Assembly (NCBI GenBank): GCA_001692895.1
Contig: KV748203.1
Coordinates: forward strand, 248,001-312,000
Source of the DNA: Cenococcum geophilum 1.58
Lineage: Eukaryota > Ascomycota > Dothideomycetes > Gloniales > Gloniaceae
Direction: 5' to 3'
DNA length: 64,000 nt
Made by a program: the position numbers and the translations under genes. The notes under the pieces are model-generated. The model searched no databases. It saw only the letters and a program-made list of their open reading frames with translations, and was not told where the DNA came from. Below are positions 1 through 64,000 of the stretch, one piece after another (position 1 is the stretch's first letter; every line of letters begins with the position of its first letter).

Positions 1-1410
1 TTTGAGGGAATCAAGCAGACCTATATCTTCCTTCTTGGGCTTTTATTACTTCTTTGGATGGAAAGCTTTTGCCGCTTTTTAGCATCGATTGCTGTTTAGC
101 GAAGCGCTGGATTTTTGGTGTTGAGGTCGCAGTACTATGTTTGTGGATTATAGGGTGGGTGGCAGGGAATCGGAATGAAAAGGGATACGGTATTGATGGA
201 TAAGGCTAAAAAGAAAAACCGTGTGATTGTGACTGTGACCTGATACGAGGAGCATTCGCGTCGACTGCGGCAGTGCCATTTCCTGTGATAGTGACGTGAG
301 AATATTTGAAACCCGTCGTGATGGATTCCCACTCGACAAAAAGCCATTTGGGGGTTGTCCATCCCCCTCACCATGCCGACTTTTCTCCCTGCGCGGAATG
401 AATCGCTGTCGCTGCTAGCCGAGGTCTTCCCCAGTTTCCCCGGCGCCCAGACGCCGCTGCTCTCCGGATTCTCAAACCGCCAGACCGTCTGGCGGGCTGT
501 TCTCGAAAGCTCTTCGAGCTCCCCGAGCTAGGGTGGCCTTGAGAGAGGCTGGTGGCTGAAGCTGGAGCTGGGGACAAGCCGGGAAGCCGAAACACGGGCA
601 AAGCTTGCTTTTGGGGGCGCTGCTGTGCTGGTGAAAGTGGGGTGGAAGCTTCTTCGGGAAGGAGCGGAGGTTCTTTAGGGTTCCTGAAACTTGGGGGTGG
701 GGTTTGGTCGGGTGCGTGAAACTAGGAGGCGGGTGTTCCTTGCATCTGGACTTTTGGGCGTACAAGGGTTACTTGGTCTGTGGAACCTGATTAGATGGCT
801 TCCTGGAAGTGAGTTTACAGGTCATTTTGTACTCCCGTATTTCCAGTGATGACAGGGAATGGTTTGGAATTACGAGCATCACGTTCGGACACGGGTAAAA
901 ACTATTTCTACATTGTAATACAAGAGCCCTAAAGATAGCGTATCATCTGAAATTTATCGAGATACGTCATGTTTCAGCCAAATCTTCCCTACCGTACGGT
1001 ATTGATACAGTTATGAACTTGCCCATTTACTATTAATTTCGAGCAAGGTTAATATTTTATTCTGGTCTTGAAAGAGCTACCGGCATGATCAAAGTCCCGC
1101 ATCCCTATCCAGCGTATACCCTCTCCACTCAAATGAAGAGGATTTAGAGGCAGCGGGAGGAGCCTTCTATCGGGCTCGTATTTTGATTGCTTTTGACTCT
1201 ACTCTATCGACATTCGACTTCCGCGGGGTTCACTGGCTGGATAACAGCTCGATTCTGCTTTGCATGGAAATTAGTCGAGGGTTAAACCAGGCGTTGGCCA
1301 GAGCATAGTAAAAGTCTCTTCGATGTTGGCGATTATAGGTCTGGGGATAGAGAGACTCGCTATTCGAACTTTGCCAGAGTGCTGCGTTTGAAAATTTCTT
1401 AATGGTCGGC
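1..1410. other. Intergenic, no gene recognised
   Basis: Several open frames of 60-100 codons occur on both strands, but none shows a recognisable domain, consistent splice sites or codon pattern. The part around 370-780 is G/C-richer than what follows and may be the leader or tail of a gene beyond the left edge. I see no RNA gene or repeat here. Confidence 0.4.
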
Positions 1411-2505
1411 CTAACCATCTTTCGGAGTCTGATTTCGTTGTTGTTTTAGCTTCTCAATGTTTTCGTCGATGAGAGCTATGTCGGCTTCAATGCGAAGAAG
1501 TTTCTCTTGGAGCATGTTTTCATACTCTTCATCCGATAGGACCTTCATCGGACTCCAACGGGACTTCGCAATTCGATGCAAGAGATTTTCCTTTTCATCT
1601 TTATTCAGATTCTGCAGCTTTTCTTTCTGTTCTTGGGTATTTCTAGCGTCGAGGGCGTTGTAGATGCTTTGACCAGCATATCCGAATACCGAAAACATAA
1701 TAACCGCAGGGATCATGTTTCGTCGCCCGCCTTTAAGAGTGTATTAGAGCGCGACCTCTCGATAGACTAGTTAAATAAATGCACGTACGGATTAGTGGTG
1801 CAAGCACGCCTCCCGTGATGCTACCAGCAATGGCGCTTGCATTGACCTTTTCCTGAGGAGTTGGAGGAAAGACATCCCGAGGCTGAAGTCGTGCACCTCT
1901 GTTATATTCGAACCAATCGTAGATACCTTGGCGCTGAAGGATGATGCCCCTGGTAGCTTGAGTAGGAGTCAGTGGAAGTATACGAATATACAGAGTTTAA
2001 ATTACCCCAGAAAGTGCTCCCAAGAGCAAACCACTGAATACCGGAAGCTGCAGCAAAAAGCACAGGCGTTGTTGAGCGCACAACACCCGAAACGCCTCCA
2101 ACTACTAAACCGGCACCACCTGCAGCGCTATCAGCACACCTCTTTTCTCAAATGCGTTACTCAGTCAATCAGATTCCGCCAGTGGCAATGGCATGAAAGA
2201 AAGACATTTCCAATAATTAGTCTCGGCAGCAGTGTGACATGGCATCGCAAATTATAAAATCACATTGAATATGCGTGACAAGTTCGGCGCTTAGAAGCTC
2301 AGAGACTATTGGGCTGAAAAGGGGATATACTTTGTTATGCACACAATAGCTCTCGTATTAAGCAACGCATAAGACTCGCCTCAAACCGGATTAGATGGTA
2401 GAAAAAGGAGAGATGGAACACACCGGTAAATGCTCCAACTTGCAGAGCAGCACTCAGAATATCAATTGGCCTAGTAATTCGAGACTCGGTCGCCCGGCCC
2501 CCCAT
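1411..2505 (-). CDS. Tim17/Tim22/Tim23-type mitochondrial membrane protein
   Basis: Four exons on the minus strand join in frame: 2505-2424, 2119-2006, 1956-1799 and 1730-1411, giving about 225 residues. The start MGGRATESRITRPIDIL is the ATG that leads into glycine-rich membrane segments (GGAGLVVGGVSGVVRSTTP; later AIAGSITGGVLAPL), which look like the GxxxG-rich helices of the Tim17/Tim22/Tim23 superfamily. The last 70 residues are charged and probably coiled coil (EEYENMLQEKLLRIEADIALI). Role by family is in or at the mitochondrial inner membrane, in import or as an accessory membrane protein; the exact member is not identified. Intron ends are all GT...AG. Divergent to eIF4B with a gap of about 360 bp. 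Confidence 0.6.
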
Positions 2506-2867
2506 GATCGGTCTGATAATCGAAAACTGTATTAATATTTTTCTAAAAAAATAAGTCGTGTTGTGATGCAAAGGAGAGTTGGGTTGTGTGCAACGGGTGA
2601 GGGTTGCCGGAGATAGGTCCTTTAGTGTCGGCCGGTAAAATTGGCGAGCTAGCATCAAAGCGCAGCTGACTACACAAAACTACAAACACTTTTTCCTCAC
2701 GACTTCAACCAAAGCCAAGACACGGCCCGGTCAAGTATCGGCCACTCCACACACACAACCCACCCGGCAAAACTTCATTCAACAACCTCACTGAGAGCCT
2801 ATTAGTCTCTCAGTACTTTCTCAGCCAGCGCGCTTCTCGATCAGCGCGTTGACTGCACCTCGCAATC
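2506..2867. promoter_or_regulatory. Shared divergent promoter region
   Basis: This gap separates the starts of the Tim17-type gene (minus) and eIF4B (plus), so it must hold both promoters and leaders. The part before the eIF4B ATG is rich in C/A and C/T, as in many fungal translation-factor leaders. No specific factor site is claimed. Confidence 0.45.
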
Positions 2868-4940
2868 ATGGGTACGAACTCCCTCCATGCGAAGTTCGCC
2901 AGGCGGACGTCAGCCGCATAGAAATGCCTCGCACCGTGCCTGACGGCACATATGGCCTGAGAGTTATAACTGACCTCTTCTTATATAGCTCCTGCAAAGT
3001 CAAAGACCCAGAAGATGTCCCTGGGGGACTTCCTGGGCGATCAATGTATGCGCCACCCTTCGCGCTCGTAGACGTTCTCAACTGACAATTTTCAGCTCTA
3101 GGCTCTTGGGCTGATGAAATGGAGGATATGCCCGTTGCTTGTGAGTTATCCTCTATGTGACTATCTGGCCTACCCCAAACTAACATTTTCGCAGCCGGAG
3201 GTATTTCAATTCGAACCCTACCTTACCCTCCAATGGTGGGAGTATCGCTGCCAGTAAAATGCTGACCTTACGATATTAGATTCCCGTACCGGTTATGGAG
3301 GTGACAGACGCGCATTCAGCTCCGCTGGCGGATTTGGTTCTGATCGTGGATTTGGTGGTTAGTAGTGGCTGATTTTCTTCAACACATGGGCCACCACCCT
3401 GACTTTTGTCTAATAAGCTAACCTTATGTCAAGATCGCGGTGGTGACCGCCTCGGTGGATATGCCGTGCGAGAGCAGCTCCCTCTTCCGTCAAAACCCCC
3501 TTACACCGCCCATCTTGGCAATCTGTCCTTTGACGCGACGGAAGGCGATATCAATGACTTCTTCAGTGGCTGTGAGGTTACCAACGTTCGCATAGTTGAG
3601 GACAAATTGGAGCGTAAGCCTAAAGGATTTGGCTATGTCGAATTTGCAACTCTAGACGGCTTGAAGAAAGCATTAGACTTAGGAGGTACTCAGTTTCAAG
3701 GCAGGAACATTCGTGTCAGCGTCGCTGAGCCACGTAAGTCAGATGGGCTTATATTTATGAAGGCTCTGACTAAACTCTTGTAGCCAAGGACCGTCCTGAA
3801 GCCCGTGAGCTTAACGACTGGACTAGGAAAGGGCCTTTACCCGACCTTCCAAACACTGGACGTCGAGCTTCTGACCGAGGAGGCTACCGGAATTTTGATA
3901 CCGGATCTGACGGCGGAAGCGAACGTGGTGAACGTGGTGAACGCAGGCGGCCTCCTTTCGAAGGTGACGGCAAAGTCCGAGACTTCGGCAACTGGGAAAG
4001 AAAGGGTCCATTATCACCAGTCCCGCCAAGCGGACCACTGCGAGATGGTGGTAGGGTCCGAGGGCGTGAAGCTCCTCGGGGTGAGCGGAAGCAATCTCCA
4101 GCATGGGGTGAAGGTCGATCTCAAGATGGATCACGCCCACCACGCCGCGAATTCCAAGAGAAGTCACATTACGAGCGGCAACCTACGGCACCAGAGCTTG
4201 ACAATCAGTGGCGGTCGAAGATGAGACCGGATGCTTCAGCTAAATCTCCTGTTGCTACTCCAGATACCAGTGTGCCGTCGTCTCCTGCACCAACCCCGGC
4301 GGCCCCGGCTGTCCGACCAAGGCTTAACCTCGCGAAGCGTACTGTCTCTGAGGCAGAGCCCGCTCTTGCGTCCACGTCATCTGACTCGAAGTCTAACCCA
4401 TTCGGTGCTGCCCGCCCTATCGACACGGCTGCGAGAGAAAAAGAGGTTGAGGAGAAGCGGCAACTTGCCCTGCGACAGAAGAAAGAGCAAGAGGATAAGG
4501 CACGCGAAGAAAAGAAGGCAAGGGATGCTGCTACCAAATCTGAAAAAGAAAAAGCAGCCCCAGCCACACCCACGAGTCCCAAAGAGCCCTCCAAAGCATC
4601 TAAAGAGAACGGCACAGAGGAGAAATCAGCAAGCCTGAATTACGAAATTTTACGAAATGTTGATAACGAAAGTGCTGACGCTGAAGCTGAAGATGATGCT
4701 GTCGACCCCCCAGCTAACGGAAATATTGTTGAGGGCAAAGCAGTCAAACCGAAGGAGGTGATTCGCAACCCCCCACAAAATAAATCTGAGGGCGCCTGGA
4801 GACGTAAATCCGGCACTCCTGCCGCACCGGCTGGTTCCACCACTGGAGGTCCTGAGGAAGATGGCTGGAGCACCGTTCCTCAAAAGTCAAAAAACAACCG
4901 AAGAGGCGGCAATCAGGGTGCCCGCACGATAGCCTCTTAG
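2868..4940 (+). CDS. TIF3: Translation initiation factor eIF4B
   Basis: Spliced from exons 2868-2871, 2989-3045, 3096-3140, 3195-3200, 3280-3357, 3434-3733 and 3784-4940. The protein begins MAPAKSKTQKMSLGDFLGDQ, a motif conserved at the start of fungal eIF4B. One RRM follows (AHLGNLSFDATEGDI as RNP2, KGFGYVEF as RNP1), then an arginine/glycine/aspartate-rich region (repeated RG and DRGG), a charged lysine/glutamate helix (EKEVEEKRQLALRQKKEQE) and a C-terminus with GAWRRKSG and EEDGWSTVP. By family it binds RNA and the ribosome and stimulates eIF4A during scanning in the cytosol. The first exon codes for ATG plus one base only. A six-base exon at 3195-3200 is optional: skipping it also keeps the frame. 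Confidence 0.93.
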
Positions 4941-6025
4941 GTGTCTGCTTTTACTTGAATATGCGTGATGGACTTACTATCACCTCTTTTCATGGTCATG
5001 GCCACTTTGCATGAGATGGTTGTGCCGTCTTTGCGTATTTATAGGCGGCGCGTGGTTTGCGTCCAGGATTTGTATGCTTGTCAATCCGATTCAACACTAT
5101 TATCATTTATTCTCGGCGGGTTCCACGGTTGCATGATATCTAGTCCTTTCCAGTTTTCGTCATGCTGGACTAATAGGCCGGGCTTGCATGCAGCGCACGT
5201 CCGAGGACTAGACCATATATCGACAGAACACTCAAAATCATCATTCCACTTGGTTATCACGGAGTACGAATACGGAGACCAAGACAGATTTGCACATTGG
5301 AGTCTGTTTTCTGCCCCTGTGTAATCGGTACCTTCTCTTCCCCCTTCTCTTCCTTGAGGTATTCTAGGTTTCCTGTCTCGATCTCCTCTATTTCACACAT
5401 GTTTGGTCTTTATTCTGCGTTTATCAAATTTAGTCTTGTCTCTCGAAAAGTTCCTCGGGTTCCGAATCTCGTCTCTTTTCCTGGCCAACAAATTGGACCT
5501 GTTTGTCTCCCTGTTGCGGCGATAGGAGGTCGTGTTTTTGTATCGGCGCAAACTCGGGAGGGGGCAGGTTGAAATCTTCCTATAGAATCCTAGTTGCTCA
5601 GGCGCGTAAGTAGTTTAGAATCCAATCCAGTATCCTGACAAACTCCAATAGTATATTTAATATGGAATGCCATTGCTCTGCCTGCGGAAGGAATAGCCTG
5701 CCTAGCCTGCCTAGCCTGCCTAGCCTGCCTAGCCTGCCTTGTCTGCCTAGCATATTTCTCTAACAGTCATCACGTGCAAACAAGTGGTATGGGCTTACAG
5801 ACATTCTACAATAACATTCGAAATGTCATAAATGAAAGGCATTTCGCATCCGAGGCCCTTTATTGGGATTCCAAACAAGGGATGACCTTTCTAAAGTTGA
5901 CCACATGTTAGCATGCCTTTCTCCCCACAGATTTTAAACCATACTAAGATGTATTAACTATATATTAACTAGCTGAGCATTACCTGATTTGTAGACCCTG
6001 CCATTTCGCCCCTCCTATATGTGTG
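4941..6025. other. Intergenic, 3' side of eIF4B
   Basis: No gene is recognised. It contains the eIF4B 3' region, pyrimidine-rich stretches around 5330-5550 and the 9-bp tandem repeat listed separately. From about 5900 it becomes AT-rich up to the first MITE. Confidence 0.5.
5695..5748. repeat. 9-bp tandem repeat, AGCCTGCCT x5-6
   Basis: Five perfect copies of AGCCTGCCT are followed by one altered copy (TGTCTGCCT). A simple minisatellite in non-coding DNA. Confidence 0.9.
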
Positions 6026-6213
6026 TACACCACCCTGGCGCATCCGGTTGAAAGCGCGTGTTGATTACGCTAATCAAAATGCGTATATTTATACCTAAAA
6101 AAGGTAAAAAATACGTTAAAATGGTCGTGCGTATTACTTCAAAAGGTATAAACTCTACCGTTTGATCGCTAAGATCAACACGTGTTTTCAACCGGATGCG
6201 CCAGGGCGGTGTA
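6026..6213. mobile_element. Mariner-like MITE, copy 1 (188 bp)
   Basis: The terminal inverted repeats begin TACACCACCCTGGCGCATCC and end with its near-complement, flanked by TA, as expected of Tc1/mariner elements. The inverted repeats extend for about 40 bp (GGTTGAAAGCGCGTG inward). There is no coding capacity. A second copy lies at 45520-45708. Confidence 0.8.
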
Positions 6214-6722
6214 TATTCTATTATAGTCGGAGCGGGTCGGCCACACTCCCTACTAGCGCCGGCAAGGTATACGTACCTTAATAAAGGACTCGACATCAAT
6301 ATTATTACGTAACATGGTTTATTTCTGGTGCTGTTGCTTATATTAGTATAGTACTGAATTTAATTCCTATTCTCTAAGGCCTGTTAATGCGCTTTTTGTT
6401 AATATAGACTGCAGCTTCATTTTGACCTCTAGATTCCTCATGATGGAAGGCCTTAAATATAAAACCTGTGTTAACATGCTGGGAGTATACTATATATAGC
6501 GATAGCTGGCAACGATCTCACTACAGCGAGACAGCTCAATAGATACGGCTTCTAAAATATTATACAAATGCCAGGGAATGCTAACTACTGGAAGCGCAGG
6601 CTCCTCCTATTAACTTTAGTGGTTATATCGACGTGAACTGGCTAGCATAGAAGGCTGCTTCTCCGCAGACTCCATCTTCCTAGTCTTTGGCCATTTGGTG
6701 TCCCATATACATTAATATGCTC
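6214..6722. other. AT-rich intergenic with a dispersed-repeat fragment
   Basis: Positions 6227-6271 match, in reverse, the dispersed repeat at 11862-11900 (core GTGGCCGACCCGCTCCG). The rest is AT-rich with no gene seen, and lies just downstream of the NLR-like gene. Confidence 0.5.
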
Positions 6723-9700
6723 CTATGTAGAAGACTCCTCAGAAGACTCGATATATTCCCACGAGTGGTTCTCATGTAAGTGGTCGAGAAAAGGCTTACA
6801 CATGAAACAATAATCCCAGTCGCGACAGTCGCGACAGTGGAAGCGTGGCCCGTAGATGTCCTATTCGATATGAGAATTTTTCGACCGCTTCCAGCTACCT
6901 ACTTACATAAAGGCATCCATCGCACCAATAACCACTATAACGTCTGCCGTTAAGTTGCACGGCATCTGCAGCGCTTGAATCAGCCCCTGCACCTAGCAGA
7001 GATCTGCAGGATGCAGGCAATTCTCCTAGCATCTTCCCATTTCCATGGAAGATAGCAATAGAAATAGGGCTCCATTGCCCTTCTGGTTGAGGGAGAGTGA
7101 CACATTCACTGCGTAAACCTTCTTTAATTAGTCGCTTAATAATATTAGGGTTTCCTGTCCTACAAGCCCAGTGAAGGGGAGTCCAGTGTCCACTCTGCGG
7201 CGAGGACGTAAGACCCTTACCGAGCACTACGTTTAGAACCTGTAATGAGCTTCCCGAAGAAGCATAATGGAGCAGACTATCTCCCTTCGCGTCCTTAGTT
7301 TTAGGATTAAGGCCTAAGCTGAGGAGATATTCGAAGGTGTTAATGTGTCCACTTCTTGCAGCAAGCTGAAGAGCAGTTCTGCCATGGGAATCCGCAAGGT
7401 TTTGGATCGCATGGTATTGCTCATAGACCAAACGCAGTAGATGTGTATACCCCTTGAAGGCAAGGAGGTTCAAAAAGGACCCGTACGAACCACCAAGGCA
7501 GTTAACGTTGGCGCCCTTGTCAAGCAGCAGCTTTACGACCTGCACGTGGCCTTCATCTAAAGCCGCCTGGAGTGCGTTGCCGTACTCTCCACCTTGCGCG
7601 TTAACATCGGCGCCCTTGTCGAGCAGCAGCTTTATAACCTGCTCGTGGCCTCTGTATAAAGCCGCCTGGAGTGCGTTACCGTACTCTCTACCTTGCGCGT
7701 TGACATCGGCGCCCTTGTTAAGCAGCAGCTTTATGACCTGCTCGTCGCCTCTAGCCGAACCCGCCTGGAGTGCGTTGCCGTGGTATCCACCTTGCGCGTT
7801 AACATCGGCCCCCTTGTCGAGCAGCAGCTTTACGACCTGCTCGTGGCCTCCGCCTGAAGCCGCCTGGAGTGCGTTGCCGTGGTATCCACCTTGCGCGTTA
7901 ACATCGGCGTCCTTATCGAGCAGCAGCTTTACGACCTGCTCGTGGCTCCGCCTGAAGCCGCCTGGAGTGCGTTGCCGTGGTATCCACCTTCCGCGTTAAC
8001 ATCGGCCCCCTTATTAAGCAGCAGCTTTACGACTGCTCGTGGCCTCCACCTGAAGCCGCCTGGAGTGCGTTGCCCGTACTCTCCACCTTGCGCGTTGACA
8101 TTGGTGCCCTTGTCGAGCAGCAGCTTTATGACCTGCTCGTTGCCTCCAGCTGCAGCTGCCTGGAGTGTGTTACCGTGGTATCCACCCTGCGCGTTAATAT
8201 CGGACTCTTTATTAAGCAGCAGCTTTACGACCCTGCTCGTGGCCTCTAGCTAAAGCCGCCTGGAGAGCGTTGCCGTGGTATCCACCTTGCGTGTTAACAT
8301 CGCCCCCTTGTCGAGCAGCAGCTTTACGACCTGCTCGTGGCCCTCCGCTTGAAGCCGCCTGGAGTGCGTTGCCGTGGTATCCACCTTCCGCGTTAACATC
8401 GCCCCCTTATCGAGCAGCAGCTTTACACCTGCCTCCGTGGCCTCCGCCTGAAGCCGCCTGGAGTGCGTTGCCGTGGTATCCACCTTCCGCGTTAACATCG
8501 GCCCCCCTTGTCGAGCAGCAGCCTTTACGACTGGCTCGTGGCCTCCGCCTGAAGCCGCCTGGAGTGCGTTGCCGTAACTTTCCACCTTGCGCGTTAACAT
8601 CGGCGCCCTCGTCAAGCCAGCAGCTTTACGACCTGCCACGTGGCTTCCATATGAAGCCGCCTGGAGTGCGTTGCCGTAGTATCCAACTTGCGCGTTAATT
8701 ATCAGTGCCCTTGTCGAGCAACAGCTTTACGACCTGCTCGTGGCCTCCATCTGAAGCCGCCTGGAGTGCGTTGCCGTACTCTCCACCTTGCGCGTTAACA
8801 TCGGCGCCCTTGTCAAGCAGCAGCTTTACGACCTGCTCATGGCCTCTGTATGAAGCCGCCTGGAGTGCGTTGTCATATTCTCTACCTTGCGCGTTAACAT
8901 CGGCGCCCTTGTCGACGAAGCAGCTTTACGACCTGCTCATGGCCTCTAGCTGAAGCCGCCTGGAGTGCGTTGCCGTAATCTCCACCTTGCGCGTTAACAT
9001 CGGCCCCCTCGTCAAGCAGCAGCTTTACGACCTGCTCATGGCCTCTAGCTGAAGCCGCCTGGAGTGCGTTGCCGTACTCTCCACCTTGCGCGTTAACATC
9101 GGCGCCCTCGTCAAGCAGCAGCTTTACGACCTGCACGTGGCCTCTGTATGAAGCCGCCTGGAGTGCGTTGCTGTACTCTCCATCTTGCGCGTTAACATCG
9201 GCGCCCTCGTCAAGCAGCAGCTTTACGACCTGCACGTGGCCTCCGTATGAAGCCGCCTGGAGTGCGTTGCCGTGGTATCCACCTTGCGCGTTAACATCGG
9301 CGCCCTTGTCGAGAAGTAGCTTCACTACCGCACCGTATCCAAACTCTGCCGCGAGCAACAGCGGCGTCCGTCCGTAGCTGTCTCTCGGGTCTGCTGAGAT
9401 AATGATATTTCTCCCCGGCTTAGATAGCAGCTTCTCTGATAGAGAAAGCAATCCAAATTGCGCCGTTAAGTGCAATCCTGTTGTTTCTCTGGGATAATTT
9501 TGAGAATACATGCCGTATTTGTAAGTTGAAATCGACATAACCTGTACAGCACAGCAAATCGAGCTGCTGCGCCGAAGAAAAGAACAAGCTAGTTCAAACA
9601 CCTGATCTTGAACCGCTAGTGTATGCTGTCCCCAATGCCGAGCAGCATAGTCTAAGAATACATTTTGCTCTAGCCTGCCCTCGAAGTCTTGATTAGTAGG

Positions 9701-11571
9701 ACAGCTGCCACGTCTAAAGGTACTGAAGGAGAGATAAGTAAGACACGTTGAGGCTATATCTAGCTGTGCGCGAGGATTCCACTCTTCTATAATCCGCTCG
9801 AAATACTCCTGGGTAGTGTAGTGTACCAGACGGATAATATCGCTCTCCTCGTCCACGGTAACAAGGCCGGCACACACGGAGACTATATCTTCGACATTGG
9901 GAATGTTGTCCGGATCCAGCTCTTCTTCGCCTAGCTCTACCGCCAAAGCATGGCATAGCTCTGCAGTAGTGGGTTGTCTCTGTGCGTATGTAATCCAGGA
10001 CAAGACATTCCTTGCTCGTTCCCGCTTTCCAGGAAGTTGGCTTTCTATTCTCTTAATCGCTTCGTCGTACGCTTCGTCATAGACTTGCTCGAGTGCTTTA
10101 GAATCTTTAGAGCTTCTAGAAAATCGCCTCAAAGTCAACTTCACTGCCTTAACAGTATCCTTGTCCAGTAATGAGTCGGTGTAGAGGCGAGCGAGAAGGA
10201 ACCTAGCAGCATTGTGAGCCATAAGTGCTTCCACGAGCCGCGCGACATACTCACATGCCATCTACTGCTTCAACAATCTTATCTTGCACTAAGCCCTTCA
10301 GCTTAACGTCCCGTTGAATACATTTCGGAAGTTGGTAAGTCTGGCCTGCCACGAATCGTTTTACGTCCTCATGATTTGCGCGTACTTCTAATGTTGGCAT
10401 CCCCTTAAACTCAGTTTCAACCCCTAGAATAAATCTCGAAGTGGCCATTAGACGTAGGTCTGTCCTGCCTTGTAGATCTCGGAGCTTGGCAAGAAACTGG
10501 TGACGGCTGCCGTCTTTGTCCAGACACTCGTCTAGAGCATCGACCACGAGATACACACTTGAATAAGTAGCAAGAACAGATTGAAGAGCCCTGAAGATCT
10601 CTTCAAGTGATGGCTTAGTCCCCCGGTCGGCATGCTGCTTATGCAAAAGTTCCACAGGCTCCGCGATGGACGGTCGGACCTGCACTAGCTGCTTAAGGAT
10701 GGCCGCTAGTAGACTAGCGGCATTCTGATCCACCTGTGCCTTGTAGTTACAATACACATAAGCAACTCCAACGGCACCGGTCGGTATTACTTTTAAAAGG
10801 TGATCGATTGCGATTGCTGCTATCATCGTCTTACCGGCTCCGGGGATCCCGGGACAGAACAGCGTCTCATTTGGTCCATGAAGCCACCTCGCAAACTCGG
10901 GGGCGTCGAGAAACCACTGACCTGTCCCTTCTTGTCTGCGGCCTACAAAATCAGATTGCAGAGCCGGAAAATCCGTTGGTGATATCCATCCCATGAGCTT
11001 GTTGTGCCGTACACGGTCTTGGTCTTGCCGTATCGTATCAAGTCTAGATTCTATTGTGGGAACGCGGTTCCGAATGAAGGCCGTGTCGTCTTTGATTGCT
11101 TGAGATAGTTTGCTTAGACACATGAGCAATGTTGTCTTGCAACGCTATTACGGAGACTTACAAGTGGTCCATCTGTAACGCTATCTCCACCAGCGTCTTT
11201 AGGCGTTCCATCCTGGCCAATATGCTAGTAACTTCCTCTTTGCTAAACTTCCACACAAGCGCGTCGCCTGCCTTTTTTAGTCTGCCTCCGCCAGTCATCT
11301 TAGCCTGCAGCTGCTCAAGCGCTTGCTTGAACTGATCGAGCGGCCCATTCTCGACTCCGAGAGCTCGAACCGCGGTATACCACGATTCATTGGAGCTTCC
11401 CTCCTCAAGTCGGAACCTTAAACTGACAAGAAGACTGTTGAGGCTCGAAGCCTCGACGGCGCATTTTGCCCGGTCTTTCGAGGCATCCTTTATGTCGTTA
11501 AGGTATCCGAGAACCTTGTTGGAGAGCTGGAGAATAGCAACAATGCTAGCTATAACACCAAGCGGGTCCAT
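6723..11571 (-). CDS. NLR-like NACHT-ankyrin protein with C-terminal ZZ finger
   Basis: Exons: 11571-11162, 11112-10255, 10202-6907 and 6860-6723. Exon 1 encodes a fungal STAND N-terminal domain (MDPLGVIASIVAILQLSNKV). Next comes a NACHT NTPase with Walker A GIPGAGKT and Walker B VYLVVDALDE, then a winged-helix-like region (RNVLSWITYAQRQPTTAELC) and WNPRAQLD/CLTYLSF as in fungal NACHT-ANK proteins. About 18 ankyrin units of 33 residues and more divergent ankyrins follow. A 46-nt intron (6906-6861) joins CDGCLY to DIYGPRFHCRDCRDWDYC and a HENHSW tail, making a ZZ-type zinc finger. By family this is a signal-transducing NTPase of the type used in heterokaryon incompatibility. The ankyrin array between about 7930 and 8930 holds ten or more single-base insertions/deletions, many in C runs, that break the frame, so the allele is either mis-assembled there or a recent pseudogene. 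Confidence 0.85.
7495..9315 (-). repeat. Array of about 18 near-identical 99-bp ankyrin-coding units
   Basis: Each unit encodes the pattern VVKLLLDKGADVNAQGG..GNALQAAS. Units differ mainly at a few codons (for example the GHEQ / GHVQ and YHGN / EYGN positions) while the rest is nearly invariant at DNA level, including synonymous sites. This indicates recent amplification or concerted evolution. Confidence 0.9.
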
Positions 11572-12091
11572 GTGGAAGAAAGGCGCGGAGATACGGTGGG
11601 GAGGTACGGAGGCGCGGCGGCGATAAATAAAGGCACGATAGAAGACTCGGTTGACAAGCCGCTCTGCTGAAAGAAGAGGGCGACATCGCGCAGATTTTCA
11701 TTGAGCAAAGCAAGGCTGAATAGCGTGTCGCTGCGTTCGCTTCGCCTCATTGCTTGCGCCACGGATTAACGCTAAGCATCCGCGTACCAGGTATTGTGTC
11801 ACGTGCTTATACAAAACTAACACAAAGAATGATATAAGTTCAGTCATTAAGGCGCTTATACCTTGCCGGCGCTAGCAGGGAGGGTGGCCGACCCGCTCCG
11901 GCCATACCCCAAGGGTGTGTCTCGGAAACACCTTGCGTTCATTAATACACCGATGAGCACGCGCCACATACTCCCATCTACCATGGATGTGCGGCGCTGT
12001 CCTGGCGCAGGTCTTGGCGCGTGGACAGCGCGTCCATCTATTGCCTCCAGCCCTCCCCACAAAAATAAACTTCGCCGCCGCTCACAATGCT
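11572..12091. other. Promoter side of the NLR-like gene and dispersed repeat
   Basis: Positions 11572-11760 probably hold the promoter and leader of the NLR-like gene. No gene is seen. The segment includes the 116-bp dispersed repeat at 11871-11986 listed separately, followed by a short stretch that leads into the STAND relic. Confidence 0.4.
11871..11986. repeat. 116-bp dispersed repeat, copy A
   Basis: From GCTAGCAGGGAGGGTGGCCG to CATCTACCATGG this is identical, base for base, to 15560-15675. Shorter related pieces lie at 6227-6271 (inverted) and 19651-19738. No coding frame is conserved. Identity implies a recent duplication or an active repeat family. Confidence 0.85.
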
Positions 12092-12725
12092 ATGGATCCG
12101 CTTAGCATTACCGCCACCATTCTGCAGCTGACGAGCAGAGTATCTCAACGATGTTAAGGACGCCCCAAAAGACCGCGCTCAGTGTGCTATCGAAGCATCG
12201 AACCTCTACTCCCTTTTTACCACCTTAAGATACCGTCTCGAAGAAGGAAATTCCAACGAGCCATGGTATGCTGAGGTCCAGAAGCTCTGTACTAAGGATG
12301 GCCCTCTTGATCAGTACAAGCTTGCGTTAGGGCAGTTGCAGGCTAAAACAATAAGTCAAGGTAGATCCCACTGTGTCTTCAGGTTCATGCACTTTTAGTT
12401 CCCGCGCACCGTCGTACGCCTAAAAAGCCAGTCAATAAGCTCTATACCGTATATAGTTTGGTGTTCTAGGCGTCGAGTCAGCTCCAAGCGATGAGTTGCG
12501 GACGCGCTTAGGGTGCAGGCGATACCTAGCGATTAGCACGCAGCCTCTATCGGTTGACAAAAACGCCAGGTGTCAAGAAAGACACCATGGGATTGGAGCA
12601 GGCGGACCATTTCATCCTGTGGAAATTTGTCAAAAAAGAAGTCATGGAGATTATGGCACGGATAGAACGCTTAAAAGCGCTCGAGGAGACCGGGAAGCTT
12701 GGGGCCTTTATACTGGCAATAGCTG
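12092..12725 (+). pseudogene. Relic of a STAND N-terminal domain gene
   Basis: The start reads MDPLSITATILQLT and, after a frame change, YLNDVKDAPKDRAQCAIEAS, then LEEGNSNEPWYAEVQ and DGPLDQYKLALGQLQAK. These match the N-terminal domain of the neighbouring NLR-like gene (YLNDIKDASKDRAKCAVEAS). Near 12355-12553 the homology is broken by about 190 bp of unrelated DNA, then resumes as HFILWKFVKKEVMEIMARI (parent-like LVWKFSKEEVTSILARM). No NACHT domain follows. It is a truncated, frameshifted paralogue in opposite orientation to the NLR-like gene. Confidence 0.75.
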
Positions 12726-12787
12726 TTCGGACACGAAGAAAGCAAGACATTGTTCATGATCTCCTTCTGGCTATCCATCAACTTCTA

Positions 12788-14740
12788 TCAATATAACCAC
12801 CAATTCGTGTTTTGGGGCTTCCCTAACTGTTCCTTACTCCCTGCAATCTCTAGGAACAAGAACAGGCTGCGCTCAACGAGATTCTTACTCACTAGCTGCA
12901 GGCTTGCATCTACAAAGATGTTCCTCTCGTTATATATCAATTCCCAGCCCATGCCCGGCCTTCGTTCGGAATCCTTTATATAGCTTCCCCGGTGCCGACT
13001 TTTGTAATGCGCGATTGCCTGCACTACGCGTGCTTTGCGCTTCCCACTCATTGATTCTTGCTCATTCAGTTTTAATATCAAGCGGCTCCTGGTCGTGCAA
13101 ACTCTTGCTAGGTTTTCTTTCTTGTTGGTATCCAGGAAAGCGTGGAAATCATCGTCCGTATTAGTATCGCTCAGGATGGTGACGCAGTCTATCCAGGGAG
13201 CTGTCAGTGTGCCGCCGACAATGATCGCGAACGACGGCTGAGTAACGGTGATGCTAGCCCCCCCATGAAACTTATTGGTTGACATCTCGATGCCGCATGC
13301 ACGGCCTTGACAACTTAAGTCTCGGGCCTTTTTAAGTCTCATTGAAACGGTTTTGTCGATGAGACCAAAGAAATGTTTGTGGTCTCTTCGCGGGGTAAAG
13401 ATCATTGCAGCATGTAATTTGTCTAGATCGGCTGATAATGTAATTATCTGGTCAATGGGTGAGTAAGTTGCATGGGCTGAGCACACAACTTCCTCCAAGA
13501 GGTAATGGTCCTGGAAAGCGTCGGCAAGACGGATAAATCTGAGGACGGTCTTCGGCACTGGCCCAACGTAGAATGGTGAGGGCTGCTTGATCAAACACAC
13601 TGAGGGCTGGCGATACGGGTTCCCACCCCTCGCCAGATCTCGCGCTGGAATAAGCAATAGCTCTTTGACACGCGTCGTCCACTGTTGACCCCAGCGTTTT
13701 AGCGGGAATCCTAGATACGATTCGTAGTTCCCCTCCATTGTACAAAAGAGCGCGGCGAATTGGAGTGGCTCTTTTTCCAACTGCAACACTTGGAGCTCTA
13801 CGCGCACGCCATCACCCAAAACGGTTGGTGGAATGACGGGGTGCGGATTTTCTAGCACCCTGATGCGATCACTGAAGGTGAAGTCAGAGGGTGAGTCGGC
13901 GAAGAGACCGTGCAGATCTCTGGTGTCCTGCGGTGCACACTCGTGCAGGAATTGTTGCATCGTTCGAGGCTTCTCGGCGAGTCCCCAAGCGAAGAGAGAT
14001 TGGTCGTCTGAAATCTTCATGATTTCCTGAAGCCTTGCAAAGGCTTTCTTACCCTCCCCGTACAGCAGAGGCATGCTAACTCCGAATATGCCTAGCAAGC
14101 AGTAGGTTTCGTCTTCAATCCGGGTGGTTCGTCGTTTCGCTGCCCATGACATCTTTCTCGCTATGCTGATATGCCTGAATTTGCCGGACCTTAAAACTTG
14201 CTCTTCAATCCCGCTGATTTCTGAGAGCTGACCGCGCAACTTGAGCTTTGAGCCTATGTAGTGCCAATCCGAATCGTAGAATTGAATATTTGGCGGCGCA
14301 ACGAGCTCTTGCAAAGTCCAACCTCTCGTAAACCATCGACTGTAAGGAAACTCATTAATGCCCCTCACATCGGAAAGATAAGCGTAGCACACTTTCGCAT
14401 CGCGATACCACCGAAACATCGAGTTAATAGCTTCTGAAAGCTCAGCCGTGCTAGTTTTATCGATGCAGCAGCTGGACCACCTCCATTAGCCTGACCCTCC
14501 TTAAATTCCCTGCAAAACTTACGTATCAACCCAGACCCATTGCAGGCCGTCGCGTAAAGCTTGTTCACACGATAATTTGATTTTCGCAAAGCCTATTCGC
14601 GACGTGACATTTGGATCTTCCATTTGTTGGAGCGTGCATTCTTCGCCGCCCCATGTGTGGGACAGAATCGCGAAATCGGGAACGCTGTCATTGCTGAGAA
14701 ACTCGTGGATTCTGCGGGTGGATGCGTTGATTAACCGCAT
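12788..14740 (-). CDS. HET-domain (heterokaryon incompatibility) protein
   Basis: Exons 14740-14523 and 14471-12788 join as WVWVDT/CCIDKTSTAELSEAI, giving about 634 residues. The N-terminus MRLINASTRRIHEF with FAILSHTWG and WVDTCCIDK is the HET domain of the HET-E/HET-D/HNWD class; RWFTRGWTLQELVAPPNIQF and EDETYCLLGIFGVSMPLLYGEG are its usual continuation. Proteins of this class trigger regulated cell death on non-self contact. The C-terminal 350 residues have no WD40 or ankyrin repeats and resemble the tail of single HET proteins. The frame is intact, so the gene is probably functional. It converges on the STAND relic, with which its 3' end nearly overlaps. Confidence 0.9.
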
Positions 14741-15085
14741 TTTTGATCTGTTCGGATGCCCACATTCTCGTTACAACGGGCGCGATTTGGAAAGAGACAA
14801 TTTTGGAGCTCCTGAGGCTTCGCTGACATTTATTGCTCGCATGAGGGTGAAGGCACTCAGCCCCAAATTGTTAAGGAGTTCAACGTCCGTTCACGAATGC
14901 ACAGCCGCGCCGCCTCGTTGCCTTGTGAGGGTGATGTCAAGGCGCGAAGAGGGTAGCGCGTTTTCAAATAGAAATGGTGTGAGTTCGACAGTTCCTCAGT
15001 ATAGTCGCAGCCGCAGTCGAAGAAGATGCAGAGGTATCTCCCCCTAGATTCAAAGCAATCGATGACTATCGCAACATTCGCAAGA
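14741..15085. other. Upstream region of the HET gene
   Basis: A 156-codon open frame crosses this region but mostly shadows the HET gene start, and I do not accept it as a gene. The region probably holds the HET promoter. Confidence 0.35.
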
Positions 15086-15347
15086 CTATCCCTTGCAACG
15101 GTAAAATGGGCCCTGCCGTTATCGATAAGGGCTAGCCAATTAGATCAATAGGACTAAGGGCTTTGGGGGCATTTTTTAGCAATGCGATTAGGAGGAACCT
15201 TATATTAAGTCTTCCGAACAAGGACCTTATCGACTTTAGCACGATTAAAAGGCATGGTAGTGATGTAATTGATATACGCGTTACTTTGAAAACGGTTGTT
15301 CGCGCACGGGCCATCTACGCGCGGGACCTTACCGTTGCAAGGGATAG
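15086..15347. mobile_element. piggyBac-derived MITE (262 bp)
   Basis: Perfect terminal inverted repeats CTATCCCTTGCAACGGTAA flank the element. Subterminal TTATCGATAAGG and AGCCAATTAGATCAA match the elements at 27798 and 54378. The inside, read on the minus strand, gives MPFNRAKVDKVLV.KT.YKV then PPNRIAKK, which matches the start of the piggyBac-like transposase relic at 61603-62393. It is therefore an internally deleted piggyBac-like element. Confidence 0.75.
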
Positions 15348-15506
15348 GTTGTAGCGAAATGGCGGATATTGTTTCGATTAGCACCGAGTGCAGCGGTTAG
15401 ACTGGGAATGAGGCCGTTGAGAGCTGCAAGAGTGAATGGAGTAAGTTGAAGACAAGACGAGAAAGCTAAGTGGGAATAGCACGTCATTTGTTTGGATCGG
15501 TGGTGC

Positions 15507-15675
15507 CATGAGTGAGTTAGCCTGCATTGGGCAGCGCAAAAGGTTTGTACGCCACTGGTGCTAGCAGGGAGGGTGGCCGACCCGCTCCGGCCATACCCCA
15601 AGGGTGTGTCTCGGAAACACCTTGCGTTCATTAATACACCGATGAGCACGCGCCACATACTCCCATCTACCATGG
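15507..15675. repeat. Dispersed repeat, copy B (extended)
   Basis: Positions 15507-15588 match 19651-19729 (CATGAGTGAGTTAGCCTGCA and onward). Positions 15560-15675 are identical to 11871-11986. The composite shows that the two matches belong to one longer repeat. Confidence 0.85.
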
Positions 15676-15868
15676 CAAGTCAATGAGTGGATTTTCTCCT
15701 CGCGCCCTTGGCGGAAACGCCTCCGCCCAAACTTTCCACTTCATCCTCAAAAAGTAGACACTCACAAGGGTGTGGCTGGCTGGCTGGCTGGATTCCATTA
15801 CGCCTTTCACCCCCTTGGGGAGGTATGCGGCTGTCTACGGCTGTCTACAGAGCTACCTGATACGTATA

Positions 15869-16206
15869 CAGTAAAATCTCCTTAATACGATATGGGGTAT
15901 ATAACGATAACCTCTACATTACGATCTACGCCCCTTAATCAAGCCTTTTTTGGTGTAATATTACGATAATCTGACTTTTGGCAATATCGTTAAGCACCTA
16001 CCACCAATATCGGTATAACCAGTAGAGAATTTGTATGGGAGAGGGCCCTATTTAGCCCGCGAGGTAGACATCCTCAGCCTTTTTGGGTATTAAGCTCCTC
16101 TTTTTCCTACTTATTTACCCAACACGTGACTCTTAATATAACAATACCATTGGTATTACGATACGCTTGGCCGAACAAACGGTATCGTACTAAAGAGATT
16201 TTACTG
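15869..16206. mobile_element. pogo/Fot1-like MITE (338 bp)
   Basis: Inverted ends CAGTAAAATCTCCTTAATAC and CAGTAAAATCTCTTTAGTAC are flanked by TA dinucleotides, the target duplication of Tc1/mariner-pogo elements. The CAGTAAAA end is typical of pogo/Fot1 relatives. There is no transposase inside. Confidence 0.8.
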
Positions 16207-16400
16207 TAGACATTTTGCCATAGATCTAGAAGCTTCTAGAAGCTTCTCTCTATAAAGTGGCAAATCATCCCACTATTATAAAATAGAGATTTAATGAGTA
16301 AGAATAACGTCTTTTATTTATACCGTTAAAATATACTAGTTAAGGCTAGAAGTCCTGACAAGCCCATAAGAGCTAATCATAGAGTGTGCATTATATGACG

Positions 16401-16428
16401 GTTACCTCAGCAAGCTCAGACGTGATTT
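16401..16428. repeat. Short match to the foldback at 61517-61602
   Basis: The 28 bases starting GTTACCTCAGCAAGCTCAGA match, at 27 of 28 positions, the reverse complement of one arm of the inverted repeat near 61.6 kb. It is a single-arm remnant, lying just past the 3' end of the HET-TPR gene. Confidence 0.6.
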
Positions 16429-16462
16429 CGGTCAGAGGAGAGGAGTTTTAGGTCCGAGCTGA

Positions 16463-19400
16463 CTAAACATCATTTAGTCTCCTCCGCCGAAACCACGTTT
16501 GAGGCACTTTTGCAAGATTTGTTACCCCTTCAGTGATCGGGACGTCGCCCCCTCTTCGATCGGGTAGAAGTGCCATTATTTCTTTGTCACTCCCCCAATT
16601 CCTTGCAATCTGGGCCACCACCGCTTCGGTAATCGGGACGTCGCCCCCTCTTCGATCGAGTAGAAGTGCCATTATTTCTTTACCACCCCCCCAATTCCTT
16701 GGAATCTGGGCTACCACCTCTTCGGTAATCGGGACGTCGCCCCCCCCCCGATTAAGCAGGAGTGCCATTATTTCTTTGCCACTCCTCCAATTCCCTGCCG
16801 CTACCTCAACCACCCCTTCGGTAATCGGGACGTCGCCCCCTCTTCGATCGAGTAGAAGTGCCATTATTTCTTTACCACTCTCCTAATTCCCTGCCGCTGC
16901 CTTGACCACCCCTTCAGTGATTGGGGCATCACCCCCTCTTCGATCGAGTAGAAGTGCCATTATTTCTTTACCACTCTCCCAATTTCCTGCCGCTGCCTTA
17001 ACCACCCCTTCGGTGATCGGGACGTCGCCCCCTCTTCGATCGAGTAGAAGTGCCATCATTTCTTTGTTAAAATTCATTGCAATCTGGGCCACCACCCATT
17101 CGGTAATCGGGGCGTCGCCCCATCTTCGATCAAGTAGAAGTGCCATTATTTCTTTATCATTCCCCCAATTCCTTGCAATCTGGGTCACCACCCCTTCGGT
17201 GATCGGGGCGTTGCCCCCTCTTTGATTGAGTAGAAGTGCCATCATTTCTTTGTCAAAATTCATTGCAATCTGGGCCACCACCCCTTCGGTAATTGGGACG
17301 TTGCCTCTTCGATCGCGTAGAAGTGCCATTATTTCTTTGCCACTCCCCCCATTCCCTACCGCTGCCTTAACCACCCCTTCAGTGATCGGGACGTCGCCCC
17401 CTCTTCGATCAAGTAGGAGTGCCATTATTTCTTTGCCACTCCTCCAATTCCCTACCGCTGCCTCGACCACCCCTTCGGTAATTGGGGCATCGCCCCATCT
17501 TCGATCAAGTAGAAGTGCCATTATTTCTTTGCCACTCCCCCTATTCCCTGCCGCCGCCTTGACCACCTCTTTAGTAATTGGAATGTTGTCCCTTCTTAGG
17601 TCCAGTAAAAGTGTTAGTATTTCTTTATTAAATGACCTTGTAACCCGGACCATCTCTTCTTCTGGGATCTGGATATTGTCTCTTATCCGATATACTAGAT
17701 CTTTTATCGTCTCTAGCTCCACTACACTCAGGTCCCTTTGATCTATGTAGGTTGACGCTAGGTTGGCTATGCTGCTTAGGGTATCTAAATGGTCCATCCT
17801 ATGCACCTGCTTTCTTGTCTCTATTATCTGCAATAATATCTTTTCAGCCTCCTTCCATTGCTTGTCTTTCTTGTATATTAATGCAAGGTTTTCTATGTCT
17901 GCCAGTTTATATGGGTGCTCTTTTATAGGCGTCCCCTTATGGCTCTCTATTGCTTTTTGAAGCCTCTTTCTTGCCTCTTTATACTCTTCCAAGTCTCCTA
18001 AGATTAATGCCACGTCATATAATGTAGCAGCTTTGTTTGAAGTTGCCATTAAATACTCCGGCACTGGAGTATTTACCTCTATCGGAGTTTTATATCCTAC
18101 TCGATCTCGCATTCCCGCTGACTCTTCCCAATTCCACACTAGTAGAAAGTCACGTGGGAAGCTTTTTGTCGAAGGCAAGGGTCCTTGACGCTTAATATAT
18201 CCACTCTCCGTTCGTACGCCCTGCTAAAGAGCAACTGCAATCTTAATAATAGTAAAATTATCCTTACATGTTCTAATAATAGTCGGCTCCGAAGCCCCTT
18301 GTAGAAGGCAGACGAGGTCGCCCCGCTGGATAGATTTTGCCGAGGCCTGGAGAGTCTATTGAGTGCCCTATTTCTTCTTATACTCCAACGACCTAGGTTT
18401 ATTCTTGAAAATAATAGTTACGTGCTGTCTATTATACCGAGCACTGTCACTTTCTACCGAGGACACCTGGCCGAGAATACAGCCTTTGCTTTTAATCACT
18501 GCAATCTCCTTTTCGTCCTAAGTTTCTATATAGACCTCTTTATAGAGAAGGAATTCGACAAGTTGCTGCAAGAGTTTCTTCTATGGGACCTCGTAGTTAG
18601 GCGATAAACCAGCTGCGCTAGGATCATCAGAGCTCATGCCAAATAAGGCATATACCTTGTCGCGGCGCTTAGTAGCCTCGCGGGTATGGTACATATCTAT
18701 TAACTTACCCAGAGAGACTCCGCCTAACGAACTTGTTGCATATTTTGGCCGGAAGATTGCTCCCCTTATTACGTAAGTTACTGAACGGATTAGACCCTGC
18801 AAGCCTGGATGAGCTCCATAGGAAAGCTTTAATTTATTAAAGCCTGAGTAAAAGGTGTACCCGTTTATCTCCGCAAGGCCACACATAATTAGAACACGTC
18901 GAGCTGCGGCGACTTCCTGAAGTACCTAGATCGACCTTTTAATAACCTCTGCGGATATTGTTAAGTATCTGCTCTCTTACCCAGATGCGCCGAAACCACG
19001 GTCGTTTAAGTAGTTTGAGAATTGCTTTCTGACTCTTTTCATTGTTCAATGAGTTTGTAAATTCACCTTCTGCAGTAACACGTATGTCTTCAAGCGCTTG
19101 ATCGCTATTGTCCGCCGCCTCTCCAAGCCAAACGATTACACGATTTGCTTGGCCATAGATCTTCGCCATAGACTGAACCTGGTGTCCTTTCTCTTTCTTA
19201 TCTGCTTGGTTGATGCAAATAGCATCTACCTATATAATTCGTTCAAAACAGCGATCTTGAAGATGGGATAGCGCCGTGTAAAGGTTTACCGTGACGGGCA
19301 AGTTATGTTTGTTTATTGAGATGGGTAAAGTTTCCTTTGGATCGCCCCATACGTAGGATAAAGCCTCGTACAGGTGAGTCCCTCCGCCCGATTCCTGTAG

Positions 19401-19517
19401 AGAGTAGTTGACGAGCTGGCATTGTATAGGGGCAGTTTTGTCTTCATGTGGCATCAGGCGAAGCAAGCGAATACTGTCAGGCCCCGGCAAAAGCGAAGAA
19501 TAGCGGTACGAGGACAT
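16463..19517 (-). pseudogene. HET-TPR-repeat gene with seven in-frame TAG codons
   Basis: Starting at MSSYRYSSLLPGPDSIRLL, one frame runs 999 codons through a single 55-nt intron (18980-18926, joining FRRIW to VLQEVAAARRVLIMCG). Order: HET domain of the HET-6 type (ALSYVWGDP; VDAICINQADKKEKGHQVQS; LLKRPWFRRIW), a linker (VIKSKGCILGQVSSVESD, SFPRDFLLVWNWEESAG), TPR-like helices (LILGDLEEYKEARKRLQKAI, LALIYKKDKQWKEAEKILLQ) and 12 repeats of about 32 residues. Stops are all TAG, at plus-strand triplets 19230, 18581, 18518, 18368, 18356, 18224 and 16883. Several lie where the family has tryptophan (FERII*VDAICINQ; EVP*KKLLQQL; repeat GN*ESGKE against GNWESGKE). There is no frameshift and no TAA or TGA. 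RIP decay is the simplest reading; editing of UAG to UGG in mRNA is the alternative. Confidence 0.85.
16490..17640 (-). repeat. 12 tandem 32-residue repeats in the HET-TPR gene
   Basis: Units follow KEIMALLLDRRGGDVPITEG with VVKAAAGNWxSG between; some lack six bases or so (the MNFDKEMM type). DNA identity between units is high. The unit looks like a helical solenoid motif often found at the end of fungal HET/NLR proteins, but I cannot name the fold. Confidence 0.85.
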
Positions 19518-19650
19518 AGTATAAGAATCGTATATAGAAATTTGATCTTGCGTGAGTTGGATAGTTCTGATGGGTAGTATTAACAAGCCTGACGTGTTGC
19601 ATGCGATCAGAAGTGCCCAAACTACCGGCACAGCCACCCCCGCTAAGTCA

Positions 19651-19738
19651 CATGAGTGAGTTAGCCTGCATTGGGCAGCGCAAAAGGTTTGTACGCCACT
19701 GGTGCTAGCAGGGAGGGTGGCCGACCCGCACCGGCCAG
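19651..19738. repeat. Dispersed repeat, copy C (partial)
   Basis: Matches 15507-15595 almost perfectly, then diverges after CCGACCCGC. It lies immediately upstream of the HET-TPR gene start. Confidence 0.8.
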
Positions 19739-20369
19739 ACCCTTGCGGAGATGGCGGAATATACATACATACATACGTGGAGATGGCGAGAGCGTAACTG
19801 AGATGTTGGATGAAAGCGTTGTTTTTGCTGTTGGATAGCGCCGAGCGATGTGGCGGCGATTAAGCCCCAGCCACATGTGGCGAATTTAGCGTTTGTGCAC
19901 CCCGCCAAACGTGAAAGTCGAACAACTTCAGGGCAGGGAACACTCCTTACTTGTTGGGTACGATATTCATTCACGGGTTGGTTTGAGAAGTTCTGCTTGG
20001 GTATGAGAGAAGACAACGAAGGTATAGATGTGATTGATGACCCGTTAGAGAATATTAGCATGGAGAGATGACTGCTCAATCAATCAAGGTCAGAAAGTTT
20101 CATACAAGACCCAGAAGATATATGCTCCTGCTCGCGTGAAGGTGCATTTTGCGGGTAATCATCGGGAAACGGCGGTTTGGAGAACGCCACAAGTGGTTTA
20201 ACGCCACTACAACAACCATCTCCATCCAACACCTCAGCTACACTCTCGCCATCTCGACAATACGTCAAGCTCCCAGTATCAGCATATCGAACAGCGACCT
20301 CACACCATTCCTACTCTCCCCTTCAACCCCATTTCTGTCTTCAATTGAGTCGTCTTGATTATCTTTTAA
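19739..20369. other. Intergenic, promoter of the next gene
   Basis: Contains a short (ATAC)n run near 19760 and, from about 20200, C/T- and C/A-rich DNA typical of a fungal leader. No gene is recognised. Confidence 0.45.
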
Positions 20370-21566
20370 ATGTCTATTGAGCCTCAGTACCCAGGCCCCG
20401 CAACCCCCACTACATCCACCCCACAACAACATCGGCGACCAAGAAAACTGGCACGAGAACCTGCTCCAGCAAGGGAGGAGAGCTCCGCTGGCGGTGTATT
20501 GCTGTCAAACTCTATAGCCGCAACATCAAGCCAGAATTCTCAAACAGAACCCTCTTCTTCTAAAGACCCTAATGCTCCCGCAACCACTGGCCCGAACGGA
20601 AAACGACGGCCTCGAAAGCTGAACAAAGACCGGCCTGCCGATGGTGCTGCTGGGCCCGGGCCCAGCAACGCCGCAAATAATGAAGGGGAAGGCGCAGTGA
20701 ACCACGAGCTTGAGGCCCTGAAGAGCCGTGTGCGGGGCTTAGAAGCGAGGGTGGAAGAACTATACAAAACCAGCCCCGGCCGCTCACCCCGACGGCGAGG
20801 AAAAGGCCGGAAAGGATCCAAGCAGGCACAGCCGGCCGACCCAGCACCCGCGAATGCCGCCGCCGCCGACGCCGCCGCCGAAGCGGCCAACGATGCAGAA
20901 CTGCAGCGTCTCGAAGGCGAACTGGCTTCCGCGCGACACGACCTGGCGACTGCGTCTCGTCCCTCCAGACGGCGGCCTTCACGGACTGCCAGTGGTGGCG
21001 ACGACGTGGAAGAGGTGCCTAGGCTCAGCGGCCCGGCCGTGGAAGGGGACAAGGACGGCAAGGCTGTCACGCTTAGCGGCTCGTATCGCATTCCGCTCCC
21101 CGCCTCCGTCAGCATGTCCGATGTGCGCAACATCCAAAGTGGCATCGCGTCCGCGCATGCTGTCGCGCGGGGCTTCCTGGATGCCAGGCGTGCGGACGCC
21201 CCGCGGAGCCCGCCACGGCGCAACTCGGCTGGTGGTGGTGGGGGGCAGGGCCAGAGCTGGAGCGAGTGGTTCGGCGCGTACAGCATGTCCATCTCGCGCG
21301 CTGTGAAGATCGTCGAGGCGGACGCGGCGCTGGAGACGGCAGGGCAGAGGGGTGCAGCGAAGAGGCCAGTCGCGGGGCCCAGGAGGGCGAGCGCACCAGG
21401 TGCTGGGGCGAAAGCGGGAGGAAGTGGTATTTCCGCACAGAAGAAGGCTGCTGGTCCTGGCGCGGGCGTCAGGCCAAATGGGACGGGAAAGACAGCGAGT
21501 ACGGCTACGAGACCACCTCTGAATCCGAGGACGTCGAATGCGACGCCGACGAGGGGTGAGTGCTGA
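20370..21566 (+). CDS. Conserved-looking low-complexity protein of unknown role
   Basis: An uninterrupted frame of 398 residues starts at MSIEPQYPGPATPTTSTPQQ. The N-terminal third is rich in P, S, T and basic RPRKL motifs (two copies: RRPRKLAREP and RRPRKLNKDR). A heptad stretch around residues 110-128 (NHELEALKSRVRGLEARVEE) predicts a short coiled coil, followed by basic SPRRRGKGRKGSK. The segment VTLSGSYRIPLPASVSMSDV to WSEWFGAYSMSISRAV is the least repetitive and likely folded. The GC-rich third positions support real coding. I do not recognise a named family; nuclear or cytoskeletal placement would be a guess. Confidence 0.75.
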   Translation: MSIEPQYPGPATPTTSTPQQHRRPRKLAREPAPAREESSAGGVLLSNSIAATSSQNSQTEPSSSKDPNAPATTGPNGKRRPRKLNKDRPADGAAGPGPSNAANNEGEGAVNHELEALKSRVRGLEARVEELYKTSPGRSPRRRGKGRKGSKQAQPADPAPANAAAADAAAEAANDAELQRLEGELASARHDLATASRPSRRRPSRTASGGDDVEEVPRLSGPAVEGDKDGKAVTLSGSYRIPLPASVSMSDVRNIQSGIASAHAVARGFLDARRADAPRSPPRRNSAGGGGGQGQSWSEWFGAYSMSISRAVKIVEADAALETAGQRGAAKRPVAGPRRASAPGAGAKAGGSGISAQKKAAGPGAGVRPNGTGKTASTATRPPLNPRTSNATPTRGEC

Positions 21567-22254
21567 GCAAGTGCAGATGCTTATGTCGTAGAGCGTGCTT
21601 TTGGTTTCATGTTGGGAATAATTACTCAAGGGACCACCTTGGAGCATGTTTGTATTCGGCACTTGGAATTGTAGCATATATGTATACATGCAGTATGGAT
21701 TGTGATCCCGTTGATAATATGACTGTATCAAGATCCAGCGATGCCCGGACGCGTATATAACGCTCTAGAACCATTATTCAAAATGGAACCACCGAGGAGA
21801 GTACAAGACATCATAACTAGCCATGGTTTTTGATAGAGAGGCATTTACTAACAAAGGGAAGGAGAATATACGGGATAGATAGGATTCAGCAGCCATTCTC
21901 CAGTAAGTGCCTATACGTGCCGCAGCTGTGAATATTTCTAGTGTAACTACACTAGTACACATGAATCGTAATGATCGTGTGCATGCTAAAGTACCGATAA
22001 TAATAGCGCCGCCAACCACCCAAGATGCGAGTATCCAGTCCCACTACACCGCTCAGAATAGATTCACCAGGTCCCCTGAGATCCCAGTCGATTTTCTAGT
22101 TACACTGCCTGATAATACTCCTTTCCCATTTCCACATGCCATAGACCGAAACTCCAGTCTTGCAATCGTTCTTAAATTTTCTATTTAAGACAGACGGCCA
22201 AATTAAGTAAAGAGTGGTGGTAAACTATAGCCAATTCTCACAACAACTTTACAT
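21567..22254. other. Intergenic between convergent genes
   Basis: Holds the 3' ends of the preceding gene and of DOT1. A minus-strand stretch near 21850-22030 reads as two hydrophobic segments (VVGGAIIIGTLACT, VVTLEIFTAAARIG) but is broken by stops upstream and has no convincing start, so I do not call a gene. Confidence 0.4.
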
Positions 22255-23830
22255 CTACCGTAACGGTAAGCCCTTCTGACGCTTGAGGAGTCTAGTGGAA
22301 TCTTTGGTGGCGATGTAGTAGTCGACACTCTCGCCAGCCCAGCTGACGCTGTAAGTGCCGGACTCGTGTTTTTCTTCGCTAAATAAGCTAGACGGGTTTT
22401 GTTCATTCCGAGCGCCCTGCCTGGATCCTGGAGTGAAGCTCTCGAGGCTGACGACCTTGGCTCCTTCCTTGAGATCCAGGAATTTGTCAAGGAGATGAAC
22501 GTTCAGATGCTGAGGAAAAACTTTGTTGTTGACTAAGATAACGTCGGCGAGTTGCAGTATGCGGTCGATTTCTGGGGACTCGAGAAAGTCGCCGGTGAGC
22601 AGGTTGACCGGTCCCATTGACAAGCCCCACAGACGGGCGCGCGCCTTCAGCTCTTCTGCTTGCGCGTTGGCAAACTCGCAGGGATTCTGCATAATTTCGA
22701 TGCCCCAACTTTCGGCTCCGGTTTGCAGGGCCGCCTGCAGAACCACATTACCGACGCCAGAACCAAGATCCACAAAGACAGATTTCGAGTTAAGGTGGGT
22801 TTGCTGGAATACAGTATGCACAAACGTGGGAAGTAATTCTCCGTAAGTTTGGCCTTTGTCCTTAACGCGGCGGAGTAAATGCGCTTTCGGGGAGACAGTG
22901 CGAGAATAGACCTGTGCAAGGATGCGTTTGACTAGAGATAAAGGAAGGGCATGCATGCCGTCAAGGACGTTGGAAACAGTGCCGTCGCTAAGAGACTTTC
23001 GAACCAAGGCGTTGAAGTCGTCGAGTGCTTTACGGTAATCGGATGGAGAGTTTTTAGTCACTGCTCGTTTGAGAAGGCGAACGGGCCCATTTGCTTCATC
23101 CTGAAGAGAAAGAGACTGCTCTGGGGGGAAGTAGTTCAAGCAGATTTCTTCGATGGTGTATTCGATGTCTTTAAGTGGATCCCAGCCTTGAGAGTCTCGC
23201 GCTGTTACTATCTCGAAGCTGAGAGTGAATTAGCATCAAGAACATACAAGGTAAATTGAAGGGTTAGCCTTACCGCTCCGGCGGCGATGTGCTTGGATAC
23301 TGCAATTCAACGACAAAGCTTCCTTCGGAAGCTGTAAAAGCAGGTCCAAAATCCTTAGCGCTATCCCCACAGGTCATATCCGCGCCATGGATCATAGCCA
23401 GTTTATCTCCGTCGTTAGAAGCATCCAGAAGACTCCTTGTCCGATCAGGCTCTAGTATTTTCCTAAAGTCCGGTTCCAGCGAGCTGCTTGTCTTCTGTCT
23501 CTTCCTGATACTGTCGTCATCGTCTGATTCCGATTCACTGCTACTAGAAGCGAATTGTGGAGTAGAGGGTGTAGTTGCTTTGCGTTTGCGATTGGGATTT
23601 TTGACGGCTAGTGACTGCCTCTCGGGTGTCTTCTTTGGAGGGGGGACACTGTGACCGTTTGTTTGTTCGTTGACATGAGCCCTGGCCGGCTTCTTCGGCT
23701 GCGAACTGGTCGAAGCAGGCGGGTTTGAGGTCGGGGTAGAACTGGATTTGCGCTGAGGCGCTGGCGGATTGGTAGGCTGCTTCTTGACAGGGACTGACAC
23801 GGTGCGAATTTTGGGTTTAAAGTTAAACAT
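22255..23830 (-). CDS. DOT1: Histone H3 lysine-79 methyltransferase DOT1
   Basis: Exons 23830-23274 and 23218-22255 join as SPPER/FEIVTARDSQGW, giving about 506 residues. The N-terminal 180 residues are basic, disordered and rich in K, P and S, as in fungal Dot1, with a likely nuclear signal (NRKRKATTP; RKRQKTSSS). The catalytic fold carries the SAM-binding motif VFVDLGSGVGNVVLQAALQ, the D1-loop-like YGELLPTFVHTVFQQT, GIEIMQNPCEFA and the motif DVILVNNKVF, followed by LDLKEGAKVVSLESF. By family it methylates H3K79 on nucleosomes, affecting silencing and DNA-damage checkpoints. It is divergent from the HNH gene, about 400 bp apart. No defect is seen. Confidence 0.95.
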
Positions 23831-24238
23831 GAGGAAGGATCATAATAGGCTAGGCGGTAAGAGATTACAAAAAGTATGTGTAGAGTCCAAAGGAATGGTG
23901 GCGCTCAGCAAAGTGTAGTGGGGTGGGTATCGAAGATGGATGGAGGGGGATGAAGCTGAAAGAATGGCGGCTCGTGAGCAAACAAGAAACGGGAGGCTGC
24001 GACGGGATAGCCGTAAGGCAGAAGGCGCAGGCACCAAAAGTCGCCACGAGGGTTCGCGTGGGGCAGGGGACTCCGCACCAACGCTTGCTGAGGTAATACT
24101 CCGCTCGACACCAAGGAAGCTAAACCTTGCCATCTTCGACCATTCCTTCCACAACTAGATTTTAGCTAAATCTCGTCACTTCCTTTAACTCTTCGCTACC
24201 AAGAAACTGCCGTCTTCAAACCTTTTCTCGCATCCACC
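23831..24238. promoter_or_regulatory. Divergent promoter region of DOT1 and the HNH gene
   Basis: Both starts face outward from this segment. The part from about 24060 to 24238 is also present in the duplicate at 28782, so the HNH gene was copied together with its promoter. Confidence 0.5.
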
Positions 24239-25324
24239 ATGTCTGACTCACCTGCGTCCCCAACCTCTACCACGTCCGACCCTCCCTCTGAAGTCTCAGA
24301 ACCTCAGACCCCCACCATGCCCCGCCTATCCCGCTCAGGAGGGCGAAACGTCCGCCTCTACGGCGCCAACGATCCAACTACTGAGCTTGGTGGCCTCTTT
24401 CTTACCAACGGCATCACAAATGCCAACTTCTACTCGATGGTGGAGATTATCATCAAATTTGAAAGCGAATTCTCTCTGTGGGATGGAGACGGTACTATGA
24501 TTAAAAAGGATAACCATCCGCTTCAACCCGGGAAGTACTACATTGTTGCTACAGGTAGGCGTATACATAATCATATTTTTATGGTTAGTAGCTAAGTTAT
24601 AAACAGGTTCCTACCAGCTCACCGATGAAAGCTGGATGGTCCGTACAACTTCCCTTGATAGCGGAACCCGTGTTAAAGATTTCTCTGAAGCTGTCCGTTC
24701 GCGAGACTGTCGATGCGCCGTATCGGGAGATGTGGTGCCCATATTTGATGGTAAACCCTACTATTCGGGTTTTGAGATAGCGCATATCTTTCCGCTGGCC
24801 TATGAGGGGCTCTGGAAAACCTATGGCTACAGCAGCTGGATTACGATTCCGCCGAAAAAAGGAGGAACCATTAACTCTGTGCAGAATGGGATCTTACTTG
24901 ACGCTTCTGTACACAAAAAATTTGACAACTATGACTTCTCAATTAACCCTGATGTGTGTATGCCTTATATTTCCTATAAAGATACAGTAGCTAATAATTA
25001 TCTTAGGACAATTACAAGATCGTGTTCTTTATGCCGGATGCAAAAAATCTTGGCGGCAGGTATCTTGATCAAGAACTTCTTAATAACCCTCAACGACCTG
25101 TTGATCAGGTTCTACGTTGGCACTTCAGGCAGGCTGTTATAGCCAATATGAAGGGTGCTGGCGAGCCTATCTTCGAGCATGACTTCCCGCCCGGCTCTGA
25201 TATAGTTGGTGACATTCTTCGTGGCCCGAAGGCTGGCGAAAGGATGGAGTTTGAGTTGTTCAGTCGCCTGGGCGCTCAAGTTGAGCTATTTGCAGCAGGA
25301 GGTAGGGATGGCATTGCTGTCTAA
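24239..25324 (+). CDS. HNH-endonuclease-domain protein (HNH_2 type)
   Basis: Exons 24239-24554, 24607-24953 and 25007-25324 join as IVATG/SYQLTDESW and INPD/DNYKIVFF. The N-terminus is a disordered P/S/T stretch, then GRNVRLYGANDPTTELGGLF. The HNH_2 core shows CAVSGDVV, FEIAHIFPLAYEGLW, then SVQNGILLDASVHKKFDNYD, giving the conserved His of AHI, the Asn of NGIL and the His of VHKKFD. Such proteins are numerous in filamentous fungi, but their substrate is unknown; a nuclease role is inferred from the motif only. The C-terminus GERMEFELFSRLGAQVELF is retained in the duplicate at 29.8 kb. Confidence 0.85.
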
Positions 25325-25847
25325 ATAGGGAAAGTGTACTGTAGTGGTGTTGAACGAGTTCATTTTCTTATCATGTGCAGGAGGCTTGAGGTTATGTATT
25401 TTATAGAAGGAGCTTAGGTTTTGACCTTACCTTACCTCAATTCAATCCTTTTCTACCCTTTTAAAGTAGATATGGTTTGTTGTTGTTTCATTCAGCCCAT
25501 TAGTTTTCCCTTAAATATATTTTTAGTGCACTAGTGAAGAGTGATCTTTGCACGAGCCCTAAGATAGCTCAGCTAGAGAGGATATATGAAACACCTGTAA
25601 CCCTCAGACGCCCCTGGCACTTCGTTAGCTTTGCCCGACACCCTAGTAAGCGACCCGAAGGCAGTACCCCGCCCCAAGAGTTTAAACCTTCAGCTTGAGT
25701 TCTTCATCCCTTCAGACTTTATGTTCCACTTCCCTCGCTATTTCGTGTTTAGAAGACACCTCTTGTTAGCTTTCTCTCTTTCTCCGCACTTCTATGCGTC
25801 ACAGACTTTTTGACAACTATTGGGACATTGCTTACCCCATATAAGCC
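25325..25847. other. Intergenic between the HNH gene and HET gene
   Basis: The first 225 bp or so are the HNH gene 3' region, also found after the duplicate (30140-30372). The remainder is the probable promoter of the HET gene. Confidence 0.5.
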
Positions 25848-27792
25848 ATGCCAGTATGCCAGTTGTGCCACAACGGCGATCCAGGCATTAATAAATTCTT
25901 CCTAGAGTTATCATTGTCCGCAATATCTGAGTCCGCCAGGGGAGGCTGTGGCGTGTGTCATCTGATATGGAGTCTAGTAAAAGTTTATTGGCCTGAAATA
26001 TCCGCTAACTCTCGTCATGAACATCGCTTGATTTGGTCAACTCCTTTCCCACGATATCAACTGAATCATGAGATACGCCTTGAAAGTGTTGAGTCTCTTA
26101 GTCGCCTTATAATAGGAAAACCTATTGAAGTTTTCCAACCGCTAAGTTAGTCGCCTCTAGCCTCTGCTCCCTTGATCCTAACTATTCACCAATCCACTAA
26201 CCTCGAGTTATTACTGAATATATGTAGATGCACCTTACCATCTGAGATATCTTAGTCAGAGCCCTGATGTACCCGGTGGCACTAACTCTGAGTCAAGTTA
26301 CCGCCAATTAGTTGGATGGCTGGAGGAATGCCACAGCCACTCATCATGCCCACCTCAAACAGACAATTGTCTGCCCAAAAGAGTACTTGACCTGGGCGAA
26401 TGTGACCAAAAAGGCCAAGTCAGATTATATGAGTCTTATGGGGAGTTGGGACGATATACCTGCCTTTCTCACTGCTGGGGGCTTTCATCATTGATCAAAA
26501 CAACCTCGCTCAATATCCACAAACATAAGGAAGGAATAGCGTTCAATGAACTGCCGAAGACTTTTCAGGATGCTGTTACTATTAGCCGGAAATTGGGCAT
26601 TCGTCACATCTGGATAGATTCGCTTTGTATCATTCAAGATGATGATAAGGACTGGCGAATGGAGTCTTCCAAGATGGCTTCAATATATCAGAACGGCTTT
26701 CTAACCATCGCGGCATCAAGAGCATCTGGTGACAACGACGGCTGCTTCTCCGTCGGTGCAGAGAAATACATATCTCGCCGGATCAAGTTTGACGATTTAA
26801 ATGGTTCTGAATATATTTTGCATACACGGCCCGTTCTCCCTCATGACGACAATCGTTCGCCTCTCTTTCACCGCGCATGGTTTTTCCAAGAGTGGCTTCT
26901 GTCTCCACGGGTGATCCAGTACACCGACAGTGAGCTGGTTTGGGAGTGCACGGAGATGAAACGGTGTGAATGCTCACCCAAGGTCACCAAGCCGAGCTTG
27001 TCAAGGAGTGCTAGGGTCTCGCTCGCTCAAGGGCTACGCCTGGGGTCCCCGTCTGATTCGATCAACACTAGCGATTTATCTATCCAGGCCACGTGGCGCA
27101 GTATGGTCGCAATGTATTCTAGCTCCCGGCTTACATATGCGAAGGACATCTTTCCGGCTCTATCCGGAGCTGCTAGAGTAATGCAGCAGCAAAGGAAAAC
27201 ACGGTATGTCGCCGGATTATGGGAAGATAGTTTGGTTGAAGATCTCATGTGGCAACCTGGTGATGAATTAATCGACAAGCTGGGAAACTGGCGAGCGCCT
27301 ACTTGGTCATGGGCGTCCCTGGGAGGGCCTGTCAATTATGTGCTTTGGAAATCAAGCACAGAGAAAGATGCTCAGATCATTGATATATCCTGTGTCCCGG
27401 TATGTTCTGATCGATTGGGAGAGTTAGTCTCCGGGCATATCGATATTTCTGGGCGAATTTTATCCGGGGCTTTAGCCTGTGATGACGGCTCTGATATCGA
27501 GTTCGAAGACGGCGAAAAGTGTCAGTTCCGCAGAGATAGAAGTGCAGCCTGGTACGCGCAGCATGGCTGTTCTAGTCTTACACCTGGCACATCAGTGCAT
27601 CTCCTACTCATCAGTTCAGTCTCAGAGGATGCTTCGCCGAGATGGTACTTTTTTCTAGTACTTCGGTGCGTCGATAAAAAATATCAGGTCTACGAACGAA
27701 TAGGCATAAAGACCGGGTTTCACTCCAAGGGCGTTCAGTTGTTCACTAAGTTACTCGAAGGAATCAAGCCTCGAAGAATCAGGATCGTCTAA
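25848..27792 (+). CDS. HET-domain protein, TOL-like type
   Basis: The N-terminal exon starts MPVCQLCHNGDPG and has a CxxC...CGVCHLIW pattern seen before the HET domain in this type. An intron of about 100 bp lies somewhere between 26140 and 26245; its exact borders are uncertain. The long exon runs YLSQSPDVPGG, LGRYTCLSHCWGLSSLIKTT, IRHIWIDSLCIIQDDDKDW, ASIYQNGFLTIAASRA, RAWFFQEWLLSPRVIQYT and APTWSWASLGGPV, the full HET block order. About 600 residues. By family it triggers vegetative incompatibility. The frame of the long exon is intact. A MITE sits six bases beyond the stop. Confidence 0.88.
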
Positions 27793-27797
27793 CCGCA

Positions 27798-27942
27798 TAT
27801 CCCTTAACCCGCTGAATTTCGTCCACGCATTATCGATAAGAATCAGCCAATTAAATCAACGTAATCAACTTTTCGCATGATTTAGATTCGGCGTTCTGCA
27901 CGGACCACTTACTCCGTGGACGCCAGCGGGTTAAGAGATAAT
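27798..27942. mobile_element. piggyBac-related MITE (about 145 bp)
   Basis: Inverted ends ATATCCCTTAACCCGCTG and TTATCTCTTAACCCGCTGG, then CGTCCACG on both sides. The subterminal TTATCGATAAGAATCAGCCA matches the elements at 15086 and 54378. Confidence 0.7.
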
Positions 27943-27957
27943 GATGCCAAGAACTAT

Positions 27958-28642
27958 CTAGGCGTAAAAGCTATATTTGGGATCACATTCCAAAATCGTA
28001 AATTTAGGAGGTGACCTCTCGTTTATTTTCCTTCCATCTGGCAGTGTCTGGACCGCGCTCCGCATGGCGTTTATAAAGGCCTCGCGAAGACTCAACGTCT
28101 TGTATGTTATTTTCAGGGTGTCCCTGAATACGGAAAACATGGTTTTCGAAGAATCAAAAGCCATGTGAGTCGTTCAGCAATGGTGATCCACACCTCCGCC
28201 TCCTTCGCTTGGCATTTTTGGCGGCAATCAGCACCCTCCAGCCCGTTCCTGTGTTCTCTACATGCCTTCCTAGATGCAAACACCTGATCGCACCCCCAAC
28301 CCTCACAAGGAAAGACGGCGTGTTGATTGATTGGGAGAGGGCTCGGGCAATGAGGCCGATGGCGGTGAAGATGCGTGACAAGGGCGAAGTCAGCTGCAAG
28401 TGGAGCACCGATAGGGCTTCTGCTCCATAGACAAAAAGATGCGATGCGAAGGAGCTGCTTCGCTCGTAACGGCCTTGGCAGACGGGGCAGTAGTAGTATC
28501 TCTCATCATTAGTCGCAATCTGTCCCTCCACAATTCCTGATTGGCTTTTCGCTTTGAACTCCATCGCAACGCTCCTAGCCTGCGTTTCAGGTACCGAAAA
28601 CCAGGAGAGTTGAGTTGAATTCGCGCGGAACGCTGGCCGCAC
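27958..28642 (-). other. Two adjacent open frames, doubtful gene
   Basis: A 162-codon frame (28642-28154) carries YYYCPVCQGRYERSSSFASH, a possible C2H2-like finger, and is followed by a 68-codon frame (28164-27958). They could be exons of one small gene or chance frames. No family is recognised. Confidence 0.25.
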
Positions 28643-28835
28643 ATTTTCTGAACTCTCACAGGGGTGGCTCAGAAACTCCTAGGCTTTTGAAGGCTTTTGG
28701 GGTGTGGTGGAGCGTGCATTCGAAAGCGCGCGAGGTTGTTGGTGAATGAGAAGTCTTCTGCCCAGAGTTTCAGTTTTCAGTGGTACTCCGCACCAACGCT
28801 TGCCGAGAGGAAGCTAACAACTAGATTTTAGCTAA

Positions 28836-29519
28836 AGGGGTCGTTCGGTTGCAGCTTCAGATTGAATCTGATCTGAAGCTCAAATCAGATTCTGACGCGA
28901 TCGTTCGGTTGATCTGACGACTTTCTGATCTGAAGCTCCTCCAGATCGGTAGGCGCGTCAAATTTGAAAGCTATACCGTATGTAGTAGTTGAACTGAGGC
29001 TCTTGGCGTTAGTTCAATGAGGAGCTCGAAGCTCCTCATTTCAAATCCAGTTCAAATCTGAAGCCCAATTGACGACTGCTTGTAATAATGACTCCACCCA
29101 CCCCAATCGCGACGCTATTTCAGTCGCGCTTGTATATCTTTTATGACGTCCTCATCTTAGCTCTCGCGATCGCGATGATATTGCTTCCGCGCGTCGCAGG
29201 CGTCGCCGTAGCTCTAATTCGGCCTCTACGAAAGCTGGGGGAGGGCGTCGAGGGCGTCGATTGAGAAGGAGGAGCCATAGTAAAAAGTCGCGATAGAGGC
29301 TGCAGTAGAGTGCTCACTCAAATCGCTCATCAAGATCGATCGCGCATTGTGTGACGTCAGATTCTGGGCTTCAATCTGGAGGCCTACCGAACGATCAGCT
29401 TAATTACAGATTCAACTGAGCCACGGTAGTAGCCGCCACTAATTACAAAACGGTCAACACTAAAAGACGCACTGATACAGAGATTCTGATCTGGCGTCAG
29501 TGCGCAACCGAACGATCCC
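28836..29519. mobile_element. Harbinger-like non-autonomous element, copy 1 (684 bp)
   Basis: Comparison with the intact parental site AGCTAAATCTCG shows precise insertion with duplication of TAA. Ends read GGGGTCGTTCGGTTGC and, inverted, GGGATCGTTCGGTTGC. A 3-bp TWA duplication fits PIF/Harbinger elements. No transposase frame is visible. A diverged copy lies at 43059-43775. Confidence 0.8.
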
Positions 29520-29887
29520 TAAATCTCGTCACTTCCTTTAACTCTTCGCTACCAAGGAACTGCCGTCTTCAGACCTTTTCTTGCATCCACCATGTCTGAC
29601 TCACTTGCGTCCCCGACCCTCCCTCTGAAGTCTCAGAACCTCAGACCTCCATCATGCCCCTCCTAGTCCGCTCAGGAGGGCGAAACGTTCGCCTCTACGG
29701 CGCCAACGATCCAACTACTGAGCTTGGTGGCCTCTTTCTTACCAACGGCATCACAAATGCCGACTTCTACTCAATGGTGGAGATTATTATCAAATTTGAA
29801 AGCGAAGGCTGGCGAAAGGATGGAATTTGAGTTGTTCAGTCGCCTGGGCGCTCAAGTTGAGCTATTTGCAGCAGGAGGTAGGGATGG

Positions 29888-30132
29888 TGTAACCGACTAC
29901 CGACACTGTGCTGAGACACAAGATCACCGCTTGGAAGGCTCCAAGACAGCGTCAACGCCACCCTATATATTGATTGCAGATCAATATTGCTTGCAGATCA
30001 CTGTTCCCATTTCAGTTACCTATTACCCCATTATGTTTTATTACCTCCACCTTCTTCGTGTATATATAGAGGTTTTAGAGCTACATTCACAATCAAGTCG
30101 TTCATTCAATTCCTCACACTGCAAAGCTTACA
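29888..30132. mobile_element. Solo LTR (245 bp) with GATGG target duplication
   Basis: The insert begins TGTAACCGAC and ends AAAGCTTACA (TG...CA with short TGTAA/TTACA inverted ends). It is flanked by GATGG on both sides, a 5-bp duplication absent from the parental gene copy, where GATGG occurs once. A TATA-like CCTATATATTG occurs inside. Consistent with an LTR retrotransposon, perhaps copia type, reduced by recombination. Confidence 0.85.
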
Positions 30133-30372
30133 GATGGCATTGCTACCTAAATAGAAAAAGTGTACTGTAGTGGTGTTGAACGAGTTCGTTTTCTTATCAT
30201 GTGCAGAAGGCTTGGGGTTATGTATTTTATAGAAGGAGCTTAGGTTTTGACATTACCTTACCTCAATCCAGTCCTTTTCTACCCTTTTAAAGTAGATATG
30301 GTTTGTTGTTTCACTCAACCCATTGGTTTTCCCTTATATATTTTTAGAGCACTAGTGAAGAGTGATCTTTGC

Positions 30373-30775
30373 CTGTTTGCATCGAAAACCCATTGAGAAC
30401 TGCCTGAGGGCACAACTGAAGTGTCTGCCATTTTGCAATTACAACTAATGTAGATTAATCAGGAATGGAAAATAGGCTCTGGCTGTAGATAGAAAGCACG
30501 CAGTCCTAAGGACAGTATATTGTTTTGCTTCCTTCTCTCAAGTTCGGGCGTCTTAAGCTCTCTTTAATTATTTTCCAATCCAAATGCTCTTGAATTACCG
30601 TAGCGAGATCCTGAGATTCCATTCTCCCGTGACTTGATCCATCCAACGTAGGCTAGATTAATTGTCTGGCGAAAGGATTCCCTCCGCCGTTCCGTCTTAC
30701 TACATATCCGTCTTCCGTGGCATGATAGACCACCCTCCAACATCCATGCCCTCTTCTCTCCTCCTTATCCCACTA
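30373..30775. other. Intergenic, downstream of FUR1
   Basis: Homology to the HNH-gene flank ends near 30372. The rest is ordinary 3' sequence for FUR1; no gene seen. Confidence 0.5.
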
Positions 30776-31577
30776 TCATTTTCCAATAGTTAGATATAAT
30801 CGGTCTCCGACATCTCCTAAACCCGGCTTAATCATCCCCCTCTCGTCAATCTCCTTATCACACCCACCAACCCAAATCTCCACACCCTCTGCCCATTCGC
30901 TCGCTGCCTTCCTCAACCCTATCTCGCTCCCTAAGACCGAACACATAATAATCTTCTTGACGCCCCAATCCTTTAGCGTTTCGATTGCCGCACACGCAGT
31001 AGCCCCTGTCGCGATGATGGGATCGACAATAATTGCTAGCTCTGCCGGACCTGAGGCTGAGGGATTGGAGGCTGAGGGTCGGTGATATGGCAAGTTGTTA
31101 TAGTATTCCACAGGCTGCAGAGTGGTCTTCTCGCGGTAGAGACCTAGGTGATGAACTGGGACGGGGAAGGGGAGGAGGGAGGAGAGAGCGGGGATCATGC
31201 TGAGGCCGGAGCGGAGGATGGGAACGAGAGAGATCGAAGAAGGTGTGATAGTCACGCGGGTATATTCGTACGAGAGCGGCGAGTGGTCCTTAGTCTAGAG
31301 TTAGATTTGGGGAGCTGGGAGGCGGTGTGGAGGAGAATTGGAACTGGGTGAGAAGATGAGTGCTTGGGAGTTTCGGACAGCAAAAGAAGCTTACGGTTCC
31401 ATCATCCTTCGTTTCTAGGCCTTGTGCAAGAGCTTCATAGCCCACCATCAGCGCGATCTCGTGGACCAGCGTCTGCACGTCGCGCGAGTTGGTCGATTGG
31501 GAGCGTAGTTGGGAGAGCTTGGCTCGCAGACATGGATGCTTAGAGACGTGGACATTTGGAGGAAGTGGTGAGGACAT
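30776..31577 (-). CDS. FUR1: Uracil phosphoribosyltransferase
   Basis: Exons 31577-31395 and 31288-30776 join as KDDGT/DHSPLSYEYTRV, giving about 231 residues. The start MSSPLPPNVHVSKHPCLRAK and VHEIALMVGYEAL are typical. Substrate motifs are VPILRSGLSMIPAL, the PRPP loop VDPIIATGATACAAIETLK, and the uracil-binding C-terminus with GLGDVGDRLY. It converts uracil and PRPP to UMP in the pyrimidine salvage pathway of the cytosol. There is an insertion of about 10 residues, rich in S, N and P, after EYYNNLPYHRP. It is divergent from FEX, 350 bp apart. Confidence 0.95.
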
Positions 31578-31930
31578 TGTGGAATATGAGGATGCAAAGG
31601 CCGGTTTGTAGAGATTAAATTATTAGATATGGATATTGATCTCGGGCCCCTCAAGCTGTGAGAGTTTTGGTAGCAGAAGTCGGAAGTGGGGTATAGGAGT
31701 GGGGCCCGTCATCCCGTCACAAAGCAGATCTGCTCAAGGAGCGCCCTTGCACGCCATGCGTCTCTCAAAGGAAAAGCCGTGTCACTACCACTATTTCCTC
31801 TACCACTTCGCTCCTTTCTCGAGCTCCTGCGCTTCGTTCAAATCGAATTCCCCCTAGCCTTCTGTCCGACTCCAACAACGCATGCTAAGCTTTATCCCGA
31901 TCCCGTAAGTGGGGCTCTGACGGACGCGCC
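31578..31930. promoter_or_regulatory. Divergent promoter region of FUR1 and FEX
   Basis: Both starts face outward. The half near FEX contains C/T-rich DNA (31790-31870). No factor site is claimed. Confidence 0.45.
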
Positions 31931-33775
31931 ATGGATGACGGCAACGAGGCATTCCAGACCAGAAGAGAGAGCCATTACGGACAACAGCGGTCATCACTTC
32001 ACTCTGACAGGTCTCTCGCATCTAGATCCCGTCCACAGAGCGCGAATCCGTTGGCAGACGACTACACACTTCCGACAAACTACGACAATTTCAACGAGCT
32101 CTATGTACCGCTGCCAATCGAGAACCCGACTGAAGCTACAACGTATCGTCCTAGGAACTTGGAAGATGCTCGCCGCGAGAGGCGTGGCAGTGCCATAAGT
32201 GCTGTTAGTCGGAGAAATACTGCGACGACGGATCACTCAAGGTCAAGGATCGAGCAGCATGATGGGGAAGAGTATACTATCCCGGATAATTACAAGAATT
32301 TGAATGAATTCGCGGGCCCATCACCTGTCGAAAATCCGAAGGAGGGAAGTTTATATCATCATCGCTCATTGGAACAGGAGAGATCAAAGTCAAGAGATGC
32401 ACGCCAGTCAAAGAGAGCCAGTGTGCAGCAGGCCCCTTCAAGCCGTAGGAATACGGCAACGGGACTCGGGCCCGAACAGAACCTCTCAGAAGTAGCTGCT
32501 CCCCCCCCTCTTCAAGATCAGCACTCTTCAGGGCTGTTTCCAAAGGACGAGGAATCCGGGTCATCCGTATCTGGGGAACCTAGGGGAATAGAACCATCTC
32601 CACGGAAACACAAGGTGTCGCGATTTGCAACCCAATTATACACCGTCTCGTATCTCGTTTTTTTCTCGATATTGGGGACATTGGCGCGACTCGGCCTTCA
32701 GTGGTTGACATTTTACCCGGGTGCTCCGGTAGTGACGAGCGTCCTATGGGCGAACTTCGCTGGGACGCTGTTCATGGGCTTCCTGGCTGAGGACCGACGG
32801 CTTTTCCGCGATGAATGGGGCAACGGCGGGATAGAAGAAAATCAGCGTCTGAGCGACGAAGAATCTCCTCCCGAGCGTGAAGCGGCCGCAAAAGCTGCGC
32901 ACGTCAAAGTAAAGAAGACAATCCCGCTTTACGTTGGCCTCGCAACCGGTTTCTGCGGCTCCTTCACGTCCTTTTCGTCTTTTATGCGCGATGTCTTCTT
33001 CGCACTATCAAATAACCTTCCAACGCCTGTAAACCATCACTACCCCTCCTCTGCTGGTCATATTTCTACTACATCGACGATTTTGAGAAACGGTGGGTAT
33101 AGTTTCATGGCCCTCCTCGCTGTTGTTATCCTGACCCTGGCACTCTGCCTCTCAGGCCTCAAACTCGGTGCGCACATTGCCATCCTCCTAAACCCGCTAA
33201 CTCCCACCTTCCCTTTTGTTCTTCTTCGCAAAATCCTTGACCGTGCCGTAGTTGTTGTGGCATGGGGTGCCTGGCTGGGCGCCGTCTTTATGGCCATCTG
33301 GCCCCCCGATCGTCCGTCTGGGCCCGATAGTAAGGGCAACTGGGCGGATGAGACATGGCGCGGACAAGCTGTCTTTGCTCTCGTATTTGCGCCTGCAGGT
33401 TGCTTGTTGCGCTTCTATGCTAGCTTAAAATTAAACGGTATCATGCCATCCTTCCCACTGGGCACCTTTGGCGTGAACATCTTCGGGACTGCGGTGCTGG
33501 GCATGGCATTCGACTTGCAGCATGTGAGTTTGGATAATACTGCCGGTGTGGGAGGGGGCAGGGTCGGGTGCCAGGTCTTAGAGGGTGTCATGGATGGTTT
33601 CTGTGGTTGCCTTACGACTGTGAGTACATGGATTGCGGAGCTGAATGGGCTTGGGAGGAGACATGCTTATGTGTATGGGGGAGTGAGTGTGCTGAGTGGG
33701 TTAGGAATTTTAATTATCATCATGGGGAGTGTGAGATGGACTGTTGGTTGGGACACGGTCGCTTGCGTTACTTGA
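31931..33775 (+). CDS. FEX1: Fluoride export channel FEX (two CrcB/Fluc domains)
   Basis: One exon of 614 residues. The N-terminal 230 residues are hydrophilic and contain a duplicated block: residues about 45-99 and 115-177 both run YT(L/I)PxNYxNxNE, ENPxE and end SRRNTAT. Two Fluc domains follow. Domain 1 has SYLVFFSILGTLARLGLQWL, WANFAGTLFMGF and GFCGSFTSFSSFMRD; domain 2 has WGAWLGAVFMAIW, TFGVNIFGTAVLGM and GFCGCLTTVSTWIAE. The conserved Asn and the TxxSTF-like motif of both halves are present. By family it expels fluoride across the plasma membrane. The acidic loop between domain 1 helices is long (about 50 residues). Confidence 0.93.
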   Translation: MDDGNEAFQTRRESHYGQQRSSLHSDRSLASRSRPQSANPLADDYTLPTNYDNFNELYVPLPIENPTEATTYRPRNLEDARRERRGSAISAVSRRNTATTDHSRSRIEQHDGEEYTIPDNYKNLNEFAGPSPVENPKEGSLYHHRSLEQERSKSRDARQSKRASVQQAPSSRRNTATGLGPEQNLSEVAAPPPLQDQHSSGLFPKDEESGSSVSGEPRGIEPSPRKHKVSRFATQLYTVSYLVFFSILGTLARLGLQWLTFYPGAPVVTSVLWANFAGTLFMGFLAEDRRLFRDEWGNGGIEENQRLSDEESPPEREAAAKAAHVKVKKTIPLYVGLATGFCGSFTSFSSFMRDVFFALSNNLPTPVNHHYPSSAGHISTTSTILRNGGYSFMALLAVVILTLALCLSGLKLGAHIAILLNPLTPTFPFVLLRKILDRAVVVVAWGAWLGAVFMAIWPPDRPSGPDSKGNWADETWRGQAVFALVFAPAGCLLRFYASLKLNGIMPSFPLGTFGVNIFGTAVLGMAFDLQHVSLDNTAGVGGGRVGCQVLEGVMDGFCGCLTTVSTWIAELNGLGRRHAYVYGGVSVLSGLGILIIIMGSVRWTVGWDTVACVT

Positions 33776-34849
33776 GCGATTTTAAAGATATAGAGTTGTA
33801 CGATTATGAGAGTACCTCGTCGTCGCAGGATTTTTTACGCCAGAAGACGGATTGGAAATCTTGGATGTATTACTTAGAGAGGATATAAAGTATTAGATGG
33901 GATGTCATGCAGGCAATTAGAGGACTGAAAAGGCCTTTGGTAGATTGGCAGAAATGCTTAATTGCACTAAATGGTATGCATAATATCCCCAGATATCTCA
34001 AGCACTTGACCTTTTTCAACATTTATGAGTATTAGTCCCGCGTGACACTAGACCACGACACTAGACCATGGCATGCTTTGGACATGGCGGGAGAGGACTG
34101 GAATTTGAATATTAAGCGCACCACGCTCACCTTTGATTTCCTTTTCGTCTATGGAAAGGAAGCTAGCCTTGGAATCTAATAAAATTATGTGTATCAGGTA
34201 TCAAAATCACAGTGACTTGCAAGAAATGTGAAAGACCATAATAGCTTTCGTCATTGTTACAACATCCCCGCTGACGATTTGATCTGTGCATATGATTGTG
34301 AACGCCACCAGCGGCCAGGGCGCCTTTAGCGTTGCAGAAGTGCAGTCCAGCCCCAGGTGCCAAGGCAACGCGACAACATGTGGCTTGCCCGTGAACAAAC
34401 AGGTTACTGCAACGACAGCTCTAAGACTAATTCACCGCGTGCAAGATTCCCACGACAGCTGAAACGCGATGGATCTCCAGCGATGCCAAATTTCTATCAG
34501 AATGACTTCCTTCAGCGAATGAGCATGGATCGACTGTGTGGCCGGCGGCGGGAAGCATTGGCATGAACAGCAAAGGGCAATGTTACGCAGGAAACGGGAA
34601 ATGGGCGGGTGTGGCTAACGATGACGTCTGGAGTACGATACAGCAATGGCGCTGATCCTCCAGGTTGGTGCTTTTCACAATAATGCGTCATGACATGTCA
34701 GGGAGCGCACATTTTTGGCCATAGCTCCCGAATTCGACCAAAGTCTAGCTCCCCCAGCTCCCTTGTCGAATCCTGAATGGGTCTTTCGATGAGGCCCTCC
34801 AATGGGCCTTCAATGGGGCTTCAACGGGCGACGAAGCTTCGAGGACGAT
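33776..34849. other. Intergenic, no gene recognised
   Basis: Short frames only. The 34000-34700 region is of ordinary composition. No repeat or RNA gene seen. Confidence 0.45.
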
Positions 34850-34970
34850 CTACAACCCCTTCCCCTGTACGGATTGCTAGCGTCTAGGCACATTCTGTAC
34901 GGAAGGAGTGAGTGTTCTCATATATTATATGCCAAGCCGCTAGCAATCCGTACAGGGAAGGGGGTTGTAG
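34850..34970. mobile_element. Foldback MITE (121 bp)
   Basis: Two arms of about 33 bp, CTACAACCCCTTCCCCTGTA... and ...TACAGGGAAGGGGGTTGTAG, are almost perfect inverted repeats around a 55-bp AT-rich loop. Possibly flanked by TA within the ends. No coding. Confidence 0.7.
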
Positions 34971-34999
34971 ACAAAACAGGTGTTGTAGACAAAACAGGT
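34964..34999. repeat. 18-bp tandem duplication beside the foldback
   Basis: GTTGTAGACAAAACAGGT occurs twice in a row, the first copy overlapping the right end of the foldback. Possibly a slippage or excision scar. Confidence 0.85.
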
Positions 35000-35251
35000 G
35001 TTGAGGGAACTTTGACATCTCGGCAGCCGTTTCGGTGGTGAAGTTGCTATGACGTTTGCAGCTTGCAGCTGTGTCGCCTGCTGTGTCGCCTGCTGCGTCC
35101 AAATAAAGCTTCCAGCTCATCTTCACCTTCCCCTCTTCTCTTTAACCATTCATCAATTATTTGGTTTTGTGTCTGCATTTTGTGATACCCTAGCAGCTTA
35201 ATTCCTCATACACTCACCACTTGATACCCAGACCAGTCAAATACCCTCATC

Positions 35252-38241
35252 ATGGTGTCGACGGCCGTCAACCGTCCTACCGATGTTAAGCAGAAGGAGA
35301 AGGATGTCAACAATAAGCTACAGCTCTATGGCATCTACTCTGGTCAGTACCCTTCAATTTTTTTGATGTTATGATTCCTAACGTCACGCCACCAATTCGC
35401 TACAGAACCTGGAGCTAACAATTCAATCTCATAGCATTTGCCAATGGCAAAATTCCTTCAGTAAGGAAGATTTCACGAGTTCAATTGACCTGAATTAACA
35501 TGTTTCCAGAACAAGCAAATCGACATCGCCCTAAACAGCGCCCTAGCATCAAAGCCGCTCTCGGCTCCGTCAAAGAAGCTCTCGCCAGAAGGCCAGAAGC
35601 TCGTTGGTGATTTGAGAGATGTTATCGAGAAAGCTAAGATCCTTCTTCTCATGAAGAACGAGGGCAATCTCCTCCAGGACTTCATATGGCAAACACAGCA
35701 GATTAGCGGTGGTGACGCGACAAAGCCTGGCGCGCCCATCGACAAGGAAACTGCGAAGCAACACGGCAATGAAGCCTTGGAGGGCCTTCGAACACTGGGC
35801 ACGCTTATCATATCCAATGGACAGTTCCGGAAGCTGTGTATGTTTTACTAACTGCTTTGGTTTTCAAGATTACGAGCTAATGACATCATAGTGAGCGATG
35901 CGACTATCCTCCTTCGAGACATGGCTGGCGACGCCGCCCAGAACGCTGCCAACCGCGTTAACCCTACTGATGAGCAACTCGCGCAGATCGATCGTCCCGC
36001 AGAGGACGACACCTGGCATAATGTACCGCATATTTCAAGGGACAAGCTCACCAACCAGCTCAGATCCAAAGTCCCTTTCGGCAAGGGAGATGCTCAGAAA
36101 GTTGCTGGCGATGTTACTCAGGCTAGCCACCCTACTGGTTCTCGCGACCCTGCTGATGCTGCCGACCTCGCCCTCCGTGACCAGCAGGAAGGTACCTACT
36201 CAGGCCTCGATGCTGGTGCAGCTGCTGGCGAGCTCAGGAATCAGGTCTCAGACAACGTTCCCGAGGAACACAAAGACAAGTCTCGGCAACAGCGTGAGAG
36301 GGTCAGAAATTACATCAGCAGCAAGGTGCCTAAAGAGCGTCGTGAGCAGACTATTTGGCGCCTAAAGAAGATGGTTGTGGAAATTCAAGGTCATCAAGAT
36401 TGTGAGTGTCAACGAACGCAATCATTATTCATTTATAAGGCTAATCAACTTTCAGATCTCCGTGCCATTGACACCCTCCTTGGGCTTGCCGAGGAGTATA
36501 CTGGCCATTCGAAGACTCTAGCCGCCCATGGTAAAGGTGCCGTTAAAGGTGCTCATACTGATGATAGTTTGCAGATGGCTGAAGCTGACCTGAAGGTATT
36601 TTCTCTTCAGATTTTACATCCAACAACCAGTCAATGCTGATTGAATTATAGACACTCATCGAGCGCTTCGCCAACAGCACCTCTGCTGACGATCTATTTG
36701 ACTCTATCAATGCCATTTATCGTGATGCCGACCAAGACCCTGAGTTGAAGAACTGGTTCAAACAGATCGACGCCTACATCCGAAGATGTCTCAAGCAGCA
36801 GGGGTTTATCATGGACACGTTCTCCTTCGGGAGCGTTACCGAGGCCATACCGACCGCATTGTTGACGAGTTCAGATTTATTGGTAACCAATTTGATGCCG
36901 ACCCGCAAAATAAGGCTTTCACCCAAAGCTTGCAGAAGCTGTTCTCTGACCTTGGCAATGACGAGAACAGCAACGCGGCCTTTAAGCCTCATCTCATTAA
37001 GGATTTGACTGAGGTGATCCTTCCGGGTATTTTCGAGAGTGTTCGCTATGTGCCGATTCCCCGTATCGAGTATACCGATCCATCTATGGATGCCATCGTC
37101 GAGAACTTGGTTATTGAGAGTGACAACTTGGCTCCCAATGTTCTTGAATTTGGCAGCGACAACTACTGGCGTTGGGGCCGTAAGCAGATTACTAATAAGA
37201 GCAAGAGCAAGGTCATGCTGTCAGTTTCTGGTGTTCAGATGGACCTTAGAGGTATGTTAATGAACACTTGTCCCACCACTGCTCGTTCACAAATTGACGT
37301 GTTATGCAGATGTGTCTTACTATGTCAAGAGGAAGCAGGGCTTCCCCTCCATTACCGATAAGGGTGTATGTGATGTCTTCATGGGCGGCAATGGTTTAAG
37401 CTTTAAGGTTGAGATGGAGACAGCCGACCCATCTGACAAGATCCACTTCTTCAAAGTCAAAAAAGTCAACGTTGAGATCAAAAACTTATCCATCAAACTC
37501 AAAAAATCCAACCACAAGTTGCTCTTTAGCCTGTTCAAACCACTTCTGCTCAAGGTCATGCGACCAGCCCTTCAGAAAATTTTGGAGAGGCAGATCAAGG
37601 ACAATGTCAACCAGTTTGACAGCCTACTTTACCAAGTCAAGGCTGAAGCGGATCGTGCAGCGGAAGATGCTAAGCGCAACCCGGATCCCGAGAATATTCA
37701 GAACATTTACCAATGTTATCTCACCGCCATAAACAAGCAGATCACGCAAGGTAAGCAGAAGAAGGACGAGTTGGTGGCTAAGACAGAGGAGAAGAGGGTC
37801 AATGTTGCTGTTACCCAGCACGACTCCATTTTCAAGAACATCTCGCTTCCAGGTGGTATCTCGTCAAAGGCTACCGAGTTCAAGGAACTGGCTGCTAAGG
37901 GTGGTAAATGGGAGAGCCCAGTTTTCAGCATTGGCTCGGCAAAGGAGACCTCCAGCCTCCCGAAGATTGAATCTGTTACCCGGAAGCCACATAACACTGC
38001 CATGGGCCAGATTGGTCAAGGCACCACTGGCGGTCATGGAAACACTGGCGGGNATGGAAATATTGGTGGTTACGGCACTCAGGACCCTATCTACGGTAAC
38101 TCCAATGGCTTCAGCAACCAGGTTGAGCGTGCATTGAATGACCAGAACTACTCCCTGCACAATGGAGGTGTCAACGGTGGCGCGACATCGCATCATACGA
38201 CGCTCGGGAAGGAGAACCCGGTATTGCAGGGTGCCGTCTAA
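35252..38241 (+). CDS. HAM1-like TULIP-type lipid-binding protein, internally disrupted
   Basis: Exons 35252-35342, 35435-35460, 35510-35837, 35892-36401, 36456-36595, 36652-37251 and 37310-38241. The start is MVSTAVNRPTDVKQKEKDVN. The order matches the fungal HAM1-like family (HAM1_N then HAM1_C), about 900 residues: helical N-terminus (FANGKIPSNKQIDIALNSAL), KVPKERREQTIWRLKKMVVE, then VPIPRIEYTDPSMDAIVENL and FGSDNYWRWGRKQ, a fold resembling BPI/TULIP lipid-binding domains. Role inferred: membrane or lipid transfer. Near 36800-36830 the frame changes: RRCLKQQGFIM is followed by GHVLLRERYRGHTDRIVDEF in another frame, and part of the family's usual sequence is missing. Either an out-of-frame deletion or an assembly fault. 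A glycine-rich tail holds an ambiguous base at 38053. Confidence 0.85.
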
Positions 38242-38865
38242 GCCCCTTCCATACAAGTGGAAGGAAAGTGGTGCCATTTGCCGTGACTGAGGCAGATTAA
38301 CTTTTTCTTTTGTCAAGGTTGGAAAGATAATATGGACTTGGTCAGGGCGGTTCTCAGTCTCGACGGAACCGATCGGTTTTTTTTGTCATTGTATGTTCAT
38401 GATACCACTCCTGCGATTGCGCGTAGTGCACGTTTCACGAGAATCAAAACTGGCGGTAATGCAGTGGATAGTAGGAATACCAGGATACCAATGTTTCGTA
38501 TAATTAGGCCCCAGAATTCTATTATGGAAAGGGAGTATTCGATAATATCTAAATATTTCAATTACAGTTACAATCTCATGACCTGAGCTGAAGGTTTGGT
38601 GGTAAAACTTGGTTAGGGTCGGTCGAATGCAAACTTGTTGGTTTCATGATGATTGGCATGGCATTCAGGAAGTTGAAAGGCATGAACCTAGCTGTTCCTA
38701 ACCTCAACCATTACTGAAATAATGCGAGAAAGGCAAATATCATCCGCTCATAAAATTTCAGACACTAATCTTCAACATGAATGCTCCGTAGCAATGCTGA
38801 TACTGCTGCATGACATTATTAATGCAATAATAATCAGTGCTGGTCCCTTTGATCAACTTGAAGGC
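38242..38865. other. Intergenic between convergent genes
   Basis: Contains the 3' ends of the HAM1-like gene and SAF1. No further gene seen. Confidence 0.5.
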
Positions 38866-41133
38866 TTAGACATCTACGTCCAGCTGCCAGTCCGGCCTCC
38901 CAAATCTCCATTCCGAGAAGGGAACCTGCCCGGGCATTTCGGTCCCATCAGCAAGCCGCAACCTAGGAAAGGAACGCTCCGCCCAGATGTATTTAAAGCC
39001 TTTGCCCGGAGACGCACCGTGCATCGTTGGCTCGGTGAAGAGCCGTCGTGGAGCAAGCCTTGCCGCAGGAAGCCCGTTATAGTTATCTGGAAACGAAGGT
39101 AAGCCTAAAAACCAACGAGCCCAACTATTAACCCAGCGAAGCGTACTAGTAATAGCGCCTAAAGATTGAGACGAACTTGGTTCAGGGGATGATGATAGCT
39201 TCCCCGGGACACTAGTTTCGCCTTCAACTTGGCCAAGCTCCGCTGTGTCTGGGTCTGCTACAATGCAACGATCTGTTACTTTAGCTGCGAGACTTTCGTT
39301 GACTAGGACCAGTGCACCGCTATGCCAGCCAGCGGCACTGACGCTTAGAGCGAAGTAGGCGCCTAGTCCGTCTTCGTCGGCATCCTTGAAGTCTGGATAT
39401 TTATCCCAGTCTTTGCCTTCTTGCTCAAACCACTCGCTAATCTCGCCCTGCACGTTCGCATCTGTGACCGTCATGCGAAGTCTCTCCTTTGCTTCTTCTG
39501 GATCTTTACCTCCAGAGGTCATGAATCGTATCCACTGCTTCTTCTCGGGTTCGAACCATACTTGTCGACCATGAGTGTAAGTATGTGGAAGGAGTTTGCC
39601 ATCCCGGCTAAATCCTACATACCGAATCCCTCTGATTCTGCCTTCTGGGTCGCCATCACCGCCTAAGCCGAGTGCACCACAACCTTGTGGTTCTGTACCG
39701 TATGAGGTGATCCGACCAGTACTGTGAAGTGCATGGAAATGGTAGTCGCCGAACGCAACTGAAATAACATTGTTATGCTGAAGCGCGGGAATCCACTTTA
39801 GGCCCGTGATCTCGTTCTGATCTAAATCATTGTAGCGGCGCTCCCAGCATTCTTCGAGGTAATCTTGATGAGCCGTAATAACTTCGCCACCTTTAAATAC
39901 TGCAAATGACCGGAATGATCCCTGAACGTCCGAGGTGGTTCCTGCGTCATTGCGTAATACTCGAAGCTCCAGGATTTCTGGAATACTTCCGTCATCGCCA
40001 TCCCAGGTCATCTTAGCTGTGAAAACCTTTCCAATATCGGTCACAAACACCACGAAGTGTTCCAGCACGATGTAATTGACGACCGAGCCAACTTCTTCTC
40101 CAAGAGCTTCGTCTTCCTTGAAGCCGCGAGAGGAATTTCTCTGACGCTGATATGCTGTCTTTGGAACTACGGACTCCATTACGAGCACAGTGTCCACTTC
40201 CCCTTCGCCATCGTTCCGCTTAACGGGAGTCCAGAGTATTATTCCAGTCCCATATATATATGCTGAACTTTTACTCCATCCAGCTATAACCTGTCTAACG
40301 CGGCCAGTGCTCCGCCTCTGTTCTGTCGTAGATTGGCTGGTGCCTGAACTGGACGATGTCTCGTTGACATCGACATGCAAGAATTTGACTTGGAGCGACG
40401 GCTGATACGCAGCGTACCACGACCAAATCTTACCACTATCAGAGAGGCCCAGAATATGAGATCGTCCTGAGGAGAATTGACGGATGGCAACAGAAGGCTC
40501 GTATCTCTCGTTGACTTGTGGGAAGCTGGGAGGGTATTGCAGAGGTCGAGGCCCGTCTGTACTATGATCACGGGCAACATGCAAGCCATCTAGTACGCCA
40601 ACCGTATAGAGGCAACCTTTTGAAGTTAGCAGCGTGGTGGACCAGCCCCTGCATATATGATTAGTCCTTCGGTCTGAGAAATGCACGGATATAGTAACAT
40701 ACCCACACTGCATGTCAGCAATGATACCTAGTTCCCTTGTCCTCTCCATCTCAGTTGGGAAGGATACGTGAAAATCTCGATACGTCCACCTGCGCCGCAT
40801 CTGCGGTGCCATGTGGGCGTCGTGTCCCTCAGGTGTATGGCCCAAACAAAGATGCGTATTATTACCCCATGTGAAGACGCGACTTTGGGTTAGTAGCCTG
40901 CGGTACATTTTCTGCCATCGTTCTCCATCGGCTTGCACAACTGGTTGGTTTGGAACACGGAAGGTACATTGGGTGACTTGGCTCCAGAACGAACTATCCA
41001 AGCGGATAGAAGACTGTTGCAAGGCTTTGCAGGTGCTACAGAGCGAGAGGAAGCTATTAGCATCAAGGTATGGAAATATAAGAACAAGAATGTCTAGGGG
41101 AAGGTCTATCAGAGAGGTTATTCGATCTGCCAT
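38866..41133 (-). CDS. SAF1: SCF-associated factor 1: F-box plus RCC1-like repeats
   Basis: The start is MADRITSLIDLPLDILVLIF, opening an F-box (LPLDILVLIFPYLDANSFLS). RCC1-type strands follow: SRVFTWGNNTHLCLGHT, GCLYTVGVLDGL, SSGRSHILGLSDSGKIWSWY, VAFGDYHFHALHSTGRITSY and GCGALGLGG. A 54-nt intron (40702-40649) has a length divisible by three, so the frame stays open across it; removing it joins DMQCG to GWSTTLL. About 740 residues. By family (yeast Saf1) it is the substrate-recognition subunit of an SCF ubiquitin ligase. Divergent from GCD2 with a 300-bp gap. Confidence 0.9.
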   Translation of the reverse strand: MADRITSLIDLPLDILVLIFPYLDANSFLSLCSTCKALQQSSIRLDSSFWSQVTQCTFRVPNQPVVQADGERWQKMYRRLLTQSRVFTWGNNTHLCLGHTPEGHDAHMAPQMRRRWTYRDFHVSFPTEMERTRELGIIADMQCGYVTISVHFSDRRTNHICRGWSTTLLTSKGCLYTVGVLDGLHVARDHSTDGPRPLQYPPSFPQVNERYEPSVAIRQFSSGRSHILGLSDSGKIWSWYAAYQPSLQVKFLHVDVNETSSSSGTSQSTTEQRRSTGRVRQVIAGWSKSSAYIYGTGIILWTPVKRNDGEGEVDTVLVMESVVPKTAYQRQRNSSRGFKEDEALGEEVGSVVNYIVLEHFVVFVTDIGKVFTAKMTWDGDDGSIPEILELRVLRNDAGTTSDVQGSFRSFAVFKGGEVITAHQDYLEECWERRYNDLDQNEITGLKWIPALQHNNVISVAFGDYHFHALHSTGRITSYGTEPQGCGALGLGGDGDPEGRIRGIRYVGFSRDGKLLPHTYTHGRQVWFEPEKKQWIRFMTSGGKDPEEAKERLRMTVTDANVQGEISEWFEQEGKDWDKYPDFKDADEDGLGAYFALSVSAAGWHSGALVLVNESLAAKVTDRCIVADPDTAELGQVEGETSVPGKLSSSPEPSSSQSLGAITSTLRWVNSWARWFLGLPSFPDNYNGLPAARLAPRRLFTEPTMHGASPGKGFKYIWAERSFPRLRLADGTEMPGQVPFSEWRFGRPDWQLDVDV

Positions 41134-41437
41134 TGTTGAAGTCAATGAAGCGGCTCTGAATTAAGGTTACCCGGCGCTAATAGGTAAAAACAGCTGAGTC
41201 AGAGACCGTGGGGAATCCGTCCTGTAATTTTTCTTTTGCGAATCAGTCATATTCATCCCACGTCCAAAATCCCATGATCTGAACATCAGATGAACTGCCC
41301 ACTTCTGGGAATTTACCCAGTTGAACATCTTCAAAGGCTCATACCGAGAGTTTTAGGTTTAAGCTTCCGCACCAGCTTGGTGCCTTTATCTGACATTTAT
41401 TCTTGACACTTCATTCCAGAGAAGTACATTGAGCAGT
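41134..41437. promoter_or_regulatory. Divergent promoter region of SAF1 and GCD2
   Basis: Both starts face outward across about 300 bp. No specific site is claimed. Confidence 0.4.
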
Positions 41438-42994
41438 ATGAGCAATCAACCGTCTGGTGGTAACCAGGAGTTACCGACATCAATACCAAATGACTCAGGT
41501 CAAAAGCCTCAGCAGTCCCAGGGTGAAAATCAGAAGACGGCCGGACCAGAACCGGCAGCACCTCCTACACTATCAGGCGCAGAATTAAAGAAAAGAGCTA
41601 AAGCAGAAAAGGCTGCAAAAAGGGCTCAGCAAAAAGCCACTGGTCCTCCGAAAGAGCCAAAACCTGCTGCAAAGGAATCGAAACAGGGACCAAAAGAGTC
41701 CAAGCAAGCGCAGAAAGAGTCGAAACAACCGCCGAAAGAGTCTGAGAAATCTCGGCCTATGCCACTTCGAAGAAGGGGGTCACAAACTGCCACCCCGCCA
41801 AAAGATCTAAAAAAAGATACCAAGCAAGTTGGTCTATTCGGCCACTTGTACGGTCAGCCAAGGCAGCATACTGTAGCTGGTGCTGTAAAAGAGGTTCATC
41901 CTACTGTGCTTGCTCTAGGTCTCCAAATGAGCAGTTATGTAGTCTGCGGGAGCACTGCTCGGTGTGTTGCGATGTTATTGGCATTTAAAAGTGTAAGGAC
42001 GTCAATTATACCCCACTACCCGCTCATTTATTAATAATCCCAGGTGATCGAATCGTACACAACACCACCCGGCAACTCTCTAGCTAGACATTTAACAGCC
42101 CACCATCTTTCTCCCCAAATTGACTACCTTAAATCTTGCCGCCCTATCAGCATAAGCATGGGCAATGCAATCCGCTGGCTCAAAGACGTCATCATCAAAA
42201 TCGACCCCCAAGTGACAGAATCAGACGCAAAATCCCATCTCCTCAGCTCCATCGACAACTTTATCCTTCAACGGATCACCGCCGCGGACGAGCTGATTGC
42301 CGCAAGCGCCTCCCAGAAAATCCAAGCGGGTGACGTAATCCTGACCTATGCCTCCAGCAGCATCGTGCAAAGCACACTCATCAAGGCGCACAAGGCGGGA
42401 ACACCATTCCGCGTAATTATCGTTGATTCCAAGCCTCTCTTTGAAGGTCGGAAGCTCGCCCGCAATCTTGCGGCGCATGGTCTCCAAGTGCAGTATAGCC
42501 TTGTCAGCGCAGCTGCGCACGCAGTCAAAGAAGCAACCAAGGTTTTCCTCGGCGCGCATGCTATGATGAGTAACGGGAGACTCTACTCACGCGTGGGGAC
42601 CGCGGTCGTTGCAATGCTGGCTCATGAGCGCGACATTCCGGTCATCGTGTGTTGCGAGAGTGTGAAATTCACTGAGCGGGTTGCTCTAGACAGCATTGTC
42701 GGGAACGAAGTTGCCCCCGCTGAAGAATTGCTATCGGAGGCGGAGCGGGAAGCGCTGGTTGGTCTCAAGGGCAAGTCTGCAGATTCCGAGAACGCCGCTG
42801 ATGCCGCAGGAGAGGTGGGAGAGAAGGGAAAGGGTGAAGTATTGAAGTGGTGGCGTGAGGAGCCTAATTTGCAGATGCTGAATATCTTGTACGATGTGAC
42901 ACCAGCGGAGTATATCAAGATGGTTGTGACCGAATATGGGAGTTTACCACCGAGTTCAGTGCCGGTCGTACACCGGATTAGCACGAATACTTAA
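41438..42994 (+). CDS. GCD2: eIF2B delta subunit
   Basis: Exons 41438-41992 and 42044-42994 join as LLAFKS/VIESYTTPPG. About 500 residues. The N-terminal 130 residues are lysine-rich with a repeated KESKQxPKESKQ motif. The C-terminal eIF2B alpha/beta/delta fold shows NAIRWLKDVIIKI, ILTYASSSIVQSTLIKAH, FRVIIVDSKPLFEGRKLA, KVFLGAHAMMSNGRLYSRVG and NILYDVTPAEYIKMVVTEYG. By family it is the regulatory subunit of the guanine-nucleotide exchange factor for eIF2 and mediates inhibition by phosphorylated eIF2. I chose the ATG at 41438 because the frame upstream of it has no ATG. Confidence 0.95.
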
Positions 42995-43058
42995 TTGTAT
43001 AGCTTTGTAATGGTAATGAGAGCTCCTGTTGTAAGATGACCCTAGATGGGCAAATTAA

Positions 43059-43775
43059 GAAGCCGTTCGGTTGAAACCTCCATATTCAATATGGAGGCTC
43101 ATATTGTAAATGTAAATATAAGATGGTTGTTCGGTAGATCTGAATCTAAAGTCCTCCATATCGGTAAGCGCGTCAAATCTGCAAGCTATACTGTATACAG
43201 TAGTTGAAATAAGGCTCATGGCATCGTTTCAATATATAGCTTCGAGCTCCTGTTCCATATTCTATATTAATCCAGAGCTCTCGCATACGCGCCAAAGTGA
43301 CGACTTCTTGTGATATAGCGACTCCACACGCCCCGACTGCGATACTGCTATCGCATTTACAAGCCTTGTATAATACCATTATCTTAACCTTCGTGATCGC
43401 GATAAGCCTGTTTCTGGGGCGTCGCGGGCGTCACTGTAACTCTACTACGGCTCGTACGGGAGGTGGGCGAGGCGTAGAAAACGTCGATCGCAGAGAGGGC
43501 GTTGGCCGAAGAGGAGACTCCATTACTAAACCAAAGTAGGGAGTTGCGATAGAGGCCTGGTGGCAGAGAGGGGCTCACTCGAACCGCTCACCGGCGTCAA
43601 TCACCCATTGTGCGAAGCCTCATTTGGAGCTTCATTTGGAGCCTCATTTGGAGCCTTACCGAATGATCGACTCAATTACAAATGAACCACGGTAATAGCC
43701 GCCACTAATTACACAACGGGCGACACTAAAAAGCGCAGATTATGAAATGGAGGCGATTTGCAACCGAACAGCCCA
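43059..43775. mobile_element. Harbinger-like non-autonomous element, copy 2 (717 bp)
   Basis: Ends GAAGCCGTTCGGTTG and, inverted, TGGGCTGTTCGGTTG are flanked by TAA on both sides. The interior aligns with 28836-29519 throughout (for example AAGCGCGTCAAAT and CACGGTAATAGCCGCCACTA). Near the right end TTTGGAGCCTCA-like units are repeated three times. Confidence 0.8.
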
Positions 43776-44283
43776 TAACTTGTTCGGACTGTTAATTGTC
43801 TGAATTCTTCAATTTTTCGATGAATCAAAGCGGTGTTGCCACTAGATTGTCAGCGATTACGCTGCGAGCCCTCAATTCACTCCTTTCAAAGTTCAGCTGC
43901 TTCGCAGACTAACGGCATTGACTATTGAACTCTGCAATCCCAGATCATACACTTTTTTTCCGTCCTGACATGCAATATACAAAAATGCCAACTTTTGAGG
44001 CTCACGTGATGAAGTCTACATTTTTCCCATCCGACCTACCAACCTTGCCCTATCAATTCGCCATGCATATACGCAAGTATGCTCCAAGGCGGAAAAGTCA
44101 CCTGGCTACCCAAATGAGTCAATTTCTTGAATCATCATCGCCATTCGCCTCCAAATCTGGATCCTCTACTACAACTTTAGCTTAGAAATCCTCGCCCCAT
44201 CCCAGCTTGTCTATTGTGTCTATTCAAACACACTGCCTCCCTCTCCTTTTCGCCTCCTCCCCGACCACCGTTATGTTTGCCCC
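43776..44283. other. Intergenic, downstream of TRAP-alpha
   Basis: No gene recognised; a few short frames. Becomes CT-rich near 44220-44270. Confidence 0.45.
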
Positions 44284-45327
44284 CTAGGCCCTGATCTTAG
44301 TCTTTGGGGTTCCGCTCCTGACGCGCTTCGCCTCAGGACGCTGCAGATGCTGCGCGGGGATCCAGCTCTCGTCATAGGCCTTAGCTCCGGTCGTGACAGC
44401 CGGGTCATCAGCACCAACACCAGCCTGGTCGGCTGGGTCGACTTTCTTGCTACCGCGGGAAGAAGTTTTGGCGCGCTCGCCACCTTTACCACCACGGCGC
44501 TTCTGCGGGAAGAGGGTCGTGATCCAGGTGTTGTAGATGAAGTAGACGGTTCCACCGAAGGCTGCGAGAAGGATGGCATAGAGGAAGATACTGTAAATAT
44601 GTAAGTTATCTCGGTTGTGTTACAGATGGTTAAATTGGCGGTGTACGAGTTTGGGCAACAGAAAGGGGGATAGCGCGGCACGGAAGGGTCGGGATATGGA
44701 AGGGACGGATTATTGCATACATCTGTGGATCGAAGATGCTGGTAGGCGCCTCAACAACACTGACAGTCTCGTTGAAGATTTGCATCGTGTAGAAAGCATC
44801 CTTATCATCCTTTAGGACTGTCACGAGTTGTAGACGCAGGTCTTGCGGGTGCATCTCTGTTGCAAAGCTGTAGGTGACCGACTCCTGCTCGCCAGCTGGA
44901 ACCTCGATACTGTAGCGCTGAGCGGTGAGGTTGCGGAGGATCTGCGGCATCCCTTGGATGGAATAAAGGGAACCGCCGATAAGGGCAACAGAAACCGGGC
45001 CCGGCTCGGAGTTGGCGATAGAGATGACGGCTTGGGTTGGGTGGCCGTTGATCAGCTTTACACCGAAGATTTCGGATTGCGGGAAGGATGCGGAGACGGA
45101 GACTTTGAGATTAGGCGTCTGGGCCACATCTTCATCGATCTCTTCCTCAATTGAGGCCTGTAGAGAGCGATAAGCGTCAGCGGGAGCATACGGAGAGATT
45201 AGGTTGAATTGATGTCATCGACGGTTATGTGCGTGTGTGGTGTGCGACAACTTACATCGACCTGGGCAAAGGCATTGAATGCCCGGAGAGACAGGAGAAG
45301 AAGGGTGGAAAGCTTCCAGGCGACCAT
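44284..45327 (-). CDS. IRC22: Translocon-associated protein alpha / IRC22-like
   Basis: Exons 45327-45256, 45157-44721 and 44590-44284. Exon 1 encodes a signal peptide (MVAWKLSTLLLLSLRAFNAF then AQ). The lumenal part has the TRAP-alpha pattern: LKVSVSASFPQSEIFGVKLI, NGHPTQAVISIANSEPGPV and LRNLTAQRYSIEVPAGEQES. A transmembrane helix, IFLYAILLAAFGGTVYFIY, precedes a basic cytosolic tail with KRRGGKGGERAK. About 270 residues. By family it is an ER membrane protein associated with the Sec61 translocon. Confidence 0.9.
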
Positions 45328-45519
45328 TGCGGGCAGATATTGGGGAATATTGAGGTTGAGGGAGAGTCGCAATAAAAGCGTGGTGGTGTTATTTGTATTG
45401 GGATGAACGTGGCTTTAACCCTGGATGGAGGCTAGGCTCGCAATGGGGAGTAGCAAGGTTTAGGGGAGTGCAAAAGAGGGCTAGGGTGGAGGGTGGAGCT
45501 GGGACAAGGATTCACCATC

Positions 45520-45708
45520 TACACCACCTTGGCGCATCCGGTTGAAAGCGCGTGTTGATCGCGCAGATCAAATAGCGCGGATTTATGCCCAAAAATACGT
45601 TAAACTACGTTAAAATGGTCGTGCTTATTACTTTAAAGGTATAAAATTGTGCCGTTTGATTGCCAAGATCAAAACGCGCTTTTTAACCGGATGCGCCAGG
45701 GTGGTGTA
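45520..45708. mobile_element. Mariner-like MITE, copy 2 (189 bp)
   Basis: Same terminal repeats as 6026-6213 (TACACCACCTTGGCGCATCC) with TA at both ends. The interior is diverged but alignable (AAATACGTTAAA, AAAATGGTCGTGC). It lies about 190 bp upstream of the TRAP-alpha start. Confidence 0.8.
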
Positions 45709-46289
45709 GTCACTGCCTGTACCCGTGGTAAGCATTTGCGACAGCGGTACGGGTAGTCTAGTCACTGCCTGGCCTTCTCGCGGTTACTGCCTCACCGGAC
45801 AAAGCCAATCCCAAAGCTGTACAGCTGCATAACTACTGCTGCTACACAGCTACACGGCTACACACTGAAGGCGTCCGTGGAGGCCCGCAACCTGTGCCGT
45901 GGAAAGGCGTGCTCCCAGTCTATTTAAAGCCTCTCTGAAGCCTCACACAAGCCTTCTGCACAAATACGCTCCAAGCGGCGCAAGTCACCGTTAAATTCAC
46001 CTACCACAGCAAATCATAGAGCCACCTTACCCGTGAAGATTCCACCCTTGTGTGCTACCATTCACCACTCCTTTGCCCCTTCACCGAACCCCTTTTGCGC
46101 CCGCGCCTGTCGAAACGCTGCTGTGCCAGCCATACGCTGCCTCACTAACTACCTAGAACCTTCTTTCGCCGCATCGCTTTTATTATCTACGACAGCCATC
46201 TCTCACTCCATTTCAAAGCTCGCCATCTTTGTTCCTACTCACTCCGACCTATTTAGTTGTGAAGTGTTCCCATCAGTACAGTCTTCCTG
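45709..46289. other. Intergenic, promoter and leader of the CCCH gene
   Basis: A small repeat, TAGTCACTGCCTG, occurs at 45707 and again near 45760. The 46020-46280 portion is C/T-rich, fitting a leader. No gene seen. Confidence 0.45.
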
Positions 46290-48073
46290 ATGTCGCCCGC
46301 TCCAAGCTTACCAAGTAATATGACGGAACCTAACACATCAACCTCCTTGTGGGCTCGCTTCGAGCAGTTGGCTGCTGTTGATGCTGCTAGAAATGAGCTG
46401 ATCACGGTCAAAGCTTCCCTCTATCTCACCACCGAGCCCTCCAACTGACTGCATGCAGGAGGTTCTTCATCGCTATGACTACTTAAGTGAGCAACATAAA
46501 AAGGAATGCGAAGATCATGATCGTGAACGCGAGTATAATCGCACTGTTCAACGCCAAAAGAAAGAACTAGAAAACAAAATGCGTCAGATGCAACTTTTTA
46601 TGGTACATATAATCCAGTTTTCCGATAAGCTGAATTAACTCTAACAAATTTATTAGGAGCGCGATCCCTTCGTGATTGTACTAATTGATGCTGACGGGAT
46701 GATTGTAAGTGCCAAAGAGATTTAATGCTTTTTTCTCATTGCACAAACCATTGAGATGTGCTTTCAGAGATGTGGTCAAATCTCTCATACCTTTGTCAAA
46801 GTCTTCAATCCTTCTTTTCGAAACGCATACTAATTGTCTCTATTAGTTTCAAGACGAGCTTCTCAAGGCCGCTGAAACAGGCGGCAAGAAAGCTGCGGCC
46901 CATCTTCAAACACTCCTCAGCGAGTATATTCAAATTTACATGCCATCGATTCCCTCGGATGTCAAAATTGTGGCTCGCATCTACGCCAATGTCAAAGGGC
47001 TCGCCAATATATGTGTTCGGGCTGGTATTGTCGATAATATTACTCAAGTTGAAGATTTTGTCCGTGGTTTCACCCGCGGCAGAACTTTGTTTGATTTTGT
47101 TGATGTCGGTCCTGGTAAAGATCGCGCAGATGAGAAGCTGATTGGTATAAGTTGGACACCATCCTGAAGATTGCTTTACCTAACTTTGCCAGAAACCTTC
47201 AAACTTTACATACACGACGTCCGTTGTCGTCATATCTTTTTCGGTTGCTCTCACGATAATGGTTACGCTCGGGTGCTTGAAGAGCTATCTACAGAGCAAT
47301 TATACCTTGATAGGATTACGCTACTTGAAGGCGTGCCATTCGAAAAAGAACTTTCTGCGCTACCATTTAACACCAAAAAATTCGAAACTATTTTCCGCAG
47401 CAGCAAAATCAACGTTTTTGATGTCCCCAACGGCTTCCCACCACCTTTTCCACCACCTCTTCGAGGTATGGCCCAGCTAGGCCTTGGGGCCCCACAAAAC
47501 ACGACTCAACAGCAAACACCCACTCCCTCAGTCTCCACAGTTGCTCCAGTCGAAAAATTTCCTACGCTTCAGGCAGCTCAGCAGTCCACTTGGGCCACAA
47601 AAGCCGCTGCGCCTCCTCCGCCAGGCCAATCACCATCCCCTACATATGAGGCCTTGTCGCGCGATGACAATCCAGCCACTATATCCCGCAATCGTGCAGG
47701 TCAACGTGTTGACCCCCCCGTCCGCAATTATGATAAAGAAGAGGTGAATCGGGTTAAGAATATCAAGATGTGCAATGTCCATTTTTTGCGTGGTGAATGC
47801 CCGTTTGGCGACAACTGCACCCACGTCCATCGATACAACCCAACGCCTACCGAAGTAGCAACCTTGCGGCTTGTTGCACGCATGGCACCTTGCCAGAATG
47901 GCAGTGCCTGCGAAGATGTCAAGTGCATCTACGGTCATCGTTGCCCGGCCCCGGAAGCAAAACCTGGTGTTAAAGGTGGTAAGAACTGTATTTTCGGAGA
48001 TAAATGCAAATTTCCGGTTGAGTTGCATGCGCTGGATACAAACGTTGTGAAGACAACGGTCATCCGTGGCTAG
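46290..48073 (+). CDS. CCCH zinc-finger protein with NYN/PIN-like N-terminal domain
   Basis: The start is MSPAPSLPSNMTEPNTSTSL. Several introns are removed (for example after LWARF...ELIT, QLFM, DADGMI and DEKLI), giving about 520 residues. A coiled coil (SEQHKKECEDHDREREYN) is followed by FVIVLIDADGMIF, VDVGPGKDRADEKL and RHIFFGCSHDNGYARVLEEL. These three acidic clusters are arranged as in NYN/PIN-type nucleases. A proline-rich linker leads to a C-x8-C-x5-C-x3-H finger (CNVHFLRGECPFGDNCTHVH) and a second, CQNGSACEDVKCIYGH. RNA binding is expected. The combination recalls Regnase-like PIN-CCCH proteins, but nuclease activity is inference. The fungal family is known as a CCCH protein of unknown role. 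Confidence 0.8.
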
Positions 48074-48707
48074 AGAGGCTATGGAAATGGCATTAAACCA
48101 ATCGTAGTGCATGGGTACCTTCAACACGCTATCAAAATGGACAGGCAACCTTTTTGGACATGTTAAATCTATCTGACTTGCGTTTAGTAAAAATGAGATA
48201 TTGAGTGGTGTGCATAGCACGAGAAAGATAGCCTCTACTCTGGGGTAGTGAATAGTGCTTCTATGCTCAATTGTAACATATACCGGGACTTGTTTTAGAT
48301 AGCGCGGTGGCAACACCTCTAAAATTTAAGATTCTCGGTACTCTGTAATATGCGTTTATATTCTGACCATGAGACTGATACGATACTCGCTTTCCAATAA
48401 CATGTTAGTCCAGTTTCGAATCTAGCGGTTTAGAAAATGAATCTAGACATTGTTTACTGATCTAAAGGTCCTCTAAAGCAGTTCTATCAACCTCAGTTGT
48501 CGTCTGTATTCACGCCACGATCATTGACACAAAGGCTCTCCGCTTTTATAGGCACTCTCTAAAGCTACCGAAGCATATCCATCCGATTTTTGCTCTAGTT
48601 TTTCCACCTTCCTCTGAAATAGCTTACAGGATATCTTATTTTACTTCATTATGGCAGCAACGCCTCATCAATACTTGTTGCCACAACCTGAATCTCTATC
48701 AGCTCTC
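48074..48707. other. Intergenic between convergent genes
   Basis: Contains the 3' ends of the CCCH gene and HNT3. No gene or repeat seen. Confidence 0.5.
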
Positions 48708-49644
48708 TCACTTCCTCCTCCACACCTCGAATTCCTCCTCAAGATGGTCTTTCAGCCTCACAAATTTTCCTTCGAAATTTAGTCCACACCGCCAACACTT
48801 CATATCCTCTCTTAAATAGCCTTCACGTCCCGGATGCCATCTCACATCCGCGTCATCGAGGGGGAAATCTTCAATGGGAACAAAAAAGCCTGTATTGAAT
48901 GAATTGTAGTGTTTCCGATTCTTTAAGCACGGCGAGAAACGGTCGCATGAGATAATATGAATGTGCAAGTGGGACATTGAGGGATGCGCATGCACGCCCG
49001 CCATGACGCTGTCCACCCAGTTGCGGCCAGGCGGCAGCTGCGCCTCGAGTTCGGCTTCGGAGGGCGGGTCGTCGGATTCCATGGCCTGCTCCAGCGCATC
49101 GTTGCGGGCTTTGTCCGAGGCGGAGAAGGCGCCATAGCGGCGCCGCAGCTCGGAGGCTACGAGGCCTTTTAGCTTGTCGACTTCAGCGCGTATAGCGGAG
49201 AGGAACTCGGGGCGAGTGCTCAACGCGGTCAGCGGGTGTGTAGATGAGATGGAAGGGTCGCGCGGGAGCAGGAGAAGGTGCACGCTAGATTTGGGGTAGA
49301 GATCATGGATCACAACGAATTGGTCTGAGTGCGAGATTACACGGCTAGGAGGGAAGGAAGCGGGAGAGTCGATATAGGCACCTAAGCCACTGCGAGACTT
49401 GAAGATGTGTCGGTTTGCGGTAGGAGGGTTGGGTGGAGCAGTGGGAGGGGTTCTGGGTTGTTTTGGTTTCATGAGCTCTGTAACTGTCAATCAAATGAGC
49501 ACGGGTTCTTGGAAGGGAAGAGAGAACCATACAGGCGTTTGGGCGTTTTTGTCCATGCGGTCGACGGCTTGTAGGACCCGGAACGACTGTGGTAGTCATT
49601 TCTTCCGCCGTGATAGCATCTTCATGCTCTTCTCGCGGGGTCAT
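48708..49644 (-). CDS. HNT3: Aprataxin-like DNA-adenylate hydrolase
   Basis: Exons 49644-49533 and 49483-48708 join as RPNA/FTELMKPKQPRT. About 295 residues. The HIT domain has FVVIHDLYPKSSVHLLLLPR and the catalytic HPSMSHLHIHIIS. A C-terminal zinc finger follows: CWRCGLNFEGKFVRLKDHL with a trailing EEEF. By family it removes AMP from 5' ends left by failed DNA ligation, in the nucleus. It has an inserted helical segment (KARNDALEQAMESDDPPSEA) before the HIT motif. Divergent from the DHX57-type helicase, about 200 bp apart. Confidence 0.93.
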
Positions 49645-49850
49645 GTTGAAGTGTGAATATCCTAACAGCCTTTAGTATGAGGCAGTAACGGGTAACAGCA
49701 GTTCTTGAGCTTCAAGGTAGCTGCGAGACGCATGTCAACAGTACGGCATTAGCCACAAAGTGACGTTCGCTAAATGCAAGCCTAATTCAGCCCTATCAGA
49801 TTTTCTACCCACAAGCCACTTCATCGCAACAGCACTACACAAACCCGAGG

Positions 49851-52800
49851 ATGCCGAAGAATCCCCATCCTCCACGAGGGGGCGGGTCTAAAAAGCCCGC
49901 CCCTGCTTCATCTTCTAATGTTGACGACACGAGCTTCATAGTCTTCTCGAACGCCAAAGGCGATCCGAAGAAAGGCAAGAAAGTGGACAATGCTGCAAAA
50001 GATGGCCAAGATATCAAAGGGAAGGGGAAACCGAAGGACGCTGCGGGGCCGGCTGAGGAAGTGTCTAAAAAGCCGGACACCAGAACTTTAATCGGAGGTG
50101 CTTCGTGGACAGGCAAATTGCCGGTTAATTTGCTGTCTGAGCATTGTCAGAAGCAGAAATGGGCGAAGCCAGATTATCAAATGGTTTGCTATTAACTGTC
50201 ACTTTTAGTTCTGTATTTAGCTAAGATACAATCATAGAATAAAAATCAAGTTGGGCTTTTCTCCTCCAGTGTTGTCCTAAAAGCGACAAATCCTAAGACC
50301 CAGGAAACTGTTGCTCTGCCCCCTTTCAGGCTTCCAGATAGCCATGTGGATCTCGCCCTTCGACCCACAGCAGTCGAGGCCCGCCATTTTGCCGCTGCAT
50401 ACGCTCTTTTCCGTGTATCCAGCATGAAAAATCATCATATGGCAATGCCACCTACTTATCGAGACTTATGGAAAGGAGCTTTCCAGGACCTAAAAAAGGC
50501 GGATACAAAAGATGGGAAAGCTTGGATGTATGAAGCTGATCCATTTTTAACGCAGAAGGAAAGGGAGCAAGCAAAAGTAGTTACTGCAAAACAACGAGAA
50601 GACGCCCAAAAGCAGATTGCAAAAGAGCAAAGCCAGCTTGGCGCACCAAGAAGAGCTTCCGGCACATCTTCTGGGAGTGGAGGAAACGGAATGAAAGGTT
50701 GGACCAGAGTGCCGAGAATTGAGCTAGGCAAACGTACTCGGATGGAGGTCGAGAAACTGATTAGGCGAGACGCGCTGTGGAATCCCCATGGTTTGCAGCT
50801 TACTCCACAAGCCCGAAATCGCATCATCGAGGAAGTCTCCGGTTTAGGCTTTCGAAGAAGCCATGTGGAAGAAGCGGCAGAACTGTGCAAAGACCGTGAC
50901 GAGATCCTCGAATGGCTTCTAATCCATGTCCCAGAGGATGACTTGCCTAGTTGGAGCCTTCCTGAAGGATATGTGGCTGGAATAAGTATGGCCAGTGGAA
51001 ATATCAAGCGAGAAGCCACCATCAAGCGCCTTGCTAGTGCTGGCTATGCCGCCGAGCTTTGTGAGGAGGCCTTAGATGCCCAAGGCGGCGACGAATCAAA
51101 GGCTGCTGCTGTCCTGCAAGCTAATTTGCTCCAAAAGACGGACTGGGATGGCAATATAACTCAGGACTATACGAATACTACCCCCGACGTAAAGGTAGAT
51201 AGCATGTCTAATTCCTGGGAAGAAGAACAAACAACTCTTGCAGCCATATACGATGATAGATACGAATCTCCGTCACCGGGTATTTGTCATATACGGCTTG
51301 ATGTCTCTCTGGAACTGGGAAAGCAATTTGTACTCCATGCACGACAACCTTCTGGGCCTTATCCATTCGTTCCGCCTACTATATCTGTCCACGCCGACTT
51401 ACCAGCGTATATCCGTCTTAGCATAATCAGAAAAGCTCTTGTGCACGCAATTTCGAACCTCTTGGGCACCCAAATGCTTTTCGACTTGGTTGACTGGCTA
51501 GAACGGGAGATTCCAAACATCATTGAACGTCCCGGAAGGCTCACGGAAGTGTCCTCTGGGTTATCGGCAGCAGATGATGGCGCTCATACAAGACAGTTTC
51601 ACCAAAAGGAGAGTAGGAACTGGTCGCGAAAGCGTGTGAACTGGCACCCTAGCACGGATACAAGCCTCCGAATGCTATCACAATGGCAGGCAAGGCAGAG
51701 CTTGCCAGCTCAGCAACGAATGTTGGCAGTGCGTCAGGCTCTTCCGGCCTGGAAGCTCCGAGAAGCTATTGTTCGTGCAGTGGAGTGCAACCAAGTTGTC
51801 ATAATTTCTGGAGAGACCGGGTCAGGAAAGTCAACACAATCTGTTCAATTTATTTTAGATGATTTGATCGGGAAAAGGCTTGGTGAAGCGGCAAATATTA
51901 TCTGCACTCAACCGCGGAGAATATCAGCATTAGGGCTTGCTGACCGTGTGGCGGACGAAAGGTGCTCCGTCGTTGGTGAAGAGATCGGCTATGTCATCCG
52001 GGGAGAATCTAAGCAGAAAACCGGTATCACGAAAATTACTTTTGTCACTACGGGTGTGCTACTTCGCCGACTACAGGCGTCCGGTGGTAGTCCCGACGAT
52101 GTTGTCGCAACTCTTGCTGATGTCAGCCACGTTGTAGTGGATGAAGTCCATGAACGCAGCCTAGATACAGACTTCCTCCTCGTCCTCCTCAGGGATATTC
52201 TCCATAGGAGGAAGGACCTAAAAGTCATTCTCATGAGTGCTACTCTTAACGCTGATGTCTTCGAAGCATATTTCCGCAGCGTTGGGTCTGTCGGCAGGGT
52301 CGAGATTCAGGGGCGTACCTATCCTGTTGAGGATTTTTACGTCGATGATGTTATTCGTATGACAGGTTTCAATGCTCACAGAGACGACGAATTAGATGAT
52401 GAAGCAGATGTGCAGAAGTCCATGGCAGGAGCGTTGAATAGTGTTGGCATGAGAATCAATTACGATTTGATTGCAGCGACTGTAAGACACATCGATACCC
52501 AGCTTGGAGGTCAAAGTGGTGGTATTTTAATTTTCTTACCTGGTACTATGGAAATCGATCGGACATTACAGGTAAGTTTCAACGATCGCTGTCATAACGC
52601 GAGCTAAGATACTCTAGGCACTCCGCCAAATTCCGAATCTCCATGCCCTTCCTCTTCACGCATCGCTTCTTCCCGCTGAGCAAAAGAGAGTCTTTCCCCC
52701 ACCCCCAAAAGGCAAACGGAAAGTCGTTGCAACTACGAACGTCGCAGAAACCTCAATCACTATTGAAGATATCGTTGCTGTGATAGACACTGGCCGCGTT

Positions 52801-54200
52801 AAAGAGACTAGTTTTGATCCGCAAAATAATTTAGTCAAGCTTGGGGAAGTTTGGGCATCCAAGGCCGCTTGCAAGCAACGCCGTGGCAGAGCAGGCAGAG
52901 TCCGCGCTGGCAATTGCTATAAACTCTACACTCGCAACGCAGAAATCAAGATGCTAGAAAGGCCAGACCCCGAAATCCGCCGCGTGCCGCTTGAACAGAT
53001 GTGCCTCTCAGTTAGAGCCATGGGAGTCCGGGACGTTCCCGGCTTCCTCGCTGGTGCACTAACACCACCAGACAGCACCGCAGTGGAAGGCGCAATCGAT
53101 CTTCTTACTAGAATGAGTGCACTTGATGGTGATGAACTAACAGCCCTTGGACGCCATCTTTCAATGATTCCTGCAGATCTCCGCTGTAGTAAACTTATTA
53201 TTTACGGTGCGACATTCGGCTGCCTCGAAGCTACACTCACAATTGCCTCGGTACTCACGCTCCGTAGCCCCTTTTTCTCCCCTAGAGACAAACGTGAAGA
53301 ATCCCGGGCTGCCCGGGCATTCTTTGGAGAAGGCCAAGGTGACTTAATTTCTGACCTGCGGGCCTATGAGCAATGGTCCGGCATGCGAAGCAAAGGGATT
53401 AGCTCGCGCGATCTCCGCTCCTGGTGTGACCAGAACTTTCTTTCATCACAAACCCTACATGAAATCACCTCCAATCGGTCTCAATACCTCTCATCGCTCA
53501 AAGAGACCGATTTTATACCTCCCTATTACTCCTCCATCGATGCTTCTAGCCAAGGAAACTACAACCGCTACAACTCAAACGATGCTCTCCTTCGTGCCCT
53601 TATTGCCGGTGCATTCAATCCCCAGATCTCTCGTATCGAGCTTCCGGACAAGAAATTCGCGGCTTCAGTATCTGGAGCTGTCGAGCTGGATCCCGAAGCG
53701 AAGACAATCAAGTATTTCAACCAGGATAATGGCAGAGTCTTTGTGCACCCAAGTTCCACACTTTTCGATGCGCAAACATTCCCAAATAATGCAAAATTCA
53801 TGAGCTACTTCAACAAGATTGCGACGAGCAAGGTGTTCATTCGAGATCTGACCCGTGAGTGTATCCCTTTTCATGACCTTTTCAAGCACTAATCACGGGC
53901 CCTATGGGTGGCGAGTGATGAGAAATACACTGACTGTCTCTCGGTTTAGCATTTAACGCGTACGCTCTGCTTCTATTTTCCGGCTCAATCAGTCTTGACA
54001 CGCTAGGCCGTGGCTTGGTAGTCGATGGATGGCTTCGCTTGCGCGGCTGGGCAAGAGTTGGTGTGCTGGTGTCCCGACTTCGCGCGATGCTTGATGAGGT
54101 GCTAGCACGAAAAATCGATGACCCTGCATTAGATTTGGGAGACAGTGACGTGGTGGATATAGTGAGGCGGCTTGTTGAACTGGACGGCTTGGATAGGTAG
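49851..54200 (+). CDS. DEAH-box RNA helicase, DHX57 type
   Basis: Exons 49851-50183, 50238-52571, 52618-53854 and 53950-54200; about 1380 residues. A basic N-terminus is followed by a UBA-like segment (KREATIKRLASAGYAAELCE), an RWD domain (WEEEQTTLAAIYDDRYESP) and the helicase core: GETGSGKSTQSVQFIL (I), TQPRRISALGLADRV (Ia), DEVHERSLDTDF (II, with DEVH), VILMSATLN (III), GGILIFLPGTMEI (IV), ATTNVAETSITI (V) and QRRGRAGRV (VI). The ratchet/HA2 and OB-fold regions complete the C-terminus. UBA-RWD-helicase order is that of DHX57 and yeast YLR419W. It probably acts on RNA or ribosomes in the cytosol; the exact role is not established. No damage seen. Confidence 0.93.
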
Positions 54201-54377
54201 GCAAACGTTCACAAAAGTGGGACGGTAGGGGCTTGAATATCTAACCTTTTCAGAATTAGAATAAGGTTGAAAATTCTAAGGTGGTTATTTATTTCAAGTC
54301 TCCGATCACTGCAAGAAGTTTCCGATGGGTCCACAATATATATTGGAGAATATAAATAGTGGGGTTCTTTTATGGAT

Positions 54378-54685
54378 TTAAGGGATCTTCGTCCAGAAGT
54401 TATCGATAAGGACCAGCCAATTAGGCGGCTAGGATCAATTACCAGTGCTCAGATATTTGAAGCTAGTGATATTCAATAATCACTATAGAAAACGTGTATG
54501 TATATTTAATCAAGGGAGTTAAGTTGATCAATATAAGGCTGCCAGCATTTACCCTTTCTGTAGAACGGTATTTTAAATACGCTGCAGCCAAATTGAGTCC
54601 TGCGTAGCCTTTGTTCTGGTCTGGTTCTCGCGCACGGTCCAAATATTTATCGATAAGCTCTGGACACCAGCGGGTTAAGGGATAG
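54378..54685. mobile_element. piggyBac-related MITE (about 308 bp, left end eroded)
   Basis: The right end inverted reads CTATCCCTTAACCCGCTGG. Near the left is TTATCGATAAGGACCAGCCA, and near the right the inverted TTATCGATAAATATTTGGAC and GTGCGCGAGAACC. These subterminal motifs are shared with 15086-15347 and 27798-27942. The left terminus no longer pairs fully. Confidence 0.6.
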
Positions 54686-56206
54686 TCGCTCACCTCATCC
54701 CGGAAAAGCCCGACTTAGCGCGAACATCTCAATAAGGCATGCAGTAATTAGTGCAACGGATCGCTTGTTCAAAGCTGGGCTGCCTTATCCTTCCGGGTAA
54801 GGTGGCCGCCCAACCGGTTTAAAAATGATTTTAAGAGTGTGTATCGGTGGCATCGTTTCTGCTCAAATTGCTGCAATCAGGGGAACAAACGAACAGACCG
54901 ACAAAGAGGAAGCTAGGCTGAACAAACTTGATCCAACGGTAATTAAAAGTCGACAACTGAAGGAATGCAAGGTTATAAGTTTATCCCAAGAGACCACTGA
55001 AAGAATAACGAAGAGTCTAGGTGGAATGGCCTAGTGGCGGTGGCAAAGCATGCATTCAAGGCGTCGAACGGACAAGTCAATGATGAGAACTCTGTCTAAA
55101 TGAGGCTTTTGGAGCCTCTATACACGAGGTGGGTCACTGATACCCCTATCTATCCTTAATATAGTAGTGATTGACACCAGGCCGACTAGAGCCGACAGTA
55201 ACCGCCGGTCGACACAAGGTAAGCCTCGGAAAAAAACGACAACAGCCATCAAAGGTAAATAGCAAGCCTTTCAATCTAACTGAAACATTAGTAAATGCAA
55301 GAAGCCGATCCCCTTCAAAACATCATGCGACAAGTCCCAACAGAGCTTCTCACACATTTGACCATATACCCATCTAGCACATAACTGATTCAATTTCTGT
55401 CACCTAGCATCCAACAAACGCCATGTCATATTTCGTATGACTTGTGTCAGGAGCGTGAAGCCACTGCTCCTAATGAGACCTCGTATAAGGCTGGAAAAAG
55501 TGTTGGCCTAGGGTTAAAAATTTCCATGCACTAACTACGGGAGGGACAATCGTTTGATCAGACACGTTCGCAAGTCTGATTCGAGGCAGACTCTGACTAG
55601 TCTGCAGCCCCGCACCCGATTGAAAGGTTATGACATGTAGCTAGACTTGCTTAGCAATGGCCAAGCCTCTTCACAATCTGGAATGACAGATATCAATCTT
55701 CTTCTAAATGGCATCCAACCTTTCTTCATTGCACAACTTCTTCTCGGACCAAATGTCAAATCAACTTCAACACTTGAGCTGCCGACTCGGCCCAGCCACG
55801 TTCATAGGAGCACACTTCGAGGCAAAAAGCGGATCCTTTCTCCTGCCAGTCCTATTCATCACTCTTGTCGGAGCTTGGCGTTGAAATACCCCACCGCCTA
55901 ATGAGGCTCTAACGCAAGGATCAGCAGTCTCAGGCTCCACGACTAGGGCCAGGCCGCGGTTTACCCGCTCACATTCCTCGCACGCTGCCCAAATTTCAAG
56001 CCACAGCACAGCCCTCAACTCGTATCACCAACCCGAGCGTTCACAACACCTAATAAGAACGAAGATAATACTTCCTGCAACTCCGGAATATATACTGCCG
56101 TGCTCGCAACTAGCCTCACCTACTTGCTCCTCTCCTGTATTGTTGACAATCAAACTTTGGTGAAGAATGTCGTTTACGTCCACTGTACTCAAGAGCCGGG
56201 ATTTTT
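54686..56206. other. Long intergenic region, no accepted gene
   Basis: Open frames of 68-84 codons occur (for example 54825-55034 plus and 55647-55901 plus) without recognisable domains. No clear repeat was seen. The last 200 bp are the likely promoter of the kinase gene. Confidence 0.35.
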
Positions 56207-59022
56207 ATGGAGGAACCGTGGTGCGTACGGGCGTCACTGGCCCTGTACGAGAAAAGGGTTGTGCCCAGGAGTCATCCACCCAGCGCCCCGGAATTCTATT
56301 TTCCCCGGAGCGTTATCCGCAAAGCATTTAATGAGCTTCCAGCCAGAGATATCTTCCTCTGTGACTGCGAACATTGCAAGCGCCACTCTCGCACTGAGTA
56401 TGGGACTGATAATCGAATCGACCAGATTAGGGATATCGAATGCAAACTACTAGACGACTACCTATTAATCTACGCACTGTTAATATACCAAAGAAGGCCC
56501 ACCTTGATTGGCAAATTCATCTCACAAAACGTTAGGTTAGATGGTAACGTTTTCTTGAAAGCTAAGGATCTCGAGTTTCTATTACCACTAAGCGGCGCGG
56601 CATTCCTTCAAGACAATATTCTACGTGATCAGTGGAGATTCCAAGTCAGGGCTTTAGTGATTTCGCAGGACCTTATGGCCTATGAGTCGAAGGAAATAGT
56701 GCCAATCGACAACAAGGACCTAGTTGGTGAGGGACAATTTGGCACAGTCTACAAATCTTCCTTCCCGTATCCGGAATATCGAGGATCTGGATGGAAGGAG
56801 GAAGAAGTATGTCCCAAATACTCTGCCCAGGTTAGCACGCACTTACAATACTCTCCAGCAATTCGTTTTTGCCCGCAAGGTTTTTGACAGCACAAGGTTC
56901 AACTATGCGCGGGCGGAGTGGGATATACTTCTGCGATTCAACCAGAATAGCCACGACCGTTTCATGCGCGCACTTGGCGCCTTCATTCACGCAGACTCCT
57001 TCTCGATAATTTTTCTATATGCTGAGAACACACTTGAGAAGCTGCTCATGGCCGATTTTCCGGATCTTAGACCTGAAGACATATGGAAGCAAATCCTCGG
57101 GATCTCCGAGGCTCTTGAATGTCTGCATGAAGATAACAACATAGTCCATACAGATCTCAAACCACAAAACATTCTCATTCATAACGGCACATGGAAACTC
57201 GCAGATTTCGGATGCTCCCGCCTCATAGTTGATATGGAGAACATGGAAGGTCGAGACATACAGGCCGGGAGAGTATATTCATCCCCAGAGACTATTTTAG
57301 ATAGGCCAGCATGTGATATATGGTCACTCGGCTGTATTTTGTCGGAAATTGCCACTTCCGATTTACAAAAAAGGGACGGTCTCAAGAACTACCGAAACGA
57401 AAGAAAATCTGAAGATGCTGTCTATATCAAATCAGAGTGTTTTCACATAAATAAGAAAGCAAAGCAAAGTGTTAGCACGAGGCACAATGACTTGCTGGAT
57501 CTAGTATGTAAGAGTAAGAGCAGAAAAGGTGAAAAGTTGTCATCTTGGCAGGAGCGATTCTATTCCAAGGACCTTTTTGGTCTTGTGGAACAAATGCTCG
57601 GTTCCATGGAAGGAAGGCCTTCAGCGTCTGAAGTATCGAAAAATCTAAGACGGTTCATTGAATAAGCGTCGGACGCTGATGGGGAATCCACCCGCGAACC
57701 AGACATATGGAGATCCATTCGTGAAATGGCTACTCCGGGAGACTCCCCAAAGCCTTGTCCGATAATGTAAGCATCATATATCACTATTCGACTCTCGCAA
57801 TGTTTCGGCTAACGAAATCATTCTAGATACGCATCATTTATCCAGGGTACTGGTAGCACAGAGATCCGCTGTGCACTTCTTTTCTACCAACATGGCAAGT
57901 CAGGGCGAGCCACTCTAAAACGATATCACCACGACGAGCAAAGGAACGAGGTGGCACTTGAATATTGCGGTTAGTTACTGCATCAAACAAGGCCAGATAC
58001 AAGGGTTTGTACACCGCTCACTATAGGACAGTATATCGTAGCAAGTTCAGCTGTCGTACAAGAGATCCCGGACGCGAGATAATAGGGTTCTTCCTACCCT
58101 ACGCTAATTCAAACGAATTTACTCTTGTATTCAGGGACGACCACAAGGATAGATATTCGCTGCGGCATTCAAAGGGTGAGCCCTGTTCCCTACAATAGCA
58201 ACTCAACGTGCTCATTATTCCGAAGACAAATCCAGCCTCCAGGCTGCGCTTACCGGCCTATCAATTCATAGCTCGTAAGTTTAGACTCGCCCCACTCCGA
58301 TCCTGGTCGTGTTTGAGAGTTCCTTTTGCAAGGAAATGCTGTTCCGTCAATATTTCTTTACGTGTTTCATCTAACTAGGGAATGATTAGTATCGATAAAT
58401 GTTCACTCCAATTTGACAGAAATGGGGGGTTCTTCTGTCGGCTGCTTTGTTTCAGAAAAGAGCCTATTCAAATAGATAATGTTCAGGTTCAGATCTTGAC
58501 CGATAGAGATGTTACTCAGAGGACACAACCAGCATCAAGAAGTCCCCCATCGCCGTTAAATATGAGGATTTCCGTTACAGCCGCAGCACTTTCGAAGCTC
58601 TTTCTTGTTTACGGTATGGTGGATGTGGCCGCTCTACAGACGTTTCACTAAGAATACTTAGTTTCCCATAACATTGAACATACCATATTAGATACACTTC
58701 TAACACTAAAAAATGTCTCAGTCCGTGAGATAGAACTTATTCAAGGCATCCCAACCAACATTTCTGTTTCAGCTTCATATGACTACAAACCGAATCAGGA
58801 AATAAGACTCAAGTTCAGTAACACTAATGGTGAGTTCGACTCTACACCGTCAAGATGTTTCTACTATCACATTCAAGTCCGTTTCTCGACGACATGAATT
58901 TATCCTTACGAAACTTACCACTGCCAGATTCGCACAACTTCCTGAGCAAATTCATAAATGTCTATGACGAGTGGAAAACATCTAGAGAACAGACAAGAAA
59001 GATAAACCAAGACTTAGATTAA
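56207..59022 (+). pseudogene. Fungal protein-kinase gene with in-frame stops
   Basis: Exon 1 (56207-56806) begins MEEPWCVRASLALYEKRVVP and has the glycine loop LVGEGQFGTVYKS. A 52-nt intron leads to QFVFARKVF (the likely ATP lysine), then NNIVHTDLKPQNILI (HxD with T instead of R), KLADFGCS and ACDIWSLGCILSEIATSD. The frame meets TAA at 57663 but stays open for another 37 codons (EPDIWRSIREMATPGDSPKP) to a good donor, a 60-nt intron with a CTAAC branch site, and another exon (SFIQGTGSTEIRCALLFYQH). Later stretches such as DNVQVQILTDRD-like and VSVREIELIQGIPTNISVSA are also separated by single stops (TAG after CSLQ, TAA after LQTFH). C-to-T change of CAA/CAG would explain all three. Kinase domain alone could still be made. 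Confidence 0.65.
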
Positions 59023-59469
59023 GTTCATGACCCTAAGCATTCCAGGCGGTGGACGGAGGTTTTTTTTCCTTTGAAAATACAGTACACGCATCATAGTACT
59101 CTGGTGGTGCGTTAGAGGGCTTTTGTCAAGTTTTCAGTTCAGCGTTTAGTAAGTTCGTCATCTGTATTTATAAATGGGTGGGTGTTCGGCCATTAATGGG
59201 TTTGTTTTGTTAGCACGGGCATTATTTCTTTGGAATCGCATGGGACAAATGTGTGTGACGTGGTTTTCCCTTTGGGGCCGCTCAGGTGTAAAATTTAATA
59301 TAATCTATTATGAAAAACCCCCGAGAAATAAAACCGTTCACTAGGAATGAAAAGGTAGATGGTGATATGATGCCTTGGGGTAACAAATGAAATTTCCTAC
59401 AATGGACAAACGAAACAAGAGCGAAAAGGTATGAGAAAGTGCAAAAATAACAAAATATGCACACGAAAG
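59023..59469. other. Intergenic, AT-rich
   Basis: No gene. The 8 bases ending it (CACGAAAG) are the presumed left target duplication of the hAT-type element. Confidence 0.5.
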
Positions 59470-60539
59470 CAGTGATCTATTTGGACTGGAGTGGCGTGGA
59501 TCCGAGATCAAATCCACTCCATCCACCAAAAAGACGATTTGACTCCAAGAGCGCCATGGAGCTCCAGTGTAGATATACACTATTTATAGTAAGTCTTAGC
59601 ATGACCTTAGTGTCATACTTAGGGGTAAGAGGCGTTTAGACTTACCAAGAAAGATTATCAGATTTACTTATTAGTTTCCTCACCACCTTCCTCTATAATC
59701 TTATCCTCTTTAATAACCACTACCCTATTATATAGACTCTTCCTTAGAGCCGGTCTCTTCTTCTTTAATTATATTAAACTCCTCCTTAAAGCCAAAGCCC
59801 CAAACGTCCTCGGTAACGTTCGTTGCTTAGTATACATCGGCCACTTTATAAGAGATTTACGCCAAATATACTATCTACCGTAGAGCTAAAACTTACGAAC
59901 TTCCTTAGGGTCGTCGGCCTTTAGATTAATTAACTTTAGTGTAAGGATAACGTTATTAGTAGGTGCGGCTGCGCGTATAGGAAAGAATCGCTCTATAGTA
60001 ATTAAGGAAGGCAAAATTAAGCCGCTAATTAATTAACTAGGAAAGAAAGGAAATAAGCAGGCTCTATAGATCGTATCCCTTTACCTCAGAAGCTCAGACT
60101 AAGAAATCGATTGTGCGGATATAGGAATATCCGCACCGTCCGCTAAGCTGATTTAGGACGGCAATCGTTTTCTTAGTCTGAGGGACTTTGGCGAGATTTG
60201 TAGAAAACCTAAACATCGTTTATATGAGAAGACCTCATCAACTTTGACAAAATTGATCTACCCTCCCACAATACCTGTCGACATAAAAATTACACCAAAT
60301 TATAGAGAAAAGCCTACTCTATAAAGCTATGAGATCTTCAGCTCCTTATACGCGCGCGACGTTAAGAGGAATTCGTCGCCGTAGAGGCCCTAATTCTACC
60401 TCTGCACCGCCGAGCCGCGCAGTAAACACCAACGCTGAACGCTTACGCCCACGCCGCCAGCCCTCTGCGTAGAGCTTTGCGAGAGCTCTGCGGAACGAAG
60501 CTCAGGGGGAGACCTGCACGGAGCTCTGCAAAAGCTCTG

Positions 60540-61130
60540 CACGAAGCTCCGCACGAGGCTCCGCACGAAGCTCTGCTCGAAGCTCTGCTCGGGGCTCTGC
60601 TCGAAGCTCTGCTCGAAGCTCTGCTCGAAGCTCTGCCCGAGGCTCTGCTCGAGGCTCTGTTCGAAGCCCTATATAGAGCTCCAAAGCTCTACTAACACGC
60701 AGCGCTAATATACTAGGAAGGTTCTACAATTGCCCGTACGAACGCCCGTACGAGCGCCCATACAATCGTCTCTACAAACGTCTCTGCAATTAATCGCCCG
60801 TACGAACGTCTGCACGTCTGCACAGTTACACGTCTGTACGCCTGCACGTGGCTCTGCACGAAGCTCTGCACGAAGCTCTGCACGAGGCTCTGCACGAAGC
60901 TCTGCACGAAGCTCTGCACGAAGCTTTGCACGAAGCTCTGCACGAGGCTTTGCACGAAGCTCTGCACGAAGCTCTGCACGAAGCTCTGCACGAAGCTCTG
61001 CACGAAGCCCCACACGAAGCTCTGCACGAAGCTCTGCTAAGGTTCTGCACGAAGCTCTACACGAAGCCCTGCATTAAGCTCTACACGAAGCTCTACTAAG
61101 GCTCTGCACGAGGCTCTGCACGAGGCTCTG
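60540..61130. repeat. 12-bp minisatellite, GCTCTGCACGAA family, two blocks
   Basis: Block 1 (about 60540-60672) has the variant GAAGCTCTGCTC and block 2 (about 60845-61130) mainly GCTCTGCACGAA. Because 12 is divisible by three and the unit lacks stops in most frames, several frames stay open on both strands (ALHE, ARSS, RASC, RAEL repeats). I regard these as non-coding consequences of the repeat. Confidence 0.9.
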
Positions 61131-61516
61131 CCCCCTAGTAGTAGCAGAGACACTCCGGGCCAAGGGAGGATATTTTTAAGGAAGGACCCAACTATAGCAC
61201 CTACTAGGTGTTGTAATAGCTTTAAGTAGTAGATATCTATATATCTATATAGTTTTATCTATATTAGTAGACTATTTAATAAGATATAATATATGCTTAC
61301 GCTTTTAACAACGCGTTTTTTAACTTTGACGAAATTAATGTCAGGACTAAGCAATAGCCGTATAATAAAATTAATACCATTTAGAAGCCCTAAGTCTTAA
61401 AAAAAATGTGACTATGGGGTTTAATAATAACGCGTTATGTGAATGAATAAATTAGATATCCGTAATATCCGTTTTACGGATTTTGCTTACGTTTTTAACA
61501 AAACTCGCCAAACCCT

Positions 61517-61602
61517 CTCAGACGTGATTTTGCAATTCGGAAGACGGCGTAGGTTATTCCGACGCTAGCTAAAAAAATCACGTCTGAGCTCGCTGAGGTA
61601 AC
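61517..61602. repeat. Inverted repeat with CTCAGACGTGATTTT arms
   Basis: CTCAGACGTGATTTT at 61517 is repeated in reverse at 61574-61587, followed by CTCGCTGAGGTAAC. One arm recurs at 16401-16428. Possibly a small foldback element abutting the piggyBac relic. Confidence 0.6.
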
Positions 61603-62393
61603 GTATCCCTTAAAACGGCAGGGCCCTTAGAGGATGTGGTCTGTGCGCAAACACCAGGATCAAAACAACGCGCATATCTATATAGAATTCAATCATTAAT
61701 TACACCACCGCCATGCCTTCTAATCGTACTAGAATTAATGCGGGCCTTGTTTAGAAGACTTAATATAATATTCCTCCAAATAGAATCGCAAAAAAATCCT
61801 GCCCTAAGCCCCGGCCGTTGCCCAAATTCGAACCTCTCCATATTAACAATTGGGACGAATGGCTCACCAAACCTGCCCTCTAACGTTAATACTTACGATC
61901 CTTTTAAGTTATTTAGTCTATACTTTATAGATGAGATTATGGGTAAGCTTGTAGAGTAGACAAATAAGCACGCAAAGTTGTACCCGCCAGATGAGGAAAA
62001 GGAACACCTACGCGTATGGCAGCTAACACGCTCGCAGGTATACTTAGGTACAGCATATAGGGCGTCGGAAAGCTCTATCAGAGCTATTACCAAATACTAT
62101 AATGCAAGCACGCGATAGTAAGGAATGGGAGAGGCGGAAACGGGCTCCGAGGACCAATTTTGGGTGTAGTATCTGCAAGATACCGCTCTGCAGAAAGGAC
62201 GAGTGCTGGTTACCTTATATCGAGCGANTCAATTCNAAAGAATAAGCCTATATATCGAATAGCTATGAAATTAAAAGCTTCGTATTTCTGAGAACGGCTG
62301 CTCGATTTGGCTGGTTTGATTGGTGGGCTCTTATCGATACCGTAAGGCCCAATTTTACCGTGTCAAGGGATAGGGACGCTCGTATTCTAGAAA
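61603..62393 (+). mobile_element. Core-deleted piggyBac-like element (791 bp)
   Basis: The left end GTATCCCTTAAAACGGCAGG and the right end (inverted CTATCCCTTGACACGGTAAA) match the termini of the MITE at 15086-15347, and TTATCGAT lies just inside. Coding remnants in order: MPSNRTRINAGLV, PPNRIAKKSCPKP, then DPFKLFSLYFIDEIMGKLVE (the hallmark opening of the piggyBac DDE domain), LRVWQLTRSQVYLG, then a jump to FGCSICKIPLCRKDECWLPY, the cysteine-rich C-terminal finger. The catalytic core between is absent. In-frame TAG and TAA codons interrupt it. Two ambiguous bases lie at 62228 and 62236. Confidence 0.8.
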
Positions 62394-62694
62394 ACCGAGT
62401 TATTATACGGCTCTACCGATTGGCCCAACTACGCTCTAATACCTTATTAACCCTTCCTCTATAGCCACCTTCTTCTAATTAGATATACGACTGGCGCTCC
62501 AAGAGCTCCAAAGCCTTAAAATCCACTCCACGCCACTAATGAAATCACCGGATCCACACCTAATGCAAATCGGCTCCAGTCCAAATAGATTACTACATAA
62601 AAGGACTGCGGACAGGATCCGGATAGTAATACTTGGTAGTAGCTTTGCTGTCCGAATGTTCTACTAAGTTAGCGGCCTAATAAGCGGTAAGGGA

Positions 62695-64000
62695 CAGTGA
62701 TTGTATTGGACTGGGGTAATGTTGAAGCTCCATGTGGATCTAGGGGTCGTATTGGAGCTAGATCTAGTGATTTTAGATCCGGAGTAAAGTGGATCTGGTC
62801 AAACTGGGGCTCTTGGAGCTCTAGTTCTATACCTGAATAGGAAGAGTTCTATACCTAAATTGGAAGGAGGTTAAAGGAGGAAAAACCAAAATGTGTTAAT
62901 ACGGATATTAAGGACTAGTAGAGCCAATTATTAGCTCTAGTGGTAAGCGTCTGCCCCAAAAAACGCGTGTATTATTAGTATAGAATTAAGGACAGCTTAT
63001 TATTGTTGCGTCGTTGCTACTGCTTCTGCTGTCTAACCTTATTTTCTCTTACCTACCTGCTGCCGCTATGGAGCGATTTTATCCTTAACTCCGTACCTCT
63101 ATTATATCTAACAACATTGTCCTTACACCGGAATGGCTTAATGAAAAGGCTAAGGGCCAGGCGGAGGTTAAAGAGTTTAAGCTACAGGGCAAGCTGTATA
63201 TTCGCTGTAAGGCCTTAATAAAGGGACCAAAGAATACTAAGCCGCGATCGTCACTAATTTGGAAGTAGGGGGAGGATATATAGGAGAAGGATAATACTAC
63301 TAAGACGTAGTACTTCTATTGCTACCTATATAAGAAGGTAAAGCGTTAGCAGGAGTTTATGGTTATGTTATCTGGAAGAACTACTGCTCTAGATTACCTT
63401 AAATTTAACTACTATATAAACCGTATTTCTGGCGAGCTTTAACTAAAAGAGCCTTCACTAAATTAGCTAACGATTAAGGAATATCCGTAGGTAAAGTCTC
63501 TTAATCTATAATGAAACTTTAAGGCCTTTAAACACCTATTAATTTAATAGATTGTTAGCTGCTATATCGCCTTCTTTTAATTTAAAAATGAGTATTTCCG
63601 AACGCTCCTATTCTATATTTATCCAGGGCTTGTAAAGTTCCTACTAAAGACTAGGAAGACAATACGCGGTTAGGTTATTGCAGCTTTTAAATAAAGGAAA
63701 ATGGAACTAAGGAGGGAACTCTACGTAGCTTATAGTTCTATATTAATATCCTTTAATCTTTAAACCTTACTAAATAGGTATATAATTCTAGGTATTGCTG
63801 CCTATTTTATTAACCAGTATGGCAAGCGTTAGCATATAATACTAGGCCTCTATAAGGTAATTAGTAAATATAGTAGTAAGAATATAGCGGTTACCCTACT
63901 TACTCTATTTAAGGAGTATTAAATTAGTAGCAATATTAGGTATTTTATGGCCAATAACGCTGAGTTAAACGATACCTATATTAACGTAATCCTTTAAGTC
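62695..64000 (+). mobile_element. Start of a second hAT element with mutated transposase, runs off the edge
   Basis: The presumed end CAGTGATTGTATTGGACTGG resembles the shell element at 59470. From about 63068 a hAT transposase can be read: NIVLTPEWLNEKAKGQAEVK, a BED-like region SSLIWK*GEDI*EKDNTTKT with YFYCYLYKK, and a later block LISFNL*TLLNRYIILGIAA, YFINQYGKR, NIRYFMANNAELNDTYINVI. The last matches the hAT signature with Trp replaced by TAG. Stops are TAG/TAA, fitting CpA-to-TpA mutation on both strands. The frame also shifts among segments. Confidence 0.7.

Follow-up and report, generated by a model that had tools for sequence, protein, structure and literature searches.

A HET-TPR-DUF7104 gene of Cenococcum geophilum interrupted by TAG codons only: very probably a pseudogene struck by RIP mainly on one strand

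Gene structure and domain content

The window, that is, the whole 64,000-nucleotide stretch of DNA analysed, carries on its minus strand a HET-TPR-DUF7104 gene that runs from an ATG at 19517 to a terminal TAG at 16463-16465 (Table 1). Its spliced frame amounts to 1000 codons counting the stop and includes seven premature TAG codons, no TAA and no TGA. The TAG-only frame with one GT..AG intron, as described in the original prediction, is thus borne out. Six of the premature TAGs are located in the body of the gene (codons 1-600) and one in the C-terminal repeat array. An additional TAG at 18926-18928 forms the 3′ end of the intron and is not a codon; a stop at the point matching this site (query codon 179) is also present in four relatives from the same genome, L002, L005, L009 and L010. 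Since the other two frames of the spliced sequence hold 34 and 32 TAA codons, respectively, the frame of the gene is a real coding frame and did not stay open by chance. Across its 3 kb a frameshift was looked for and none was found, which agrees with the earlier description.

Table 1. Features of the HET-TPR-DUF7104 gene, in window coordinates
Feature	Positions	Strand	Basis or remark
Exon 1, with HET domain (19370-18981)	18981-19517	-	Spliced-frame coordinates and Pfam
Single intron, 55 nt, GT..AG	18926-18980	-	
Exon 2: linker, TPR, DUF7104 repeats, terminal TAG	16463-18925	-	Coordinates and Pfam
Premature TAG, codon 96 (exon 1)	19230-19232	-	
Premature TAG, codon 294	18581-18583	-	
Premature TAG, codon 315	18518-18520	-	
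Premature TAG, codon 365	18368-18370	-	
Premature TAG, codon 369	18356-18358	-	
Premature TAG, codon 413	18224-18226	-	Tryptophan in 0/4 open relatives
Premature TAG, codon 860 (sole one inside the repeat array)	16883-16885	-	
TPR region	17618-18043	-	Extent from a TPR_NPHP3 match below Pfam's own cut-off
Array of 12 DUF7104 units, mostly 96 nt	16490-17623	-	Few RIP-type changes
Upstream region common to family members L003, L009, L011 and L024	19518-19745	-	

When the gene was scanned against Pfam with its stops read as X, the domain order proposed earlier was recovered, with HET in exon 1 (E 2.1e-33; 116.1 bits, the cut-off being 22.5) and TPR and DUF7104 in exon 2. In the TPR part both TPR_12 (1.3e-11) and TPR_10 score above the cut-off, the TPR_12 core stretch being 17732-17902, and comparison with PDB gives an alignment with kinesin light chain 1 (E 6.4e-21). 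DUF7104 matches at 3.6e-142, with 9 stretches individually above the cut-off, and by motif the predicted 12 units are found with their starts in register, two of the spacings being short (29 and 30 codons). A structure model of a 446-aa stop-free stretch is nearly all helical (mean pLDDT 62.5, pTM 0.46) and suggests, with modest confidence, that each DUF7104 unit forms two helices of a solenoid. Judging from these domains, the intact relatives are probably HET-type cell-death switches that sense through TPR and DUF7104 solenoids.

Several other features lie in the window. Two further HET-type genes are located at 12788-14485 (minus strand) and 26218-27792 (plus strand), the first with a sub-cut-off Pfam HET match in its scanned stretch. 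On the minus strand between 6895 and 11144, NPHP3_N (NACHT-type), winged-helix and ankyrin matches are spread over the open stretches 6895-7995, 8894-10261 and 10251-11144; the ankyrin units are closely similar to one another and TpA/ApT is raised (1.18 and 1.27 in 6001-10000), so that this may perhaps be another recognition gene touched by RIP. A 92-bp direct repeat occurs at 15507-15598 and 19651-19742, the two copies being 98% alike and 4144 bp apart. It was considered as the mark of a mobile element, and no element is inferred: the second copy lies within the region found upstream of several family members. RIP-like dinucleotide bias climbs toward the end of the window (58001-64000), where the index difference reaches 0.14, 0.36 and 0.80.

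Relatives in the same genome

The gene belongs to a dispersed, duplicated family within the same genome. A search of the organism's own assembly (177.19 Mb in 162 contigs) returned 71 matching stretches, which are stretches and not copies; one is the gene itself and the other 70 are 64-86% identical to it. From these matches 21 loci were read, and seven more that had been fetched were dropped because they fell on the window itself or overlapped records of loci already read. Four relatives, L002, L003, L005 and L010, show no stop in codons 1-600 other than at the splice site; L002 is interrupted once farther along, near codon 830. L009 is open over exon 1. Among the remaining 16 loci, 15 contain 10 to 77 stops with TAG and TAA mixed, and L020, which comprises repeats only, has one. 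Pooled over the 21 loci, a few splice-site stops included, there are 265 TAG, 228 TAA and 9 TGA. Because TGA is nearly absent and TAA is about as frequent as TAG, as CpA-directed RIP gives, the relatives bear the signature of RIP. In the heavily mutated copies L004, L007, L011, L013 and L017, 41-71% of TpG and 49-69% of CpA sites are changed. The TpA/ApT ratio over codons 1-600 is 0.87-0.94 in the four open relatives, 1.11 in the gene studied here and 1.44-1.68 in seven heavy copies.

The relatives also bear on the claim that several of the TAGs stand for conserved tryptophans, which is borne out. At five of the seven positions at least three of the four open relatives have tryptophan (at one of the five a single relative has a gap, and at another a single relative has cysteine). 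At codon 860, where the repeat alignment is ambiguous, 6 of the other 11 units of the gene's own array have tryptophan and no open relative does. At codon 413 no such counterpart exists, and the TAG there is not accounted for by a simple tryptophan route.

Cenococcum geophilum has been marked 'Probably' in a published tabulation of RIP (PMC5445492). A candidate RID/Masc1-like methylase, a 730-aa open frame matching PF00145 and containing the EQT triad described for RID/Masc1 proteins (PMC6709928), is encoded in the same genome. In this candidate (L030, 484-2676), EQT occupies motif VI, and motif IV has PCC in place of the usual PCQ. Other PF00145 matches are found on contig 13 and on contig 110, the latter with internal stops.

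Mutation spectrum and the missing TAA

Repeat-induced point mutation (RIP) converts the C of CpA to T, which on the template strand shows up in the gene as TpG becoming TpA. By the genetic code the sole stop that TpG to TpA can create is TAG, out of the tryptophan codon TGG; the formation of TAA from CAA, or of TAG from CAG, requires a change on the coding strand. Single rounds of RIP in Neurospora tend toward one strand.

The spectrum was read at sites covered by three or four of the open relatives, with no disagreement among those present. At such sites the gene shows TpG>TpA in 13/50, CpA>TpA in 2/50, other G>A in 14/163 and other C>T in 9/123. TpG is therefore hit more often than CpA (Fisher p 0.004) and more often than other G (p 0.003), and a RIP-type excess over other contexts exists on one strand only, with CpA (2/50) no higher than other C (9/123). 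This strand bias is kept when the comparison copies are chosen in two other ways (20/66 vs 7/68, and 12/47 vs 2/45). When one-sidedness was tested in 20 copies, the gene studied here gave the lowest p, followed by L021 and L025 (0.02) and L015 (0.06), the other 16 being above 0.1; the p of 0.004 is borderline once corrected for 20 copies. G after C is raised as well (7/37), so that the mutator is not purely CpA-directed. The TpG of tryptophan codons is changed at 4 of 9 sites against 9 of 41 for other TpG, nominally higher and not significantly so (p 0.21). The TAGs are thus the conspicuous fraction of a broader, one-strand set of TpG-to-TpA changes, one that reaches non-tryptophan sites too. 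Many further C-to-T or G-to-A changes relative to a close intact paralogue had been named beforehand as what simple RIP decay would leave, and the spectrum fits such decay.

The absence of TAA had been considered remarkable in view of the many CAA and CAG codons. The open relatives contain on average 15.25 CAA, 13.75 CAG and 12.25 TGG in codons 1-600, and at the rates observed in the gene these predict 3.2 TAG from TGG, 0.6 TAA and 0.55 TAG from CAG. The six TAGs of the body compare with 3.7 expected, which is within chance (Poisson 0.175). At the observed one-strand rates the chance of zero TAA is 0.54, and were both strands hit equally, at 0.15, it would be 0.08; if stops are drawn from the pooled shares of the relatives, seven TAGs have a chance of 0.011. 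The lack of TAA is therefore mildly unusual under two-stranded RIP. Because RIP on the template strand makes only TAG stops, the missing TAA is explained, and the argument from its absence fails once RIP acts mainly on that strand.

The spared repeat array

The body and the repeat array differ in their mutation load. In the nine repeat units counted, TpG>TpA is found in 2/34, against 13/50 in the body (p 0.021). The RIP index along the frame, whose computation had been proposed, points the same way: the product index minus the substrate index is -0.54 over 16463-17699 and +0.08 over 17700-19517, the repeats being spared and the body not. CpA>TpA in the nine units amounts to 2/18, which is no lower than in the body.

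A close parallel is known from Podospora anserina, in which NWDp1 and NWDp2 are described as RIP-inactivated pseudogenes of the HNWD/NWD family (PMC1805685). That family likewise has open and RIP-killed members, and its pseudogenes, like the gene studied here, have many stops in the body and a C-terminal array that is nearly free of them (in Podospora a single stop in one of the two arrays; PMC1805685). In contrast to the HET-TPR-DUF7104 gene, the Podospora genes are of NACHT-WD40 type and their copies went through multiple rounds of RIP (PMC1805685), whereas the hit here was light and mainly on one strand. The authors of that study attributed the spared arrays to concerted evolution with active copies (PMC1805685). 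By analogy, the locus in Cenococcum geophilum may be a silent donor of repeat units, dead in its body and refreshed in its DUF7104 array by exchange with active copies. Both the index and the TpG>TpA counts favour such a role, as does the Podospora precedent. However, a recent expansion within the array would leave the same pattern, exchange between loci is itself conjectural, and the CpA>TpA count in the repeats speaks against the suggestion. A donor role, which is compatible with the gene being a RIP pseudogene, is accordingly a tentative suggestion and somewhat doubtful.

Selection and age of the lesions

Private changes other than RIP-type ones were counted over codons 1-600. For the whole lineage there are 29 non-synonymous and 19 synonymous changes (ratio 0.42), and a stricter count gives 8:9 (ratio 0.22); among the open relatives, codons 180-600 yield ratios of 0.55-0.71, and 0.23-0.47 in the stricter count. 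By transversions over exon 2 the closest relative is L004, at 1.2% compared with 5.3% for L002. Since the split from L004, 11 non-synonymous and 3 synonymous changes have accumulated, a ratio of about 1.0 from n=14; this count allows rejection of a ratio of 0.2 (p 0.006) but not of 0.5 (p 0.20). In exon 1 the changes absent from L009 are 2:2 (ratio 0.28) and those absent from L011 are 2:3 (ratio 0.18), which look constrained as well, on tiny counts. The dN/dS check proposed at the outset thus has a divided outcome: the whole lineage appears constrained, and the part since the L004 split, a small sample, appears neutral. The lineage looks formerly constrained and recently free of constraint, the latter on a small count.

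The sharing of lesions gives a further, only suggestive, indication of age. Of the TpA sites of the gene, 10/11 are shared by L004, compared with 12/22 at sites where TpG was kept (Fisher 0.054), and some of the TpA changes may therefore predate the split, L004 itself being heavily mutated. The same comparison with L007, L009, L011, L013 and L017 showed no significant excess of sharing (p 0.28 to 1.0). In the linker, alignment with L004, L003, L005 and L010 reveals one private 3-nt in-frame difference in the gene and a 1-nt shift carried by L004. The lack of frameshifts would mean that the copy has not been dead for long, or has been lucky.

Interpretation and alternatives

Taken together, the gene is very probably a pseudogene, one member of a dispersed HET-TPR-DUF7104 family, in which mainly one strand was struck by RIP. 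RIP, as the putative agent, would have acted in one or a few rounds on the template strand, turning TpG into TpA in the gene and tryptophan codons into TAG; the coding strand would have been scarcely touched, leaving the route from CAA to TAA largely unused. The repeats would have been refreshed through exchange with other copies, and the full-length protein would no longer be made. The original prediction had judged a RIP relic to be the simpler reading and an edited recognition gene to be one new in kind. The former half is supported by the RIP signature of the relatives, by the gene's excess of TpG>TpA and by the Podospora precedent from the same class of recognition genes, and the latter is left without positive support by the one-strand spectrum, the neutral-looking changes and hairpins that are no better at the in-frame TAGs. 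Ordinary neutral decay without RIP would also account for a copy with just seven stops and few other lesions; it is very unlikely, as all seven stops are TAG, TpG is favoured over other G and the relatives are plainly RIP-mutated.

Another rival reading holds that the gene is live and conditionally expressed, A-to-I editing of UAG restoring the full-length protein at some stage. Genome-wide editing is known, according to a 2024 review, from Sordariomycetes and one Pezizomycete, and the same review reports none in the fruiting bodies of Aspergillus nidulans or Botrytis cinerea (PMC11156358). For Dothideomycetes, the class of Cenococcum geophilum, the accounts consulted mention no editing. Fungal editing prefers U before the edited A, and about 70 F. 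graminearum genes besides PUK1 need, and receive, correction of a premature UAG (PMC11156358). The U is supplied here by the TAG codon itself, and the frame is otherwise open. PUK1, AMD1, FgRID and zao-1/2 of Fusarium and Neurospora likewise have an in-frame TAG within an otherwise open frame (PMC11156358, PMC12754623), and PUK1 has two adjacent edited sites, one of them conserved between species (PMC11156358, PMC12754623). For these genes, however, the published accounts give RNA or functional proof of editing, which sets them apart from the present gene. Editing in F. graminearum averages 14.8%, with single sites at 91-99%, and favours hairpin loops (PMC11156358). Multiplied over seven sites, that average level would yield almost no full-length message. 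Hairpin loops contain 5/7 of the in-frame TAGs against 18/30 of the out-of-frame ones at 20-nt flanks, and 2/7 vs 14/30, 4/7 vs 16/30 and 2/7 vs 9/30 at flanks of 10, 15 and 30, with no consistent excess. Moreover, TpG-to-TpA changes occur at non-tryptophan sites as well, codon 413 lacks a tryptophan in all four open relatives, and the changes since the L004 split, small in number, look neutral.

In favour of editing, a deaminase of the OTT_1508 family has been reported to edit premature UAG in the Neurospora zao genes (PMC12754623), and the genome studied here has 9 matches to this family, which belongs to the Neurospora antiviral editing module, at G000:C28:940825-941007 and eight other places. 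The nearest lies about 0.63 Mb away on the contig that carries the gene, and none was found close to the gene in the 8 Pfam-scanned stretches of the window, which has 81 ORFs of at least 120 aa. No edited HET gene was found in print in a literature search that was not exhaustive. On balance, restoration by editing is quite improbable. Fungal A-to-I editing turns UpA into UpI, which is read as UpG, and in the same two-base context it is the inverse of template-strand RIP (TpG to TpA). A recognition gene struck by RIP on that strand alone could accordingly be imagined as a conditionally silenced cell-death gene, a still more remote idea; if it were true, the gene would be off genetically and switched on at the RNA level wherever a Tad2-Tad3 or OTT_1508-type deaminase is active. 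A reading of TAG as an amino acid, through reassignment or programmed readthrough, would fit the TAG-only pattern but is extremely improbable: TAG serves as the gene's own terminal stop, codons 1-600 of the four open relatives are free of stops outside the splice-site position, and TAA is nearly as frequent as TAG in the heavily mutated relatives.

Implications

A pseudogene made by mainly one-strand RIP is a known kind of event, and its footprint here is unusually clean and one-stranded. A TAG-only frame resembling a recoded or edited gene can thus result when RIP strikes chiefly the template strand, and in fungi with RIP the identity of the stop codon alone is no evidence for editing. With this gene the HET-TPR-DUF7104 family joins the recognition genes that have a RIP-killed body and a fresh repeat array. 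Possible cryptic sexual recombination has been spoken of for Cenococcum geophilum (PMC5816826), and light RIP on one strand would fit few rounds and, by extension, may point to past meiosis in the lineage of this fungus.
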